A stretch of 64,000 nucleotides of DNA from Snodgrassella alvi. Lineage in GTDB: Bacteria; Pseudomonadota; Gammaproteobacteria; Burkholderiales; Neisseriaceae. The stretch's first letter is position 1, and the number at the start of each line of letters is the position of its first letter. The notes beneath the pieces were generated by a model, which was not told the DNA's origin, searched no databases, and saw only the letters and a program-made list of their open reading frames with translations. Positions 1 through 64,000 of this stretch are shown here, one piece after another. The stretch lies in assembly GCF_002777855.1 (NCBI RefSeq), contig NZ_MEIK01000035.1, forward strand, positions 1 to 64,000, read 5' to 3'. The position numbers were made by a program, and so were the translations under genes.

Positions 1-1
1 T

Positions 2-253
2 GAAATAGTAAATTTATTTTCCGGAATTCTTGATAAACTTGATGCCCTTATACGGGCTCAAACAGATAATAGCAATTTATGGAACGCAGAACGGTGCGCT
101 AATTTTTTTTCATGCTCCCCCGGTCATTTTAAAACCCGCATCGCCTGTAAACCTGATTTCCCTCGACCGGTTAAGTTAAATAAAACCGCGCATTCTTTAT
201 GGATTCCTTTGGAGGTTAAGAAATTCGCAGAAAGAAAACAGCTAATCAAGTAA
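2..253 (+). CDS. AlpA/excisionase-like DNA-binding protein, 5' end missing
   Basis: An open frame enters from the left edge and stops at 251-253, giving 83 visible residues. The C-terminal part has the layout of AlpA/MerR-like excisionases: a WNAERCANFF helix, a second helix with SPGHFKTR, then a KPDFPRPVKL wing and a final tryptophan-containing segment (SLWIPLEV) before a basic tail. Such proteins bind att or promoter DNA of prophages and islands. It faces the integrase tail to tail and the two reading frames overlap by 12 bp. This fits an excisionase or regulator of the same element, but that role is inferred. The true start lies outside the window. Confidence 0.6.
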   Translation, partial: EIVNLFSGILDKLDALIRAQTDNSNLWNAERCANFFSCSPGHFKTRIACKPDFPRPVKLNKTAHSLWIPLEVKKFAERKQLIK

Positions 254-1231
254 ATCTGCTAGATTGGATGCATCGGGGGCATAATATGTATTAAGCAATA
301 TTTTTATATCTCTATGCCCTGAAATCTTCGCCAAATTCATTACATCAACCTTTTTAGACATTCTTGTTAAAGCTTCGCGGCGCGAATCATGAAAATGTAA
401 ATCATATATTCCGCAACTACGGCAAGCGCGCCTGAATGTGGTGCTTAATGAGTCGGGGTCAAGATCGAAAACAGTAGTTAAATTGATTTGTTCAAGCTGG
501 CGAAGTAGTTTTAGTGCTGCCTTTGATAGCGGGACATCACGAGAGTAACCGTTTTTAGTCATTTCTAAGTGTGCTACCCTGCGTTTAAAGTCGATATCAT
601 GCCATTTTAGGCCACACAACTCGCCAGCCCGCATAGCTGTTTCTATTGCAAACAAGAATGCTAAAGCCACCCTCTGCTTTTTGAGCACCGGCGGGGTGTC
701 ATCATCATAGTGACACCAAAAACAAATACGCGTAATCTCATCATCTGTAGGCCTGCGCGTTCTTGCTTTATTACCTTTAGGCCTCGTAATTTTTCTTGCT
801 GGATTATCGTTAATCAAGCTCCATTCTTTTAAAGCGTAATTAAAAACGCTTGATAGCGTGCTTAGTTCTCGCGCAACCGTTGGAGATTGAACTTGTTTTA
901 ATCTATCGTCACGCCATTGCGCGACATGCACAGGTAATAACTCCGAAGTAAGAACGTTTGCTAAATCTGTTTTTAAAATTAACCCAAGCCTAATACATTC
1001 ATTTTTACTGCCTCGTTTCTTGATAGTAACTTCTTTCATGTATCGTTGAATAAGGTCACCAACAGTGATATTTTTGGGAGCTAATCCAAGTTTTCGATTA
1101 TTTATATCAGCTTCAGTTTGCGTAGCCCACTCCCGCGCCTCTGTTTTAGAAGTGAATGTTTTAGATATCTCATTACCTTTAATGCGAACGCGCGCAGTAT
1201 ATTTTTCGCCGCGCTTTACGATAGTGGCCAT
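242..1231 (-). CDS. Tyrosine-type phage/island integrase
   Basis: Site-specific recombinase of 329 residues. The N-terminal part (about 1-55) is the small arm-binding domain, followed by a SAM-like core-binding domain and the catalytic domain. Catalytic residues are visible: Arg in TAMRAGELCGLKW, Lys in the TKNGYSRDVPL beta turn, His and Arg in HFHDSRREAL, the second His in SGHRDIKILL, and the nucleophile Tyr in the NTYY segment. The ATG at 1231 (MATIVKRGEKY) is preferred over a TTG seven codons upstream. It reads away from tRNA-Thr, whose 3' end is about 115 bp from the start codon, the usual arrangement for an integrase next to its attachment site. It appears intact. Confidence 0.93.
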   Translation of the reverse strand: MATIVKRGEKYTARVRIKGNEISKTFTSKTEAREWATQTEADINNRKLGLAPKNITVGDLIQRYMKEVTIKKRGSKNECIRLGLILKTDLANVLTSELLPVHVAQWRDDRLKQVQSPTVARELSTLSSVFNYALKEWSLINDNPARKITRPKGNKARTRRPTDDEITRICFWCHYDDDTPPVLKKQRVALAFLFAIETAMRAGELCGLKWHDIDFKRRVAHLEMTKNGYSRDVPLSKAALKLLRQLEQINLTTVFDLDPDSLSTTFRRACRSCGIYDLHFHDSRREALTRMSKKVDVMNLAKISGHRDIKILLNTYYAPDASNLADLLD

Positions 1232-1346
1232 AAATGCAAGACTATTGGTCAAAAGCGTAACGATACACTAAAGATTTCGATATATAAAGAAAGTGACTCA
1301 GAATTGTCACATACTTGCTATAAAATATTGATAAATATGGGTTTGA

Positions 1347-1422
1347 TGGTGCCAGTAATAGGAATCGAACCTACGACCTTCGCGTTACGAGTGCGCTGCT
1401 CTACCAACTGAGCTATACTGGC
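1347..1422 (-). tRNA. tRNA-Thr(CGU)
   Basis: A 76-nt cloverleaf with encoded CCA. The acceptor stem begins GCCAGTA and pairs with TACTGGC. The anticodon loop CTCGTAA gives anticodon CGU. The T loop is the standard TTCGATT. The anticodon stem has weak outer and inner pairs (G27-A43, A31-C39); the first is also found in E. coli tRNA-Thr(CGU). Upstream on the minus strand a TATACT -10 hexamer (1452-1457) is followed by a GC-rich discriminator, as is common for stable RNA promoters. Its 3' end faces the integrase, so it is the likely attachment site of the island. Confidence 0.95.
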
Positions 1423-1772
1423 TGACTGATAAATTTTTCAGAACGGCGCGCAGTATAACACACCTACTTTTGATTCACCATCTTTAACAAAACATGCCTG
1501 AAATCTTAAAATCTTAAGAATTTATACTTAATCATACATATATAAATTATTTAGTAGCCGTACATTTTATGCGTTACTATCTCATTAAATTTTATGCTTC
1601 TCTTAATTAAAAATAATCCCAATAAGCATAATTTTATTTGAAATACAATTTCTTTCAACTATGCCATGTTTGAAAAATTCTTTATTTCTAATAATCAATA
1701 GATCTGTTAGCAACTTCAGATACTATTTTTTGCAGTTGCATATAGCAAAGCTAAAATATAGTCATTCAATTT
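1423..1772. other. Intergenic, tRNA-Thr promoter and AT-rich spacer
   Basis: About 350 bp. The left end carries the tRNA-Thr promoter, with -10 TATACT at 1452-1457 on the minus strand and a poor -35. The remainder is AT-rich with no convincing reading frame. No clear terminator was seen for the unknown gene that ends at 1773. Confidence 0.5.
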
Positions 1773-2708
1773 TTAACGTTGTCTTTTCTTAAAATTGTTC
1801 ATAACTTGTGTCAAGTTATATTTAAGCACGTCATCCACTGCCGAAGGCACTTCCGCCAATAGCTCACGCTGTAGCGTTGTTACTAGCCCAGCAGTATGTT
1901 TCTGTACCGCTACCCTGACCATACCAGATAATACATCGGCTAGATGAGGGCGTAATTTTTCAGTAAGCTGCTGTAATAGAGCCTGTTCTGAAATGCAGGT
2001 AACAGCACGATTTGCTGTACCTCGCGGCTCGATTACATGCATATGTACATGAATTACTGGCTGGCCATTTTCACTAAAGTCTGTATTGACATCAGTAACA
2101 TCAGACTCAGAAGTCTCAGCCTGCACAACCGTTGCCTGATTTCCTTTTAGTTGAACAGTACAGCCAGATGGCAAAGTTTCATCTATCGGAGCACTTTGCA
2201 AACAGCTTTGGGCAGCCAGCCAGTCTTCCTGAATCAGTAATGCTGTATCATTCAAGGCAGATTCTTGTTGCTGAGCCTCCAACGTACTCTGCTGCTGCCA
2301 TTGCTGCAGGTAGGCACGATAAACACGTTCTCGCTGTATCGGATCCAATACAACCTCATCAGTCTGATTATACTGGGAAGGATTAGGTTTTTTTGGTTTA
2401 GCTGTAGCAGGCTGCCGGTTGTGAGGTACTGTACCTGTTACCACAGCAGAAGTATGAAAAGCCTGCTCGTGTCTTCTGGTTTGATGTACAACCACCGTCG
2501 GCTTAATACTCTTGTTCACATCATGATGAACAGCATGATTATCATGCTTCTTTTTATTCTGGCGCAGTTGTTCAAGATTACGTACCCAATCAGGTTTGGC
2601 TTCAGCCGACTCACTATCTGTATTAGTCATAGATTGCTGTGCAGGCGGATTATCTTCACTCAAAGTAAAAACAAATTGATTTTGTTGTTCATACTGGTTT
2701 TTCACCAT
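1773..2708 (-). CDS. Hypothetical protein, disordered N-terminus, helical C-terminus
   Basis: A 311-residue protein I do not recognise. Residues 1-200 are rich in Gln, Asn, Ser and Pro, with a lysine/histidine patch (RQNKKKHDNHAVHHD), and look disordered. The last about 75 residues form amphipathic helices (LLQQLTEKLRPHLADVLSGM onward) ending in a basic KKRQR tail. There is no signal peptide or membrane segment, so a cytoplasmic location is likely. The ATG at 2708 has a GAGGG just upstream and is preferred over a GTG 18 codons earlier. The C-terminal helix resembles helical oligomerisation domains only in general character. It is divergent from the small coiled-coil gene at 2852. Confidence 0.75.
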   Translation of the reverse strand: MVKNQYEQQNQFVFTLSEDNPPAQQSMTNTDSESAEAKPDWVRNLEQLRQNKKKHDNHAVHHDVNKSIKPTVVVHQTRRHEQAFHTSAVVTGTVPHNRQPATAKPKKPNPSQYNQTDEVVLDPIQRERVYRAYLQQWQQQSTLEAQQQESALNDTALLIQEDWLAAQSCLQSAPIDETLPSGCTVQLKGNQATVVQAETSESDVTDVNTDFSENGQPVIHVHMHVIEPRGTANRAVTCISEQALLQQLTEKLRPHLADVLSGMVRVAVQKHTAGLVTTLQRELLAEVPSAVDDVLKYNLTQVMNNFKKRQR

Positions 2709-2851
2709 GCCCTCACTTCTTATCGTCTGATGTATTCTGGCTCGCTTCACATGAATTTTCACTGTGCCATATATAGGTAATTATAACAACTTTTGTAGGT
2801 TAAAATGCTAAAATAATGTATATTTTGTCCAATTTTATTAGGAATTAAATA

Positions 2852-3103
2852 ATGAGTACCTTAGAACAACGAATTGAATTTCTCGAAGAAAATAACGAAG
2901 CCCTACTCATGCAAAACCGTGTGCTAGCCACTGCACTGAAAGGTTTATTGAGAGCCTTACCCGCAGATTTAGCAGAACTAGCTACAGAATCTATTCGAAC
3001 AGCTTTTGATAACGAAATTGCTGAATTGCAGTATGAAGAAAATCCGCAAGTAGAATTATTTCATGATGCCACTTACGCTTTTTTTCATGAACGCGAACAT
3101 TAA
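2852..3103 (+). CDS. Small coiled-coil protein of unknown function
   Basis: An 83-residue acidic protein. Residues 1-35 form a heptad-like coiled coil (LEQRIEFLEENNEALLMQNRVL); then comes a short LRALPADLAELA helix and an acidic tail rich in Glu, Phe and His. An AGGA Shine-Dalgarno lies 9 bases before the ATG. Length and N-terminal coiled coil recall SlyX-type proteins, but the sequence does not show the SlyX pattern clearly, so no name is given. It is divergent from the gene at 1773-2708 and convergent with the ETF-QO gene, without overlap. Confidence 0.75.
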   Translation: MSTLEQRIEFLEENNEALLMQNRVLATALKGLLRALPADLAELATESIRTAFDNEIAELQYEENPQVELFHDATYAFFHEREH

Positions 3104-3173
3104 ATCATAAAACAGACCAGCAGCAGATAGCTGGTCTGTATATGTTCAACTCTGATATTTTTCATGCCGGCAG

Positions 3174-4826
3174 TCACATATCGGCATAATTTGGTCCGCT
3201 GCCGCCTTCAGGACACACCCAGTCAATATTCTGCTCAGGATCTTTAATATCGCAGGTTTTACAGTGTACACAATTCTGCGCATTAATCTGCAATTGTGGT
3301 TCTCCTGCTTCTTCTATAATTTCATACACCCCAGCAGGACAATAACGCGTTTCCGGACTAGCAAATTTTTGATAATTAACACTAATGGCCAATTCTGGAT
3401 TATGTAACCTAAGATGTACAGGTTGGTTTTCAGCATGGCTGATACCAGCCAAAAATACACTACTCATACGATCAAATGTGAGTTTGCCATCCGGTTTAGG
3501 ATAATCAATCTTCTGGCAATCTTGTGCTGGTCGTAAAGACGCATAATCCGCCCGCTGATGCCTTAGAGTCCATGGTGCGTTACCCTTGAACACATATTCT
3601 TCTAGTGCACCATAAACTAGGCCTCCCAACAGACCCCACTTGAATGCAGGACGTACATTGCGGACTTTATTCAACTCACTAAATAACCAACTGTTTCTAA
3701 ATAAACTTGTATAATTTACTGCCTCTGCATTACTGCTTTCGCCAGCTTCCTCGCTTAATACCTCAGCAACGGCCTCTGCTGCGAGCATACCGGATTTCAT
3801 AGCGGCATGAATACCTTTAATTCGCGGCACATTCAGAAAACCAGCAGTATCACCAACCAGAACACCACCCGGAAACGTTAGTTTGGGCAAACTTTGCAAG
3901 CCACCTTCACTCAGCGCTCTTGCACCATAAGCAATACGTTTACCACCTTCTAATGTAGCTCTAATGGCCGGATGAGTTTTGTAGCGCTGCATTTCTGCAT
4001 ACGGAGACAGATAAGGGTTCTGATAGTCCAGACCAATCACAAAACCAACTGCTACTCTATTATCATTCAAATGATACAAAAAAGAACCGCCATAGGTTTT
4101 CTGATCCAATGGCCAGCCTATAGTATGAATCACTGTTCCGGGCTTGGATTTTTCCGGTGCGATTTCCCATAATTCTTTAATTCCGATTCCATAAGTTTGA
4201 TGCTGGCAGTCTCTTCTTAAATCAAATTGCTGCATCAGTACTTTAGTAAGCGAACCGCGGCAACCTTCAGCAAAAATAGTCTGTTGTGCCAACAGTGCCA
4301 TACCCTGCTGATATTGGTCACCATGAGTACCATCGCGTTGAACGCCCATATCGCCGGTGGCAATTCCCCGTACCGAACCATCAGCATGATAAAGTATTTC
4401 TGTAGCAGCAAAACCAGGATATATTTCTACACCCAATTCTTCCGCCTGCTGCGCCAGCCAACGACAAAACACGCCCAGACTAATGATGTAATTGCCTTGA
4501 TTATTAAAACTGGCTGGCGTTGGCAGACGGTAAGCTTTTTTTTCGGTTAAAAACAGCAAACTGTCTTGTTTCACCACACACGACAACGGAGCGTCTTTAT
4601 CCTGCCAATTTTCAATCAGCTCAGATAATGAACGAGGGTCAATTACAGCACCCGAAATAATATGCGCTCCAACTTCAGAACCTTTATCGACAACGCATAC
4701 ACTAATCTCGCGCTGTTGTTTAGCGGCCAATTGTTTTAAACGTATGGCAGCAGATAAACCTGACGGCCCAGCACCCACAATAACAACATCATATTGCATG
4801 CTCTCGCGTTCAAGGGTATCTGTCAT
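3174..4826 (-). CDS. Electron transfer flavoprotein-ubiquinone oxidoreductase
   Basis: ETF-QO moves electrons from reduced electron transfer flavoprotein to the quinone pool at the inner membrane. The 550-residue protein has the full family length. The FAD-binding Rossmann motif is at about residues 13-30 (DVVIVGAGPSGLSAA). A second FAD motif, GVLVGDTAGFLNVPRIKGIH, is in the middle. The C-terminal 4Fe-4S cluster ligands are Cys519, Cys522, Cys525 and Cys538 (CVHCKTC and VCPEGG). AGGA lies 9 bases before the ATG. It stands alone: etfA and etfB are not in the window, so its electron donor is encoded elsewhere. Confidence 0.96.
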   Translation of the reverse strand: MTDTLERESMQYDVVIVGAGPSGLSAAIRLKQLAAKQQREISVCVVDKGSEVGAHIISGAVIDPRSLSELIENWQDKDAPLSCVVKQDSLLFLTEKKAYRLPTPASFNNQGNYIISLGVFCRWLAQQAEELGVEIYPGFAATEILYHADGSVRGIATGDMGVQRDGTHGDQYQQGMALLAQQTIFAEGCRGSLTKVLMQQFDLRRDCQHQTYGIGIKELWEIAPEKSKPGTVIHTIGWPLDQKTYGGSFLYHLNDNRVAVGFVIGLDYQNPYLSPYAEMQRYKTHPAIRATLEGGKRIAYGARALSEGGLQSLPKLTFPGGVLVGDTAGFLNVPRIKGIHAAMKSGMLAAEAVAEVLSEEAGESSNAEAVNYTSLFRNSWLFSELNKVRNVRPAFKWGLLGGLVYGALEEYVFKGNAPWTLRHQRADYASLRPAQDCQKIDYPKPDGKLTFDRMSSVFLAGISHAENQPVHLRLHNPELAISVNYQKFASPETRYCPAGVYEIIEEAGEPQLQINAQNCVHCKTCDIKDPEQNIDWVCPEGGSGPNYADM

Positions 4827-5895
4827 GATAAGTTTTCCTGCTTAGAAACAAAATTACTCAAAATTCAGTAGCCATGCCTGATAAATGCTTGCTGAATACT
4901 CAAAACTTGTCATTATATCGAACAATGGCTTCAGACAGTGACTAAGGGAATAAGCCTGTTGTGATTTCCCTTTAACACTAGCCAACCCAAAGAACAAACC
5001 ATAACCTAAAATAATTGAATATAAGCTGAAAAATTACTTCTTAAAAAATACTATAAACTGTTTTTCAACCAATTTACGATATCTATCCCAAATAGGTTTT
5101 ATCAACACTAACTTTTCAACAGCTATGTTTCAGTAGAATAACCGAAGTAATAGTCTATATTGTGTGTACATCATTTCAAAGCAATGGCTCGTGCTGAGAA
5201 TCGCTTTCATCCTCTCAAAATAAAAAATTGGCTACACAACCTATTCTAAAAAACCAAACAACAATCTTTGTTGATTTCTGAATATGAAATTAGCACACAT
5301 TCATTGTGATTAATTGTTATTACTACAATGTTAATAAGTTTAGATATTGATAAATGGATTGAAGACTGTAATTAGGATAAACCCAAAGCACATAAGCCGA
5401 TCTATCAACATCCCTTGTTAATTTAATTGTGGCAAGATTGCAAAAAAATCATCCACAGTGTCAGCAGCTAAACCAAGCAGCATCCAAGGTGTATAAGCCA
5501 TAAATATGTAAATTTGTTGTAAAAAAACAACTTCTCTAATTTGCAGTAATTTTGTTGGGTAATCATTAAACTGTAACATTATTGCTGAATATTATTTACT
5601 TTTATTAAATTTTATCAATATCTTATAACTATACCCATACCTTAAGCTTATTGCTTATCTAGTAAGTATATCCTGCACCAGACTAGATTCTAACGTGCCG
5701 TTCTCAACAAGCTTCTGTAGCTGTTTAACAAAAATACACCTTTGGCAGATTGCATTAGTTTGCAAGGCGGGGCATAATTCGATTTGCACAAGTTATGCGC
5801 ACTGTAGCTATTTATTGAAGAAATGATATAGTGTGCAAAAACTGGACTTCCATCACTAAAGTAATACTTTTTGATACAGATTAAGGTACATAATC
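4827..5895. other. About 1.07 kb gene-free region
   Basis: No reading frame with protein-like composition was found on either strand. The DNA is AT-rich and the part at 5000-5650 looks unstructured by eye. A short inverted repeat (GCATAA and TTATGC, about 5772-5798) lies upstream of the lipoprotein gene, and TATAGT near 5826 is a possible -10 element. The region could hold a small RNA or a decayed gene, but I cannot support either. Confidence 0.4.
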
Positions 5896-6108
5896 ATGAA
5901 AAAATCTCTGTTAGCTGCTGCTGCCCTGATGTCTTTGTTCTTGGCTGCTTGTAATAAAGATGAATCAGCTCCTGCTGCTTCTGCTGCCTCAGAAGTTTCA
6001 GCTCCTGTAGCTTCTGAACCAGCTCCGGCTTCTGAACCAGCTCCAGCTTCTGAAGTATCAGCTCCTGCTGTTGCTTCTGGCGCTTCTGCTGAAGCTGCTT
6101 CTCACTAA
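5896..6108 (+). CDS. Small Ala/Ser/Pro-rich lipoprotein
   Basis: A 70-residue secreted lipoprotein. The signal peptide is MKKSLLAAAALMSLFLAAC, with lipobox cysteine Cys19. After NKDES the mature part consists almost only of Ala, Ser, Pro, Glu and Val, with near-repeats of the unit SEPAPA. Such tails are flexible and would extend from the membrane anchor. A strong stem-loop terminator follows directly, supporting a short single-gene transcript. No enzymatic motif is present. The antisense Gln/Leu-rich frame over the same bases is a composition shadow. Confidence 0.85.
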   Translation: MKKSLLAAAALMSLFLAACNKDESAPAASAASEVSAPVASEPAPASEPAPASEVSAPAVASGASAEAASH

Positions 6109-6120
6109 GCACATCAAATT

Positions 6121-6152
6121 AAAAAAGCCAGACTGGAAAGTCTGGCTTTTTT
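6121..6152. terminator. Bidirectional rho-independent terminator
   Basis: Perfect stem AAGCCAGACT / AGTCTGGCTT around a GGAA loop, with six A before and six T after. It serves the lipoprotein on the plus strand and can also stop the dapF operon coming from the right. Confidence 0.93.
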
Positions 6153-6218
6153 ATTATCTGATACTTAATAAAAGGTTACTAAGTTAAGACCTAGCTCAAA
6201 AACAATAGCAAACTCTAA

Positions 6219-6773
6219 CTACAATTTTCCTCTAAAACTTAACATTAGATAAATCAGTTGAGTAAATAAACAAAAGAGCAACAATGTCTGCATGCGCCAT
6301 ACCGATTTTTCCTTATTTTCTGTACGTGAAAATAGCATTAACATCAATAACCATTGAGTTCCAATCCAGTATAAAGGTTGCCAAGTAAGCATCTGTAAAA
6401 CACTAACCACCAAAGGCACTAATAAAATTGTATTTTTGATTAGACATAAAATAAGTGTCAAACAGATAGCCAGCGCTCCAAACTGCAACCAACTACTATA
6501 AAGCAAATTAGATAAATAACCGTTGCTTTGAAGTCTATTGCGCTGATGAAGCATAAATACCGAACCCAATAACACATAAACTGGCATCAGAAATAAATTT
6601 AACGGTTTAAACAAACCAGCAATACCCGGCAATACCACACTACTCATAGCAGCCAAAATCACCCAAATGGTTAACGCTGCAGCCAGCCAGCCATAAAATT
6701 GATATTTACAACATTGCCACACAAACAGGACTGCATAAATCATCACAACCGCATAAATGATTAATGTAGTCAT
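6219..6773 (-). CDS. Hypothetical integral membrane protein
   Basis: A 184-residue, very hydrophobic protein with about six transmembrane segments and a short basic/acidic loop (SRTENKEKSVWRMQ) near residue 155. The start chosen is the ATG at 6773, which shares its A with the TGA stop of the DUF484 gene (TGATG), an arrangement typical of translational coupling. A longer reading of the frame would start inside the DUF484 gene. I do not recognise the family. In related bacteria the gene after dapF-DUF484 is often xerC; here that position is taken by this membrane protein. Confidence 0.75.
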   Translation of the reverse strand: MTTLIIYAVVMIYAVLFVWQCCKYQFYGWLAAALTIWVILAAMSSVVLPGIAGLFKPLNLFLMPVYVLLGSVFMLHQRNRLQSNGYLSNLLYSSWLQFGALAICLTLILCLIKNTILLVPLVVSVLQMLTWQPLYWIGTQWLLMLMLFSRTENKEKSVWRMQTLLLFCLFTQLIYLMLSFRGKL

Positions 6774-7426
6774 CAGCGTACCAGTTTTAGCAGACGTGCC
6801 AGCACCACGGCCATATTTTCTGCCATATAGCTTACCCATTCAGTAGCCATATCCGATGTAAAATGAGCTTCATCCTTATGGCCGACTACCAAAATTGCTA
6901 AAGTCTGTTCCTGCCAGCACAATGGCAGTTGTAAAAAGCTCTCCAGACGAGGCTGTGGAGGCAATAATTCCCGTAACACAACCACAGGTAAGGTACCACA
7001 TATGGGCTTATTCAATTTTTTAGCTACAGCTTTAACCTTCTCATCTGCTATTAAAGAAGCAGGTATACGCACACTTTTAGGTGCTTCGGTAACAATTTTC
7101 AAGGCAAAATCAGGTAATGCAAATTCGTTTTTCAAGCCATCGCTGATTGCCCGCTGCCATTGAGCGACCGTATTTACAAAGAGCAGGCGTCGATCGAAAG
7201 CCATGAACTTAGCCATCAAAGTATGATTAGCATCCGCTTCTCCCAACATCTGTACCAATTGTGAAGCCATTTTTTCCGTTTTACGCTGCATAAACTGCAT
7301 CCTGCCCTGCTGGAAAGACATTATCTTGCTTTCAATAGGTCGCAGGTTAAACTCTGCCGCATGTTCATACAGCCACTCTGGCTGAGCATGTAAAAACGCA
7401 CGTATATCTGCTTCTTTGATACTCAT
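6773..7426 (-). CDS. DUF484 family protein
   Basis: A 217-residue cytoplasmic protein of the DUF484 family. The family pattern is seen at the start ([16 protein letters not shown]), followed by a helix containing [18 protein letters not shown] and a GAF-like C-terminal half. Its biochemical role is not established, but it is regularly found next to dapF and xerC in proteobacteria. The start overlaps the dapF stop by four bases, and its own stop overlaps the next start, so dapF, this gene and the membrane protein form one coupled operon. Confidence 0.9.
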
Positions 7427-8280
7427 AAATAATCAATCTCTCCATCAAAAACACTCTGGGTAGGCCCTGTCATCCATACATGAGCATCAGGTTGCTGCTG
7501 CCAACTGATTAATAACTGCCCCCCAGGCAAATTAACTTCTACCGGTTCATCATCGCCCAGCAATCCCAAACTGATTCCGGCTACAACTGCAGCACAGGCA
7601 CCCGTACCACAGGCCTGAGTTTCTCCTACACCTCGCTCAAAAACACGCAGACGAATCCGGCGTGGTGCCACAATCTGCATAAAGCCGACATTAACGCGTT
7701 GAGGAAACTGTTTGTGGTTTTCAATAGCTGCTCCCAGCCGGTGTACAGGTGCTTGCTCAATATCTTCCACCACTATCACCGCATGCGGATTGCCCATATT
7801 GATACAGGTAACACTAACAGTCTCATTGCCGATTACGAGCTGATGGCTGATACTACGAGCATCTTCTTCATCAATAGCGGCAAACGGAATTTGCTCCGGA
7901 GCCAACAATGGCACACCCATGTCTACTGTTACCAAACCATCATCGTTTAAACGGGGCATAATCACGCCGCCAGCTGTTTCTACCACAATCTGCTTTTTGC
8001 TGGTTAACCCTTTATCGTAAACAAAGCGGGCAAAACACCGTGCGCCATTTCCACACTGTTCCACTTCAGAACCATCTGCATTGAAAATCCGATAGCGAAA
8101 ATCAGCATCTGCTTGTCGTGGTGCTTCAATCAGAAGAAGCTGGTCAAATCCAACTCCGGTATGCCGTTGTGCCCATGCGGCAATTGGTGCTGTACTCGGG
8201 TTAAATTTCTGGTTGATACCATCAATAACCATGAAATCATTACCTAAGCCATGCATTTTGGTAAATTTTAACTTTGTCAT
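7423..8280 (-). CDS. dapF: Diaminopimelate epimerase
   Basis: Converts LL- to meso-diaminopimelate for lysine and peptidoglycan synthesis, in the cytoplasm, without a cofactor. The 285-residue protein has normal length. The two catalytic cysteines are Cys76 ([10 protein letters not shown]) and Cys224 ([12 protein letters not shown]), and the N-terminal signature [13 protein letters not shown] is intact. It is the first gene of the coupled operon with the DUF484 and membrane proteins. Confidence 0.98.
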
Positions 8281-8561
8281 AAGCAGCCCAGTTTATTATT
8301 CCAGCAGATAGGCGACTATGATACCGATTTATCTTGATAACGATAAGTTCTGAACATCAATAAAATCAAAAATCTTTACATTTCTATGATTTAAAAATAA
8401 CTTAAATTGTGATTTTTTATACTTCATCTTTTGAATCAGATTCAGTATAAACCGCTAATAATATATATTCTGATATAAAAAATGGTATTAAAAAAATGAA
8501 AATCACCTGATTATTGAAATACTGAATACTATCAGCATATATACTATATATTTTTGCTTGA

Positions 8562-9482
8562 TTATTTAATGTTTTCAATGAAGTAATCGATAAAAACTCT
8601 AAGTTTTGCTAAATTCCTATTTGACTCTGGGTAAAGAAAACAAAATTGCCATATATGATTAATAGAATATTCAGGTAAGATTTCTACCAATTTATTACTC
8701 TGCAACTCATTCTGCACCGCAAATTTAAATAAATGTACAATTCCACAACCATTCAATGCAAGAACCTTAGTCGCAAGAATGCTGTCAAACACTTGGATCT
8801 GGTTCGAATAATGAAAATCCCTTTTTGAATGATTATCTACAGAATTCCATAAGAATTTTTTGTTATTTTCGCTTATGCTGAAATTGATACACTGATGATT
8901 TTTAATATCTGAAGGCGATTGTATCATGCTGTTGTTAGACAAATATTCAGGACTAGCAAACAGACCGGATGTGGCATCATGCAATTTTTTTTTAATTAAA
9001 AAGGGCTCAAGTTTGGTCTCAGGCTGAATCAACCTCACTGATAAATCATAAGTTTCAGCCACAAAATCAATATTTCGATTAGTTACATGAAAATCTAGCT
9101 TCAGATTTGGATATAGTTCACAAAATTTATTTAAATATGGCGCCATTTTATAGTTAAAAAAACTTTCTGGAACACTGATTTTTAGTCTTCCAGCTACAGA
9201 CTCTTTTTGTAGTTTAAGCTCTTGCTCAATACTGATTAATGATTCTAAAATTTCAGAGCATTTTTTATAATAAATTTTTCCTTCTGGTGTTAATTTGATT
9301 TTACGTGTATTTCGACTGAATAATTCAATACCAATCCTTTCTTCAAGCCTTTTAATAGAGCGGCTAACAGCAGCAGGCGTAATATTCAAATACTCAGCAG
9401 CAGCTGAGAAATTTTCATTTTCAGCTGCTACGAGAAACAGTTCAAGACTAGCTAAATTCATACCCTGTAAATGGTTTTTCAT
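8562..9482 (-). CDS. LysR family transcriptional regulator
   Basis: A 306-residue regulator. The winged helix-turn-helix covers about residues 8-67 (SLELFLVAAENENFSAAAEYL then ITPAAVSRSIKRLEERIG), followed by the linker helix and the periplasmic-binding-like effector domain. It resembles the LysR group with a VAGRLKISVPESF junction. It lies 8 bp downstream of the EamA transporter on the same strand, so the pair is likely co-transcribed and autoregulated through an operator in front of the transporter. An A9 homopolymer occurs within the gene (8985-8993). The effector is unknown. Confidence 0.93.
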   Translation of the reverse strand: MKNHLQGMNLASLELFLVAAENENFSAAAEYLNITPAAVSRSIKRLEERIGIELFSRNTRKIKLTPEGKIYYKKCSEILESLISIEQELKLQKESVAGRLKISVPESFFNYKMAPYLNKFCELYPNLKLDFHVTNRNIDFVAETYDLSVRLIQPETKLEPFLIKKKLHDATSGLFASPEYLSNNSMIQSPSDIKNHQCINFSISENNKKFLWNSVDNHSKRDFHYSNQIQVFDSILATKVLALNGCGIVHLFKFAVQNELQSNKLVEILPEYSINHIWQFCFLYPESNRNLAKLRVFIDYFIENIK

Positions 9483-9490
9483 TTCAACAA

Positions 9491-10420
9491 CTAAATATCT
9501 GCCTGATTTTTACGCATATAAAGATTATTCATTATTAATGCTATAAGCGTAATTACCATTCCCAAAACTTCAATATACGAAACGTGATGCCCTTGCAAAA
9601 GGCCAATAATGTACGATATAACGGGTACCAAATTAACAAATAAAACTCCATTGATTGTGCCTAGCGCTTTAATACCTGCATTCCAACTGATAATCACTAA
9701 AGTAGTTATAACCAAAATAAAAATATCAAATTTACTGGCTGCCATTGCCTGAAAATTTGGATAACTGGCGTAACCAAATAATGTTGCCGCTATAGTAATG
9801 AATATTATACTCAGTGTTCCTAAGGAAGAGCTTAACGCAGTGACACGTAAAGCACTCCAGCCATATACTGAAATCATAATATTGGCAAAATAGGTATATA
9901 TTACCCAGCAGATAGTGGCTGCCAATAGTAGCAAATCGCCGATAAAGCTAGATGAAGCCCTCAAATGACTAAAATTACCATTAGTAATTACCAAAACAAT
10001 ACCAGTAAAAGCTAATAGCATGCAGAAACTAGTTTTAGAATCGGGGAAGCTACGATGAATAATGCATGTTAGCGCAAGCGATAATAAAGGCATCAGAGCT
10101 AATATAATCGTTGCATGTTCTGCTGAAGAATAACCTATTCCAATAAACGTGAGAAAATTTAGTCCTGCAAAGCCGATACTTCCAAAAAACCAGAGTAACA
10201 AGGTTTTACCTTCAGTTTGATAACTTTTTTTACCTTCTAGAATGATTAAAATCACACTGACAAGCACTGCCCCCAAAACATAACGAATGAAAGTAAGATA
10301 ATAGCCATCAATACCTGAAGATACGGCATGTTTGGATGCGGGATACATAATTCCCCAGCCAACTACCGTAATCAATAGATATACAATACTTTTGCAACTA
10401 AATTGTCTGTTAATACCCAT
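9491..10420 (-). CDS. EamA/DMT family exporter
   Basis: A 309-residue inner-membrane protein with about ten transmembrane helices in two EamA repeats (about 13-150 and 165-300), the fold of drug/metabolite transporters such as RhtA and YddG. Family signs include an early WGIMYPASKHA segment and a helix with YLTFIRYVLGA. The substrate cannot be read from sequence; exporters of this family often carry amino acids or related metabolites. It is followed directly by the LysR gene, which probably controls it. The ATG at 10420 follows AGGAT about 8 bases upstream. Confidence 0.92.
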   Translation of the reverse strand: MGINRQFSCKSIVYLLITVVGWGIMYPASKHAVSSGIDGYYLTFIRYVLGAVLVSVILIILEGKKSYQTEGKTLLLWFFGSIGFAGLNFLTFIGIGYSSAEHATIILALMPLLSLALTCIIHRSFPDSKTSFCMLLAFTGIVLVITNGNFSHLRASSSFIGDLLLLAATICWVIYTYFANIMISVYGWSALRVTALSSSLGTLSIIFITIAATLFGYASYPNFQAMAASKFDIFILVITTLVIISWNAGIKALGTINGVLFVNLVPVISYIIGLLQGHHVSYIEVLGMVITLIALIMNNLYMRKNQADI

Positions 10421-10431
10421 GTCTTTTATCC

Positions 10432-10470
10432 TGAAATGAATTGTATTGCATATTGTTATAATTCATTTCA
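10432..10470. promoter_or_regulatory. 11-bp inverted repeat in the EamA-LysR leader
   Basis: TGAAATGAATT at 10432-10442 and its exact reverse complement at 10460-10470, 17 bp apart and ending 12 bp before the transporter start codon. A TATAAC -10-like hexamer lies inside on the minus strand. It could be the operator of the downstream LysR protein or an RNA hairpin near the ribosome-binding site. Confidence 0.55.
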
Positions 10471-10624
10471 AGTAGAAGAACATTATAGAGCGAGTAATAA
10501 GTCTTGTTACATAAAGTAACATCAGACAACATTAAGATCCAGAAAACCAACAAAAGGTTTGTAATTGATTCAGATAAGCGTAAATCGAATATACATTTAA
10601 TTGCATCTCTCGCTACTCAATTGC

Positions 10625-11551
10625 TTACAGATTCATAACCGGCGGCTGCACCAGTATCAGCACTGTCGGCAAGGTAATCAAGCTTAATACCGTACTGAAA
10701 AAAGTAGCAGAAGAAACTAGTTGTGGTTTGGTGTTGAACTGTACAGACATCAATGTGGTATTGGCTGCTGTCGGCATAGCAGCAAGAACAATCAATATTT
10801 TTTTCGCCATCAGGTCTAGCGGCATAAAGTACACCAGCAGCACAGCCCACAAAGGCGATACTATCAATCGGAGTATCAACGCAAAGCTTATTTTAGGCAG
10901 TTCAATCTGCTTAATATGTAATGTAGCCAGCTGCATACCCAAAATAAGCATAATAACTGGAATGGAAGAATCTCCTATCATTCCTACAGCCAGCAGTATT
11001 TCTTTACTGAGTGGAATATGCAGTATCTGAAATATCAAACCCAATAAAGCACCATGTACAATCGGCATGCGTAAGACTTTTTTCAAAACTGTGCGCTGGC
11101 TGATGCCTTCAACATCATTGCTGCCTTTTGCTGCAAAATAAGTGCCTAATGTACTCATAACAAACTGTTGCAGTACCATCAGAATTACAGCGATATCAAA
11201 ACCGGCACTCCCGAAAAATACCAGAATCACCGGTGTACCGTAGTTTCCATTATTCATAAAACATGATGCCAAAATCAGGGCGCAATTATCCTGATTGCGG
11301 TAATGACAAATTTTCGACCACAGATACACCAGTACAATCAGTCCGATACACAAAATCAATACATAGAAAGCATAATAAGCATAAGCAGAAGTCAGCTGAT
11401 GGCTGTAAAACGTTTTGAAGGCCAGAAAGGGAGAAAGAATATACAAAGACATTTTCGATAATCCGGCTATATCGAATTTAAGGATTTTCTGACAGATGAA
11501 TCCAGTAACAAAAATTCCGAAAACCGGTAATAAAATCATCAGAAAATGCAT
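10625..11551 (-). CDS. AEC (auxin efflux carrier) family transporter
   Basis: A 308-residue inner-membrane protein with about ten transmembrane helices in two halves. The family signature SCFMNNGNYGTPVIL is in the first half, with the matching AMPTAANTTLMSVQF segment in the second. Bacterial members move small organic anions such as malate or malonate; the substrate here is unknown. It is separated from the EamA-LysR pair by 200 bp and shares their direction, but there is no sign of co-transcription. A tail-to-tail relation with other genes is absent: everything from 6.2 to 15.6 kb runs leftward. Confidence 0.92.
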   Translation of the reverse strand: MHFLMILLPVFGIFVTGFICQKILKFDIAGLSKMSLYILSPFLAFKTFYSHQLTSAYAYYAFYVLILCIGLIVLVYLWSKICHYRNQDNCALILASCFMNNGNYGTPVILVFFGSAGFDIAVILMVLQQFVMSTLGTYFAAKGSNDVEGISQRTVLKKVLRMPIVHGALLGLIFQILHIPLSKEILLAVGMIGDSSIPVIMLILGMQLATLHIKQIELPKISFALILRLIVSPLWAVLLVYFMPLDLMAKKILIVLAAMPTAANTTLMSVQFNTKPQLVSSATFFSTVLSLITLPTVLILVQPPVMNL

Positions 11552-11660
11552 AATCTATCCTTACCGATAAACAGATATCGGATTGTCAATATGTCTGAAG
11601 AATTTTAGAAATTCTTAATCAGGCAGCTCTCGTACACAATGGCAACAATGTGACTATGGT

Positions 11661-12068
11661 TTAAAACCAGTTAACCAGATAATCTCGCCACAACGCTAGC
11701 ACCCATAAAATTGCCAGTAGTAACATGGTTAATAATTGAGCAGCCGATGCTGTATCTTTAGCCCGTTTGGCCAGCGGATGTTTTGCCAACGAAGTATGGT
11801 CGACAGCTGCTTCAATAGCCGTATTAAAGAGCTCTACAATCCAGCTTAAAAACGAAGCCATAATTAAAACCATACGCGTCAGGATGCCAAAATCCAATAC
11901 AAAAACCAGCACAATCAAAATTCCATTTAACCACAACAGCTGACGAAAAGCCGATTCGCTGCAAGCCGCTTTCAAACCAGCCAGAGAGTAACCATAGGCG
12001 TTGAATATGCGGCGTATACCGGTTTTACCTTTGATAGTATTGGCATACTGCTTATTATTTTCCGGCAT
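11661..12068 (-). CDS. dgkA: Diacylglycerol kinase
   Basis: Phosphorylates diacylglycerol to phosphatidic acid at the inner membrane, recycling lipid released during envelope biosynthesis. The 135-residue protein has the usual small size with three transmembrane helices. The signature ELFNTAIEAAVD, holding the catalytic Glu and metal-binding residues, is complete. It lies 48 bp downstream of gshB and may be read with it. Confidence 0.95.
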   Translation of the reverse strand: MPENNKQYANTIKGKTGIRRIFNAYGYSLAGLKAACSESAFRQLLWLNGILIVLVFVLDFGILTRMVLIMASFLSWIVELFNTAIEAAVDHTSLAKHPLAKRAKDTASAAQLLTMLLLAILWVLALWRDYLVNWF

Positions 12069-12116
12069 GATAATATTATTGTCCTTTTAAAATCGGATAT
12101 GGCTGCACAAGATTTT

Positions 12117-13088
12117 TTAAAGCGGGGAACCATATAAACGTGCAGCTTCTTCAACAGCATCGGCAAATATAGCAGCCACATCACAGTCAGTTTGCTTGCT
12201 AATTTCTTGAAAACCAGTCGGACTGGTAACATTGATTTCCGTCAGATAATCACCAATCACATCCAGTCCAGCCAGCAGAATACCTCTGCGTACCAGTTCC
12301 GGAGCCAATGTTTCAGCAATTTGCCTATCTCGTTCACTCAATGGCTGCGCCACGCCATGGCCACCTGCAGCCAGATTGCCTCGTGTCTCGCCCTGCTGTG
12401 GAATACGTGCCAATGCATAGGGAACAACTCGCCCACCAATAATTAATATGCGTTTATCGCCATGAACAATTTCAGGAATATAACGCTGTACCATGATTGT
12501 ACGGCTGTCTAAACGCATCAGCATTTCCAGAATACTGCTGATATTAGGGTCATTCTGCTGCAATCGGAAAATCCCCATACCCCCCATACCATCCAGCGGC
12601 TTAATAATGATATCGTGGTACTCATGCAAAAAAGCACGCACATCTGCTGCACGGGTAGTGACCAAAGTCGGAGCAGTAAACTCTGTAAAATCTAAAATAG
12701 CTAGTTTTTCATTGAAATCTCGCATAGCCTGCCCGCTGTTATAAACACGGGCACCTTGTTTGGCGGCTAAAGTCAGCAATTGAGTCGCATATAAATACTG
12801 CATATCAAATGGCGGGTCAGTACGCATGATCACTGCATCAAAACTGTTTAGCCGATATTGCTGTTGAGGCAAAGGACTAAACCAGCAGTGGTCATGATCA
12901 TCTCTGGCTTCGGTAAAGCCAAATTCGCTAGCCTCTGCCACAACATATTCTTGCTGCACACTTAGCTGACTGGCTAATGTGTGAAACAATGTCCAGCCTC
13001 GTGCAGCCATTTCCCGCATCATGGCATAAGTGGTGTCTTTATAAGTTTTGAAGCCAGCCATTGGGTCGGCTATAAACAGGATTTTCAT
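12117..13088 (-). CDS. gshB: Glutathione synthetase
   Basis: ATP-dependent ligation of gamma-glutamylcysteine and glycine, the second step of glutathione synthesis. The 323-residue ATP-grasp protein carries the N-terminal MKILFIADPMAGFKTYKDTT segment, the DPPFDMQYLYATQLL substrate-domain motif, the ATP-grasp loop IIKPLDGMGGMGIF and the C-terminal metal-binding region ending EINVTSPTGFQEI. Together with gshA (14262-15623) it makes the window self-sufficient for glutathione synthesis; trpS lies between the two. Confidence 0.97.
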   Translation of the reverse strand: MKILFIADPMAGFKTYKDTTYAMMREMAARGWTLFHTLASQLSVQQEYVVAEASEFGFTEARDDHDHCWFSPLPQQQYRLNSFDAVIMRTDPPFDMQYLYATQLLTLAAKQGARVYNSGQAMRDFNEKLAILDFTEFTAPTLVTTRAADVRAFLHEYHDIIIKPLDGMGGMGIFRLQQNDPNISSILEMLMRLDSRTIMVQRYIPEIVHGDKRILIIGGRVVPYALARIPQQGETRGNLAAGGHGVAQPLSERDRQIAETLAPELVRRGILLAGLDVIGDYLTEINVTSPTGFQEISKQTDCDVAAIFADAVEEAARLYGSPL

Positions 13089-13151
13089 TATATTTACCTA
13101 CAGATAATTTAACCGGCTCAAAATCAACTTCCAGCCGGTTAAACCAGTACT

Positions 13152-14162
13152 TTATTTTAATGAACGAATGCCTACTGCTTCACGTACTTCCTCTAGCAGC
13201 GGTTTTGCCTGTGCACGCGCTTTTACCGCACCTGCCTGCAAAATATCTTCAATCAATGAGGGCTCTGCCATCAGCTGAGTAAATCGCTCACGCTTTTCAG
13301 CCAGCTCTTCATTGATTTTTGTTGCTAGCATTTTTTTAGCTTCGCCCCAAGCCAGACCTTCAGCAAGCATCTGAGTAAAGCTGCTCGTTTCTGTCGGTGT
13401 AGAGAAAGCTTTATAAATATCAAATAGGGGGCTTTCATCAGGCTGCTTCGGTTCGCCCGGTTCTTTCAGATTGGTAACAATCTTATTTACCGCTTTCTGC
13501 AATTTCTTTTCCGATTCAAATAATGGAATGGTATTACCGTAACTTTTGCTCATTTTTCGGCCATCCAGACCAACCAATGTTTCCACATTGTCATCTATTT
13601 GAGCTTCGGGCAAAGTAAACAAAGGCTTGAAACGATGATTGAAACGGCCTGCTATATCACGCGCCATTTCCAGATGCTGAATCTGATCACGCCCTACCGG
13701 TACCTTATCGGCATTAAATATCAGAATATCTGCACTCATGAGCATCGGATAACAGAAAAGCCCCATTTCAATACCGTGATCTAGGTCCTCCTGCCCTTTT
13801 TCTGCATTTTCCTGTACGGCTGCTTTATACGCATGGGCACGGTTCATTAGCCCCTTAGCTGTATTGCAGGTCAGAATCCAGTTCAGTTCCATTACTTCGG
13901 GAATATCAGTCTGACGGTAAAAAGTTGTACGCTCAGGGTCAAGGCCACAGGCCAGCCATGTTGCAGCAACAGCTTTGGTTGATTCATGAACTTTTTCCGG
14001 ATCATGGCATTTAATTAAAGCATGATAATCAGATAAAAAAAGGAAAGATTCCACATCTGGATTCTGGCTCGCCTGAATAGCCGGACGAATGGCACCCACA
14101 TAATTACCAAGATGTGGTATGCCGCTGGGTGTAACACCAGTTAAAACGCGCGTTTTTTTCAT
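13152..14162 (-). CDS. trpS: Tryptophanyl-tRNA synthetase
   Basis: Class I aminoacyl-tRNA synthetase charging tRNA-Trp. The 336-residue protein has the ATP-binding HIGH-like motif at 12-20 (PSGIPHLGN) and the KMSKS loop at 203-207. Tryptophan-pocket segments (GYPM-type [11 protein letters not shown] and [16 protein letters not shown]) are intact. It is placed between gshB and gshA with 60-100 bp spacers, so co-transcription is possible. Confidence 0.97.
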
Positions 14163-14261
14163 TATGAATCGTACTTTATGAAATTAATATTATTTTGAAA
14201 CAAAATTTTCTGCTTACTCTAAATTACGTTGCAGTGAGAAAGTCTGAATAATAGAAGTAAA

Positions 14262-15623
14262 TCAAACCGCTATTTCAGGCATATTTTCCAGCTCTATAGC
14301 TGCAGCCAGCAACGATAATCTGGCCAGCACACCATACACATAAAGACGGACACTTTCACAATCATTGGCCTGACTAACATTCTCTGTCTGCACGATACCC
14401 AATTGTTCCCATGGCTGAAATTCGCGTTTGCTGGCAGCATCTTCTTCCGTAATCTCAGTTTCAGGTGAGACAATATTGCAGTGCAATGGCACAAAATGCA
14501 TACCCATAGCATTCAGATTTTCGTCTGGTCCGCGTCCCTCATGCACACGGTAAAAGCCACCGATTACAAACCGGTCCATCATATAAACCACAGGTTCTGC
14601 GGTAGCACCATGCAGTGTTTCGTAAGTATAAATACCTTCCTGCACAATCACTTCACTGACTTCCAGACCTTCTTTGATTTTAGCCATTTTATTGCGTTTT
14701 TTGCGATTGAGGCCACGCACCTCATCTGCCGAATGAACGCTCATCACCCCCATACCATAAGTACCGGCGTCGGCTTTAACAATCACAAAAGGTTTATCCT
14801 GAATGCCCAGTTCATCATATTTATTCTGAATACGTTGTAAGAGACGTTCCACAGTATCTGCCAGACGGTTTTCACCTTCGTGGCTGGCAAAATCTAAACC
14901 ACTACATACTTCATAATATGGATTAATCGTCCACTCATCTATGCCTGCCACTTTGGCAAACTCTGCTGCCACCTGATTATATGCATGAAAATGAGTACTT
15001 TTTCGCCTCGTGGTCCAACCCGCTTTTAATGGTGGCAATAGTTTCTGTTCCAGCCCCTGAAGAATATCTGGTACGCCTCCTGACAAATCATTGTTCAGCA
15101 AAATCATACAAGGAGTGAAACCATCTGCTAGCTGTAATCGATTACCCTGCCGCAATACTGGCTCGAGTGTAATGTGGTCACCAAGCGCCGTTTCCAGTGT
15201 GGTAATCTGAGTAATTTCGGGATTAATTGTACCAATTCGCACATTTAATCCCACATGACGCAATATAGAATAGAGTGCGTAAACATTTTGCAGATAAAAA
15301 GTATTGCGCGTATGGTTTTCAGGTATCAGCAAAACAGACTGTGCTTCTGCACAGGCACGTTCCACTGCATCCTGTGCCGCTACAGAAGCCAAAGGCAAAA
15401 AAACAGGATTCAGGTTGTTAAAACCACCCGGAAACAGATTCATGTCAATACTGGCAAGTTTATATCCACTGTTACGAATATCCACCGAACCGTAAAAAGG
15501 AGCGTGGTGATGTCGCCATTGGGTACGAAACCATGATTCAATCTGCGTCTGTTTGGCTAAAATTGCCCGTTCAAAATTCTGCAATTCCAAGCGATGCGCT
15601 GCGGCCACATCAGGTAAACTCAT
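14262..15623 (-). CDS. gshA: Glutamate-cysteine ligase, proteobacterial type
   Basis: First step of glutathione synthesis. The 453-residue protein belongs to the ligase family found in Neisseria, Acidithiobacillus and related bacteria, unrelated in sequence to E. coli GshA. It shows conserved stretches such as SVDIRNSGYKLASIDMNLFP, FVIVKADAGTYGMGVM (ATP-grasp-like loop) and VYMMDRFVIGGFYRVHEGRG. The GAAAGGA segment upstream of the ATG is a good ribosome-binding site. It is the most upstream gene of the leftward gshA-trpS-gshB-dgkA run. Confidence 0.94.
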   Translation of the reverse strand: MSLPDVAAAHRLELQNFERAILAKQTQIESWFRTQWRHHHAPFYGSVDIRNSGYKLASIDMNLFPGGFNNLNPVFLPLASVAAQDAVERACAEAQSVLLIPENHTRNTFYLQNVYALYSILRHVGLNVRIGTINPEITQITTLETALGDHITLEPVLRQGNRLQLADGFTPCMILLNNDLSGGVPDILQGLEQKLLPPLKAGWTTRRKSTHFHAYNQVAAEFAKVAGIDEWTINPYYEVCSGLDFASHEGENRLADTVERLLQRIQNKYDELGIQDKPFVIVKADAGTYGMGVMSVHSADEVRGLNRKKRNKMAKIKEGLEVSEVIVQEGIYTYETLHGATAEPVVYMMDRFVIGGFYRVHEGRGPDENLNAMGMHFVPLHCNIVSPETEITEEDAASKREFQPWEQLGIVQTENVSQANDCESVRLYVYGVLARLSLLAAAIELENMPEIAV

Positions 15624-15781
15624 ATTTCAGTCCTTTCTACATATATATGCTGCATTACTTAGTGCATATAGTGGTCATTATTATAACAACAAACGCCAGA
15701 TTAACAGAAAACAGCAACTATAATCGTTTTCACACAGATATTCAGGCCATCTACACTTGCAAAAAATAGACAATAAGTCTA

Positions 15782-15819
15782 AAAATATTCATTTAATTAC
15801 ATTCAAATCTGAATATTTT
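15782..15819. promoter_or_regulatory. 10-bp inverted repeat upstream of leuC
   Basis: AAAATATTCA at 15782-15791 and TGAATATTTT at 15810-15819, separated by 18 bp, about 90 bp before the leuC start. The AT-rich dyad is in the right place for an operator, for example of a LysR-type regulator, but the region is AT-rich enough for chance. Confidence 0.35.
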
Positions 15820-15905
15820 ATATTTTTAGACAAAATGCTTGTAAATCCTTCTTAACAGTATTAAGATGCTTCACACATAAAACATAACAAAACAAAGCTA
15901 GTACA

Positions 15906-17312
15906 ATGAAAGCACAAACCCTGTATGAAAAACTGTGGAATAGCCATATTGTCCAACAACAGGCTGATGGCACAGTTTTACTCTATATCGACCGCCATCT
16001 AGTACATGAAGTCACCAGCCCGCAAGCTTTTGAAGGACTGAAGCTGGCTCATCGGCCATTGTGGCGCGAGCAAAGTATAGTTGCTACTGCTGATCACAAC
16101 ACCCCTACAGACCACTGGGACAAAGGCATCACCGATCCTATTTCCAAGCTTCAGGTCAATACACTGGATAAAAACATACACGACTTTGGTGTAGAAAAAT
16201 ATTATCCATTCAAAAATATCAATCAGGGTATTGTGCACGTAGTAGGCCCCGAACAAGGCGCCACTTTACCAGGTATGACAGTAGTCTGCGGAGATTCACA
16301 CACGTCTACCCATGGTGCTTTTGGTGCACTGGCTCATGGCATCGGTACATCAGAAGTAGAACACGTCATGGCCACACAGTGTATTACTGCCAAAAAATCA
16401 AAAACCATGCTGATTGAAATTACCGGCACGCTAAAACCTTGTATTACCGCCAAAGATATTGCTTTATATATTATTGGCCAGATAGGTACTGCCGGAGGCA
16501 CTGGTTATGCAATTGAATTCGGCGGTGAAGCAATCCGCAATTTATCAATGGAAGGTCGAATGACCCTTTGCAACATGGCCATCGAAGCAGGAGCCCGTTC
16601 AGGCCTTGTAGCAGTTGACCAAACCACAATCGATTACATCAAAGACCGCCATTTCGCACCTAAAGGTGAATTATGGGAGCAGGCTGTTAGTTACTGGAAA
16701 ACACTGGTCTCAGATGCAGGAGCCAGCTTTGATAAAACTTATCATTTTAATGCGGAAGACATCGAACCACAGGTTACATGGGGAACCTCACCAGAAATGG
16801 TAATTGCAGTAAATCAACAAGTGCCCGACCCTGATGCAGAAACGGATCCAGTAAAACGGGAGGGTATGCAGCGGGCACTGCAATATATGGGCTTAACTGC
16901 CGGTACACCAGTCAATGAAATTCCAGTTGATGTTGTATTTATTGGTTCATGCACCAACGGAAGAATTGAAGATTTACGTATTGCTGCCCAAGTAGCGAAA
17001 GGACGACATAAGGCAGATAATGTTAATCGGGTATTAATAGTACCCGGCTCAGGAAGAGTCAAACAACAAGCTGAAGCAGAAGGGCTGGATAAAATTTTTA
17101 CAGCCGCAGGTTTTGAGTGGCGCGAACCTGGCTGCTCAATGTGCTTGGCTATGAATGCAGATCGATTACAGCCACATGAACGTTGTGCTTCGACTTCCAA
17201 TCGTAACTTTGAGGGTCGTCAAGGGAACGGTGGTCGCACTCACCTAGTCAGCCCTGCCATGGCAGCAGCTGCAGCAGTCACTGGCCATTTTACTGATGTG
17301 CGACACATATAA
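15906..17312 (+). CDS. leuC: 3-isopropylmalate dehydratase large subunit
   Basis: Isomerises 2- to 3-isopropylmalate in leucine synthesis, as a complex with LeuD. The 468-residue protein has the normal length of the aconitase-type LeuC. The 4Fe-4S ligands are Cys349 ([11 protein letters not shown]), Cys410 and Cys413 ([11 protein letters not shown]). The signature [28 protein letters not shown] is complete. The partner gene leuD is not adjacent: two entericidin-like genes lie between. leuA is outside the window. Confidence 0.98.
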
Positions 17313-17407
17313 AGTGAATAACTTGCAGTTTTAAGCCAGCAAGTGCATGATAAGCATGTAGTTCTGATTGAATGTGTTAATTATTATCTTTGTTGAAGGA
17401 GTAAAGC

Positions 17408-17533
17408 ATGAAAAAAATGTTGTTAATTGCTGCAATGGTTATGGCTGTACTCTCTGGTTGTCACACAATTCATGGCGTAGGACAAGACGTCCGTGCTGGG
17501 GGTCAGCATCTGTCCAACGCAGCTAGTCGATAA
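17408..17533 (+). CDS. Entericidin-like lipoprotein, copy 1
   Basis: A 41-residue lipoprotein. Signal peptide MKKMLLIAAMVMAVLSGC with lipobox Cys18, then the entericidin motif HTIHGVGQDVRAGGQ. Entericidin A/B-type proteins are tiny outer-membrane-directed lipoproteins; in E. coli the pair forms an antidote/toxin system affecting lysis, which is not proven here. A GGAG ribosome-binding site lies 8 bases before the ATG. It is followed after 18 bp by a second copy. Confidence 0.88.
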   Translation: MKKMLLIAAMVMAVLSGCHTIHGVGQDVRAGGQHLSNAASR

Positions 17534-17551
17534 TATTACAAGGATAAAACC

Positions 17552-17692
17552 ATGAAAAAACTGATGCTTTTAAGCGTTGCCATTGTTGGTTTTCTGGCTG
17601 GTTGTCATACAGTTTCCGGCGTTGGTCGTGATATTTCTGCCGGTGGTCAGGCAGTAAGTAATGCTTCAGACAACGTACGCTCAGAAATGTAA
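17552..17692 (+). CDS. Entericidin-like lipoprotein, copy 2
   Basis: A 46-residue lipoprotein. Signal peptide MKKLMLLSVAIVGFLAGC with Cys18, then HTVSGVGRDISAGGQAVSNA and a short charged tail DNVRSEM that copy 1 lacks. The two copies are alike at about 60 percent of aligned positions by eye, so they are an old tandem duplication. It lies between leuC and leuD. A perfect hairpin follows the stop codon. Confidence 0.88.
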   Translation: MKKLMLLSVAIVGFLAGCHTVSGVGRDISAGGQAVSNASDNVRSEM

Positions 17693-17696
17693 CTGC

Positions 17697-17720
17697 GTGC
17701 AAGCCCGATAGGGCTTGCAC
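17697..17720 (+). terminator. Hairpin after the entericidin pair
   Basis: Perfect 10-bp stem GTGCAAGCCC / GGGCTTGCAC around a GATA tetraloop. No T-run follows, so it may be a weak terminator, an attenuator before leuD or an mRNA 3' end protector. Confidence 0.5.
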
Positions 17721-17758
17721 TAAATTCAATCATTAACTACACATACTGAATCACCCGC

Positions 17759-18400
17759 ATGAAATCTTTTACAACTCTTACGGCTCTGGTAGCACCGCTT
17801 GACCGCGCTAATGTAGACACAGATGCCATCATTCCTAAACAATTTTTAAAATCAATCAAACGCAGTGGTTTCGGCCCAAATGCTTTTGATGAGTGGCGTT
17901 ATCTTGATCACGGTGAACCGGGTATGGACAACAGCAAACGTCCACTGAATCCGGATTTTGTACTCAATCAGCCACGTTATCAGGGTGCACACATTCTGCT
18001 GACCCGTAAGAATTTTGGTTGTGGTTCAAGCCGCGAGCACGCACCATGGGCTCTAGATGATTACGGTTTTCGCGCAATCATTGCACCATCTTTTGCAGAT
18101 ATTTTTTTCAACAACTGCTATAAAAACGGTCTATTACCCATAATTTTGCCCGAAGAAGTAGTGGATCAACTTTTTCATGAAGTTACTTCTCATGAAGGCT
18201 ATCAGCTCAGCATCAATCTGCCCGAACAAACCGTTACCACACCCAGCGGTCATCACTACTATTTCGAGATCACCGAACACCGCAAACATTGTCTCCTCAA
18301 TGGTCTGGATGAAATCGGCCTGACCTTGCAACATGCGGATGCTATAAAAGCCTATGAAAGCAGCCACAAACAACAGCAACCATGGCTGTATCAGTCCTGA
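17759..18400 (+). CDS. leuD: 3-isopropylmalate dehydratase small subunit
   Basis: Small, substrate-specificity subunit of isopropylmalate isomerase, the partner of LeuC. The 213-residue protein has the family's swivel-domain signatures: [21 protein letters not shown] near the start and the loop [21 protein letters not shown]. Length is normal. It lies 93 bp upstream of leuB on the same strand. Confidence 0.97.
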
Positions 18401-18493
18401 CTCCATAGAAACCTGTTTCGTTTTCATACACTAAAAATAAATTATTACTGAGTGCCAATCAGTGGCAGTCAGACAACATTCAGAAAGAATAAA

Positions 18494-19564
18494 ATGAGTA
18501 AACACCTTGCTATTCTTCCGGGGGATGGAATCGGTCCGGAAATTATTGCTCAGGCCGTCCGTGTTTTAGACAAACTGATTGCAGAAGGACTAGATGCAGA
18601 TTATCAATATGCTCCATTAGGGGGAGCTGCCTATGATGAATACGGCCATCCTTATCCAGAATTTACTCAAAAAATCTGCCGCGCTGCAGACGCAGTGTTG
18701 CTTGGTGCAGTCGGTGGTCCACAGTACGACAGCCTTGAACGCCCACTGCGTCCCGAACGTGGACTACTTGCCATCCGAAAAGATCTCAACTTATTTGGCA
18801 ATCTACGGCCAGCCATACTCTATCCTGAGCTGGCCAATGCTTCTACCCTAAAACCAGAAGTAGTATCTGGTCTAAATATTTTGATTGTGCGTGAACTAAC
18901 CGGCGATATCTATTTTGGCGAACCACGCGGCATTCATACCTTGCCAAATGGCGAACGCGAAGGTATTAACACCATGCGTTACAGCGAAAGTGAAATTCGC
19001 CGTATCGGTAAGATTGCCTTTGAGGCAGCACAAAAACGCAATAAAAAACTTTGTTCAGTAGATAAGGCCAATGTATTGGAAACCACCGAGTTGTGGCGTG
19101 AAATCATGACCGATATGAATAAAGATTACCCTGATGTCAGCCTTAGCCACATGTATGTCGACAATGCAGCCATGCAACTTGTAAAAGCACCTAAGCAATT
19201 TGACGTTATTGTAACGGGTAACATATTTGGTGACATTCTTTCCGATCAAGCTTCCATGCTGTCCGGTTCCATAGGTATGCTCCCTTCCGCATCGCTCAAC
19301 GAAACAGGTAAAGGCATGTATGAACCGTCACATGGTTCTGCACCCGATATTGCTGGCAAAAATTTGGCCAATCCGCTTGCCACCATACTTTCACTAGCCA
19401 TGCTGATGCGTTACAGCCTAAATAATGAGCAAGCCGCATGTAGAATCGAACAAGCAGTAGGCAAAGTATTGGCACAAGGGCTACGTACTGGTGACATCTA
19501 TGAAGAAGGTTGCCAGCGTGTTTCATGCAGCCAAATGGGTGATGCTGTACTGGCTGCACTATAA
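18494..19564 (+). CDS. leuB: 3-isopropylmalate dehydrogenase
   Basis: Oxidative decarboxylation of 3-isopropylmalate with NAD, the third step of the leucine branch. The 356-residue protein starts at the ATG at 18494 ([17 protein letters not shown]); a GTG frame extension 14 codons upstream has no family similarity. The dehydrogenase signature [21 protein letters not shown] and the NAD-binding segment [20 protein letters not shown] are present. A strong terminator follows, closing the leu cluster. Confidence 0.98.
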
Positions 19565-19599
19565 GTCAATTGCACAAGCGCTTCAAATTACGTATATTT

Positions 19600-19640
19600 A
19601 ACTTAACAGAGCATGCCAACCCTCTGTTAAGTTATTTTTT
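19600..19640 (+). terminator. Rho-independent terminator of leuB
   Basis: Perfect 12-bp stem AACTTAACAGAG / CTCTGTTAAGTT with a 10-base loop, followed by ATTTTTT. Confidence 0.92.
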
Positions 19641-19673
19641 GTACAGCTGTTTTCTTTACTGAAATCGAATATC

Positions 19674-20969
19674 TTGAGCTACCGTTTAATACAACCAGCG
19701 CAACATCAAACTACAGAACTGCCTGCCGGCAGCTTGCCCGCACATCATGTTGGCTGTCCTTGCTGCGGCTTGTCATTAACCATTCCTGCTCTAATACCTG
19801 GCGAATCTGCCGAATGTCCGCGCTGCCAGCAGCGACTGGTTCGCATAGAAACCCACCCTCTTGATACTCCAATAGCCTTTGCCATCGCCTCACTAATTAT
19901 CATGACAATTGTATATACACAACTGTACATGACTATAGACATGCTTGGCATTCATGTTGACCTTACCATTCCCTATATAATGGGTACTTTAGCCCAGCAG
20001 GACTATTCAATACTGGCAGAAGTAATGTTTTTTCTCACTTTTGGTTCACCAGTTCTGTTTTTACTGCTGTGCCTATACGTATATACCGGACTGCGTTATC
20101 AGCAAGTTCTACCTGGTATGCTGTACGCCACAAGAACACTAGTACGCCTGCGCCATTGGATTATGATAGACGTGTTTTATATAGCCACACTGGTGTCATA
20201 CATTAAAATCAGTGCCATGGCACAAATGCATTTTGGGTTGGCATTCTGGTTTATGATGGTTTTAGCTATTCTATTGATTCGCACTTCTCAAGGCGTACCT
20301 GAACATTGGATTTTTTATCAGATACAGCGACTTACCGGAAACGATCCTACCAGACAAATCTACAGCGACCACACCATTAATTGCAATTACTGTTTGTTTG
20401 AACAACCAGATACCCAAAATGTCTGCGGTGTGTGTGGCTCTTATCTGAGCCGGCGCAAACCTCTCAGCCTCAGTATCAGCATGTCCTTTTTATTGGCTGC
20501 CATTATTTTTTATATTCCGGCCAATTTATTACCAATGATGATCACTCGTTCTCCAGGTACCAATCTTGCCAGCACCATTCTTGATGGTATCGAATACATG
20601 TGGAGTGATGGAGATGTATTTATCGCCGTCGTGATATTCAGTGCCAGTATGGCCATTCCTGTGCTTAAAATCATTTCTATGCTGATACTGCTTTATTCAG
20701 CAGCCTATCACCCACTGATGTCCCCTCGCCGTTTAACCATTCTATATCGCATTACTGAATCAATTGGACGCTGGTCTATGATAGATATCTTTGTAGTAAT
20801 CATACTGATGTCCGCATTCTCTACACCACTTGCCCACGTAGCGCCAGGTTCAGCTACCATATATTTCTGCGGCGTAGTAATCCTGACCATGGTCTCGGCA
20901 CTGAGTTTCGATCCACGCTTAATCTGGGATGAGCAAAACAACAAGCCCAGCATCAAAACAGCGCAATAA
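19674..20969 (+). CDS. pqiA: Paraquat-inducible protein A family membrane protein
   Basis: A 431-residue inner-membrane protein with two PqiA repeats, each with about four transmembrane helices. Each repeat is headed by a zinc-ribbon-like cysteine set: CPCCGLSL and CPRCQQR near the start, CNYC and CGVCGSY in the middle. PqiA works with PqiB and PqiC in transport of lipids between the two membranes. The start is apparently TTG: no ATG or GTG is in frame before the conserved cysteine motif and no Shine-Dalgarno is clear. pqiB starts 10 bp after the stop. Confidence 0.93.
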   Translation: MSYRLIQPAQHQTTELPAGSLPAHHVGCPCCGLSLTIPALIPGESAECPRCQQRLVRIETHPLDTPIAFAIASLIIMTIVYTQLYMTIDMLGIHVDLTIPYIMGTLAQQDYSILAEVMFFLTFGSPVLFLLLCLYVYTGLRYQQVLPGMLYATRTLVRLRHWIMIDVFYIATLVSYIKISAMAQMHFGLAFWFMMVLAILLIRTSQGVPEHWIFYQIQRLTGNDPTRQIYSDHTINCNYCLFEQPDTQNVCGVCGSYLSRRKPLSLSISMSFLLAAIIFYIPANLLPMMITRSPGTNLASTILDGIEYMWSDGDVFIAVVIFSASMAIPVLKIISMLILLYSAAYHPLMSPRRLTILYRITESIGRWSMIDIFVVIILMSAFSTPLAHVAPGSATIYFCGVVILTMVSALSFDPRLIWDEQNNKPSIKTAQ

Positions 20970-20979
20970 GGCATACATC

Positions 20980-22617
20980 ATGAGCCAAACCGAAAACGAA
21001 ACAACGCAAACTACAGCAATTGTAAAGCATAAACCTCCATTCAATGTACTGGTATGGATTATTCCTGCCCTAGCCTTACTCACTGGCGCTTGGCTACTCA
21101 TACAACATCTTCGCCATACAGGACCGGAAATTACCTTGTATATCAATGATGCTGATGGAATTGCAATCAACTCTACAGAAATTAAAGTATTAAATGTTAC
21201 GGTAGGCAAAGTCACATCAATCAGCATCAGCCCGGATGAAAAAGGTGTTCAAATCAAAGCCAAAATGAATGCTGATGTCAAAAATATGCTGCGTAAAGAT
21301 ACACAGTTTTGGATAGTCAAACCACGCATCGACCAAAGCGGCATCACCGGACTGAACACGCTGGTATCCGGTTCCTATATTGCCTTTACGCCTGGGCACA
21401 GCAAAGAAAAAGCTGAAACGTTTACCGTAGCAGATTTACCACCTGTTAGCGCCATTTCTCAGAGCGGAATCCGTCTGCGCCTGAAGGGTCACAGTGACAA
21501 ACTGCTTACCCCCGGTAGCCCTGTTTTATATGGTGATATCAGTGCCGGCCAGATAGAAAAGGCCTATTTTGATCCCAAAGACAATAACGTTCACTACCAA
21601 ATATATATCAACAGCCCTTACGACAGCCTTATTGGTGATAAAGTCAAATTTTGGCTCCAAACCGGTGTGCAGGTTACCGCATCTGGCGGCGGCGTCCATA
21701 TCGACTCAGCACCATTACCTGCTCTTTTATCCGGTGCCATCGTATTTAAAACTATGTTTGAAGGCAAAGGTACACCTGTAGGCAATAATACAGAATTTAC
21801 TCTATACAACAGCGAACGAGAACTAGACAACCTACCTACCAAACGCGCCCAATATTACGTTGTTTTCTTCCAGCAATCCGTACGTGGCTTAAGTGTCGGG
21901 GCTCCAGTAGAGTATCAAGGCATTAATATTGGTTCCGTTGCCGACGTACCCTATTTTGCACTCAATGACAGCCATAAACTCTTTCAGCATGGCTGGGTAC
22001 CCGTTCGGCTGCGTATCGAACCCGGGCGTATGGAAATTAATGCCAGTAAACAAGATGACAAAATCTGGCAGCAACAAATTCAGCAGGCACTTAATCACGG
22101 TCTTTCTGCCTCGTTAGAAAAAGACAACTTAATCACCGGTAATCAATACATCAGCCTCACACAGGCTCAACCGGGGGAAACGCTGCTCAAACCTCTCTCA
22201 CGCTATCAGGGATACACCGTTATCGGCAGCAATCGAACCGGATTAGATATGATTCAGAATCAACTTTCTGCCTTACTGACAAAACTCAATAACCTACCCA
22301 TCGAACATTCCATGAAACAGCTGGACAGCACACTAGCACAGCTAAAAACCACCCTAGCCAGCGCAGACAAACTGCTGGCACAGAATAAAACCCAGCAACT
22401 GCCAGCAGAGCTTACCGCCACCTTGAAAGAATTGCGCACCACTTTGCAAGGTGTTTCCAGCACATCCCCACTTTATGGTGATATTCAGCAAACCCTGAAA
22501 AGTATAGATACAACTCTTAAAGAAGCACAGCCAACCTTGAAAACCCTCAGACAGCAACCAAACGCCCTTATCTTCAACCGTCGCGGCCATGATCCTGAAC
22601 CTAAAGGAGCCAGATAA
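20980..22617 (+). CDS. pqiB: PqiB, MCE-domain intermembrane lipid transport protein
   Basis: A 545-residue periplasmic protein anchored by one N-terminal helix (LVWIIPALALLTGAWLLI). Three MCE/MlaD domains follow (about 45-145, 155-260, 280-390), each with the pattern of GPEITLYINDADGI or GTPVLYG-type strands. The C-terminal region (about 420-520) is a coiled coil that in PqiB forms a tunnel across the periplasm. The ATG at 20980 is preferred; the frame is open further into pqiA but only without homology. The stop overlaps the pqiC start (TAATG). Confidence 0.94.
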   Translation: MSQTENETTQTTAIVKHKPPFNVLVWIIPALALLTGAWLLIQHLRHTGPEITLYINDADGIAINSTEIKVLNVTVGKVTSISISPDEKGVQIKAKMNADVKNMLRKDTQFWIVKPRIDQSGITGLNTLVSGSYIAFTPGHSKEKAETFTVADLPPVSAISQSGIRLRLKGHSDKLLTPGSPVLYGDISAGQIEKAYFDPKDNNVHYQIYINSPYDSLIGDKVKFWLQTGVQVTASGGGVHIDSAPLPALLSGAIVFKTMFEGKGTPVGNNTEFTLYNSERELDNLPTKRAQYYVVFFQQSVRGLSVGAPVEYQGINIGSVADVPYFALNDSHKLFQHGWVPVRLRIEPGRMEINASKQDDKIWQQQIQQALNHGLSASLEKDNLITGNQYISLTQAQPGETLLKPLSRYQGYTVIGSNRTGLDMIQNQLSALLTKLNNLPIEHSMKQLDSTLAQLKTTLASADKLLAQNKTQQLPAELTATLKELRTTLQGVSSTSPLYGDIQQTLKSIDTTLKEAQPTLKTLRQQPNALIFNRRGHDPEPKGAR

Positions 22618-23150
22618 TGAAAATCATACTACCACTTGTCTGCACTGCTGCTCTGACCCTCACCGCGTGTGCTGGCACACCAGTGACCTATTATCAACTA
22701 CAAGGCAGCAATTATCAGTTGCCCACCACAAGCCAGCGAATACCGGTACAGATAAAAGTTGTTCTGGCAGAACGACTTAATCAAGGTAATTTAGTATATC
22801 AAGATACTCCAACCACCCTTCAATTTGCCCAGACACATTTATGGGCAGACGACTTGAGCAACGAAATCAAACTGGTTCTGGCTAATGAACTAAACAAAAA
22901 AAGCGTGCGATATTGGTTTACACCAGAAAACAAAACCAAAGCCACACTCACCGTATACATCCAATCTTTTCAGGGTAGCTATGATGGCTATATAAACATC
23001 AATGGTTACAGCAGCTGGCAGGGAGCAACTGAAAACAACAAAAATTTCAATATCCATATTCCGCAGCAAGGTAATGGCTACAGCAACATGGTTAATGCAC
23101 TAGCACAGGGACTATCCAACGTAGCACAAACCATCGCCCCTGCTGACTAA
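22617..23150 (+). CDS. pqiC: PqiC, outer-membrane lipoprotein of the Pqi system
   Basis: A 177-residue lipoprotein (lipobox LTACAG, Cys18) of the PqiC/ABC-transport auxiliary family. Family signs are TYYQLQG directly after the anchor, then IPVQIKVVLAERLNQGNLVYQ, then LWADDLSNEIKLVLANEL. It anchors the PqiB tunnel at the outer membrane. It is translationally coupled to pqiB. A 7-bp stem GGCCAGT / ACTGGCC (23182-23209) follows but lacks a T-run. Confidence 0.92.
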   Translation: MKIILPLVCTAALTLTACAGTPVTYYQLQGSNYQLPTTSQRIPVQIKVVLAERLNQGNLVYQDTPTTLQFAQTHLWADDLSNEIKLVLANELNKKSVRYWFTPENKTKATLTVYIQSFQGSYDGYININGYSSWQGATENNKNFNIHIPQQGNGYSNMVNALAQGLSNVAQTIAPAD

Positions 23151-23434
23151 ACTTATTTTCTCTTATCATCCGCACAAATTTGGCCAGTAAAACTATTGTT
23201 TAACTGGCCGAAATGCTTAATCGATTGTTTAAAAACATTGACTTCACTAATTAATATTATCTATAACTTCAGTTAGAGCAAACCACAGAATGTCAACCGA
23301 GGGTATAACTGAAAAAATTAAATTAAAAAAATTCCTGCGAAAGAAAATCAGTCTATTTAAAGCATCAAACAATTTCATCGCCAGACAAGAAGAAAGATTT
23401 ATAATAAAACACTTATTTCCTTTGAAAAAAAGCC

Positions 23435-23680
23435 ATGAAACCTTTTATCGTTTCACAGATAGCCTGCTTCTTACTTTGTGCCTGTAGCATAGGAGTGCCT
23501 TCCAACGTCGCCATAGGTATAGGCGGAGGTAATCATAATTTCGGACTAGGCACCTCAATATATTTTCCTATTAAAACCAAACCAATACCTGCAGAACCGC
23601 CTACCATAGCAGGTACCGAAAAAAGCAGCCCTCCTACTGCCACTCCATCTGCTTCAAACAAGAAACAACCAGCAAGATAG
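23435..23680 (+). CDS. Probable small lipoprotein
   Basis: An 81-residue frame with a short signal sequence (MKPFIVSQIACFLLCAC, lipobox Cys17), a glycine-rich stretch VAIGIGGGNHNFGLGTSIYF and a Pro/Ser/Thr-rich tail ending in lysines. The start has only a weak ribosome-binding site. Another frame at 23290-23487 overlaps its first 53 bases and has no recognisable features; the lipoprotein is the better candidate because of its signal peptide. Confidence 0.55.
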   Translation: MKPFIVSQIACFLLCACSIGVPSNVAIGIGGGNHNFGLGTSIYFPIKTKPIPAEPPTIAGTEKSSPPTATPSASNKKQPAR

Positions 23681-23914
23681 CCTGTTTGGCAATACTGGCA
23701 TTAAACTTAAAAATCAATAAAACATAAACAAAATACCAAAGAGATAGACACCGCAAACTCAAAAAACACTTCCAAATCATGTAAATTCATAACAACATCA
23801 ATACCTATGCCACAAAAACAAAATAGCTTTTAGACAAATTATGCCTAAACCGTATAAACCGTGCTAAACTCAACAGCAACTTAAATTAATTACTCAAAAA
23901 TCAGAGTAAAACCT

Positions 23915-25015
23915 ATGGCTGGCAATACTTTCGGGCAAATTTTTACTGTTACCACCTTTGGTGAAAGCCATGGTGCCGCACTTGGTTGCGTGATAGATGG
24001 GTGTCCGCCTGGAATGAATCTAAGTGAATTTGATATTCAACAAGATCTAGACCGACGAAGACCGGGCACTAGCCGCCATGTCACTCAGCGTCGTGAAGAA
24101 GATACTGTCGAAATACTTTCTGGTATATTTGATGGCAAAACCACTGGTACACCCATCGGATTATTAATTAGAAACACCGATCAGCGTAGTAAAGATTATG
24201 GCGCTATTGCCCAAAGCTTTCGCCCCGGACATGCTGATTATACTTACTGGCACAAATACGGTATTCGCGATTTTCGTGGTGGTGGGCGTAGCTCGGCTCG
24301 CGAAACTGCCGCTCGAGTCGCTGCTGGTGCCATTGCCAAAAAATGGCTACGCGAACATTATCAAACTGAAATCGTTGCCTATATTACCCAAATTGGCGAA
24401 AAAAAAATACTATTCGAAAACGAAAGTTTTATAAACAACAATCCCTTTTTCGCTGCCAATCAGAGCCAGATTGAAGAACTGGAACAATACATGGACAGCA
24501 TCCGCAAAGCCTGCGACTCTATCGGAGCTAAACTGCATGTTACTGCCCGTAATGTTCCAGTAGGTTTAGGCGAACCTGTATTTGATCGACTGGATGCCGA
24601 TATAGCCCATGCCATGATGAGCATCAACGCCGTAAAAGGTGTTGAAATCGGAGCCGGATTTGAAAGTATTTGCCAAAAAGGCAGCGAACATGGAGACGAA
24701 CTGACACCAGAAGGCTTTCTATCCAACAATGCTGGCGGTATACTGGGCGGAATTAGTAGTGGCCAAGATATTCACATTAATCTAGCCATCAAGCCTACCA
24801 GCAGCATCGCCACACCGCGACACTCTATCGACATTCATGGTCAACCAGTTATACTCGCCACCCATGGTCGCCATGATCCGTGTGTAGGTTTACGCGCCGC
24901 GCCGATTGCTGAAGCTATGCTTGCACTGGTATTGATAGATCATGCATTACGCCATCGAGCCCAGAATGCGGATATACAGGTAAATACACCAAATATTGCC
25001 CATCATAACCAATAG
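23915..25015 (+). CDS. aroC: Chorismate synthase
   Basis: Last step of the shikimate pathway, converting EPSP to chorismate with reduced FMN. The 366-residue protein has the full family length. The three signatures are present: [18 protein letters not shown] near 17, the central [15 protein letters not shown] with [19 protein letters not shown], and [17 protein letters not shown] near the C-terminus. A run of nine A occurs in the coding region (24399-24407), coding for EKK. Confidence 0.98.
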
Positions 25016-25128
25016 CCCACCAATATCTAGATGTAATTTTTATAGCCATCCATACAAGTAATGAACCAAATCATCTACTGATTAATTCCAATTACTAAAG
25101 TGGCCGTAAACAACAAGGAAGTAACTAT

Positions 25129-25560
25129 ATGAGTCAAGAAACCGCTTTGGGTGCAGCCCTCAAATCAGCTGTACAAACCATGAGCAAGAAAAAACAAACT
25201 GATATGATTGCCGAACATATCTACCGTAAGTACGACGTATTCAAACATTTCAAACCATTGGCAATTGGTATTGATCAGGACTTAATCACAGCACTGCCAC
25301 AATATGATCCAGCATTGATTGCGCGTGTACTAGCTAATCACTGTCGCCGGCCACGTTATATCAAATCTTTGGCACGCGGCGGTAAACGCTTTGACTTGAA
25401 TAACCGCTTCAAAGGTGAAGTTTCACCAGAAGAACAAGCCATTGCTAAGCAACATCCCTCGATGCAAACCACCAAACCAGCCACAGACAATACTTCAATC
25501 ACTGAAAAAGAAGTTTCAGAAACTGGCCAAAGTATCGATAGCGAACAAACACAAAACTAG
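25129..25560 (+). CDS. proQ: ProQ/FinO family RNA chaperone
   Basis: A 143-residue RNA-binding protein. The FinO domain spans about residues 10-105 with the family pattern FKHFKPLAIGID and ARVLANHCRRPRYIKSLARGGKRFDLN. The C-terminal 40 residues are polar and probably disordered; the longer linker and Tudor-like domain of E. coli ProQ are absent, as in the minimal neisserial form. ProQ proteins bind structured small RNAs and mRNA 3' ends. A terminator follows. Confidence 0.93.
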   Translation: MSQETALGAALKSAVQTMSKKKQTDMIAEHIYRKYDVFKHFKPLAIGIDQDLITALPQYDPALIARVLANHCRRPRYIKSLARGGKRFDLNNRFKGEVSPEEQAIAKQHPSMQTTKPATDNTSITEKEVSETGQSIDSEQTQN

Positions 25561-25575
25561 TACTACATATTTAAC

Positions 25576-25600
25576 ACACGAGCTTCATGCTCGTGTTTTT
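25576..25600 (+). terminator. Rho-independent terminator of proQ
   Basis: Stem ACACGAGC / GCTCGTGT with a TTCAT loop, then TTTT. It ends only six bases before the TatD start codon, so it also lies in the TatD ribosome-binding region. Confidence 0.85.
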
Positions 25601-25606
25601 CATATC

Positions 25607-26368
25607 ATGCTCTTCGATAGCCACTGCCACCTTAACCATAGCCCACTTATTGAGAACCTGACTCAAGTGCTGCAGCTGGCTGCCGAAAAAAACATCAGCC
25701 ACTTCCTCGTGCCAGCAACCAATCCAGACGACTGGATAACCTCCCTTAATTTGGCACAATCTCAACCTTACATATACGCAGCAATCGGCATTCATCCATG
25801 GTATTTAGACAGCTTTAGCGATACTGCAATCGACAATCTGGAAAAATTGCTGCTTCAGCATTCACAAGCCTTAATTGGCGAAATAGGACTTGATTATGTT
25901 CATGCTGAAAATACAAGTGATAAAAACCAACAAATTAACTGTTTCGAAGCCCAATTACAATTGGCCAAAACAACTCAGCGACCAACAATCATTCATCATG
26001 TACATGCTACAGCTGACTGTTTGCGCAGTATTAAACGCTGTGGTTTTACTAATGGGGGTATTGCACATGCATTTTCTGGAAGCATAGAAGAAGCCCAGGC
26101 ATGGATTAAACAGGGTTTTCTAATTGGTGCTGGTTCTCTGCTTTTGCGCCCACAGTCTAAAAAAATACGCCAAATCGCCACCTTGCTTCCTTTACAGCAT
26201 CTGGTCATCGAAACAGATGCACCCTATATGTCCCCTAACCCTCAACACAGCAACAGTCCTGAGCATTTACTTCAGATAGCTAAAATCATAGCCAACTTGC
26301 GTAACATGCATTGGCAGGATATCGCCGCTATCACCACTCAAAATATGTTTAAATTATTAAATATATAA
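25607..26368 (+). CDS. TatD family metal-dependent hydrolase
   Basis: A 253-residue TIM-barrel hydrolase of the TatD DNase family. The metal ligands are seen: DSHCHL at the start, the Glu in GEIGLDYV, His residues in IIHHVHAT and the Asp in ETDAPYMSP. The ATG at 25607 gives the canonical MLFDSHCHL start; the frame is open further upstream into proQ without homology. Members of the family act as 3'-5' exonucleases or on D-aminoacyl groups; the substrate is not decided by the sequence. It lies 46 bp after proQ, across the proQ terminator. Confidence 0.93.
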   Translation: MLFDSHCHLNHSPLIENLTQVLQLAAEKNISHFLVPATNPDDWITSLNLAQSQPYIYAAIGIHPWYLDSFSDTAIDNLEKLLLQHSQALIGEIGLDYVHAENTSDKNQQINCFEAQLQLAKTTQRPTIIHHVHATADCLRSIKRCGFTNGGIAHAFSGSIEEAQAWIKQGFLIGAGSLLLRPQSKKIRQIATLLPLQHLVIETDAPYMSPNPQHSNSPEHLLQIAKIIANLRNMHWQDIAAITTQNMFKLLNI

Positions 26369-26540
26369 ATTAAACTCTTATTTACAAAGATAATGTATTT
26401 AATCAATCAGCTGGTACAGCCAGATCTTACTTAAATGCAATGAATTATAATTTCCAAACATGTTACACCCCGATTTCTCAGTAGCTTTATGCACTTATCA
26501 TTCAGATAGAGAATCCGCAGATAAACTAAATCATTTAAAA

Positions 26541-26575
26541 ATAAACAAGGGGGAAATTTCCCCCCTTGTTTAACT
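26541..26575 (-). terminator. Terminator of the TonB-dependent receptor gene
   Basis: Stem AACAAGGGGG / CCCCCCTTGTT (one extra C bulged) around AAATTT. On the minus strand a T-rich run follows the stem (26521-26545 side). Confidence 0.8.
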
Positions 26576-26587
26576 AAAATACTCAGA

Positions 26588-28567
26588 TTAAAAATTGACT
26601 TGTGCACTGATATTATATCGGCGTCCATCTAAAGTACGGCCATAATCTTGCTGATCAACTCTTTTATCAAAAATATTATAAATCCCACCACTCAGAATCA
26701 AATCTTTCCGAGGTTTATATACCAGACCAGTATCCACAAAACCATAAGAAGGCTTACCAATCGCCATAGAGGTACGTGACAAATAATCTGAAGTACGACT
26801 GCGGAAATTCCAGCGCGCCCAACTAGAAAATTTTGTATTCGCATTCCAATTCAGCGTGGTATTGAACATATGTTTAGGCATCTCATTTAGCGGTTTACCA
26901 CTAAACTGCCCACTTTTTTGTTCACTCCGAGTAAAAGTATAATTGGCAGACCAATCTACTTTAGGCGTAATTTTCCAGCCAAAAGTTGCCTCAATACCGC
27001 GCAAGAGCGCCTTATCCACATTTTCACGCTGACTGATAAAATCAAAATACTCATTTCGCCATGAGCAAGCATTTGAACCAGCCTTGCCCTGACAAGTACG
27101 TACTTCTGTTATTTTATTTTTAAATTTAGTGTGATAAGCAGTCACCCCGCCGGACAAATTACGGTTATTATCCCAATTAAAACTAATTTCAAAATTATCT
27201 GATTTTTCTGGTTTCAATTTGGAATTACCCACAATCATCCCATTAGAATAACCACCACCAGTTGCCTGTCCCCAGCCATCTGACGCAGCGCGTAACGCCG
27301 GCGCCTTGTAGCCACGGGAATATCCTCCTCTAATCGTCCATTCATCATTCGGCGTCCATACCCCATACAACTTCGGTGTTAACTCCGAACCATAATTTTC
27401 ATCATGATCAAGACGTGCCGCACCAGTTAAAGCAAAAGTTGGCACAATACGCCACTCATCCTGTCCAAAAATTGCCCAGGAATCACGCTCTAGTTTTGTT
27501 AATCTTCGTCCATTAATAATCAACTGATTACCGGAATCATTAAGCTGCTCTCGCTGCCATCTACCACCAATACTTAGCGTATGCCGATGCAAGCGAAACT
27601 GAGTTTGCGTATTGAATATAGTATTTTTTTCATGCATATCACGAGACGGGTTATCATTTTCCTCTCGCTGAACATATGATTGAGTATCAATATTTTCATA
27701 ATATCCACGATGAGTGACACTATATTGATTACGGTCATACAGCGTATAGTCATCAGTTGGTTTTGCTCCGCGTCGCGGAGTCGGATCGATCGTTTTACCC
27801 ACCTTACCATTACGGTTCTGCAAACTGCGGCTGACTTCAAAATCAACCGTGTTACTATCATCAGGCGTCCAAGACAGCACCAAATCACCATTGCGCATAC
27901 GTTGTTCTTTATAGCCACCAATAAACTTATCCTCATCCCGATGAGAATATCCTGCATTAGCTCGAATACCCAGACGCTCTTTAATCAAAGGACCGGAAAC
28001 ATACACACTACTTTGCAATATATTGCCACTATTACTGTGCTGCTGAATCGTACCATCTGCTTTCACTGATCCTGTCCAGTCAGCAGCCGTTTTTTTCGTA
28101 ATAATATTAATTACACCACCCATCGCATCAGAGCCATATAAAGCCGAAGCCGGTCCCCGAATCACTTCTATTCGCTGAATAGCAGATATGGGCGGCATCC
28201 AACCCTGTTCAATCCCAGGCCCATCAGAATTCGGGCGCACACCACGCGAATTTACACGCTTACCATCTATCAGCAACATCGTATACGCCCCAGACATACC
28301 CCTGATACTAATGTCCTTAGTACTGCCGCCACCGGTTACCACCACGCCCGGAACGTCTTGCAAAGCATCAGTCACATCATGGTACTCTTTAGTTTCCAGC
28401 TCCTTAGCATTAATTACTGTAATTGAAGCTGCAGCATTTTTTGCCTGTTGCTTAAAACCAGATGCAGTCACCACCACATCAGCCAAATCCGCCTCCGCGG
28501 CATATAATGGAGAAACCAAAGTAGGCAGAAGCGCCAGCGAAAAAGAATGATGGACGAGTTTGCGCAT
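26588..28567 (-). CDS. TonB-dependent outer-membrane receptor (siderophore/heme-type)
   Basis: A 659-residue outer-membrane beta barrel for energy-dependent uptake, probably of an iron chelate. After the signal peptide (to SPLYAA, about residue 24) comes a TonB-box-like ADVVVTASG, then the plug domain (about 40-160) with IRGMSGAYTMLLIDGKRV and IEVIRGPASALYGSDAMGGVINIITKK. The rest is a 22-strand barrel ending with aromatic Phe (ISAQVNF). The set resembles FepA/CirA/BfrD-type receptors, but the ligand is unknown. A Fur box upstream supports iron control. No TonB, ExbB or ABC transporter genes are beside it. Confidence 0.94.
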   Translation of the reverse strand: MRKLVHHSFSLALLPTLVSPLYAAEADLADVVVTASGFKQQAKNAAASITVINAKELETKEYHDVTDALQDVPGVVVTGGGSTKDISIRGMSGAYTMLLIDGKRVNSRGVRPNSDGPGIEQGWMPPISAIQRIEVIRGPASALYGSDAMGGVINIITKKTAADWTGSVKADGTIQQHSNSGNILQSSVYVSGPLIKERLGIRANAGYSHRDEDKFIGGYKEQRMRNGDLVLSWTPDDSNTVDFEVSRSLQNRNGKVGKTIDPTPRRGAKPTDDYTLYDRNQYSVTHRGYYENIDTQSYVQREENDNPSRDMHEKNTIFNTQTQFRLHRHTLSIGGRWQREQLNDSGNQLIINGRRLTKLERDSWAIFGQDEWRIVPTFALTGAARLDHDENYGSELTPKLYGVWTPNDEWTIRGGYSRGYKAPALRAASDGWGQATGGGYSNGMIVGNSKLKPEKSDNFEISFNWDNNRNLSGGVTAYHTKFKNKITEVRTCQGKAGSNACSWRNEYFDFISQRENVDKALLRGIEATFGWKITPKVDWSANYTFTRSEQKSGQFSGKPLNEMPKHMFNTTLNWNANTKFSSWARWNFRSRTSDYLSRTSMAIGKPSYGFVDTGLVYKPRKDLILSGGIYNIFDKRVDQQDYGRTLDGRRYNISAQVNF

Positions 28568-28632
28568 ACAAAAATAGACTCCTGAAAATGATCACGCCAA
28601 AAAAACGCTTAAACTAAGGCGTTATATTTACA

Positions 28633-28655
28633 TAATGATAATAATAATCATTATA
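28633..28655. promoter_or_regulatory. Fur box upstream of the TonB-dependent receptor
   Basis: The stretch holds AATGATAATAATAATCATTA, close to the Fur consensus GATAATGATAATCATTATC, with the two half sites ATGATAA and ATCATTA. It lies about 66-88 bp before the receptor start codon, where repression by Fur with iron is expected. Confidence 0.8.
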
Positions 28656-28853
28656 TAATTTAACATAAATAAACAATAAAAGCATTAAGTTTATTGACAA
28701 ACCATCAATCAGTGCTACAACAAAGAAAGCCAGAATGACTATTTCAACCTCAATGAGCACAATTAGAAAGGCAGTCCAGCCCAGAAGATTCGATATTTTT
28801 ATTTAAAACAAATCAGTTTTATTTATCTAAATGAGAATAAAAGAGAACAAATA

Positions 28854-28882
28854 AAAAATCCCTGAACAAATCAGGGATTTTT
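28854..28882. terminator. Terminator after tRNA-Ser
   Basis: Stem AAAAATCCCTGA / TCAGGGATTTTT with an ACAAA loop. It lies just downstream of tRNA-Ser on the minus strand; symmetrical A and T runs allow use in both directions. Confidence 0.9.
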
Positions 28883-28888
28883 CAAAAA

Positions 28889-28981
28889 TGGCGGAGAGTA
28901 AGGGATTCGAACCCTTGATACAGGTTTTGCCCGTATACTCCCTTAGCAGGGGAGCGCCTTCGACCACTCGGCCAACTCTCC
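28889..28981 (-). tRNA. tRNA-Ser(GCU)
   Basis: A 93-nt class II tRNA with long variable arm and encoded CCA. The acceptor begins GGAGAGT and pairs with ACTCTCC, with discriminator G. The anticodon stem-loop CCCTGCTAAGGG gives GCU, reading AGC/AGU serine codons. It has a near-consensus promoter and its own terminator, so it is a single-gene unit. Confidence 0.96.
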
Positions 28982-28995
28982 GTAGAGAAGTGCGA

Positions 28996-29024
28996 ACTAT
29001 ACCCAATCGATGCTTTACTGTCAA
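28996..29024 (-). promoter_or_regulatory. Sigma-70 promoter of tRNA-Ser
   Basis: On the minus strand, -35 TTGACA (29019-29024) and -10 TATAGT (28996-29001) with exactly 17 bp between. The transcript would start a few bases before the tRNA 5' end. Confidence 0.88.
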
Positions 29025-30740
<1,716 letters not shown>

Positions 30741-30773
30741 ACCGGATCTAGGCAAAACCGATAGGCAAATAAG

Positions 30774-31094
30774 ATGAAGTGGGTAACCTGGGTACTGTTA
30801 TTGGCACTAGCCAGTTTGCAATACGACCTGTGGATGGGGCATGGCGGCTGGCAAGACATGTGGAAACTGGAAAAAAGTGTTGTTGCGCAAAATTCCAGTA
30901 ATGAAGCATTGATACAACGCAATCGTGCCCTCACCGCTGAAGTTAAAGATCTTGCTGATGGAAAAGATGCAATCAACGAAATGGCTCGCGATAAGCTAGG
31001 ATATATACAAGGAGGCGAAGTGTTTTACCGCTTTGTACCCTCTGGAACGCTCACAACCATAACTGATACATCAGCCACCATACCTACAAGATGA
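30774..31094 (+). CDS. ftsB: Cell division protein FtsB
   Basis: Bitopic divisome protein that bridges FtsL and FtsQ. The 106-residue protein has a short cytoplasmic start, one transmembrane helix (WVTWVLLLALASLQYDLWMG), then a coiled coil with a NEALIQRNRALTAEVKDL pattern and the family motif EMARDKLGYIQGGEVFYRF. The WGGG-type site in the membrane-proximal region and the spacing after eno match FtsB. The transcript ends at the following terminator. Confidence 0.94.
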   Translation: MKWVTWVLLLALASLQYDLWMGHGGWQDMWKLEKSVVAQNSSNEALIQRNRALTAEVKDLADGKDAINEMARDKLGYIQGGEVFYRFVPSGTLTTITDTSATIPTR

Positions 31095-31115
31095 CATCCC
31101 GATAATTACCCAGAT

Positions 31116-31145
31116 AAACAGCTTTCATTAATGAAAGCTGTTTTT
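31116..31145 (+). terminator. Rho-independent terminator of eno-ftsB
   Basis: Stem AAACAGCTTTCAT with its full complement ATGAAAGCTGTTT, essentially a 28-bp palindrome, followed by a run of T. Confidence 0.92.
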
Positions 31146-31356
31146 ATTCACAGATGTGAAATGTCATTCAATTTGTATAAAATCTAAATTTCATATTACA
31201 AAATTTAGTTGTATACCTACGACAGCTACTGCCCATTTCAGGTCGATATTAAATCATAAAGCGGTAATATAGATAGCCAGTATATTTAACCATCAGTATG
31301 ATGTTATAGACCATAGGCGCACGTTGTACATAAGTAGGGAATAAAAAGGCAGATAA

Positions 31357-31737
31357 ATGATATCTATTCAGAAAACAAGTTACGGTCTCAAAGTAGTATT
31401 ACATAACGACTTCACACTGAAAGACTTCAATCAACTGGAAGAAGCATTATTATCAGCCATTAATCAAAAACTACAGCCTGATTTATTGCTAGATTTGAGC
31501 CAAATGAAAGACTTTACCATCGATATGGCTCTAGAACACTTACGATTTTTACGTCAACATGCACATGACATCGGCCGTACCGCTATCGTTGTTGAAGACA
31601 TATGGATTCGGCTTGGTGCACGTTTTGCCAACTTATTGACATTACAACACCCAAAATACTTTAGTGAAATCGAACCAGCACAAAGATGGCTAGAGCAGAA
31701 TGCTCAAACCACAACTGTTATTGGTAACAATCATTAA
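31357..31737 (+). CDS. SpoIIAA-like (STAS-related) protein
   Basis: A 126-residue cytoplasmic protein with the alternating strand-helix order of the SpoIIAA-like/STAS family: LKVVLHNDFTLKDFNQLEEAL, then PDLLLDLSQMKDF, then a helix and RTAIVVEDIWIRLGARFANLL. Many members of this family lack the phosphorylatable serine of the anti-sigma antagonists, and I see no clear DSSG-type site here. AAAAAGG precedes the ATG by 8 bases. It is a stand-alone gene. The function is unknown. Confidence 0.8.
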   Translation: MISIQKTSYGLKVVLHNDFTLKDFNQLEEALLSAINQKLQPDLLLDLSQMKDFTIDMALEHLRFLRQHAHDIGRTAIVVEDIWIRLGARFANLLTLQHPKYFSEIEPAQRWLEQNAQTTTVIGNNH

Positions 31738-31817
31738 ATGCATCAATTTAAATTGATATATTCTACTTTTACCAAATAAACCTATTCCAAAAATAATAAA
31801 ATTTTTAGCATAATTAA

Positions 31818-32516
31818 TCACAATAGGTTTATCCAATTAGAAATGATCTGAGCAAGTACTTTCGGTTGCTCCAAGGGAATCATATGCCCGCTATCGTTAA
31901 TAACTTTAAGGCTGGCCTGTGGTATAAATTCCTGCAACTCTTGTGCCTCATCCAAAGAGCGCATCTGATCCTGTGCTGCAGCAATAACCAAAGTTGGACA
32001 AGAAATTTTCTGGTCAGTTGGCGTTGCCCGACTGAGCAGTGATTGTCGTTTTAAAACCTCAAACCCCAAACGTTCACTCATACCACGAATACGAGCAATT
32101 AAATCCATATTATTCTGATTATCCGGACGTAAAGTCTGCATAATGGCTTTGTTTCCTAATCCTCGAAAATGTAAATGTTGCTGAATCTCTAATGTATTCA
32201 GCTTAGCCTTATGCTGTTCAGGAGTATCTTCACGTAATGACGATGCAATTAACACCAGAGCGGCAACCCGTTGCGGATATCTAGCAGCTAAAGCCCTTGC
32301 AACAAATCCCCCCAGAGAAAAACCGATCAGTACAAACCGTTTCGGTGCAAAAGCAGCTATATTCTCCGCCATTGTTTCAATATTTTCACCTTTGGCCAAG
32401 GAAGCACAGCATACAGATTGAGAAACAGGTAAATAAGATTTCATCTCATCCCATAATGTTTCATCCAGCATAAAGCCGGGAATACATACCCAGGGTAAAA
32501 AGCTTTGATCGGACAT
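31818..32516 (-). CDS. Alpha/beta hydrolase
   Basis: A 232-residue serine hydrolase of the alpha/beta fold. The nucleophile elbow is GFSLGG (about residue 75), the catalytic His lies in NDSGHMIPLEQP and an acidic residue follows the strand LVIAAAQDQM. The shape resembles the PcaD/MhpC-like small hydrolases, but the substrate cannot be inferred. The ATG at 32516 (MSDQSFLPW) is chosen over a TTG six codons earlier; no good ribosome-binding site is visible for either. Confidence 0.88.
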   Translation of the reverse strand: MSDQSFLPWVCIPGFMLDETLWDEMKSYLPVSQSVCCASLAKGENIETMAENIAAFAPKRFVLIGFSLGGFVARALAARYPQRVAALVLIASSLREDTPEQHKAKLNTLEIQQHLHFRGLGNKAIMQTLRPDNQNNMDLIARIRGMSERLGFEVLKRQSLLSRATPTDQKISCPTLVIAAAQDQMRSLDEAQELQEFIPQASLKVINDSGHMIPLEQPKVLAQIISNWINLL

Positions 32517-33010
32517 TTTATAATTCACTATCAAAAAAATTATTTTTACAAATTAAATATCAGATTAATTTCTACTCTGCCCACTAACGAATCAAAACAG
32601 ATATTTTGTATTCTGCACATAAATAAAAATACAGTAAGCTTAATATATCAGCATTCTATATCAACTGAAGCTAAAGCATTTAAAGCAAAAACAACAAGTC
32701 ATTTTACAATGATAACTATCATTAATTATCTCTATTCCTCTAGCAAGCAGAAATACCTTCACAAATACTCACTTTAGCAAGTAATTAGTATTTTCAACCA
32801 ACGCTATCATCAATCACTGGGCTCTACACAGGCAAAAAATTTCTCAATCACATCCTCTGAATAATAAACATTATGCCATTCTGCATAAATACAATACATA
32901 TAATTATATCTGTACCTTAAACCTCTACATTCACAGCAAAATTGACTTAACACAGCACATATCGCAAAATTAAACAGTCATTAACATTATTAATTGATTG
33001 AGAGGAAATT
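32517..33010. promoter_or_regulatory. Divergent intergenic region with a Fur-like palindrome
   Basis: About 490 bp between the hydrolase and the PEBP gene. It holds AATGATAACTATCATT at 32708-32723, a 14-of-16 palindrome resembling a Fur half-site pair. The rest is AT-rich without a gene. Which of the two flanking genes it would serve is unclear; it is about 190 bp from one start and 290 bp from the other. Confidence 0.35.
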
Positions 33011-33496
33011 ATGACCCAAAATTTTATTTTAACCAGTTCCGAATTTAAAAATGGCGATACCGTTGATTCCTCCTATCAAAGTGACCGAGATAATCAGTCG
33101 CCAGCATTGGCATGGCAGAATGCACCGGCCGGAACCAAAAGTTTTGCAATTCAATGTCATGACCCAGATGCACCAACTGGAGGTGCAGGCTGGTGGCACT
33201 GGATGGTAGTCAATCTTCCTAAAGACGTAACCGAATTACAACGCAATGCCGGAGCAGCAGATGGGCAAAATCTTCCCGTAGGTGCACAGCAACTACGTAA
33301 TGACACAGGAACCTTGGGTTATTCAGGATTCTACCCACCGGAAGGCACGCCACCACATCGTTATATTTTTACCGTTTATGCTTTAGATACCAATAAAATT
33401 GATTTGCCGACGGATGTAACAACCAGCTGTGCAGGTTTTTTAATCAACAGCCATGCTATTGCTCAAGCTTCGATTACAATTTACTACGGTCGATAA
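33011..33496 (+). CDS. YbhB/YbcL family PEBP protein
   Basis: A 161-residue Raf-kinase-inhibitor-like (phosphatidylethanolamine-binding) protein. The ligand-pocket motifs HDPDAPTGGAGWWHWMVVNLP and the downstream GYSGFYPPEGTPPHRYIFTVYAL are intact. Bacterial members are small cytosolic or periplasmic binding proteins of unclear physiological role; no signal peptide is present here. GAGAGGAA precedes the ATG. It ends at a terminator shared with rbfA. Confidence 0.93.
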   Translation: MTQNFILTSSEFKNGDTVDSSYQSDRDNQSPALAWQNAPAGTKSFAIQCHDPDAPTGGAGWWHWMVVNLPKDVTELQRNAGAADGQNLPVGAQQLRNDTGTLGYSGFYPPEGTPPHRYIFTVYALDTNKIDLPTDVTTSCAGFLINSHAIAQASITIYYGR

Positions 33497-33530
33497 TTAA
33501 TTCAATAATATTAATTTATCACCGAATATA

Positions 33531-33565
33531 AAAAAGGTTGGCCTTCAAAGACCAACCTTATATTT
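33531..33565. terminator. Bidirectional terminator between PEBP gene and rbfA
   Basis: Stem AAGGTTGG / CCAACCTT with an inner CTT/AAG pairing, flanked by AAAAA on the left and an AT-rich right side. The T-run is best for the minus-strand rimP-nusA-infB-rbfA transcript. Confidence 0.88.
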
Positions 33566-33576
33566 ATAATTTATCT

Positions 33577-33948
33577 TCAATCTTCTATGGGATTTTCTTT
33601 TGCTACCGTATCTATCAGATGCGAAATACTCATACCCCGTTCAAGAGAATCGTCATAAATAAAAGTCAATTCAGGTGTTCGGAAAAGAGTAATTCGCCGC
33701 GCCAGTTCACTGCGCAAATAGCCTCTAGCATGTTCTAAAGCTTCTTCAGTAACAGCACGTGTAGCATCATCCAGCACCGTATAATAAACAGTAGCGTGGC
33801 TATAATCACGAGTTACTTCAACTTCATTAATTGTAATAAAACCGGCTCTCGGGTCTTTCAGACCCACACGTACCAAATTGGCCAACTCACGCATAATTTG
33901 CTCTTTGACACGATCCTGACGTGCATAACCGCGTTGTGGTTTGCGCAT
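33577..33948 (-). CDS. rbfA: Ribosome-binding factor A
   Basis: Assists maturation of the 30S subunit and its 16S rRNA 5' end. The 123-residue protein starts at the ATG at 33948 (MRKPQRGYARQDRVKEQIMREL), preceded by AAAGGA. The KH-type core carries LVRVGLKDPRAGFITINEVEVTRDYSHATVYY. A longer frame starting near infB has no homology. It is last in the rimP-nusA-infB-rbfA operon. Confidence 0.96.
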   Translation of the reverse strand: MRKPQRGYARQDRVKEQIMRELANLVRVGLKDPRAGFITINEVEVTRDYSHATVYYTVLDDATRAVTEEALEHARGYLRSELARRITLFRTPELTFIYDDSLERGMSISHLIDTVAKENPIED

Positions 33949-33978
33949 AATCAATCCTTTCTGTGAACAGGCAATAAT

Positions 33979-34013
33979 ACAGGCAGCCCAAAATATCCTT
34001 TTAGGCTGCCTGT
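33979..34013 (-). terminator. Hairpin between infB and rbfA
   Basis: Stem ACAGGCAGCC / GGCTGCCTGT with an inner AAAA/TTTT pairing across a TATCC loop. There is no run of T after it on the minus strand, so it is more likely a processing or attenuation site than a full terminator. Its GGCTGCCTG arm resembles some neisserial uptake-sequence dialects. Confidence 0.55.
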
Positions 34014-34028
34014 TACTGCTCATTATCT

Positions 34029-36956
34029 TCAAAGTTTACGGGCAACCTCAACCACTTCAAATGCTTCCAGCTGATCACCTTCCATAATGTCATTATAGTT
34101 TTTCAGCATCAAACCACATTCAAAGCCCTGCCGTACTTCTTTAACGTCGTCTTTGAAACGTTTTAATGAAGCCAGCTCGCCAGTATGAACAACCACATTA
34201 TTACGAATCAAGCGTACATGCGAGTCACGTTTAATTAAACCATCCGTAACCATACAACCAGCAATATTGCCTACTTTAGATACCGTAATAACCTGACGGA
34301 TTTCTACCGTACCGATTACATTTTCTTTCTGCTCAGGTGCCAACATGCCACTCAAAGCAGCTTTCACATCATCAATAGCATCATAGATAATGTTGTAATA
34401 GCGGATTTCAATACCTTCATGCTCAGCCAGCTTGCGTGCAGTAGCATCAGCACGGACATTAAAGCCAATAATCACAGCACCGGATGCAATCGCCAAATTA
34501 ACATCAGATTCGCTTACACCACCTACACCACTATGCAATACATCTACACGTACTTCATCAGTAGATAGTTTACGCAAGCTTCCAGCCAAAGCCTCATACG
34601 AACCCTGTACATCGGCTTTAATGATAATCGGCAGACTTTGTGCCTGATTTTCACCCATGTTATTAAACATGTTTTCCAGTTTGGCTGCCTGTTGCTTGGC
34701 TAGGCGCACATCGCGGTATTTACCCTGACGGAACAATGCAATTTCGCGAGCTCTTTTCTCATCTGCCAGTACGATGAAATCTTCACCTGCATTAGGCACA
34801 TCAGATAATCCCAGAATTTCAACTGGAATAGATGGGCCGGCAGCAGCAATAGTTTTGCCATTTTCATCCACCATAGCACGTACACGACCGAAAGTTGTAC
34901 CGGCCAGCACCACATCGCCTTTGTGCAGAGTACCACTTTGTACCAGCAAAGTTGCCACAGCACCACGACCTTTATCCAGCCGTGATTCAACAACAATACC
35001 TTTAGCAGCAGCATCAACCGGTGCTTTCAGTTCAAGCACATCCGCTTCGAGCAGTACTGCTTCCAGTAAAGCGTCAATATTCGTACCCTGCTTGGCAGAA
35101 ACATCGATGAACTGTACATCACCACCCCATGAATCCGGCACCACTTCATGTGCCGTTAGTTCTTGGCGAATACGTTCCGGATTAGCGCCTTCTTTATCAA
35201 TCTTGTTTACAGCCACAACCAAAGGTACTTTGGCTGCTTTAGCGTGAGCAATCGCTTCTATCGTCTGCGGCATTACACCGTCATCGGCAGCCACAACTAG
35301 AATAACAATATCAGTAGCCTGAGCACCACGAGCACGCATAGCCGTAAATGCTTCATGCCCCGGAGTATCCAAGAAGGTAATCACACCACGAGGCGTTTCA
35401 ACATGATAAGCACCGATGTGCTGAGTAATACCACCGGCCTCACCCTGTACCACACGGGCACGGCGAATATAATCCAATAAAGAAGTTTTACCATGGTCTA
35501 CGTGACCCATTACTGTCACCACCGGTGGACGTGGTAATGCTTCAGCTTCAGTAACAGTCGTATCCTCATCCAGAAATGCTTCAGGATCATCTGCTGCCGC
35601 AGCCTTACCGATATGACCCATTTCTTCTACCACAATCAGGGCGGTTTCCTGATCCAATGACTGATTAATGGTCACCATCATGCCCATCTTCATCAGGGTC
35701 TTAATCACTTCAGCTGCTTTAACGGCCATTTTATGAGCCAGCTCTGCCGCCGTGATGGTTTCCGGTACCAGCACTTCATGTACTACCGGTTCTGTAGGTG
35801 CTTGGAATGCATGCTGGTTCGGCTCTAGTTTAAGCTGTTTCTTACCACCTTTTTTACCACCACGTCTACGGCTGTCCTCGCCATTACCCATATCTGTTCC
35901 GCGACGGTTTTTACCTCCGCGAGTAGATTTATTTTTAGGCATATCATCTTCACGCTGATGACGTTGCTCATCTTTTTTGCGCCGTGAACCTGAATCATTC
36001 CCGCTATCCGCAGCTTTGACAGAAGCGCTGCTAACCGATTTCTTCTCAGTCGGTTTGGCTGAACGTACTTCTGCTGATTTCTGCTCGCTGGCGGCTTTGC
36101 TTTGTTCCATAGCTTGTTGCTTGGCCGCTTCTCGGCGCGCCTGACGCTCTTGCTTCTGTTTCAGCAGCATTTCACGCTGTTCTCGTAAAGCCTCTGCTCG
36201 ACGTGCTTCTTCATCGCGTTGAGCTTGCTCTTCCGGACTAATAATCGGTTTGGCTGCTTCGGCCACCAAAGCAGCCAAATCCACTTTCTTCGCATTATTA
36301 CGATTACGATTGCGTTTGGATTTGTGCTGCTCATTTTTATCTGCTGCTTTTTTATCAGCAGAAACTTCTGCCTTAGGAGCTACCACTTCAACCTGCTGTT
36401 GTTTAACTTCTTGTTGTTTCACTTCCTGTTTTACCACTTCTGTCTGCACAGCCTCCACTTTAGGTTTTGGTTCGGTTTTACTGGCCGTGGCTGCTGCTTT
36501 CAAACGCGCCGCCTCTGCAGCTGCGGCAGCTGCAGATTCTTCTCTGCGTTTGGCTTCAGCCTGCTCCTCAGCGGCTTTTTTCGCCTGTAGCTCAGCTTCA
36601 GTATCTACCTTAACTGGTTCTGATTCATGTTTTACAGGTGCCTGCTTTTCTTCAGACAAACTGACCTGCTGTTCTTCAGGTGGCACTACAATACGGCGAC
36701 GACGACGGGTTTCAACCTGTACCCCACCTACCGTACTCTTTTCGGCCTGCTTCTTACGATTCAGTGTGATGGTACCGGCAGACTGACTACCATTAGACTG
36801 CTTTAAATAAACCAGCAACTGTTTCTTATCTTCAGCAGTCAGTTTATCTGATGCTGTCTGTTTGTGTACTCCTGCTTCGGCCAGCTGTGTCAACAGTCTA
36901 GTAGTAGACATATGTAGCTCCGAGGCAAATTGTTCTACAGTTATTTGATTACTCAT
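34029..36956 (-). CDS. infB: Translation initiation factor IF-2
   Basis: GTPase that places initiator tRNA on the 30S subunit. The 975-residue protein starts at the ATG at 36956 ([14 protein letters not shown]). The N-terminal IF2-N domain is followed by a long, low-complexity Ala/Glu/Lys/Gln-rich linker (about 60-380). The G domain has G1 [17 protein letters not shown]3 DTPGHEAF and G4 NKIDK; domains II-IV end with the C-terminal tRNA-binding part. Its start lies 11 bp from the nusA stop. Confidence 0.97.
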
Positions 36957-36966
36957 TCGCGTACCC

Positions 36967-38454
36967 TCATATTTCGTCAAACCAGTGGGCGCGTGCAGCC
37001 ATCACCACTTTCTTGGCGGTTTCCTCATCAATGCCAGTAATTTCAATCAGTTCGTCAACTGATAGCTCAGCCAGATCATCACGGGTTTTAATTCCCTCAT
37101 TAGCCAAATCATGCAGCATCTCCTGATCGACACCTTCAAGATTTTTCAGGTCTTCATCCATGCGTTCCAGCTGCTCTTCAGAGGCAATGGCCAGAGTCAG
37201 AATCGCATCACGAGCACGGTTACGCAACTCTTCAACTGTGCTTTCATCAAAACCTTCAATTTCCAGCATTTCCTGAACAGGCACGTAAGCCACTTCTTCC
37301 AGACTAGTAAATCCTTCTTGAACTAGCACTTCGGCCACATTTTCATCAACACCAAGATTGTTTATAAAGAGTTCACGTATAGCCTTATCTTCGGCTTCGT
37401 GGCGTTCCTGCGCCTCTTCCACAGTCATAATATTCAATTGCCAGCCAGTCAGTTCTGCGGCAAGGCGTACATTTTGACCACCACGACCAATCGCCAGTGC
37501 CAACTGGTCTTCAGCTACAATCACATCTACAGAATGGTGATCTTCATCAATCAGAATGCGCGTAACCTCAGCTGGGCTTAATGCATTAATCACAAATTGA
37601 GCGGTTTCAGGTGACCACAACACCACATCTATACGTTCACCAGCTAGCTCCTCAGTAACCGCATTCACACGAGAACCACGAACACCGATACAGGTGCCTT
37701 GCGGATCAATGCGGGCATCATTTGATTTCACCGCTATTTTGGCGCGTAAGCCAGGATCACGAGTGACTTCTTTAATTTCTAGCAGACCGTCCTCAATTTC
37801 GGGCACTTCCATTTCAAACAGTTTCAGCAAAAATTCACGCGAAATACGAGTCAGGATAACCTGATTGCGATTGCCGATCTGGTCGACACGTAAAAACAGA
37901 GCTCTTACACGGTCTCCATTTCGAAAATTTTCCCGAGGAATCATCTGATCACGCGGCAGCAATGCTTCCAATCGTCCGATTTCCACAATAGCACCATGCC
38001 GTTCCATACGTTTAATCGTACCAAGAACCAGATTATCTTTGCGTTGTAAGAATTCATTTAAAATCTGTTCGCGTTCTGCATCACGAATGCGCTGCAGAAT
38101 AACCTGCTTAGCAGTCTGTGCACCAATCCGGCCAAATTCAACATTCTCAATTGGCTCTTCATAATATTCACCAATTTGCAGCGTAGTATCCGGAATTTCT
38201 TCCTGTATTTCTTCAATCGTTTTCTGAATATCCGGATACGTATAGTCCTCATCCGCCACAATCAGCCAGCGGCGAAAACTGCGGTAATCGCCAGTATTGC
38301 GATCAATCACTACCCGCACATCCATATTTTCACGCTCAGTTTTTTTCTTAGCTGCACTGGCCAGAGCAAACTCCAGTGCACTAAATACTACTTCTGTATC
38401 AACGTTTTTCTCACTTGCCAAAGCTTCGGCCAGTAGTAAAATTTCACGACTCAT
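36967..38454 (-). CDS. nusA: Transcription termination/antitermination protein NusA
   Basis: RNA polymerase-associated factor for pausing, termination and antitermination. The 495-residue protein has the full proteobacterial layout: N-terminal polymerase-binding domain (1-125), S1 domain (about 135-200, [17 protein letters not shown]), two KH domains (about 230-345, [13 protein letters not shown] and [18 protein letters not shown]), and two C-terminal acidic helix-hairpin-helix repeats (about 365-490). GGAGAATTAA precedes the ATG. It lies between rimP and infB. Confidence 0.98.
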
Positions 38455-38501
38455 TTAATTCTCCTTGCAAGCCTGCGCTTACAACAATATGAAAATTTAA
38501 T

Positions 38502-38984
38502 TTAAAAATCAAACTCTGGCTTTAAACGTGCTTTGTCAACATTCTGCCATTCAATACATACCGTTTTACCGGCTGCAACCGCTGCACGTTTGGCCCTGCG
38601 TATTTCATTCGCCTCTTCCAGCGTAATACTAATCAAACCATTATCATCAATACCATTGATGCGACCGATAAAATTTTTCTGGCCATCAATCGGCAAACGG
38701 GTTTTAATCTTAGCCAGTTGTCCTGCAAAACGTGCAAAATCAGCAGGCTTAGTCAGCGGACGATCCAAACCAGGACTGGAAATTTCCAGACGCTGATAAT
38801 CAACATCTTCTACCGCCAATACACGACTTAAGTGGTTGCTAACAGCTACACAATCATCCAGAGAAATGCCGCCTTCAGCTTTATCAATAAAGACCCGTAA
38901 ATCTCCTTGCGAAGTCAGCTCATAATTCACCAACTCATAGCCCAGACCTGGCAAAGTTTTTTCCAAAATGCCCTGAATATCCAT
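38502..38984 (-). CDS. rimP: Ribosome maturation factor RimP
   Basis: Helps maturation of the 30S subunit. The 160-residue protein starts at the ATG at 38984 ([19 protein letters not shown]), after GGAGCA. The N-terminal alpha/beta domain has the [16 protein letters not shown] and [16 protein letters not shown] signatures; the C-terminal part is an SH3-like barrel. It is the first gene of the rimP-nusA-infB-rbfA operon. Confidence 0.96.
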
Positions 38985-39416
38985 CTGTGCTCCGTAAAAA
39001 CAAAAAAATGGCCTCAGGGCCATTTCTCAATAATTCGAAAAATTTCTTTATTTTAACTCATTGTTGAAAAAAAAGAAACCACCTGCCATTATTTTGATTG
39101 CCCATATAATGCGATAAAACTAGACATATCAATCAATTGTATCGGTTCTTATATTCTTATAACTTCTTAAAAGTCCGATCATAAAAAATTTTTAGCTTAA
39201 CCCTTGGTTTTATTACAACAATACTTGCCACTACCTTAACTTAAACTGGCTGAAACCTGCATATTTACCAAAAATAAGCACTCATTTCACATCAAGAGCA
39301 CACATCAAGGTCTAATAAACAAAAAAATCTATAAAAACCCAGTCTTAAGGGATTGGCTAAACCCCATGTTAAGACTAAACTGCTCCCCCTGTTAAACACA
39401 TCAATAGGGTAAATAA
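38985..39416. promoter_or_regulatory. Divergent region between rimP and kup
   Basis: About 430 bp, AT-rich, without a gene. Near the right end an inverted repeat AGTCTTAA (39341-39348) and TTAAGACT (39369-39376), with additional GGG/CCC pairing inside, lies about 40 bp before kup; it could fold in the kup leader. No classical riboswitch was recognised. Confidence 0.4.
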
Positions 39417-41288
39417 ATGCGTATACAGTTTTCTGCCAATACGACAATGACACTTGCAGCATTGGGCATTGTCTACGGCGATATTGGCACCAGCCCTCTG
39501 TATGCCTTAAAAGAAAGCTTTCGCGCATCTTCCTTAGCGCCCATTGAAACAAATATATTAGGTTTTGTTTCTCTTATTCTCTGGTCATTGCTACTAATAG
39601 TCACCTTGAAATATGTACTTTTTATTTTGCGAGCTGACAACAATGGTGAAGGTGGAGTGGTAGTCCTCATGCAACAGGCTATGCGGCATCTAAAAGGGAA
39701 ACCAGTCTGGATTGCCATGATGATGGGGCTTACCGGCACAGCATTATTTTACGGCGATGCCATGATTACGCCTGCTGTTTCTGTACTTTCTGCTGCTGAA
39801 GGCCTGACCGTCATCAATGAAAGCTTTCGGCCGTACGTAATGCCAATAGCACTGGCAATTCTATTCGGATTATTTTTGATACAAAAAAAGGGCACTCATA
39901 AAATCGGCAAATTGTTTGGCCCTGTTATGCTTGTTTGGTTTAGTGCCATCGGCTTGATAGGTCTCTATCAGATAGTACAGGCACCAAGAGTAATATTGGC
40001 ATTCAATCCCTACTATGGCATCAAATTTGCCATTGATCATGGCTGGGATGGCTTTATCGGATTGGGTTGTGTTGTATTGGCTGTAACTGGTGCTGAAGCT
40101 TTATATGCCGACATGGGGCATTTTGGTCGCCAGCCCATTCAAACAGCATGGATTAAAATAGTGTTGCCAAGCCTGATAGTCAATTACCTGGGACAGGGAG
40201 CATTGATTATGCATAACCCAACGGCAATTAACAATCCTTTCTATTTGAGTGCTCCACACTGGTTATTAATCCCATTAATCATACTTGCTACCTTTGCAAC
40301 CATTATTGCCAGTCAAGCTGTTATAGCTGGTGCCTATTCTCTCACTCGTCAGGCCATTCAGCTTGGATTCGCACCACGCATGAACATCATCCATACCAAT
40401 AATGAAGAAATTGGTCAGATATATCTGCCATTAGTCAACTGGTTATTACTAACCGCCGTTACCTTAGTAGTGTTGGCTTTTCACGATTCTGAACATTTAG
40501 CCTCAGCCTACGGCATCGCCGTTACCGGAACCATGGTCATTACCTCATGCTTGTTTTGTGTTGTCATGATTAAAAACTGGCACTGGCCTATACCCATTGC
40601 AGTAATGCTTACCTCATTGTTCCTTTGCTTTGATCTGGTTTTTTTCAGCAGCAATCTATTGAAACTTATTCATGGAGGCTGGTTTCCCGTAATGGTAGCT
40701 TTGATTGTCGTTACTCTTTTTTCAACCTGGCGCCGTGGACAATGGCAATTGCATCAGGCACAGCAAAGCAAAGAATTTTCACTTGATAACTTTGTCGAAA
40801 ATCTACATGACTTCCCACCACAGGTAGTTACAGGTAATGCCGTATTTATGGTATCAGATCCATTCAGCGTACCTCGCGCATTACTTCATAACCTTAAACA
40901 TAATAAAGTCTTACATAGCTACAATGTCTTACTCAGTATCAAAACCAAAGAAATACCTTATATCGCCGATAATGAACGCATTGCCATGAAGCAAATAGGG
41001 CCACGTTTTACCCGCGTAATTGCAAATTACGGATTTCAGGAAACCGCCAACATTAGCCACATTCTGTCATTGATGGCCGAACAAGGCATCACACTTGATA
41101 CCATGGATACATCGTTTTTTCTTTCTCATGACAGCATCGTCGTTGCTGCTCGAACCAAACATGGCAATATGGGACGCTTACGCGCCCGCATATTTAAATG
41201 GCTATATAAAAACAGCGCAACAGCTACAAACTACTACCATATCCCTGCTAACCGTGTAGTCGAACTGGGCGCTCAAGTAGTCATTTAA
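39417..41288 (+). CDS. kup: Low-affinity potassium transporter Kup
   Basis: Proton-coupled potassium uptake system of the inner membrane. The 623-residue protein has about 12 transmembrane helices in the first 430 residues and a cytoplasmic C-terminal domain of about 190 residues. The family signature is at the start (ALGIVYGDIGTSPLYALKE), followed by the GVVVLMQQ and GDAMITPAVSVLSAAEGL segments. Length matches the family. It is followed by argC after 33 bp, so co-transcription is possible but not required. Confidence 0.97.
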   Translation: MRIQFSANTTMTLAALGIVYGDIGTSPLYALKESFRASSLAPIETNILGFVSLILWSLLLIVTLKYVLFILRADNNGEGGVVVLMQQAMRHLKGKPVWIAMMMGLTGTALFYGDAMITPAVSVLSAAEGLTVINESFRPYVMPIALAILFGLFLIQKKGTHKIGKLFGPVMLVWFSAIGLIGLYQIVQAPRVILAFNPYYGIKFAIDHGWDGFIGLGCVVLAVTGAEALYADMGHFGRQPIQTAWIKIVLPSLIVNYLGQGALIMHNPTAINNPFYLSAPHWLLIPLIILATFATIIASQAVIAGAYSLTRQAIQLGFAPRMNIIHTNNEEIGQIYLPLVNWLLLTAVTLVVLAFHDSEHLASAYGIAVTGTMVITSCLFCVVMIKNWHWPIPIAVMLTSLFLCFDLVFFSSNLLKLIHGGWFPVMVALIVVTLFSTWRRGQWQLHQAQQSKEFSLDNFVENLHDFPPQVVTGNAVFMVSDPFSVPRALLHNLKHNKVLHSYNVLLSIKTKEIPYIADNERIAMKQIGPRFTRVIANYGFQETANISHILSLMAEQGITLDTMDTSFFLSHDSIVVAARTKHGNMGRLRARIFKWLYKNSATATNYYHIPANRVVELGAQVVI

Positions 41289-41321
41289 CCAACATACCCG
41301 TTACCAAAACAGGAAAAATTT

Positions 41322-42362
41322 ATGAGTATTAAAATTGGTATTGTCGGTGCTACAGGATACACAGGAGTAGAATTACTGCGCCTTCTTGCCCACCACCCCG
41401 AAGCAGAAATCATTGCCGTTACCAGCCGAAGTGAAGCAGGAATAAAATTAAGTGAATACTTTCCCAGTCTGCGTGGGCAGTACGATGATCTGGTGTTTCA
41501 ACATCCAGAACAAGCCTGTTTAAAGGATTGTGACGTCGTTTTTTTTGCTACTCCCAATGGCATAGCTATGCAGGAAGCACCACCTTTACTGGCACAAGGT
41601 GTAAAAGTTATTGACCTATCAGCGGATTACCGCATCAAAGATGTTTCTCTGTGGCAACAATGGTATCCATTTACTCATAGTAGCCCAGAATGGGTTGCGA
41701 AAGCTGTATATGGTCTGTGCGAACTAAACCGTAGAACCATCGCCAATGCACAATTAGTAGCGAACCCAGGCTGTTATCCGACCTGCGTCAGCCTGCCTTT
41801 AATCCCATTGCTGCAAAAGCAATGCCTGATTGATAATCAGCCAGTAATAGCAGACTGCAAATCTGGCGTTTCCGGTGCAGGGCGCAAAGCGAGCTCCAGC
41901 AATCTGTATGCTGAATGCAGCGATAATTTTAGGGCTTATGGCATCAGCGGCCATCGTCATTTACCCGAAATAAGACAAACCCTTAATTATCTACACCCCC
42001 AGATGGGAAACAATCTCGTTTTTGTTCCCCATCTCACCCCCTTGATTCGCGGCATGCATGCCACCATATATGTACAAGTAAAAAATGGTTACAATCCAGC
42101 CGAACTGATTGATGAATACTATTGTAACAGCCAAGTAGTAGATGTCATGCCAGTTGGCAGTACGCCGGAAACTCGATCTGTTCGCGGAGCAAATCTTTGT
42201 AGAATCAGCTTACAGCCAGCTCCTGAAAATAACACATGGATAATTCTGTCGGTTATAGACAATCTAGTTAAAGGCGCAGCCGGACAAGCAGTTCAGAATA
42301 TGAATATCATGTATGGGCTTGACGAAAGCTGTGGATTAACATTTGTTCCCCTATTGCCATAA
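41322..42362 (+). CDS. argC: N-acetyl-gamma-glutamyl-phosphate reductase
   Basis: NADPH-dependent step three of arginine synthesis. The 346-residue protein has the nucleotide-binding start [19 protein letters not shown] and the active-site motif [15 protein letters not shown] with catalytic Cys. The C-terminal dimerisation part includes [11 protein letters not shown] and [26 protein letters not shown] precedes the ATG. Other arginine genes are not in the window. Confidence 0.98.
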
Positions 42363-42416
42363 CTAGCCGGCAGGATAGACAATCCAGTATGCACACATCT
42401 TTTAAAAGGAATTGCC

Positions 42417-42764
42417 ATGTCAGAAACCGACATTGAAACACCCATTGTATTTACCGAAAGCTGCTGTACCAAAGTTAAAGATTTGATTGCTGAAGAAAAT
42501 AACCCCGATCTTAAACTGCGGGTATTTGTAACTGGAGGAGGTTGTTCTGGTTTTCAGTATGGCTTTACGTTTGATGAAATCGTAAATGAAGATGATTTTG
42601 AAATTGAAAAAGACGGATTAACCTTTTTGATTGATCCAATGAGTTACCAATATCTTGTCGGAGCAGAAATTGATTACTCCGAAAGCCTGCATGGTTCGCA
42701 ATTTGTCATCCGCAATCCAAATGCCACCACCACATGTGGCTGTGGCTCATCTTTTTCTGTTTAA
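42417..42764 (+). CDS. erpA: Iron-sulfur cluster insertion protein ErpA
   Basis: A-type carrier that delivers Fe-S clusters to target enzymes. The 115-residue protein carries the three ligand cysteines: one in [11 protein letters not shown] and two in the C-terminal [11 protein letters not shown]. The size and the terminal CGCGSSF are typical of ErpA rather than IscA. AAGGAATTGCC precedes the ATG. A strong terminator follows. Confidence 0.96.
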
Positions 42765-42820
42765 CCGTAAAACTTTAAAATATCAATTCAGCTAAAATAA
42801 ATCATAATTAACTAAATTTA

Positions 42821-42860
42821 AAAAACATCAACCAGCCAAAACAGGCTGGTTGATGTTTTT
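42821..42860. terminator. Rho-independent terminator after erpA
   Basis: A 17-bp perfect stem (42821-42837 with 42844-42860), arms AAAAACATCAACCAGCC and GGCTGGTTGATGTTTTT, loop AAAACA. Confidence 0.96.
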
Positions 42861-42892
42861 AATTAAACAATGAACATTAAAATATAATTAAA

Positions 42893-42953
42893 TTGACAAG
42901 TTTTAAAAAAATTTGTCATCTTCAATAAAATGTAAAATAACAAGTTATTTACA
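42893..42953. promoter_or_regulatory. Two inverted repeats upstream of the catalase gene
   Basis: First repeat: TTGACAAGTTTT (42893-42904) against AAAATTTGTCAT (42908-42919), 10 of 12 positions matching. Second: TGTAAAATAAC (42931-42941) against GTTATTTACA (42944-42953), nearly perfect. They lie 90-150 bp before the start codon. Such dyads may bind a regulator of the oxidative or metabolic stress response; the protein is unknown. Confidence 0.5.
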
Positions 42954-43044
42954 TTAGTATTTTTATACCAAGCTTATAATAATCAAGGTGCCAGAGCAGT
43001 AAAGGCCTTTCTTAGTTAATAATAAATTAATAAGGAGCTTTACC

Positions 43045-44565
43045 ATGAACCATGATTTAAAAAAATGTCCAGTTACCCACCTGACCACCGATCAGGGTGC
43101 CCCGGTATCTGATAATCAAAACAGTCTCACCGCCGGTCCTCGTGGCCCATTATTGGCGCAGGATCTGTGGCTAAATGAAAGACTGGCTAATTTCGTGCGC
43201 GAAGTTATTCCCGAACGACGAATGCATGCCAAAGGTTCTGGTGCATTTGGTACATTTACTGTCACTCACGATATTACACAATACACATGTGCCAAATTGT
43301 TTAGTCAGATTGGCAAAAAGACCGAAATGTTTGTTCGCTTTTCAGAAGTAGCAGCCGAACGTGGCGGCGGCGATGCAGAAAGGGATATTCGAGGATTTGC
43401 CATGCGGTTCTACACCGAGCAAGGCAATTGGGATATAGTTGGCAATAACACACCGGTTTTTTTTCTGCGCGACCCTCGCAAATTTCCAGATTTAAACAAA
43501 GCAGTCAAACGGGACCCTCGTACTAACCTGCGTAGCCCTACTTACAACTGGGACTATTGGACACTGCTTCCCGAAGCTTTTCATCAAGTTACTATTACTA
43601 TGTCAGACAGAGGCATTCCAGCTAGTTATCGTCATATGCATGGTTTTGGCTCCCACACCTTCAGCTTTATCAATGCCAACAAAGAACGATTTTGGGTTAA
43701 GTTTCATTTCCGTACCCAACAAGGCATCAAAAATCTTACCGATGAAGAAGCTGCCAACATCATGGGACAGGATCGGGATAGTCATCAGAGAGATCTCTAC
43801 AATGCTATAGAAAAAGGTGATTTTCCAAAATGGACTATGTACGTTCAAATCATGCCCGAAACCGATGCAGAAAAAGTACCTTATCACCCATTTGATTTAT
43901 CCAAAGTTTGGCCACATGGAGATTATCCGCTGATCGAAGTAGGCGAATTCGAACTAAACCGTAATCCCGATAACTATTATCTTGATGTTGAACAAGCTGC
44001 TTTCGCCCCCAGCAATTTGGTTCCGGGAATAAGCGTTTCACCCGATAAAGTATTACAGGCTCGGTTATATAACTACGCAGATGCTGCTCGTTATCGCGTT
44101 GGCGTAAATCATCATCAGATACCAGTAAATAAAGCCCGTTGTCCCGTATTCAGCAATCATCGTGATGGTTTAACTCGAGTAGACGACAACTACGGTAGTC
44201 TGCCACATTACGAACCAAATAGTTTTCATCAGTGGCAAGAACAACCGGAATTCAGAGAGCCACCATTAAAAATACACGGAGATGCAGACTTCTGGAATTT
44301 TCATGAAGACGATAATGATTATTTCAGTCAGCCTCGAGCTCTTTTTAATCTGATGAGTGATGCTCAAAAACAAGTATTGTTCGAAAATACCGCACGAGCC
44401 ATGGGGGATGCACTTGATTTTATTAAATATCGCCACATCCGCAATTGCCATGCCTGCCATCCTGATTATGGCGCCGGTGTAGCCAAAGCCTTAGGCATGA
44501 CCGTTGAAGATGCGCTGGCTGCGCGTAGCAGCGATCCAGCTCAAGGTTGTGCAGTTTTAATTTAA
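43045..44565 (+). CDS. Monofunctional heme catalase
   Basis: Breaks hydrogen peroxide into water and oxygen. The 506-residue protein is a small-subunit, clade-3-type catalase. The active-site signature [20 protein letters not shown] includes the distal His; the distal Asn is in [12 protein letters not shown] and the proximal heme ligand Tyr is in [19 protein letters not shown]-binding segments are present. No signal peptide is visible, so it is cytoplasmic. GGAGCTTTACC precedes the ATG. It forms a single-gene unit between two terminators. Confidence 0.96.
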
Positions 44566-44578
44566 TTATTAATGTCTA

Positions 44579-44622
44579 TCAGAAATCCTTAAACATTTGA
44601 GACTAAGGATTTCTGATTTTTA
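44579..44622 (+). terminator. Rho-independent terminator of the catalase gene
   Basis: Stem TCAGAAATCCTTA / TAAGGATTTCTGA (13 bp) with a 12-base loop, then TTTTTATTTTT. Confidence 0.93.
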
Positions 44623-44629
44623 TTTTTGT

Positions 44630-45314
44630 TTAAAAAATATTGTTTAAAACTTAAAATAAATCGATAGTCAAAATAACTGTTGAAAAAAAATAAATAATAT
44701 CATACAATTAAGTAGAAATATTTTAATATTTATTAGCCTAATTTTCATGTTTTTTAGTAAATAAAAGGCTGTTAAAGATAAATTATAAAATCTGCAAATC
44801 TAAATTGCCATAATCTGTATGTATCTATTATTTCACGATATATCTATTATCATTTTCTTGTTTAGTTCCAATCATAGTGTTTTATTTTTAAACCTAGCAA
44901 GCCAAGAATATGTTATTAACAATATGAAAAATTTAATAATTTAAATATTTTTTCCATATTCATTATATCTTTTCCAATCTAAGCCTGAGTCTGAATATGG
45001 CTATAAAGTTACAAACTCTTTAATATAATTAAAGAGAAACTTGAAATTAATATTAGAGTGTATGATTAGCAAATTATTTAAATATAATTTCATAGGCATT
45101 AATTTTGTAAGACAAATATATATAAAATTCATTTTTTAATTCATTATATATACTTATATTTAATAATCAAATTACATACCATTTCAATATTAAAAATTAT
45201 AACTAACTAATAAATATAATAACCACATAATTTTTTATACTATTCTAGGTGTATTAATTTTTAAGTATTTATGTTAAATTGTGGTAAATTATACTAACTT
45301 GTTTACTCACCCCT
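44630..45314. other. AT-rich intergenic region upstream of the type I exporter
   Basis: About 690 bp of strikingly AT-rich DNA, distinctly lower in G and C than the genes at either side. I see no reading frame of note. A TATACT at 45290-45295 lies 20 bp before the start codon of the exporter gene, with a weak -35. Regions like this are typical binding sites for nucleoid proteins that silence foreign DNA, but nothing here proves it. Confidence 0.4.
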
Positions 45315-47456
45315 ATGCAACCATCTTCGGAATTATCTGAAACATCTTCAGCACAAAAAAGTAATATTGCGTTATCAGCGCTTGTTTTATTGGCTCACTA
45401 TCATGGTATTGCAGTTAATCCGGCAGATATAACGCATAAATACACAGAAAAAGAAGATTTAAATGTTGAACAATGGCTTCTTGCTGCAAAAGATTTAGGG
45501 CTGAAAGCAAAGCTGGTAAAACATCGTATAGAGCGGCTTTCATTAGTAGCATTACCAGCAGTAGTCTGGCGTGAGGATGGACAACATTTTATTTTAGCCA
45601 GAGTAGATGGCGACCGGTATCTGATACAGGATATAGCACAGGGCAAGCCGGTTATACTCAGCCAAGAAGAATTTGCACAGCGTTACTCTGGCCAACTGAT
45701 TCTGGTTACTTCTAGAGCATCTGTACTTGGGCAATTAGCTAAATTTGATTTCACATGGTTTATTCCTGCTGTAATTAAATATCGCCGAATTTTTCTAGAA
45801 GTATTGGTAGTATCGGTTTTTATTCAGCTTTTCGCTCTGGTGACGCCTATGTTTTTTCAGGTAGTCATGGATAAAGTTCTAGTACACCGCAGTTTCTCTA
45901 CTCTTGATGTAATTACCTTTGCATTATTGGTAATTATTATTTTTGATGTAGTCCTCAGTGGACTGCGTACTTATATCTTCGCCCATACTACCTCACGTAT
46001 TGATGTCGAATTAGGTGCAAGACTCTTTCGTCATCTTTTAAGCCTGCCTTTGGCTTATTTTGAACATCGCCGAGTAGGTGATACGGTGGCAAGAGTACGG
46101 GAGCTTGAGCAAATCCGTAACTTTTTAACCGGGCAAGCACTGACCTCTGTTCTGGATTTGTGCTTTTCTTTTATATTTCTGATAGTCATGTGGTTTTATA
46201 GTGGATGGCTTACATTGGTAGTGATTATTTCACTACCCTGTTATGCCTTCTGGTCTGCCACCATCAGTCCCATACTACGTTCTAGACTGAATGAAAAATT
46301 TGCGCGCAATGCTGATAATCAGTCTTTTCTTGTTGAATCGGTAACTGCCATTGGTACGATCAAAGCCATGGCTGTAGAACCTCAGATGACCAGACGCTGG
46401 GATCAGCAGCTCGCAGCTTATGTCAGCTCTGGATTCCGTGTTGCCCGTCTGGCTACTATTGGCCAGCAAGGCGTACAGTTTATCCAAAAAATGGTCACAC
46501 TTATTACTTTATGGCTTGGCGCACATCTGGTAATTAAAGGTGAACTGACTGTAGGACAGTTGATCGCTTTTAACATGCTTGCAGGGCAAGTAGCCGCTCC
46601 AGTTATCCGTCTGGCTCAGTTATGGCAGGATTTTCAGCAGGTGGGTATCTCTGTGTCCAGACTTGGGGACATTTTAAATACCCCAACAGAAAATCCCACT
46701 TCACGTATGGCCTTACCCAATATTAAAGGACAAATCGAGTTTGAAAAAATCTCTTTTCGCTATCGTCCAGATGGTGCAGAAATTCTACGTGATTTGAACT
46801 TAAAGATTAAACCGGGTGAAATACTAGGCATTGTTGGTCGTTCCGGTTCTGGCAAATCTACATTAACCAAACTGGTGCAACGTTTATATACGCCAGAGCG
46901 TGGACGGGTACTGGTAGATGGTAATGATTTGGCACTGGCAGACCCTGCGTGGTTACGTCGTCAGGTGGGCGTTGTTTTACAGGAAAACGTTCTGCTAAAT
47001 CAAAGTATCCGCGCTAATATTGCACTTGCAGATCCTGGCATGCCGTTAGAAAAAATAATGTATGCAGCAAAAATGGCTGGTGCACATGATTTTATTATGG
47101 AGTTGCCTGAAGGATACGACACAATCGTTGGTGAGCAAGGTGCAGGATTGTCTGGCGGACAACGACAACGTGTTGCCATTGCTAGAGCACTGGTTGGTAA
47201 TCCGCGTATTTTAATACTTGATGAAGCGACAAGTGCGCTAGATTATGAGTCTGAACGTGCAATTATGAAAAATATGCAGGCTATTTGTAAAGGTCGTACC
47301 GTTTTGATTATTGCTCATCGTTTATCTACAGTGCGTATGGCTAATCGCATTATTGCCATGGATAAGGGTAGCATTGTAGAAGAAGGTACTCATCAAGAAT
47401 TACTGGCCAAACCAGATGGCTATTATCGCTATTTATATCAGCTGCAAAACAGCTGA
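45315..47456 (+). CDS. Type I secretion ABC transporter, HlyB/RtxB-like
   Basis: Inner-membrane exporter of 713 residues and full HlyB-type length. The N-terminal C39-like domain (about 1-130) lacks the catalytic Cys: the DCG motif is replaced by NIA, as in the inactive C39-like domain of HlyB, while the GQHFIL His is kept. The six-helix membrane domain follows (about 150-440). The ATPase has Walker A GRSGSGKS (508-515), signature LSGGQ (612-616), Walker B LILDEA (633-638) and H-loop His668. Family similarity to E. coli HlyB, as I recall it, is high throughout. It is the first gene of an exporter operon with HlyD and TolC homologues. Confidence 0.97.
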
Positions 47457-47482
47457 AACGAATCAGAATAAGAAAATAATAT

Positions 47483-48916
47483 ATGAGTATTCGCATTCAA
47501 GCATTTAAAGATTTCCTGCAACGCTATAGCACAGTATGGAAAAATGTGTGGGCCGTACGGTTTCAGCTCGATCCACCTAAACGCGATAAAGATGAACGTG
47601 CCTTTTTACCAGCACATCTGGAATTAACCGAAACTCCACTTTCTGCGGCACCAAAGTGGACCGCTCGACTGATTATCCTGTTCGCAGTAATCGCTCTTCT
47701 ATGGGCTTTAATCGGTAAGCTGGATATTGTTGCAGTGGCCACGGGCAAAACAACACCAGGTGGACGCAGCAAAGTTATTCAACCATTAGAAACTTCGGTA
47801 GTAGATAAAATTGCAGTAAAAAATGGCGACCATGTAAAAAACGGGCAAGTACTTGTCGAGTTAAGTGGCATTGGCTCTGACAGTGATTATGCACAATCGG
47901 AAAAATCTTTACAGGCGGCTCGTTTGAATAAATTGCGTCTGGAGGCCGTAATCCGCGCATTAGATACTCATCAGCCTCCTATACTGGATAAGAAGCTTGC
48001 GACACAGTGGCACCTTAGTCCTGATCAGATTACAGAAGCACAATCTCTGGCTTTAAATCAGTATCAGACTTGGTTTACTCAAGATGCACAATTGCAAACG
48101 GTGCTGCGTGAACATCAGGCTCAGCTTCAAGGTACTCAGTCTCAGGTAAGCAAGCTGGAGCAAACTACAGCCATTGAACAAAGCCGTACATCAGACTATA
48201 AAGACTTACTGGCACAAAATTTTGTTTCGAAACACGCTTACTATGAACAGGAAAGCAAATTTATTCAGAATAAAAACGATTTAGCTAGTCAGCGCAGTCA
48301 GTTACGGCAAATACAGGAAAGTATTCGTGAAGCAGAGCAAAATCGTCAATTACAAACCAGTACACTTAAACGAGATACGCTAGATCAGCTTCGACAGGCA
48401 AACGAACAAATACAGCAACTCACTCAAGCAACAGAAAAAGCTTTACAACGCAAACAGCTAATGACTTTGAAATCTCCTGTTGATGGTACAGTACAGCAGC
48501 TAGCCACCTATACTGTGGGCGGTGTGGTGACTGCCGCTCAACAGATTATGGTGGTGGTGCCTGATCAGGATCAGATGGAAATTGAAGCAATGGTATCAAA
48601 TAAAGATATCGGTTTTGTCAAAGCTGGGCAGAATGCAGTTATTAAAATCGAATCTTTCCCCTACACTCGTTATGGTTATCTAACCGGAAAAGTAAAAAAT
48701 GTTAGCTTTGATGCTATTGAAGATGAAAAACTGGGATTGGTGTTTGCTGCAACAATTGTTCTAGACAAAAATTATTTAATGATAGATGGTAAAAAAGTTA
48801 ATTTGACTGCAGGTATGAATGTTACTGCTGAAATTAAAACCGGTAAGCGTCGCGTTATTACTTATTTATTAAGCCCGTTACAAACCAAAGTAGATGAAAG
48901 TATGCGAGAACGCTGA
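47483..48916 (+). CDS. Type I secretion membrane fusion protein, HlyD-like
   Basis: A 477-residue periplasmic adaptor. It has a short cytoplasmic start, one transmembrane helix (about 63-82, LIILFAVIALLWALIGKL), a lipoyl half-motif GRSKVIQPLETSVVDKI, a long coiled-coil hairpin (about 145-330, Gln-rich) and the C-terminal beta-barrel part with NVTAEIKTGKRRVITYLLSPL. It links the ABC transporter to the TolC channel. It starts 26 bp after the transporter gene and its stop overlaps the TolC gene start (TGATG). Confidence 0.96.
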   Translation: MSIRIQAFKDFLQRYSTVWKNVWAVRFQLDPPKRDKDERAFLPAHLELTETPLSAAPKWTARLIILFAVIALLWALIGKLDIVAVATGKTTPGGRSKVIQPLETSVVDKIAVKNGDHVKNGQVLVELSGIGSDSDYAQSEKSLQAARLNKLRLEAVIRALDTHQPPILDKKLATQWHLSPDQITEAQSLALNQYQTWFTQDAQLQTVLREHQAQLQGTQSQVSKLEQTTAIEQSRTSDYKDLLAQNFVSKHAYYEQESKFIQNKNDLASQRSQLRQIQESIREAEQNRQLQTSTLKRDTLDQLRQANEQIQQLTQATEKALQRKQLMTLKSPVDGTVQQLATYTVGGVVTAAQQIMVVVPDQDQMEIEAMVSNKDIGFVKAGQNAVIKIESFPYTRYGYLTGKVKNVSFDAIEDEKLGLVFAATIVLDKNYLMIDGKKVNLTAGMNVTAEIKTGKRRVITYLLSPLQTKVDESMRER

Positions 48917-50238
48917 TGCACAAAAATTACCCCTTAAATTGCAGAAAATTTATCTGTACTTTACTCGGCTTCGTATTTCTACACTCTAATGCACAGGCAT
49001 TCGATTTATTCGAAGCTTGGCAGGCTGCAATCAATTACTCTGCAGATTATGCTGCGGCACAAAGCGAGCGGGATGTACAAAAGGAACAACTGCCACAAAC
49101 TCGAGCTGCTTTACTGCCGCAAGTAAATACTAACTATGTATACCAGAAACAACCTTCCTCTTTATCCAGTACGACTCAGACTCACGGATGGAATGTTCAG
49201 GCAAGTCAATCATTATTTGATAAATCCAAATGGGCACAATATCAGCAGGGGAAAATCACGGCCAGCATGGCTGATTGGCAGCTGGAAAATGTGAAAGAAG
49301 ATTTACTTTTTAAAGTTGCAAAAGCCTATTTTCAGGTTTTATTGATAGAAGACAAATTAGTTTCAATTGAAAAAGAAAAAGAAGCTTACGCCATGCAAAT
49401 CAAACAGGCTAAAGCTTTATTCAATAAGGGTGCGGCCACTATTGTAGATACCAATGAAGCTCAGGCAGGCTATGAAGCTGCACGCGCAAAAAAAGTCAGT
49501 TCTATGACGGATTTGTTGGTAGCACAAAATATTTTAGCTAATATTACAGGATTGGATCCCAAACAAATAAAGCGGTTGAAACACACCGATTTTGGTGATT
49601 TACTTGGGAAAACAAGTAAATCAGACTGGCTGTTGCTGGCACAAAAAAATAATCCGGAATGGCAGCAGCAAAAAATGGCTCTGCAAAATGCTAAACAGGC
49701 TTATATTGCCGCCAAAGCTGAAAACTGGCCTAAATTAACTCTAAATGGTGGGTATCAGGATAATCATCAGATTCAGCAGTTTTATGGTATGGATCATGGC
49801 ACGCGAAGTAAAGGAGGAATTGTAACCGTTCAACTTTCTATGCCTTTATTTTCAGGAGGAATAATTCACAGTAAAATTAAGGAAGCAGCAGCCAAAGAAC
49901 AGCAAAATAAATTTCAACTAATTGCTACTGAACGTAAAATTGAACTGAACATAGATCAGGCTTATCAAACAACATTAGGTAATCTATACCAGATTCAGGC
50001 TCAACAACAATTATTGAAAGCCAATGCAGTAAAACTACAAGCTACGCAATTGGGACGTAAGGTTGGCATACGGAGCAATTTGGACGAATTACAGGCTTTG
50101 CAGGCCAAAGCTGATGCAGAGCAAAAACTGGCAGAAGCGCAGTATAGTTACATTACTACATATATTCAGTTACTTCAAAGTGCAGGTGTTCTGACACAAA
50201 TGAACGAACAGAAAAAACTGCATAAATTGCTTTATTAA
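48916..50238 (+). CDS. TolC family outer-membrane channel of the type I system
   Basis: A 440-residue outer-membrane efflux protein with a signal peptide (to about Ala27, SNAQA), two homologous repeats of helices and beta strands, and typical segments such as FDLFEAWQAAINYSADYAAAQSE and TNEAQAGYEAARAKK. Completes the trans-envelope tunnel. Its genetic linkage to hlyB and hlyD genes, with overlapping stop and start codons, means that the operon codes for the whole exporter. No terminator was seen immediately after it. Confidence 0.94.
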   Translation: MHKNYPLNCRKFICTLLGFVFLHSNAQAFDLFEAWQAAINYSADYAAAQSERDVQKEQLPQTRAALLPQVNTNYVYQKQPSSLSSTTQTHGWNVQASQSLFDKSKWAQYQQGKITASMADWQLENVKEDLLFKVAKAYFQVLLIEDKLVSIEKEKEAYAMQIKQAKALFNKGAATIVDTNEAQAGYEAARAKKVSSMTDLLVAQNILANITGLDPKQIKRLKHTDFGDLLGKTSKSDWLLLAQKNNPEWQQQKMALQNAKQAYIAAKAENWPKLTLNGGYQDNHQIQQFYGMDHGTRSKGGIVTVQLSMPLFSGGIIHSKIKEAAAKEQQNKFQLIATERKIELNIDQAYQTTLGNLYQIQAQQQLLKANAVKLQATQLGRKVGIRSNLDELQALQAKADAEQKLAEAQYSYITTYIQLLQSAGVLTQMNEQKKLHKLLY

Positions 50239-50755
50239 ATATATATATTATTTGATTTAAGAAAAAATTAAATAGCTATTAAAATTAACTTTGATAACTC
50301 TTTTTAAAAGCTGTTTAGATTATTATTTAATCATTCATTGAAAGTTTTGATAAATTAAAATTTAGTTTCTTGAGTAACTTTGCTGACCTATATTTCCCCA
50401 TGATGAATCATGAACTGAAATTATATGAATAAATTAAAATATATTGAATAACAAATATTCACGTACATTTGAAAGATATTTTTAAAAAGTTATATCCAAA
50501 ATTCTAATTATTTAGAGTATTTCTTTTGACGTATTTGTTTTTGCTCAGTTGTATTCGATTTTGCTTAAAATAGCTAGCTTATCTCTATCATTCTTATTTA
50601 TATAAAAAAATCATAATATGATATTGTAAAAAAAATGATTTTTGATTATTCGGAAGAGTTGTAACTTAAGCTGTATTCAATATCAAAATAATATTTCATT
50701 TCTGTTGAATTTTATGTGAATTATTTATTATGTACTACTATAGTGGATAAATATA
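50239..50755. other. AT-rich intergenic region downstream of the exporter
   Basis: About 520 bp of AT-rich DNA without a recognised gene or terminator. It mirrors the AT-rich stretch in front of the exporter operon. Confidence 0.4.
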
Positions 50756-50799
50756 ATTGATACCCTACTGATAAACTTCTTTACCTATAGGGCATCAAT
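50756..50799 (-). terminator. Probable terminator of lptG
   Basis: Stem ATTGATACCCTA (50756-50767) against TAGGGCATCAAT (50788-50799) with one A-C mismatch and a 20-base loop. The minus-strand continuation is T-rich but interrupted. Confidence 0.45.
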
Positions 50800-50808
50800 A
50801 TATTCTTA

Positions 50809-51897
50809 CTACCTTTTTTCTTGTCGTCTTATAAGATAGACTGCCAAACCTAAAAATAAAAGTGTCGGCAAAAATGCTGCTACCGGTGTTGGCACTCCAT
50901 ATAATTGACTGGTAAAACCAAATAAACGACCCGAGAAATGAAAAAACAAACCCAAACAGATGCCGTAAAATAGTTTCAAGCCCATATTACCGCGCCGGTT
51001 TTGTTGGGGGGTAAATGCCAATGCCACCAGTGCCATAACAATGCAGGCTAATGGATAAGCAATTTTGCGCCACCAAGCGAGTTCATAACGAATTATTTGC
51101 TGGTGATTATTTTTCAGGTGCTTGATATACGTAGATAATGCGATGATAGACATTTGCTCTGGTGCTACCAGCAAAATATTGAGCAGCTGATGATTTATGG
51201 ACATATGCCAATCAACATTTTCCAGATGGTTTACGACAATCTGATGTGCTTGTAATATTGATTGGTCTACCTGATGCAAGTGCCATTTTGTCTGTTTACC
51301 CGCCTGAGTATGCACATCTACATTAGCACTGGCAGCATGTAATGTTTCACTTAAATGAAATTGATCATCGTGTCGGTATATGCTGATATCTTTTAAACTA
51401 CCATCTGGCAACATTTCTGCTACATTTACAATATCTTGGCCCTGTTTGAGCCAGATACCGCTATCTCCAGCACTAATAGTGTTTTGACGAGCGTGCAACT
51501 GATATTGTTCTGCATATGGTCCTGTTTTAGGAACCACATATTCACCTAATAATGCTGCGATAATTGCAAACATTAGACCAAATTGCAGCATCATACCAAT
51601 GATGCTGGCCAAACTGATTCCAGATGTTCGGATGACGGTAAATTCACTATGGCTGGCCATTTGATTCAGACAAACCAAAGCACCTACCAGTACGGCCAGA
51701 GGCATCAGTTCATAAGCATGAGTAGGAATAAGCAATAAAACATAAAACAGCATTTTATCAGCCGTATATCGTCCGTCACCAACATGGCTAATTTCCCCCA
51801 TAATATCGAAAAAGCTGTACAAGCTAATCAGCGCTAAAAGTGCATAAATTGTACAAATCGATAGTTGGCTAATTACATAACGATTGAGCAGACGCAT
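50809..51897 (-). CDS. lptG: LPS export permease LptG
   Basis: One of two permeases of the LptB2FG transporter, which extracts lipopolysaccharide from the inner membrane. The 362-residue protein has six transmembrane helices and a periplasmic beta-jellyroll domain (about 130-260). Early family segment is IYALLALISLYSFFDIMGEI, followed by HAYELMPLAVLVGALVCLNQ. The start codon overlaps the lptF stop by one base. LptB is not in the window. Confidence 0.96.
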   Translation of the reverse strand: MRLLNRYVISQLSICTIYALLALISLYSFFDIMGEISHVGDGRYTADKMLFYVLLLIPTHAYELMPLAVLVGALVCLNQMASHSEFTVIRTSGISLASIIGMMLQFGLMFAIIAALLGEYVVPKTGPYAEQYQLHARQNTISAGDSGIWLKQGQDIVNVAEMLPDGSLKDISIYRHDDQFHLSETLHAASANVDVHTQAGKQTKWHLHQVDQSILQAHQIVVNHLENVDWHMSINHQLLNILLVAPEQMSIIALSTYIKHLKNNHQQIIRYELAWWRKIAYPLACIVMALVALAFTPQQNRRGNMGLKLFYGICLGLFFHFSGRLFGFTSQLYGVPTPVAAFLPTLLFLGLAVYLIRRQEKR

Positions 51898-53006
51898 TAG
51901 GAGCGGCCTCCCAGCAATGATGTAAATGCTGTTTTAAATGGTGCTGAAGGCATATCCCGCCAGCGTAATAGAAATAAAAATACCAGAAACATCAACAGAT
52001 GCATTGGTATGATACCCAACCAAAGCGGAATACGTCCATTCTCAACTAAGTCACGTAGAAAAGTGAGTCCGTTCTGGTAAATCAGGAAGATGGCTATTGC
52101 AATCAGGATATTGTAGGTATGTCCTGTACGCGGATTAAAATAAGACAAAGGTAAGGCAAGCAGAGCCAGAATAATTACGCTAATCGGTAGTGACAACCGC
52201 CACATCAGCTCAGCTTTATAAATAGCTTCATTACTACTTAATAGTGCCGCTGTTGGTATGGTATGTCTATTTTGCTTCGGATCAATAATCATTGTATTGA
52301 CACTGATTACAAGTGTCATTTTGTTAAATGAAGCTCTTTGATAATCTGCTTGTCCGGGTTGTCCGTAATAGCGGAATCCGTCTTCAAGTGTCAGAATTCT
52401 TTTTTCTCCATCCTGTTTAAACTCCCCTCTTTTGGCAAATATGGTACTGTCTTTGCCATTTTTTTCTTTTTCACGTACAAAAAGATTGCTGGCCTTGCCC
52501 GTATCAGGATCAAAAGTTTCAATGAAATAAACTCGAGGATGGCTTTTGCCTATTTCCCTGAATACGCCCGGTTCGAGCAAAGACATTTCCTGTTTCTGTT
52601 TCAGTAATTCTGCAAATTCTCGGCTGCGCCATTCTGCCCAGGGCTGTATCAGCATTGATACCAGTGCAACCAGCACAGAAAATGGTATGCTGAATTTCAT
52701 AATTGGAAAAATCCAATTTCTTAATGATAAGCCACTGGATAGCCAGATTACCATCTCACTGTCACGCCAGTAGCGTGTCAATACTGTAATGATGCTGATG
52801 TAAGCTGTCAGAATTAGTAATACCGGCGTCAGACCTATCGTCCAAAAACCAATCAGCGCTGTTACCGCATCAATGGCTACTCGCCCGCTGGCTGCTCTTC
52901 CAAGTAAATTGATTGCCTGAGTAGCCACCAGTACAACAAGTAAAATCACGAATATGCCAACGGCCGTCCATGATAATTCTTTAATAAATTGGCGTTGATA
53001 AATCAT
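51897..53006 (-). CDS. lptF: LPS export permease LptF
   Basis: The partner permease of LptG. The 369-residue protein shares the six-helix architecture with a central periplasmic domain (about 135-260). Family features are QFIKELSWTAVGIFVILLVV at the start and ALLALPLSYFNPRTGHTYN before the last helices. It is upstream of lptG and translationally coupled to it (TAATG). It is divergent from pepA, with 128 bp between. Confidence 0.96.
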   Translation of the reverse strand: MIYQRQFIKELSWTAVGIFVILLVVLVATQAINLLGRAASGRVAIDAVTALIGFWTIGLTPVLLILTAYISIITVLTRYWRDSEMVIWLSSGLSLRNWIFPIMKFSIPFSVLVALVSMLIQPWAEWRSREFAELLKQKQEMSLLEPGVFREIGKSHPRVYFIETFDPDTGKASNLFVREKEKNGKDSTIFAKRGEFKQDGEKRILTLEDGFRYYGQPGQADYQRASFNKMTLVISVNTMIIDPKQNRHTIPTAALLSSNEAIYKAELMWRLSLPISVIILALLALPLSYFNPRTGHTYNILIAIAIFLIYQNGLTFLRDLVENGRIPLWLGIIPMHLLMFLVFLFLLRWRDMPSAPFKTAFTSLLGGRS

Positions 53007-53134
53007 AAATTAATAAACACATCAGCGACTGTCCATATTTTATTGACAGCCTGCGTTACAATAGGGGAATCCAAATCTGCCTAAAGCTGATTTGAACAGA
53101 ATATATACAACGCCCTTAGATTGGGAGAAGAAAT

Positions 53135-54544
53135 ATGGAATTTAGCATAAAAACCGAACTATTGCAGCCGCAAAACAACAGTTCTTTACTGATTATCGCC
53201 GCTGCCAACAATAATCGCAATAACACTGTTATCGATACTTTGCTGTCTCAATTAGACCAGCAAGAAAAAGATTTTCTTGCTACACATACATTTGAGCAGA
53301 ATCAGCTACAAGCTGTAGCTGTCGCACGTATAGAAGAAGAGGATTATGTCAACATACAAAAACTGGCAACATCTGTAGCATGCTGGGCCAAAGAACAAAT
53401 TCGGATTGATGTGGATCTGAGCTTAGTTTCAAAAGCCATTGTGCAAAAATGGGTACAGGCATTTACTATCGCTGTAGGTGAAGCAGTTTATCGTTTTGAC
53501 ACTTTTAAAAAAGATACTAAGCCAATCAAATTGGAACAAGTACATTATTATACTAGTCAAGAAGTAAATGAATACCTTATAAAAGCTGAAGCCATAGTTT
53601 ATGGAATGAATATCTGTAAAGACCTTGGTAATGCACCCGGTAATGTATGTACTCCATCCTATCTGGCCTCTACAGCGGCTAGGATTGCTGAAAACGTAGG
53701 TGCCAGTGCTCGTATCATGTCTACTGCAGAACTTCAGGAAATGGGGATGAATGCGTTACTGGCTGTAGCTCAGGGCAGTACAGCAGGTGCATACCTGATT
53801 GAACTGCAATATCATGGCGCTCCTGAAGCGGATAAGAAACCAGTGGTATTGGTAGGTAAAGGTATAACCTTTGATTCGGGAGGTATTTCGCTTAAACCCG
53901 GCGCAGCTATGGATGAAATGAAATTTGATATGTGCGGCGCAGCTTCAGTTATCGGAGCGTTTGCAGCTGCAGCAAAACTTAAGCTGCCCTTAAACCTAGT
54001 TGCAGTTATTCCTACTTGTGAAAATATGCCATCGGGTAATGCTGTCAAGCCGGGTGATGTAGTAAAAGCCATGAATGGATTAAGCATCGAGGTGCTAAAT
54101 ACTGATGCAGAAGGCAGGCTGATTTTATGTGATGCGCTGACCTACGCGGAGCGTTTCCAGCCTAAAGCTGTTATCGATCTCGCTACTTTGACAGGTGCAT
54201 GTATTATTGCTCTGGGTCATGTAGCTCAGGGAGTACTAGGCAATAATCAACCACTAATAGAACAGTTGTTAGAAGCAGCCAACAATATTAACGATAAAAC
54301 TTGGCAGTTGCCGTTATTTGATGAATATAAAGAACAGCTGAAATCCAATTTTGCGGATTTGCAAAATATAGGTGGCCGGCCTGCTGGCACGATTACTGCT
54401 GCGGCATTTCTTTCTTATTTTACAAAATCCTACCCATGGGCACATTTGGATATCGCTGGTACAGCATGGCATTCCGGATCTAATAAAGGTGCAACAGGCC
54501 GACCCGTGCCACTACTAGTGGAGTATCTGCTTCAACAAGTCTAA
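53135..54544 (+). CDS. pepA: Leucyl aminopeptidase (M17)
   Basis: Dimetal aminopeptidase that removes N-terminal residues from peptides. The 469-residue protein has the M17 signature NTDAEGRLILCDAL and the metal-ligand stretch VLVGKGITFDSGGISLKPGAAMDEMKFDMCGAA in the C-terminal catalytic domain. Length is normal, with a typical N-terminal domain of about 170 residues. GGAGAAGAAAT precedes the ATG. holC follows at once, an arrangement well known for pepA in proteobacteria; in E. coli PepA also acts as a DNA-binding protein, which is not assessed here. Confidence 0.97.
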   Translation: MEFSIKTELLQPQNNSSLLIIAAANNNRNNTVIDTLLSQLDQQEKDFLATHTFEQNQLQAVAVARIEEEDYVNIQKLATSVACWAKEQIRIDVDLSLVSKAIVQKWVQAFTIAVGEAVYRFDTFKKDTKPIKLEQVHYYTSQEVNEYLIKAEAIVYGMNICKDLGNAPGNVCTPSYLASTAARIAENVGASARIMSTAELQEMGMNALLAVAQGSTAGAYLIELQYHGAPEADKKPVVLVGKGITFDSGGISLKPGAAMDEMKFDMCGAASVIGAFAAAAKLKLPLNLVAVIPTCENMPSGNAVKPGDVVKAMNGLSIEVLNTDAEGRLILCDALTYAERFQPKAVIDLATLTGACIIALGHVAQGVLGNNQPLIEQLLEAANNINDKTWQLPLFDEYKEQLKSNFADLQNIGGRPAGTITAAAFLSYFTKSYPWAHLDIAGTAWHSGSNKGATGRPVPLLVEYLLQQV

Positions 54545-54556
54545 ATGCGAGATGAT

Positions 54557-55000
54557 ATGGCCACTACCACTTTTTACACGCACCTCTCTGACATAGTTTC
54601 GTTCACCTGCCGGCTGACACAAAAAGTGTTTAAAAGCGGGCTAAGTGTATTAATTTGGCTAGAAGATGCAGGTAAAGTCAACGAACTTGATCATGCTTTG
54701 TGGTCTTTTAACGCTACTAGTTTTCTACCCCATGAAATCTGGCCTCACTCACAGCCTTTACCCGTAGAAGGACAATGGGTATTACTTTCTTATGGCAATG
54801 ATTTACCTGCTATTAAAACTGATTGGGTGGTTATTAATCTGGCAGATGTTTATTGGTCTGACGCACCACAAAGACCAGAGCGTGTATTAGAGCTGGTGGC
54901 TAATGATCTGGATGAAGTCGCAATGGCAAGACAAAGATTCCGTACTTATAAGGAAGCAGGATTCGTAATCGAACACCATGATATGCGTAAAGAAAAATAA
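54557..55000 (+). CDS. holC: DNA polymerase III subunit chi
   Basis: Chi connects the clamp loader to single-strand binding protein. The 147-residue protein starts with ATTTFYTHLSD at the ATG at 54557, which aligns with the family start; an ATG four codons earlier, at 54545 directly after the pepA stop, is an alternative. Family pattern W-L-E-D, LPHEIWPHSQPLPVEGQWVLLSYG and NLADVYWSDAPQRPERVLEL is complete. It is in a pepA-holC operon. Confidence 0.92.
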   Translation: MATTTFYTHLSDIVSFTCRLTQKVFKSGLSVLIWLEDAGKVNELDHALWSFNATSFLPHEIWPHSQPLPVEGQWVLLSYGNDLPAIKTDWVVINLADVYWSDAPQRPERVLELVANDLDEVAMARQRFRTYKEAGFVIEHHDMRKEK

Positions 55001-55011
55001 ATCGTCAAACT

Positions 55012-55045
55012 AAAATTAGCGGGTTTTTATTAACCCGCTAATTTT
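55012..55045. terminator. Bidirectional terminator between holC and rfbD
   Basis: A 14-bp stem AAAATTAGCGGGTT / AACCCGCTAATTTT with a TTTATT loop, followed by T-rich sequence on both sides. It stops both convergent genes. Confidence 0.95.
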
Positions 55046-55052
55046 ATATTTT

Positions 55053-55913
55053 TTATTTTAAAAGTTTGCTAACGACTTGCGATAAAGGCGTATCGGTTAC
55101 TGGTTGCTGTAGGATATTTTGCAAGGTACGGCTATCTAGAATACCAAACTCAGGACGCTTAGCTGCACACTTATAATCTGCGGTAGCGATGCGTTCTACC
55201 TTTACTTTACTATAGCGATCATCTATTTTGGCAGCTTCGATAAAAATGCGCTGAGCAAAATCTGCCCAGCTCATTTGCTGACTACCAGCAAAATGGAATA
55301 TTCCACGTGGCGAACTATTTAATTCAGCTAGGCGGATGATGGCTTCAGCTAAATCTCCGGCATAGGTTGGACAACCAATTTGGTCATCAACGACCCTGAT
55401 AGTCGGTGCTTCCAAACCTTTTTGCAACATAATTTTAACAAAATTGTGGCCATGTTCACTGTAAACCCAAGAAGTTCGGATGACTGCAGTTTCAACATGG
55501 GCATTTAAAGCAAGTAATTCACCTGCCAATTTACTGTGTCCGTAAATATTTGCTGGATTAGGAGCCATATTTTCAGTGAGCACTACATGATGATGGCCAT
55601 CAAATACCTGCTCAGTGGACAAATGAATCAAACGTGCACCAATCGACTGTGCAGCCTGTGCTAGATTCAGAGTTCCGGTTGCATTAACTGCAAATGCTTT
55701 ATCGCTATCTGTTTCAGCGGCATCGACTTTAGTATAACCGGCAGCATTGATGATCATATCCGGTTCAAATGTCTTAACCATATTGAGCACATTATGTGCA
55801 TCTGTAATATTCAGTGTCTGAGAATCACTGGCTATCAATTCCCAGTTTTCAGGAAATCTTTCCCGCAAGCAACTTCCTACCTGACCTTTTGAACCCGTTA
55901 ATAGAATACGCAT
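55053..55913 (-). CDS. rfbD: dTDP-4-dehydrorhamnose reductase
   Basis: Last step of dTDP-L-rhamnose synthesis for surface polysaccharides. The 286-residue protein starts at the ATG at 55913 (MRILLTGSKGQVG), after AAAGG; a frame extension upstream lacks homology. The Rossmann GxxGxxG motif is in LTGSKGQVG, the catalytic Tyr-x-x-x-Lys is NIYGHSKLAGE and the Thr/Ser of the triad is in LSTEQVFDG. The companion genes rfbA, rfbB and rfbC are not in the window, so rfbD is isolated here. Confidence 0.94.
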   Translation of the reverse strand: MRILLTGSKGQVGSCLRERFPENWELIASDSQTLNITDAHNVLNMVKTFEPDMIINAAGYTKVDAAETDSDKAFAVNATGTLNLAQAAQSIGARLIHLSTEQVFDGHHHVVLTENMAPNPANIYGHSKLAGELLALNAHVETAVIRTSWVYSEHGHNFVKIMLQKGLEAPTIRVVDDQIGCPTYAGDLAEAIIRLAELNSSPRGIFHFAGSQQMSWADFAQRIFIEAAKIDDRYSKVKVERIATADYKCAAKRPEFGILDSRTLQNILQQPVTDTPLSQVVSKLLK

Positions 55914-56099
55914 AGCGAAGCCTTTATTATCAATGAGCAATGTAATAATTAATATTGTAATATCAATAATGCTGCATACATTATGTAGGATTAGTAAAAT
56001 AAACTAACAATGAGAATATTGTTACACAACGAAATTTTATTTTCAGCTGTGTTTGATACATTAATTAAAGAATGTTTGATATAGGTAGATTTTTAACTG

Positions 56100-57236
56100 C
56101 TATAACAAACTACCTTTTAACCAAGAAGCACTCTGCTCATGGCGAATTGTCCAGCGACAATCATTACCCAGCAGTCTAAGATCGACTGATTGCCATTCAG
56201 ATTCATTCAATGCCTCTTGATTTTCAGGAAGTTCGATTGCGTTTCTTGCGGATGAACCTAGAATCTTAGGCGCCTGATAATAAATAATTTCGTCTACTGC
56301 TTGGCTTGCCAGTAAAGCAGAATTCAAGGTCGCGCCCGTTTCCGCGAGAATCAAACCGATATTACGTTGAACCAGTATCGGCCAAAGTTCGGAAAGTTCT
56401 ATTTGTCCGTACTGGTTTGGAGGCATGGTTACAACGGAAACATGGGGATATGGTGCAAAAACGGCATGTTTAGCCTTGTCTCGGATTGTAGTCACAATTA
56501 GTGATGGACTATTTGCATCCTGAATCACATGGAAAGCAGGAGTAATACGCAGCTGACTATCCAAAATAATACGCACTGGCTGGCGCAAGGTTGTAAACCT
56601 CCGCACATTCAACAGTGGATCATCTGCAATAACGGTATTGATACCTGTTAAGACTGCACAGCTCTCAGCGCGCAATGTATGAACATCATTACGAGCAGCA
56701 TCACTTGTAATCCACTGGCTTTGCCCATTACTCAATGCAGTTTTACTATCAAGACTGGCTGCAATTTTTAGTCTGATATAAGGTTTGTTTCTTTCTTGTC
56801 TAGAAAGGAAACCTGGATTAAGTTCACGCGCCTGTAAGGTAAACAATCCGCTTTCAACATTCACACCAGCTTGTTCCAGCATCTTTATACCCTTGCCACT
56901 AACCTGTGGATTAGGGTCTAGCATGGCCACAACAACGCGCTTAATACCTGCTTCAATCAACGCCTGTGCACAGGGCCCCGTTTTACCTGTATGACTGCAA
57001 GGCTCTAGTGTGACATATGCAGTAGCATCGAGAGCCAATGATCCAGCCTGTTTCAACGCATTAACCTCAGCATGAGCTAAACCAGTTTGCACATGGAAAC
57101 CCTCACCTACTATCTGCTCACCATGAGCAATTACACATCCAACCCGGGGATTGGGAGAAGTAGAAAACCGCCCTTGCCAGGCCAGATCAAGGGCGGTTTG
57201 CATAAATTTTCTATCCAGCTCGGAAAAGCTCATCAT
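56100..57236 (-). CDS. ribD: Bifunctional riboflavin biosynthesis deaminase/reductase
   Basis: Deaminates and then reduces the pyrimidine intermediate of riboflavin synthesis. The 378-residue protein has the N-terminal zinc deaminase domain (about 1-150) with AHAEVNAL and EPCSHTGKTGPC, and the C-terminal NADPH reductase domain (about 150-370) with RLKIAASLDSKTALSNGQSQWIT and NIGLILAETGATLNSALL. Start codons ATGATG overlap the preceding lipoprotein stop (TAATG). Other rib genes are not in the window. Confidence 0.96.
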   Translation of the reverse strand: MMSFSELDRKFMQTALDLAWQGRFSTSPNPRVGCVIAHGEQIVGEGFHVQTGLAHAEVNALKQAGSLALDATAYVTLEPCSHTGKTGPCAQALIEAGIKRVVVAMLDPNPQVSGKGIKMLEQAGVNVESGLFTLQARELNPGFLSRQERNKPYIRLKIAASLDSKTALSNGQSQWITSDAARNDVHTLRAESCAVLTGINTVIADDPLLNVRRFTTLRQPVRIILDSQLRITPAFHVIQDANSPSLIVTTIRDKAKHAVFAPYPHVSVVTMPPNQYGQIELSELWPILVQRNIGLILAETGATLNSALLASQAVDEIIYYQAPKILGSSARNAIELPENQEALNESEWQSVDLRLLGNDCRWTIRHEQSASWLKGSLL

Positions 57237-57826
57237 TAACTATTCTGTAAATTAATTGTTTTCAAAGTAGCTGCCAGAGCATCATCAGAGGCACTATCGC
57301 TGCTGGCACAAACTGTATACAGATTTCCATTTGCCACTAATGCAACACAGCTTTCATTTAATAAAGTACCGTTTTGCTGATGGCTGAAGCGGTAATTCAT
57401 GCGGTTTTCAGTAGCAATTCCCAGCTTAACTTTGCTTATGGCTGCGTTGTTTTTCAAGCTATCTGCTAAATTTTTAAAATATTCGTCTGGTTTGATTTTC
57501 ATTACGCCCAGATTATTTACCGCCAGTGTAATATTGCTGTCATCATCGTGCTGCAATAATGTCAGATTCTTTACCTGACTCTGATCAACCCAGTCAGAGG
57601 CACTATCCAAAACATCAGTAAAATCACCATCTAACACAATGCTAACTTTGCCATCGTTACTGCTTAATGTTTGAGTAGAGGTTGCATTAGTCTCAGAAGC
57701 GTCACTGGCACTACTTGCTGCCTGAGTATCGCTGGCATCAATCGTTACAGAGGTATCTTTCTGTTTACAAGCAGATAAACTCAGCAAAGCGATTGCAACC
57801 AGCAACCATAAACGAGATTTCAACAT
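57236..57826 (-). CDS. Hypothetical lipoprotein
   Basis: A 196-residue lipoprotein. The signal peptide ends in LLSLSACKQKD (lipobox Cys20), then a Ser/Ala/Thr/Asp-rich linker (about 25-60), then a compact alpha/beta domain without a recognised motif but with a conserved-looking KVSIVLDGDFTDV strand and two cysteines (about 160 and 172). It is read before ribD with overlapping codons, so the two genes are translationally coupled. The role is unknown. Confidence 0.85.
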   Translation of the reverse strand: MLKSRLWLLVAIALLSLSACKQKDTSVTIDASDTQAASSASDASETNATSTQTLSSNDGKVSIVLDGDFTDVLDSASDWVDQSQVKNLTLLQHDDDSNITLAVNNLGVMKIKPDEYFKNLADSLKNNAAISKVKLGIATENRMNYRFSHQQNGTLLNESCVALVANGNLYTVCASSDSASDDALAATLKTINLQNS

Positions 57827-57929
57827 GATAAATTCAAGCTTTCATGACAAGGCATAATGGTTACAAAGTATAACAAGATTTAGCCGCCATTGCAGCGAAC
57901 AGAAAGAAACAGCATGAGAATTTATACTT

Positions 57930-58385
57930 CTAATTTTTCTTTTTTAAACTAGCGATGAGCTGTGTGAATTCTGAAACATCATGAAAACTTTTATATACCG
58001 ATGCAAAGCGGACATACGCTACTTCATCCAGTTTTGCCAGTAACCCAAGTACCATATCTCCAATCATATGGCTGGGCACTTCTTTAATACCCATATGGTA
58101 AAGATTGGTTTCAATCTCTGCTACTGCATTCTCAATACTTTCTCTATCCATTGGCCGTTTATGCAATGCCCTACTAATACTGGTATAAAGTTTAGCAGGA
58201 TCAAAAAGCACTTTTTCACCTGTCCGCTTGATAATCAAAGGCATGCGCATTTCCACTACTTCCAGTGTACTAAAGCGGCTATCACAGGCAAGACAGCGGC
58301 GACGGCGGCGAATACTATTATTACCTTCACTCAGACGAGTATCTATTACCTGTGTATTATGATGTTGACAAAAGGGACATTTCAT
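57930..58385 (-). CDS. nrdR: Transcriptional repressor NrdR
   Basis: Represses ribonucleotide reductase genes in response to ATP/dATP. The 151-residue protein starts at the ATG at 58385 (MKCPFCQHHNTQVIDTRLSE); the frame upstream has no homology. The N-terminal zinc ribbon has CPFC and CLACDSRFSTLE around an RRRRR stretch, and the ATP-cone domain covers about residues 46-140. It lies upstream of the lipoprotein-ribD pair, an nrdR-ribD association common in proteobacteria. Confidence 0.97.
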   Translation of the reverse strand: MKCPFCQHHNTQVIDTRLSEGNNSIRRRRRCLACDSRFSTLEVVEMRMPLIIKRTGEKVLFDPAKLYTSISRALHKRPMDRESIENAVAEIETNLYHMGIKEVPSHMIGDMVLGLLAKLDEVAYVRFASVYKSFHDVSEFTQLIASLKKKN

Positions 58386-58867
58386 ATAAATGCAAATTGA
58401 TAAAAAAGAATTGAACAACTATTGTGGCAGGCACTACCAAGGCTGGCAAGCTTCTTTATACACAGAGTTAGTACAATTCGAACATAAAGCGCAAACTTAT
58501 CCACCTGTACACAAATTTCAGCGCAAAACTGCGGGTAAAATCTGGGGATAACTATAATATACTATTGTTTTTTAGAAAATATTTTTAATTGATTAAAAAA
58601 TAGGCAATTTATAAATACCTACCAATATTAAGTGTATACAACAATCGGGAACTATATATTCACTGAGCTAAAATCATCTACATCAACCTGTGAAAACATA
58701 ATAAACATTGAAATAAAATTCACAAATAAACAAAGATGTGGAAGGATTGATTAAATTTTGGATTTATCTAAAACAAAAAGAAAAAGTACCATTTATATAT
58801 ATTGTAGATATTACAAAATTAATAGACATAATAATTGTGATTACAAAAAAAGATTTCTGTAAAAAAG
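58386..58867. other. Gene-free region with DnaA-box-like sites and AT-rich tract
   Basis: About 480 bp. It holds TTATACACA at 58456-58464 (exact TTATNCACA), TTATCCACC at 58497-58505, and TGGGGATAA at 58543-58551 (reverse complement TTATCCCCA). To the right, 58552-58860 is strongly AT-rich. This is the general layout of DnaA-bound DNA next to an unwinding element. No dnaA, dnaN or rpmH gene is in the window, so an origin is not shown. Confidence 0.45.
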
Positions 58868-59356
58868 CTACTCTGTTAAATATTTTCGCATCAGCAGGCA
58901 ATTCACCGTAACCTCTTTATTAAGCGGCAAAGCACATTCTCCCAAAGAAACATAGCCATTGATTTCATAAAACTTTACAGAATTAAGCGATGCATACAGC
59001 TTCAGCATCCCCAAACCTGCACGAATGGCAACATTTTCAGCACGCTGCAACAAAGCCGTTCCTAACCCCTGATTATGTACAAACGGATGGATATATAATG
59101 CATCCAATTGTGCCTCAACAAGATCCATTTGAAAAAAACCCTGTATATGGCCCTTATAATCAACTACCCATAAAGCTTTATTTGTATCAGCCAGAGTATG
59201 TAAATAACTTTCAATATTTAATAATGATAACCAAGCTTTCAACACGGTTTCATCATACTTGCGTGCGCAAGTATATTGCACTGCATAGCGATGCGCATTG
59301 TAGATGTCTTCACAATCCTCCGCCCGTGCCGGACGCAAATAAGTAATAATACTCAT
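58868..59356 (-). CDS. GNAT family N-acetyltransferase
   Basis: A 162-residue acetyl-CoA-dependent transferase. The GNAT core has motif A in HPFVHNQGLGTALLQRAENVAIRAG (pyrophosphate-binding Q-x-x-G-L-G) and motif B around LKLYASLNSVKFYEINGYV. The start has the typical ITYLRPARAEDCEDIYNAHRYAV strand-helix. The substrate is unknown. It is a single gene, read toward nrdR and divergent from msrAB. Confidence 0.92.
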   Translation of the reverse strand: MSIITYLRPARAEDCEDIYNAHRYAVQYTCARKYDETVLKAWLSLLNIESYLHTLADTNKALWVVDYKGHIQGFFQMDLVEAQLDALYIHPFVHNQGLGTALLQRAENVAIRAGLGMLKLYASLNSVKFYEINGYVSLGECALPLNKEVTVNCLLMRKYLTE

Positions 59357-59514
59357 AACAATTCTTTAAATTAGGTCTGCACTACGTAGATTTACTCATC
59401 AAATATTAAGATTTTATATCACACACACATAATTAAGCAAAACAACACCTTTCATTCATAATAAGCAGGTGATAGCATATAGATAGATATCATACAGCGA
59501 CAGGTTATAACATC

Positions 59515-60498
59515 ATGAATAAAAAAACTATTTATTTAGCTGGCGGTTGCTTTTGGGGTATGAAAGGCTATTTTAAAAGACTAAAAGGCGTGTTGCACAC
59601 GGAAGCAGGTTATGCCAATGGACGTACTACTAATCCCAGTTACGAAGAGGTATGCAACCAAAATACCGGCCACGCCGAAACCATCAAACTTGAATACGAT
59701 GCAGACATTCTGTCCTTAACAGATATTCTGCGACATTTTTTTCGAATCATTGACCCCACTACCCTAAACCGGCAGGCCCACGATGTAGGTACCCAGTACC
59801 GCAGTGGTATTTATTATGTTGATGCAGCTGATCGCGATATTATTCAGGCGGCCATCAAAGCTGAACAGGGTCGGTACACAGCACCAATTGTTGTGGAAAA
59901 TCTGCCATTACAAAATTTTTTCCCGGCTGAAGAATATCATCAGGACTATCTGGATAAAAATCCACAGGGCTATTGCCATATTGATTTACAAAAAGCGCGT
60001 GAACCATTGCCCGAACTGCCTCAGCCAACTACTCCTACTCAAGCCTACAACCCTAATTCATTTCACAAACCCGATAATGCTGCTTTACATCAACAGTTAA
60101 GCGAAGAAGCCTATCAGGTAACACAGAATTCTGCTACCGAACGACCTTTTAGCCATCCCTATGATGAGCTGTTTGTTCCCGGTATTTACGTGGATATTGT
60201 AAGTGGAGAACCCTTATTCAGTTCGCGTGACAAATTCAATTCCGGCTGTGGCTGGCCCGCTTTTAGCCAGCCAATTCAATCAGAAGCCGTTAGTGAACAT
60301 CATGATAACAGCCATGGTATGCAACGCACAGAGATACGTAGCCATCAGGCTGATTCGCATTTAGGACATGTATTCAATGATGGTCCGCAAGAACGGGGTG
60401 GTTTGCGCTACTGTATCAACGGCTCTAGCCTGCGCTTCATTCCATATGATGAAATGGAAGCAGCAGGCTATGGCGCTTATAAGGATATGGTCAAATAA
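59515..60498 (+). CDS. msrAB: Fused methionine sulfoxide reductase A/B
   Basis: Repairs both epimers of methionine sulfoxide. The 327-residue fusion has MsrA first (about 1-160) with the catalytic [11 protein letters not shown], then a linker, then MsrB (about 190-327) with SGCGWPAF and the catalytic Cys of [11 protein letters not shown]. The structural zinc cysteines of many MsrB are absent. The thioredoxin-like domain and signal sequence of the Neisseria PilB protein are missing, so this enzyme should be cytoplasmic. A hairpin follows the stop. Confidence 0.96.
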
Positions 60499-60510
60499 TA
60501 TCTACCGTTT

Positions 60511-60541
60511 AGGCAGCACGGGTGCAATAGCCATGCTGCCT
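60511..60541 (+). terminator. Hairpin after msrAB
   Basis: Stem AGGCAGCA (60511-60518) with TGCTGCCT (60534-60541) and a 15-base loop. No T-run follows, so termination strength is unclear. The right arm, GCTGCCTGATTAA with its 3' flank, also occurs on the minus strand at about 11618-11631. Confidence 0.5.
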
Positions 60542-60734
60542 GATTAAAGATTTAAATACTACTGCCCATATCTAGAACCAAAGCAATATTTAACCGATAT
60601 TATTTTGAAATTAAGAACCTACATCTTTCTATGCACTGATGCGGACAACAACGAATAATAAAAAATTACCTGAAAACGATCAAACAGGTATCATGTGAAC
60701 TAACCAAACCTAAACCCATCAGGAACACCCCGTT

Positions 60735-61307
60735 ATGCCATGGAATTTTCCGATATTGCTCACTTGGTTGCGTATCCTTATCATTCCTGTATTCACCCTC
60801 TTATTTTATTTGCCTACAGACTGGATCAGCGACCGTCAGATTATCAACTGGCTAGCGGCAGGCTTTTTTGCAGCCGCGGCCATTACTGACTGGTTTGATG
60901 GATATCTGGCACGCCGATGGGGGCAAACATCTAATTTTGGTGCTTTCCTTGACCCTGTTGCCGATAAACTAATGGTAGCTGTAGCCTTGATATTACTAGT
61001 AGCAACCGGCCGCACTTACGCTATATTTGCCATGATAATTATCGGGCGGGAAATCACCATTTCTGCTTTGCGTGAATGGATGGCTCAACTGGGTAAACGC
61101 AATAGTGTGGCAGTAGCCAAACTAGGCAAATTCAAAACCGCGGCTCAAATGGGTGCCATATTTATACTATTGATGACATCTCCCCCATTAGCAGAACCCA
61201 ATCTGCTATGGAAAATTGGAAATATTCTGATGCTTGTAGCCTGCATTCTGACCATCTGGTCCATGCTGTATTATTTAAAAATGGCTACTAAAGAATTTAA
61301 ATCTTAA
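60735..61307 (+). CDS. pgsA: CDP-diacylglycerol-glycerol-3-phosphate 3-phosphatidyltransferase
   Basis: First committed step of phosphatidylglycerol synthesis in the inner membrane. The 190-residue protein has about five transmembrane helices and the complete CDP-alcohol phosphotransferase motif DWFDGYLARRWGQTSNFGAFLDPVADK. It stands directly before the tRNA cluster, which matches the E. coli order pgsA-glyW-cysT-leuZ. Confidence 0.97.
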   Translation: MPWNFPILLTWLRILIIPVFTLLFYLPTDWISDRQIINWLAAGFFAAAAITDWFDGYLARRWGQTSNFGAFLDPVADKLMVAVALILLVATGRTYAIFAMIIIGREITISALREWMAQLGKRNSVAVAKLGKFKTAAQMGAIFILLMTSPPLAEPNLLWKIGNILMLVACILTIWSMLYYLKMATKEFKS

Positions 61308-61355
61308 AAAATCATAGTGAAAGCAAAAAAAAACAAGCAAGCTTCACTAATAGCC

Positions 61356-61383
61356 TTGACACAGATTTTTTCATCGATATAAT
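61356..61383 (+). promoter_or_regulatory. Sigma-70 promoter of the Gly-Cys-Leu tRNA cluster
   Basis: -35 TTGACA (61356-61361) and -10 TATAAT (61378-61383) with 16 bp between, about 31 bp before the first tRNA-Gly. Both hexamers are perfect. Confidence 0.9.
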
Positions 61384-61414
61384 GTTGCTTCTTCATTCAG
61401 TACGAATGAGCAAC

Positions 61415-61490
61415 GCGGGAATAGCTCAGTTGGTAGAGCGCAACCTTGCCAAGGTTGAGGTCGCGAGTTCGAGACTCGTTTCCCGCTCCA
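61415..61490 (+). tRNA. tRNA-Gly(GCC), copy 1
   Basis: A 76-nt cloverleaf with encoded CCA; acceptor GCGGGAA/TTCCCGC, anticodon loop CTTGCCAA with anticodon GCC, T loop TTCGAGA. It is the first of three identical copies. Confidence 0.97.
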
Positions 61491-61522
61491 AAAAAACATG
61501 CTCACATGTATAAAGTGAAAAT

Positions 61523-61598
61523 GCGGGAATAGCTCAGTTGGTAGAGCGCAACCTTGCCAAGGTTGAGGTCGCGAGTTCGAGACTCGTTTCCCGCTCCA
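61523..61598 (+). tRNA. tRNA-Gly(GCC), copy 2
   Basis: Same 76-nt sequence as copy 1. The spacer before it and the one before copy 3 are alike except for one A, showing a tandem duplication of a 107-108 bp unit. Confidence 0.97.
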
Positions 61599-61629
61599 AA
61601 AAACATGCTCACATGTATAAAGTGAAAAT

Positions 61630-61705
61630 GCGGGAATAGCTCAGTTGGTAGAGCGCAACCTTGCCAAGGTTGAGGTCGCGAGTTCGAGACTCGTTTCCCG
61701 CTCCA
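61630..61705 (+). tRNA. tRNA-Gly(GCC), copy 3
   Basis: Same 76-nt sequence as copies 1 and 2. The spacer after it differs, which places the right edge of the tandem array here. Confidence 0.97.
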
Positions 61706-61757
61706 GATTTTGATTTAGTAGTTGCTCTACCCGATTGAGTAAATATTTAAGATTTAA

Positions 61758-61831
61758 GGCGGGATGGCAGAGTGGTCATGCAGCGGACTGCAAATCCGTG
61801 TACGCCGGTTCGATTCCGACTCCCGCCTCCA
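61758..61831 (+). tRNA. tRNA-Cys(GCA)
   Basis: A 74-nt tRNA with encoded CCA: acceptor GGCGGGA/TCCCGCC, anticodon stem GCGGA/TCCGT with loop CTGCAAA (anticodon GCA), T loop TTCGATT, discriminator T73. The T stem has a C50-A64 mismatch. It is the ordinary copy of the two Cys-type tRNAs here. Confidence 0.95.
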
Positions 61832-61851
61832 GATAGTTTGAATAGTTTTAT

Positions 61852-61926
61852 GGCGGGGTGGCAGAGTGACTATGCCACAGTGTGCAAAGCTGTGTAGGCC
61901 GGTTTAAATCCGTGCCCCCGCCTCCA
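61852..61926 (+). tRNA. Divergent tRNA-Cys-like gene (GCA)
   Basis: A 75-nt sequence 20 bp after tRNA-Cys, with encoded CCA, discriminator T73 and anticodon GCA kept. Many positions differ from its neighbour, but pairing is preserved. The acceptor is GGCGGGG/CCCCGCC (7 of 7) and the anticodon stem ACAGT/GCTGT is new but complete. The T stem GCCGG pairs with CCG-GC if one U is bulged. The D loop has GA instead of GG while the T loop has TTT instead of TTC, so the 19-56 contact changes from G-C to A-U. G48 replaces C48. It could be a functional variant tRNA, a tRNA-like RNA with another role or, less likely, a pseudogene. Confidence 0.75.
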
Positions 61927-61965
61927 ACATAAAAGTTAATACATCTTTTGTATTAATTTCCATCC

Positions 61966-62056
61966 GCCCGGGTGGTGAAATAGGTAGACACAACGGACTT
62001 AAAATCCGTCGGCTCTTAAAACGGCCGTGCCGGTTCGATTCCGGCTCCGGGCACCA
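61966..62056 (+). tRNA. tRNA-Leu(UAA)
   Basis: A 91-nt class II tRNA with encoded CCA: acceptor GCCCGGG/TCCGGGC, anticodon stem ACGGA/TCCGT with loop CTTAAAA (anticodon UAA), long variable arm, T loop TTCGATT. Last gene of the cluster. Confidence 0.96.
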
Positions 62057-63207
62057 TTCTATACTCTCATATACTCATAAATGTACAAACTTGTGCAAAT
62101 GAGTTTGAACTTTAGATATTTAAAGTTGTTCAAGTTTTTAATCCTATTTATAGCAGAATATAACATCTACACCAAGAATTGGTACACAGCTAATTTTTAG
62201 ATTATCTTCGTACAGTCTTATTCAGTTACCGATTTGAGTGTGATATCAGCAGTTTTCTATGCAAACTTGGGAAAACAAACTAGAACTGAACTGTGATAAT
62301 CAATCCACATAATATTGCATCCAATGGTAAACCTTTAATCAGTTCAGATATAGCTTGAGTTTTTTTCTAATATTGCTCAATCAAAGTACTCGAACTAAAA
62401 CTTGAGTTTTAAGCACTACAAGTATCAATCTTAATATACGTATAACTTACTTTATTTTAAATTTTAATAAGCCGATGTGAGAGCTTAAGAAAAAGCCAAA
62501 TCCTTGCATTATGCTCTATTGATTCTTCAGGCTAAAAAACCAAAAAATAATAAATTATACAAATAACACGTATTTCTAAGAATGTCAGAAGCTTATCAAT
62601 CACAAATTAGTCAAAAACACATGCATTGTGAAAGTTGAAATATTTATTCCAAACATTCTAACCTGAAAATAGTAATAAACATATAAGCTTTCGACATCAA
62701 GCTTGTTACAGTATAACAACTTAATAAAAATTAAATAAATTCATCAATATAAAAATACATAATCAATAATATTAAAATAATTTAATTCTGTTTATGCGTA
62801 CTTTGTCTCTATATCATCTGGATTAATATTTAATAATTCAAGCATTTTGAGTCTAGCAGCTAATTTTAGAGCTTTTTATCTCACAAAAGTTACTACCTGA
62901 GGGAAAGAAATAACTTAAAGAACTACCCATGCAAAATATGCAGCAATTAAGTCTTAATTCAGCCTTGATATTATGATGTGATAAGAAAACGTTATTGATC
63001 AAAATGAGCTGGCGTACCAAATTAATACATTTTGATGATTGATAATATAGCACTTTTATGTGAGTGCCTATTAATCTATATTTATATCAATTTTTATTAA
63101 ATTTGCAGAAATTAATATATTTTTATAAATAAAAATATTTCAATACAGAAATCTGAATTTTTACTCATTAATTAAAATCTATTTTACAGTAGTTAGGCTT
63201 GAGATTA
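62057..63207. other. About 1.15 kb gene-free AT-rich region
   Basis: Between tRNA-Leu and the ubiquinone hydroxylase gene. No reading frame with protein-like composition was found on either strand, and I see no terminator directly after tRNA-Leu. The DNA is AT-rich with scattered short inverted repeats that could arise by chance. Downstream of a tRNA cluster this could be a former insertion site, but no integrase or repeat supports that here. Confidence 0.4.
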
Positions 63208-64000
63208 TTACAGACCCATAGCTTGACGAATTAGCTGATTTTTAAGCGAATCTAAATTATTCACCATATTCATTCCCTGATTGCGCAACCAGCTTATTCC
63301 GGGTAGGTAATTATTGGCAAACAGTCTGAACAATCCATCACAACCCTGCTGCATTGTACGCACTGCTAGTAAGCGGGAACGCTGATATTGTCTGAGCAAA
63401 GACCAGCTACCTAAATCATCGGCATGTACTAGCAACTGACTGAGATATTCTACATCTGCGAAACCCAGATTAACACCTTGTCCTGCCAAAGGATGAACGG
63501 TATGTGCTGCATCACCAATCAAAGCAATACGCTGACTGATGATAGTCTGCGGCTGGCGCTTAATAAGGTTGAAAGCAAATACCGGAGTGATCGGGCTTAG
63601 TTCACCCAACTGATAATTGCCTGCTTCAGCTACTTTACAAGCAAAATCTTCACCATTCAGGTGTGAAAGCTTGTCTGCGGAAGCTGTAGACCAAACAATG
63701 GAAATTTGATGCCCTGGTAAAGGCAGATAAGCAAGAATATCGCCATGACTAAACCACTGATAAGCGCAACCGTGATGATATTTTTCTGTGTTGAAATTAG
63801 CTACCAAACCTTGCTGCTGGTACGGTGAAACGTTTACTGTAATACCTGCCTGCTGCCGTAGCCACGATTGAGCACCATCAGCACCTATGAGTAACTGACT
63901 GCGATAAGAAGAGCCATTTTCCAATGTAAGCTGTGCTGACCAGACATCAGTGCTTATCATTTGGGGCTTACTTTGCACAATGGTTACATCAGTCTCTACC
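63208..64000 (-). CDS. UbiH/UbiF/VisC-type FAD hydroxylase, N-terminus outside window
   Basis: C-terminal part (264 residues visible) of a flavin monooxygenase of the ubiquinone-hydroxylase family. The frame runs open off the right edge; the methionine near 63978 is an internal GTG-coded position, not the start. Visible signatures: LLIGADGAQSWLRQQAGI (NAD(P)/FAD DG motif) and the second FAD motif IALIGDAAHTVHPLAGQGVNLGFAD. The family adds ring hydroxyls in ubiquinone synthesis; the position is not decided without the N-terminus. Confidence 0.92.
   Translation of the reverse strand, partial: VETDVTIVQSKPQMISTDVWSAQLTLENGSSYRSQLLIGADGAQSWLRQQAGITVNVSPYQQQGLVANFNTEKYHHGCAYQWFSHGDILAYLPLPGHQISIVWSTASADKLSHLNGEDFACKVAEAGNYQLGELSPITPVFAFNLIKRQPQTIISQRIALIGDAAHTVHPLAGQGVNLGFADVEYLSQLLVHADDLGSWSLLRQYQRSRLLAVRTMQQGCDGLFRLFANNYLPGISWLRNQGMNMVNNLDSLKNQLIRQAMGL

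Follow-up and report, generated by a model that had tools for sequence, protein, structure and literature searches.

Introduction

In S. aureus, as described in the parts of PMC4052509 available to us, non-proteinogenic tRNA-Gly have lost the GG at positions 18-19 and are changed in pairs 49-65 and 51-63, the T-stem pairs by which EF-Tu binding is tuned (PMC4052509 and PMC9976931, both seen in part). Isoacceptors of this tRNA-Gly with weak EF-Tu pairs are thought to supply the cell wall (same part of PMC4052509). Among cysteine tRNAs, the non-canonical selC* is accompanied by a second SelB or CysRS in some delta-proteobacteria, according to the sections of PMC7609411 consulted. Cysteine identity rests on U73 and the GCA anticodon, with G15-G48 as a strong determinant in E. 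coli (PMC9976931, in part). Second copies of tRNA-Cys can also be dead: the portion of PMC9897764 seen reports that in P. fluorescens SBW25 a low-scoring second tRNA-Cys flanks a genomic island and is missing among the mature tRNAs. In a survey of 4-bp anticodon stems that covered 42,109 bacterial genomes, other stem lengths were placed under "other" and predicted pseudogenes were dropped, as stated in the available part of PMC13092985, so that anticodon arms of the type described below may not have shown there.

Here we describe Cys2, an RNA gene found in a window of 64,000 nucleotides of Snodgrassella alvi (the whole stretch analysed, positions 1 to 64,000 of contig NZ_MEIK01000035.1), and show that this gene is genuine and has been passed on vertically within Neisseriaceae. 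An earlier note, made from the window alone, had proposed from changes occurring in pairs that this sequence is under selection and may be a specialised tRNA-Cys or a tRNA-like RNA with another job.

Results

Cys2 lies in a conserved tRNA cluster

In the Snodgrassella window the order of the cluster is pgsA, three tRNA-Gly, tRNA-Cys, Cys2 and tRNA-Leu. Its features, with the evidence in brackets, are as follows:

60735..61307, + strand, pgsA-like gene upstream of the cluster (ORF)
61356..61383, + strand, promoter-like TTGACA-16-TATAAT upstream of the tRNA cluster, 12/12 consensus matches (motif scan)
61415..61705, + strand, three tRNA-Gly (GCC) at 61415-61490, 61523-61598 and 61630-61705 (ARAGORN)
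61758..61831, + strand, ordinary tRNA-Cys (GCA), the comparison neighbour (ARAGORN; Rfam, 58.9 bits)
61852..61926, + strand, Cys2, non-canonical tRNA-Cys-like RNA gene of 75 nt, encoded CCA included (sequence, covariance model R1)
61852..61858, + strand, 5' strand of the Cys2 acceptor stem, GGCGGGG; partner strand 61916-61922 (sequence)
61869, + strand, Cys2 position 19, A where ordinary tRNAs have G (sequence)
61877..61893, + strand, Cys2 anticodon arm, 5-bp stem closed by U31.G39, loop GUGCAAA, anticodon GCA at 61884-61886 (sequence)
61897, + strand, Cys2 G48, opposite G15 at 61866 (sequence)
61913, + strand, extra T-stem base of Cys2 on the 3' strand, between pairs 51-63 and 50-64 (sequence)
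61923..61926, + strand, Cys2 discriminator U73 and encoded CCA (sequence)
61966..62056, + strand, tRNA-Leu (UAA), downstream end of the cluster (ARAGORN)

We take the ORF at 60735..61307 to be pgsA; a relative is present in 62 of 76 cluster loci (tblastn, individual positions unchecked), in the other orientation in one of them (L030). At a looser 9-of-12 threshold, one promoter-like site was found near the cluster versus 2.1 expected in shuffles, and the search for terminator-like sites in 61250-62250 gave none, with 0.9 expected in shuffles. Cys2 is probably transcribed and processed together with the Gly-Cys-Leu tRNA cluster. The three tRNA-Gly copies (61415-61705) have almost identical spacers and look like a recent tandem amplification; a YrlA match spanning them, under the YrlA cut-off, looks like a chance resemblance to tRNA parts. 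Downstream of tRNA-Leu, 62057-63200 is an A+T-rich stretch of about 1.1 kb with one listed ORF of at least 60 residues (66 residues).

Anatomy of Cys2 in the window and across the family

Rereading of the sequence bore out the structural description in the earlier note. The coordinates 61852-61926 are right and include the encoded CCA; the acceptor has G7-C66 where the neighbour has A7-T66; the anticodon stem forms five pairs (ACAGU/GCUGU), the fifth being U31.G39; G32 stands at 61882; the anticodon GCA (61884-61886) and U73 (61923) are kept, as they are in all 42 distinct forms described below; and G15 (61866) faces G48 (61897). The T stem (GCCGG/CCG(U)GC) is fully paired once the U at 61913 is counted as extra, where the neighbour has C50-A64. 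The window's ordinary tRNA-Cys has G15-C48. Its C50-A64 T-stem mismatch (gene at 61758-61831) is seen too in most of the related tRNA-Cys listed.

Across the family, the acceptor stem consists of standard pairs throughout in 42/42 distinct forms. Invariant in all 42 are U33-G34-C35-A36-A37, U73, the encoded CCA, G15, G18 and U54-U55, and G48 is found in 41. None of the 42 has G19. Every form carries the extra base between T-stem pairs 51-63 and 50-64 (C in 29, U in 9, A in 4), and it is retained although pair 51-63 went from C-G to U-A in two forms. The variable region counts 4 nt in all 42 forms, together with seven acceptor and five T-stem pairs. The anticodon arm has a 7-bp stem and a 6-base loop in 33/42; the nine others (Snodgrassella, genome G014 and genus g9) have 5 bp closed by U31.G39 and a 7-base loop. 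Thus the loss of G19, the extra T-stem base and an unusual anticodon arm are common to the family, and the 7-bp stem with its 6-base loop is the most unusual feature of Cys2, one that is not visible from the window alone.

The earlier note had laid its emphasis on the contact of A19 (61869) with U56 (61905). This pair is real in the window, but the emphasis was misplaced. Positions 19-56 are U-A in 20 forms, U-C in 10, A-U in 7, U-U in 4 and U-G in one, so that with U-G counted as a pair they are paired in only 28/42; the remaining 14 are U-C or U-U. The pair is therefore not kept family-wide, and a maintained 19-56 pair was rejected as the key feature. The bases of the G18-U55 elbow contact are present in 42/42 forms and G19-C56 in none. 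As for the paired changes in general, they are present, but the alignment across species shows them better than the comparison with the neighbouring tRNA-Cys from which they had first been read.

Detection by tRNA finders and models

The covariance-model scan that the earlier note had suggested was run: with the Rfam tRNA model, the window's Cys2 scored 22.1 bits (cut-off 29) versus 58.9 for the adjoining tRNA-Cys. ARAGORN called none of the 65 Cys2 copies, the window's included. The Rfam tRNA cut-off was passed by one of the six Cys2 loci scored, the short form L020, with 30.6 bits. The long forms L022 (20.1 bits) and L024 (18.8 bits) fell under it, the long form L021 had no Rfam tRNA match, and the short form L014 had tRNA-Sec as best family, with 26.1 bits against that family's cut-off of 47. 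These last four results come from narrow scans; the multi-locus scan gave no tRNA for the long forms, yet it also overlooked an ordinary-looking tRNA at L145, which scores 51.1 alone. With the covariance model R1, Cys2 was the best match of the window (98.8 bits, the window copy being one of the 20 training sequences). Single-sequence folding, which is weak evidence, gave z -1.83 for the window's Cys2 and -0.71 for the neighbouring tRNA-Cys, and some single-sequence minimum-energy folds are not cloverleaves.

Distribution and descent in Neisseriaceae

For the search of 83 family genomes we used a covariance model trained on 20 related sequences, one of them from the window. It found Cys2 in 63 genomes at 86.8 bits or more, with 65 copies and 42 distinct sequences; ordinary tRNA-Cys reached 71 bits at most in the same search. 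The carriers span 9 of the 12 family genera sampled, and the idea that Cys2 is a copy private to the window genome was rejected accordingly. The earlier note had named loss or free decay in close relatives as what would refute its reading; this is not the case, all 14 Snodgrassella genomes, including that of the window, carrying Cys2. Named carriers include at least N. gonorrhoeae, N. sicca, N. dentiae, N. polysaccharea, N. wadsworthii, Bergeriella and Conchiformibius, a list that is a lower bound, the contigs scanned showing no accession styled as a complete-genome record. Two genomes of genus g10 hold two tandem copies each (L126 in G065 and L131 in G084).

An ordinary tRNA-Cys match lies close to Cys2 in all 63 carrier genomes, and the decoding of cysteine codons therefore does not need Cys2. 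Nine genomes have ordinary tRNA-Cys only: G074, G100, G101 (g10), G017, G026 (g6), G016, G031, G104, G025 (g5), the contig of G025 stopping 39 bases past tRNA-Cys. Eleven others gave no covariance match at all (G023, G024, G030, G032, G035, G034, G089, G091, G092, G103 and G105), and since no tRNA-Cys was matched in them either, their lack of Cys2 is uninformative; in the assemblies of G023, G024, G030, G032 and G035, tRNA-Cys was not found even by a more permissive search. In a PgsA tree of 48 sequences, of which 36 come with Cys2, 5 come without it and 7 belong to genomes outside the family, the branching agrees with vertical descent, and the three Neisseria species without Cys2 group together; the tree was built from a short protein, has many weak forks and leaves out genus g5.

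Conservation and covariation

Among 13 Snodgrassella, tRNA-Cys has a mean pairwise identity of 0.989 and Cys2 one of 0.973, compared with 0.656 and 0.565 in the flanking spacers. The corresponding values for 41 copies of genus g10 were 0.935, 0.930, 0.429 and 0.414, two of these copies being the second members of tandem pairs, so that the first member falls within their upstream "spacer". One of the 65 copies was left out of the comparison, its neighbour not having been found by pattern (it was seen by other searches). Cys2 identity thus stays near that of tRNA-Cys while the spacers drift, which indicates a constraint on Cys2 about as tight as that on a working tRNA.

In the 33 distinct long forms, aligned by MAFFT without structure, 99.6% of cells are paired, and 98.7% in the anticodon helix, with slid controls pairing at 38-62%. 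All seven pairs of the long-form anticodon stem show double-sided changes, and the covariation score was 0.194 vs 0.111, a level reached by 0/500 shuffles. Further pair types showed no excess in the long forms (15 vs 14.9 in shuffles; 312/500 shuffles). Conservation in 63/83 genomes and covariation together support that Cys2 is under selection, as the earlier note had suspected.

tRNA-Cys without G19 outside the family

In a sample of 399 genomes of the order, 12 matched a pattern for tRNA-Cys without G19, eight of them in the family, where the pattern failed to find G071, one of nine known carriers. Among the 387 order genomes outside the family, the four matches comprise three tRNA genes (G041, G185, G218) and one that is not (G157). 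When 369 genomes of the class were scanned with a pattern describing the anticodon and T arm of Cys2, the window's genome was the sole match.

Six betaproteobacterial metagenome genomes, three of which are the order-pattern tRNA matches just named, hold a standalone tRNA-Cys without G19 that has normal arms and a 6-base D loop and is called by ARAGORN (loci L077, L079/L146, L081/L156, L082/L158, L086/L152 and L110/L149). Five of the six also have ordinary tRNA-Cys; in the sixth, G112, it was not found. No conserved neighbour gene of these variants was evident by eye. They may be distant relatives of Cys2 or parallel cases. On 38 stretches of the contig scan ARAGORN gave no tRNA in two (L078, L107). 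Two viral contigs also carry tRNA-Cys with normal arms and no G19, one with A19-U56 and one with U19-A56 (L185:8176-8249, + strand, and L187:7150-7224, - strand). The 19-56 swap by itself is therefore probably compatible with decoding and, given the viral and the six betaproteobacterial tRNA-Cys that are otherwise ordinary, loss of G19 alone is not proof of an escape from it. Both viral genes sit in large tRNA arrays, and in L187 a tRNA with anticodon CUA is labelled Pyl by ARAGORN. A tRNA-Cys with A19-U56 also occurs in two MAGs (L093/L145 and L105/L150, one titled Nitrospira), each with at least one further tRNA-Cys.

CysRS and candidate consumers

PF01406 (CysRS) matched in 82/83 family genomes. 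Among the matches listed, no family genome has two strong ones, and no dedicated second CysRS for Cys2 was seen within that scope; G089, G092 and G103, all incomplete, have no strong match. The extra PF01406 matches listed, at about 28-33 bits and in reading frames mostly longer than 900 residues, are presumably other class I synthetases. Outside the family, two strong matches to the CysRS family, of 449.6 and 305.3 bits, occur in G043 (L226, L242).

The CysRS loop that follows HENE, taken between FPHHENE(I/L)AQS and YW(L/I/M)HNGF, was compared in loci L177-L180, L194-L213 and L214-L241. In the 17 genomes with Cys2 that were read it counts 17-26 residues and is often rich in Cys/His; outside the family it has 10-14 residues in 17/21, the other four being unreadable with the motif. 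In four genomes each, genus g5 has 12 residues (no Cys2 in the three testable) and genus g6 has 17 (no Cys2 in the two testable). The loop is of 22 residues in the three Neisseria species without Cys2, and of 22-25 in three family genomes whose tRNA locus is missing. The enlarged loop of Neisseriaceae CysRS could reflect co-adaptation with Cys2 or simple ancestry; because it is also found in Cys2-less Neisseria and g6, shared ancestry may explain it.

Consumers were searched in 20 chosen genomes, 12 with Cys2 and 8 without. FemAB (PF02388) was found in 1/20, FemAB_like (PF04339) in 2/20 and Acetyltransf_6 (PF13480) in 2/20, none of them tracking Cys2, and Leu/Phe transferase (PF03588) in 19/20, its sole absence being in a Cys2-bearing genome, so that it does not track Cys2 either. 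With the first three nearly absent and the last near-universal, no consumer is in sight among these 20 genomes. In G100 the Leu/Phe transferase match is in two pieces (G100:C1:122578-123098).

Discussion

We favor the reading, with a probability of roughly 45%, that Cys2 is a Neisseriaceae-specific tRNA-Cys which is charged by CysRS, largely withheld from ordinary decoding, and serves an off-ribosome use. CysRS would charge Cys2 through the GCA anticodon, U73 and G15-G48, and such charging is most likely, as predicted from these sequence elements. What departs from the canon appears to concern translation: the elbow contact G19-C56, the part of the T stem on which the tuning of EF-Tu binding depends and, for the majority of forms, the shape of the anticodon arm. 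Cys2 might therefore escape ordinary decoding, having no G19 and an extra base in the EF-Tu-tuning segment, and in most genera the 7-bp stem with its 6-base loop would misplace the anticodon relative to the CCA end on the ribosome. Cys-Cys2 could then feed some off-ribosome use of cysteine, as the EF-Tu-weak tRNA-Gly of S. aureus serves the cell wall; it is by this analogy that Cys2 is a putative cysteine-charged tRNA kept from ordinary decoding. The enlarged CysRS loop of the Cys2-bearing genomes speaks for this reading, its presence in genomes without Cys2 against it. Also against it, the anticodon arm of Snodgrassella Cys2 is nearly canonical, the ordinary tRNA-Cys itself bears the C50-A64 mismatch in its T stem, and an anticodon stem longer by 2 bp could harm recognition by CysRS too. 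The same holds for the candidate consumers that do not track Cys2, the otherwise normal tRNA-Cys that lack G19 and the dead second copy of SBW25. Of the two options left by the earlier note, a tRNA-like RNA with another job or a specialised tRNA-Cys, the second is still the best reading, its charging and use being predictions.

A fuller and somewhat doubtful version holds that Neisseriaceae, including N. gonorrhoeae and the bee symbiont Snodgrassella, possess a dedicated Cys-tRNA whose cloverleaf is of a new type, with 7 bp in the anticodon stem, six bases in its loop and an extra T-stem base on the 3' side, and that this Cys-tRNA feeds an off-ribosome cysteine-transfer pathway, with the enlarged HENE-side loop of CysRS serving both tRNAs.

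It is possible, if unlikely, that Cys2 is instead an auxiliary elongator tRNA-Cys, charged and used by the ribosome, perhaps slowly, under stress, at recoding sites, or as an isoacceptor resistant to anticodon nucleases. Codon reading would explain why the UGCAA of the anticodon loop is invariant in 42/42 forms; the 9/42 short forms combine a 7-base loop with a 5-bp stem (a 17-nt anticodon arm in Snodgrassella), and the short form L020 clears the Rfam tRNA cut-off. Variants without G19 and with normal arms exist in the two viral contigs, and in five of six betaproteobacterial MAGs such variants stand alongside an ordinary tRNA-Cys. However, the 7-bp stem and 6-base loop of 33/42 forms would have no place in the standard geometry of decoding, two long forms scored 20.1 and 18.8 bits against the Rfam cut-off of 29 and a third was unmatched, every Cys2 genome already has an ordinary tRNA-Cys, and three related Neisseria species do without Cys2.

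Likewise unlikely, in our estimate, is an uncharged tRNA-like regulator or decoy (of an RNase, a toxin, a modification enzyme or an sRNA) that would use the tRNA fold for processing and stability and the UGCAA loop for binding. The 7-bp stem with its [G/A/C]UGCAA loop does resemble a recognition hairpin, and there are precedents: the counterpart operon of E. coli, glyW-cysT-leuZ, yields 3'ETS-leuZ, which pairs with RyhB (according to part of PMC6191717), and tRNAOther of B. cereus is reported as a pseudo-tRNA within a regulatory RNA (PMC3399842, in part). Against this, U73, CCA and GCA in 42/42 forms and G15-G48 in 41/42 amount to more cysteine identity than a decoy needs. Finally, a pseudogene or attachment-site remnant of tRNA-Cys, which the 22.1 bits of Cys2 (under the Rfam cut-off of 29), its being overlooked by ARAGORN, its absence from some lineages and the dead copy of SBW25 (PMC9897764, in part) might suggest, was rejected as very unlikely in view of an identity near that of a working tRNA beside drifting spacers, compensatory change in all seven anticodon-stem pairs, 99.6% of cells paired with no decay of pairing, and the same place beside tRNA-Cys across the family.

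Whether or not Cys2 is a charged tRNA-Cys withheld from decoding, a conserved RNA gene that ARAGORN overlooks is present in most of the 83 family genomes searched, and its conservation points to an undescribed job for a tRNA. Cys2 separates, in nature, cysteine identity from decoding geometry. If charged, it predicts that this family, whose members include commensals, symbionts and pathogens, has a consumer of cysteine-tRNA. If uncharged, it would be a regulator in the shape of a tRNA, encoded in an operon whose counterpart in E. coli is already the source of a regulatory RNA. A literature search at the level of titles and abstract openings found no published description of Cys2, and the searched parts of PMC4810233, PMC5424206 and PMC8762117 do not mention it. 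Within the literature searched, part of it seen as excerpts, the 7-bp/6-base anticodon arm is a cloverleaf type for which we met no counterpart.

Compared with an ordinary bacterial tRNA-Cys (GCA), Cys2 shares the acceptor, D arm, anticodon, U73 and CCA, but differs in the loss of G19, the extra T-stem base, G48 and the altered anticodon arm. In the portion of its description seen, the second copy in P. fluorescens SBW25 is linked to a genomic island, whereas Cys2 is not. The tRNAOther of B. cereus is, like Cys2, an extra tRNA-like RNA, said not to serve translation (PMC3399842, in part); it flanks a pathogenicity island and forms part of a larger transcript, while Cys2 stands in a tRNA cluster conserved across the family. 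With the non-proteinogenic tRNA-Gly of S. aureus, as presented in the sections of PMC4052509 available, Cys2 has in common that it is an extra isoacceptor altered at the 18-19 GG and in the EF-Tu-tuning part of the T stem. It carries the identity of cysteine rather than glycine, has a T-stem base inserted where the tRNA-Gly has pairs changed, is altered at 19 only with G18 kept, and in the majority of its distinct forms extends the anticodon stem to 7 bp. Moreover, the tRNA-Gly are substrates of FemXAB, whereas FemAB was found in only 1/20 genomes examined here.

On the part of PMC7609411 consulted, selC* is the nearest named non-canonical tRNA-Cys that we found. Like Cys2, it combines GCA (or UCA) and U73 with a lengthened anticodon stem and a T-stem base that stays unpaired. 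Its acceptor and T-stem pairs number 8/4, its variable arm is long, and the bulged A at 51a belongs to the 5' strand, in contrast to the 7 acceptor and 5 T-stem pairs of Cys2, its 4-nt variable region and its extra C, U or A on the 3' strand, and the second CysRS that accompanies selC* in some genomes has no strong equivalent in the family among the matches listed. Cys2 thus departs from selC* in its stem lengths, its variable arm and the strand of its bulge.
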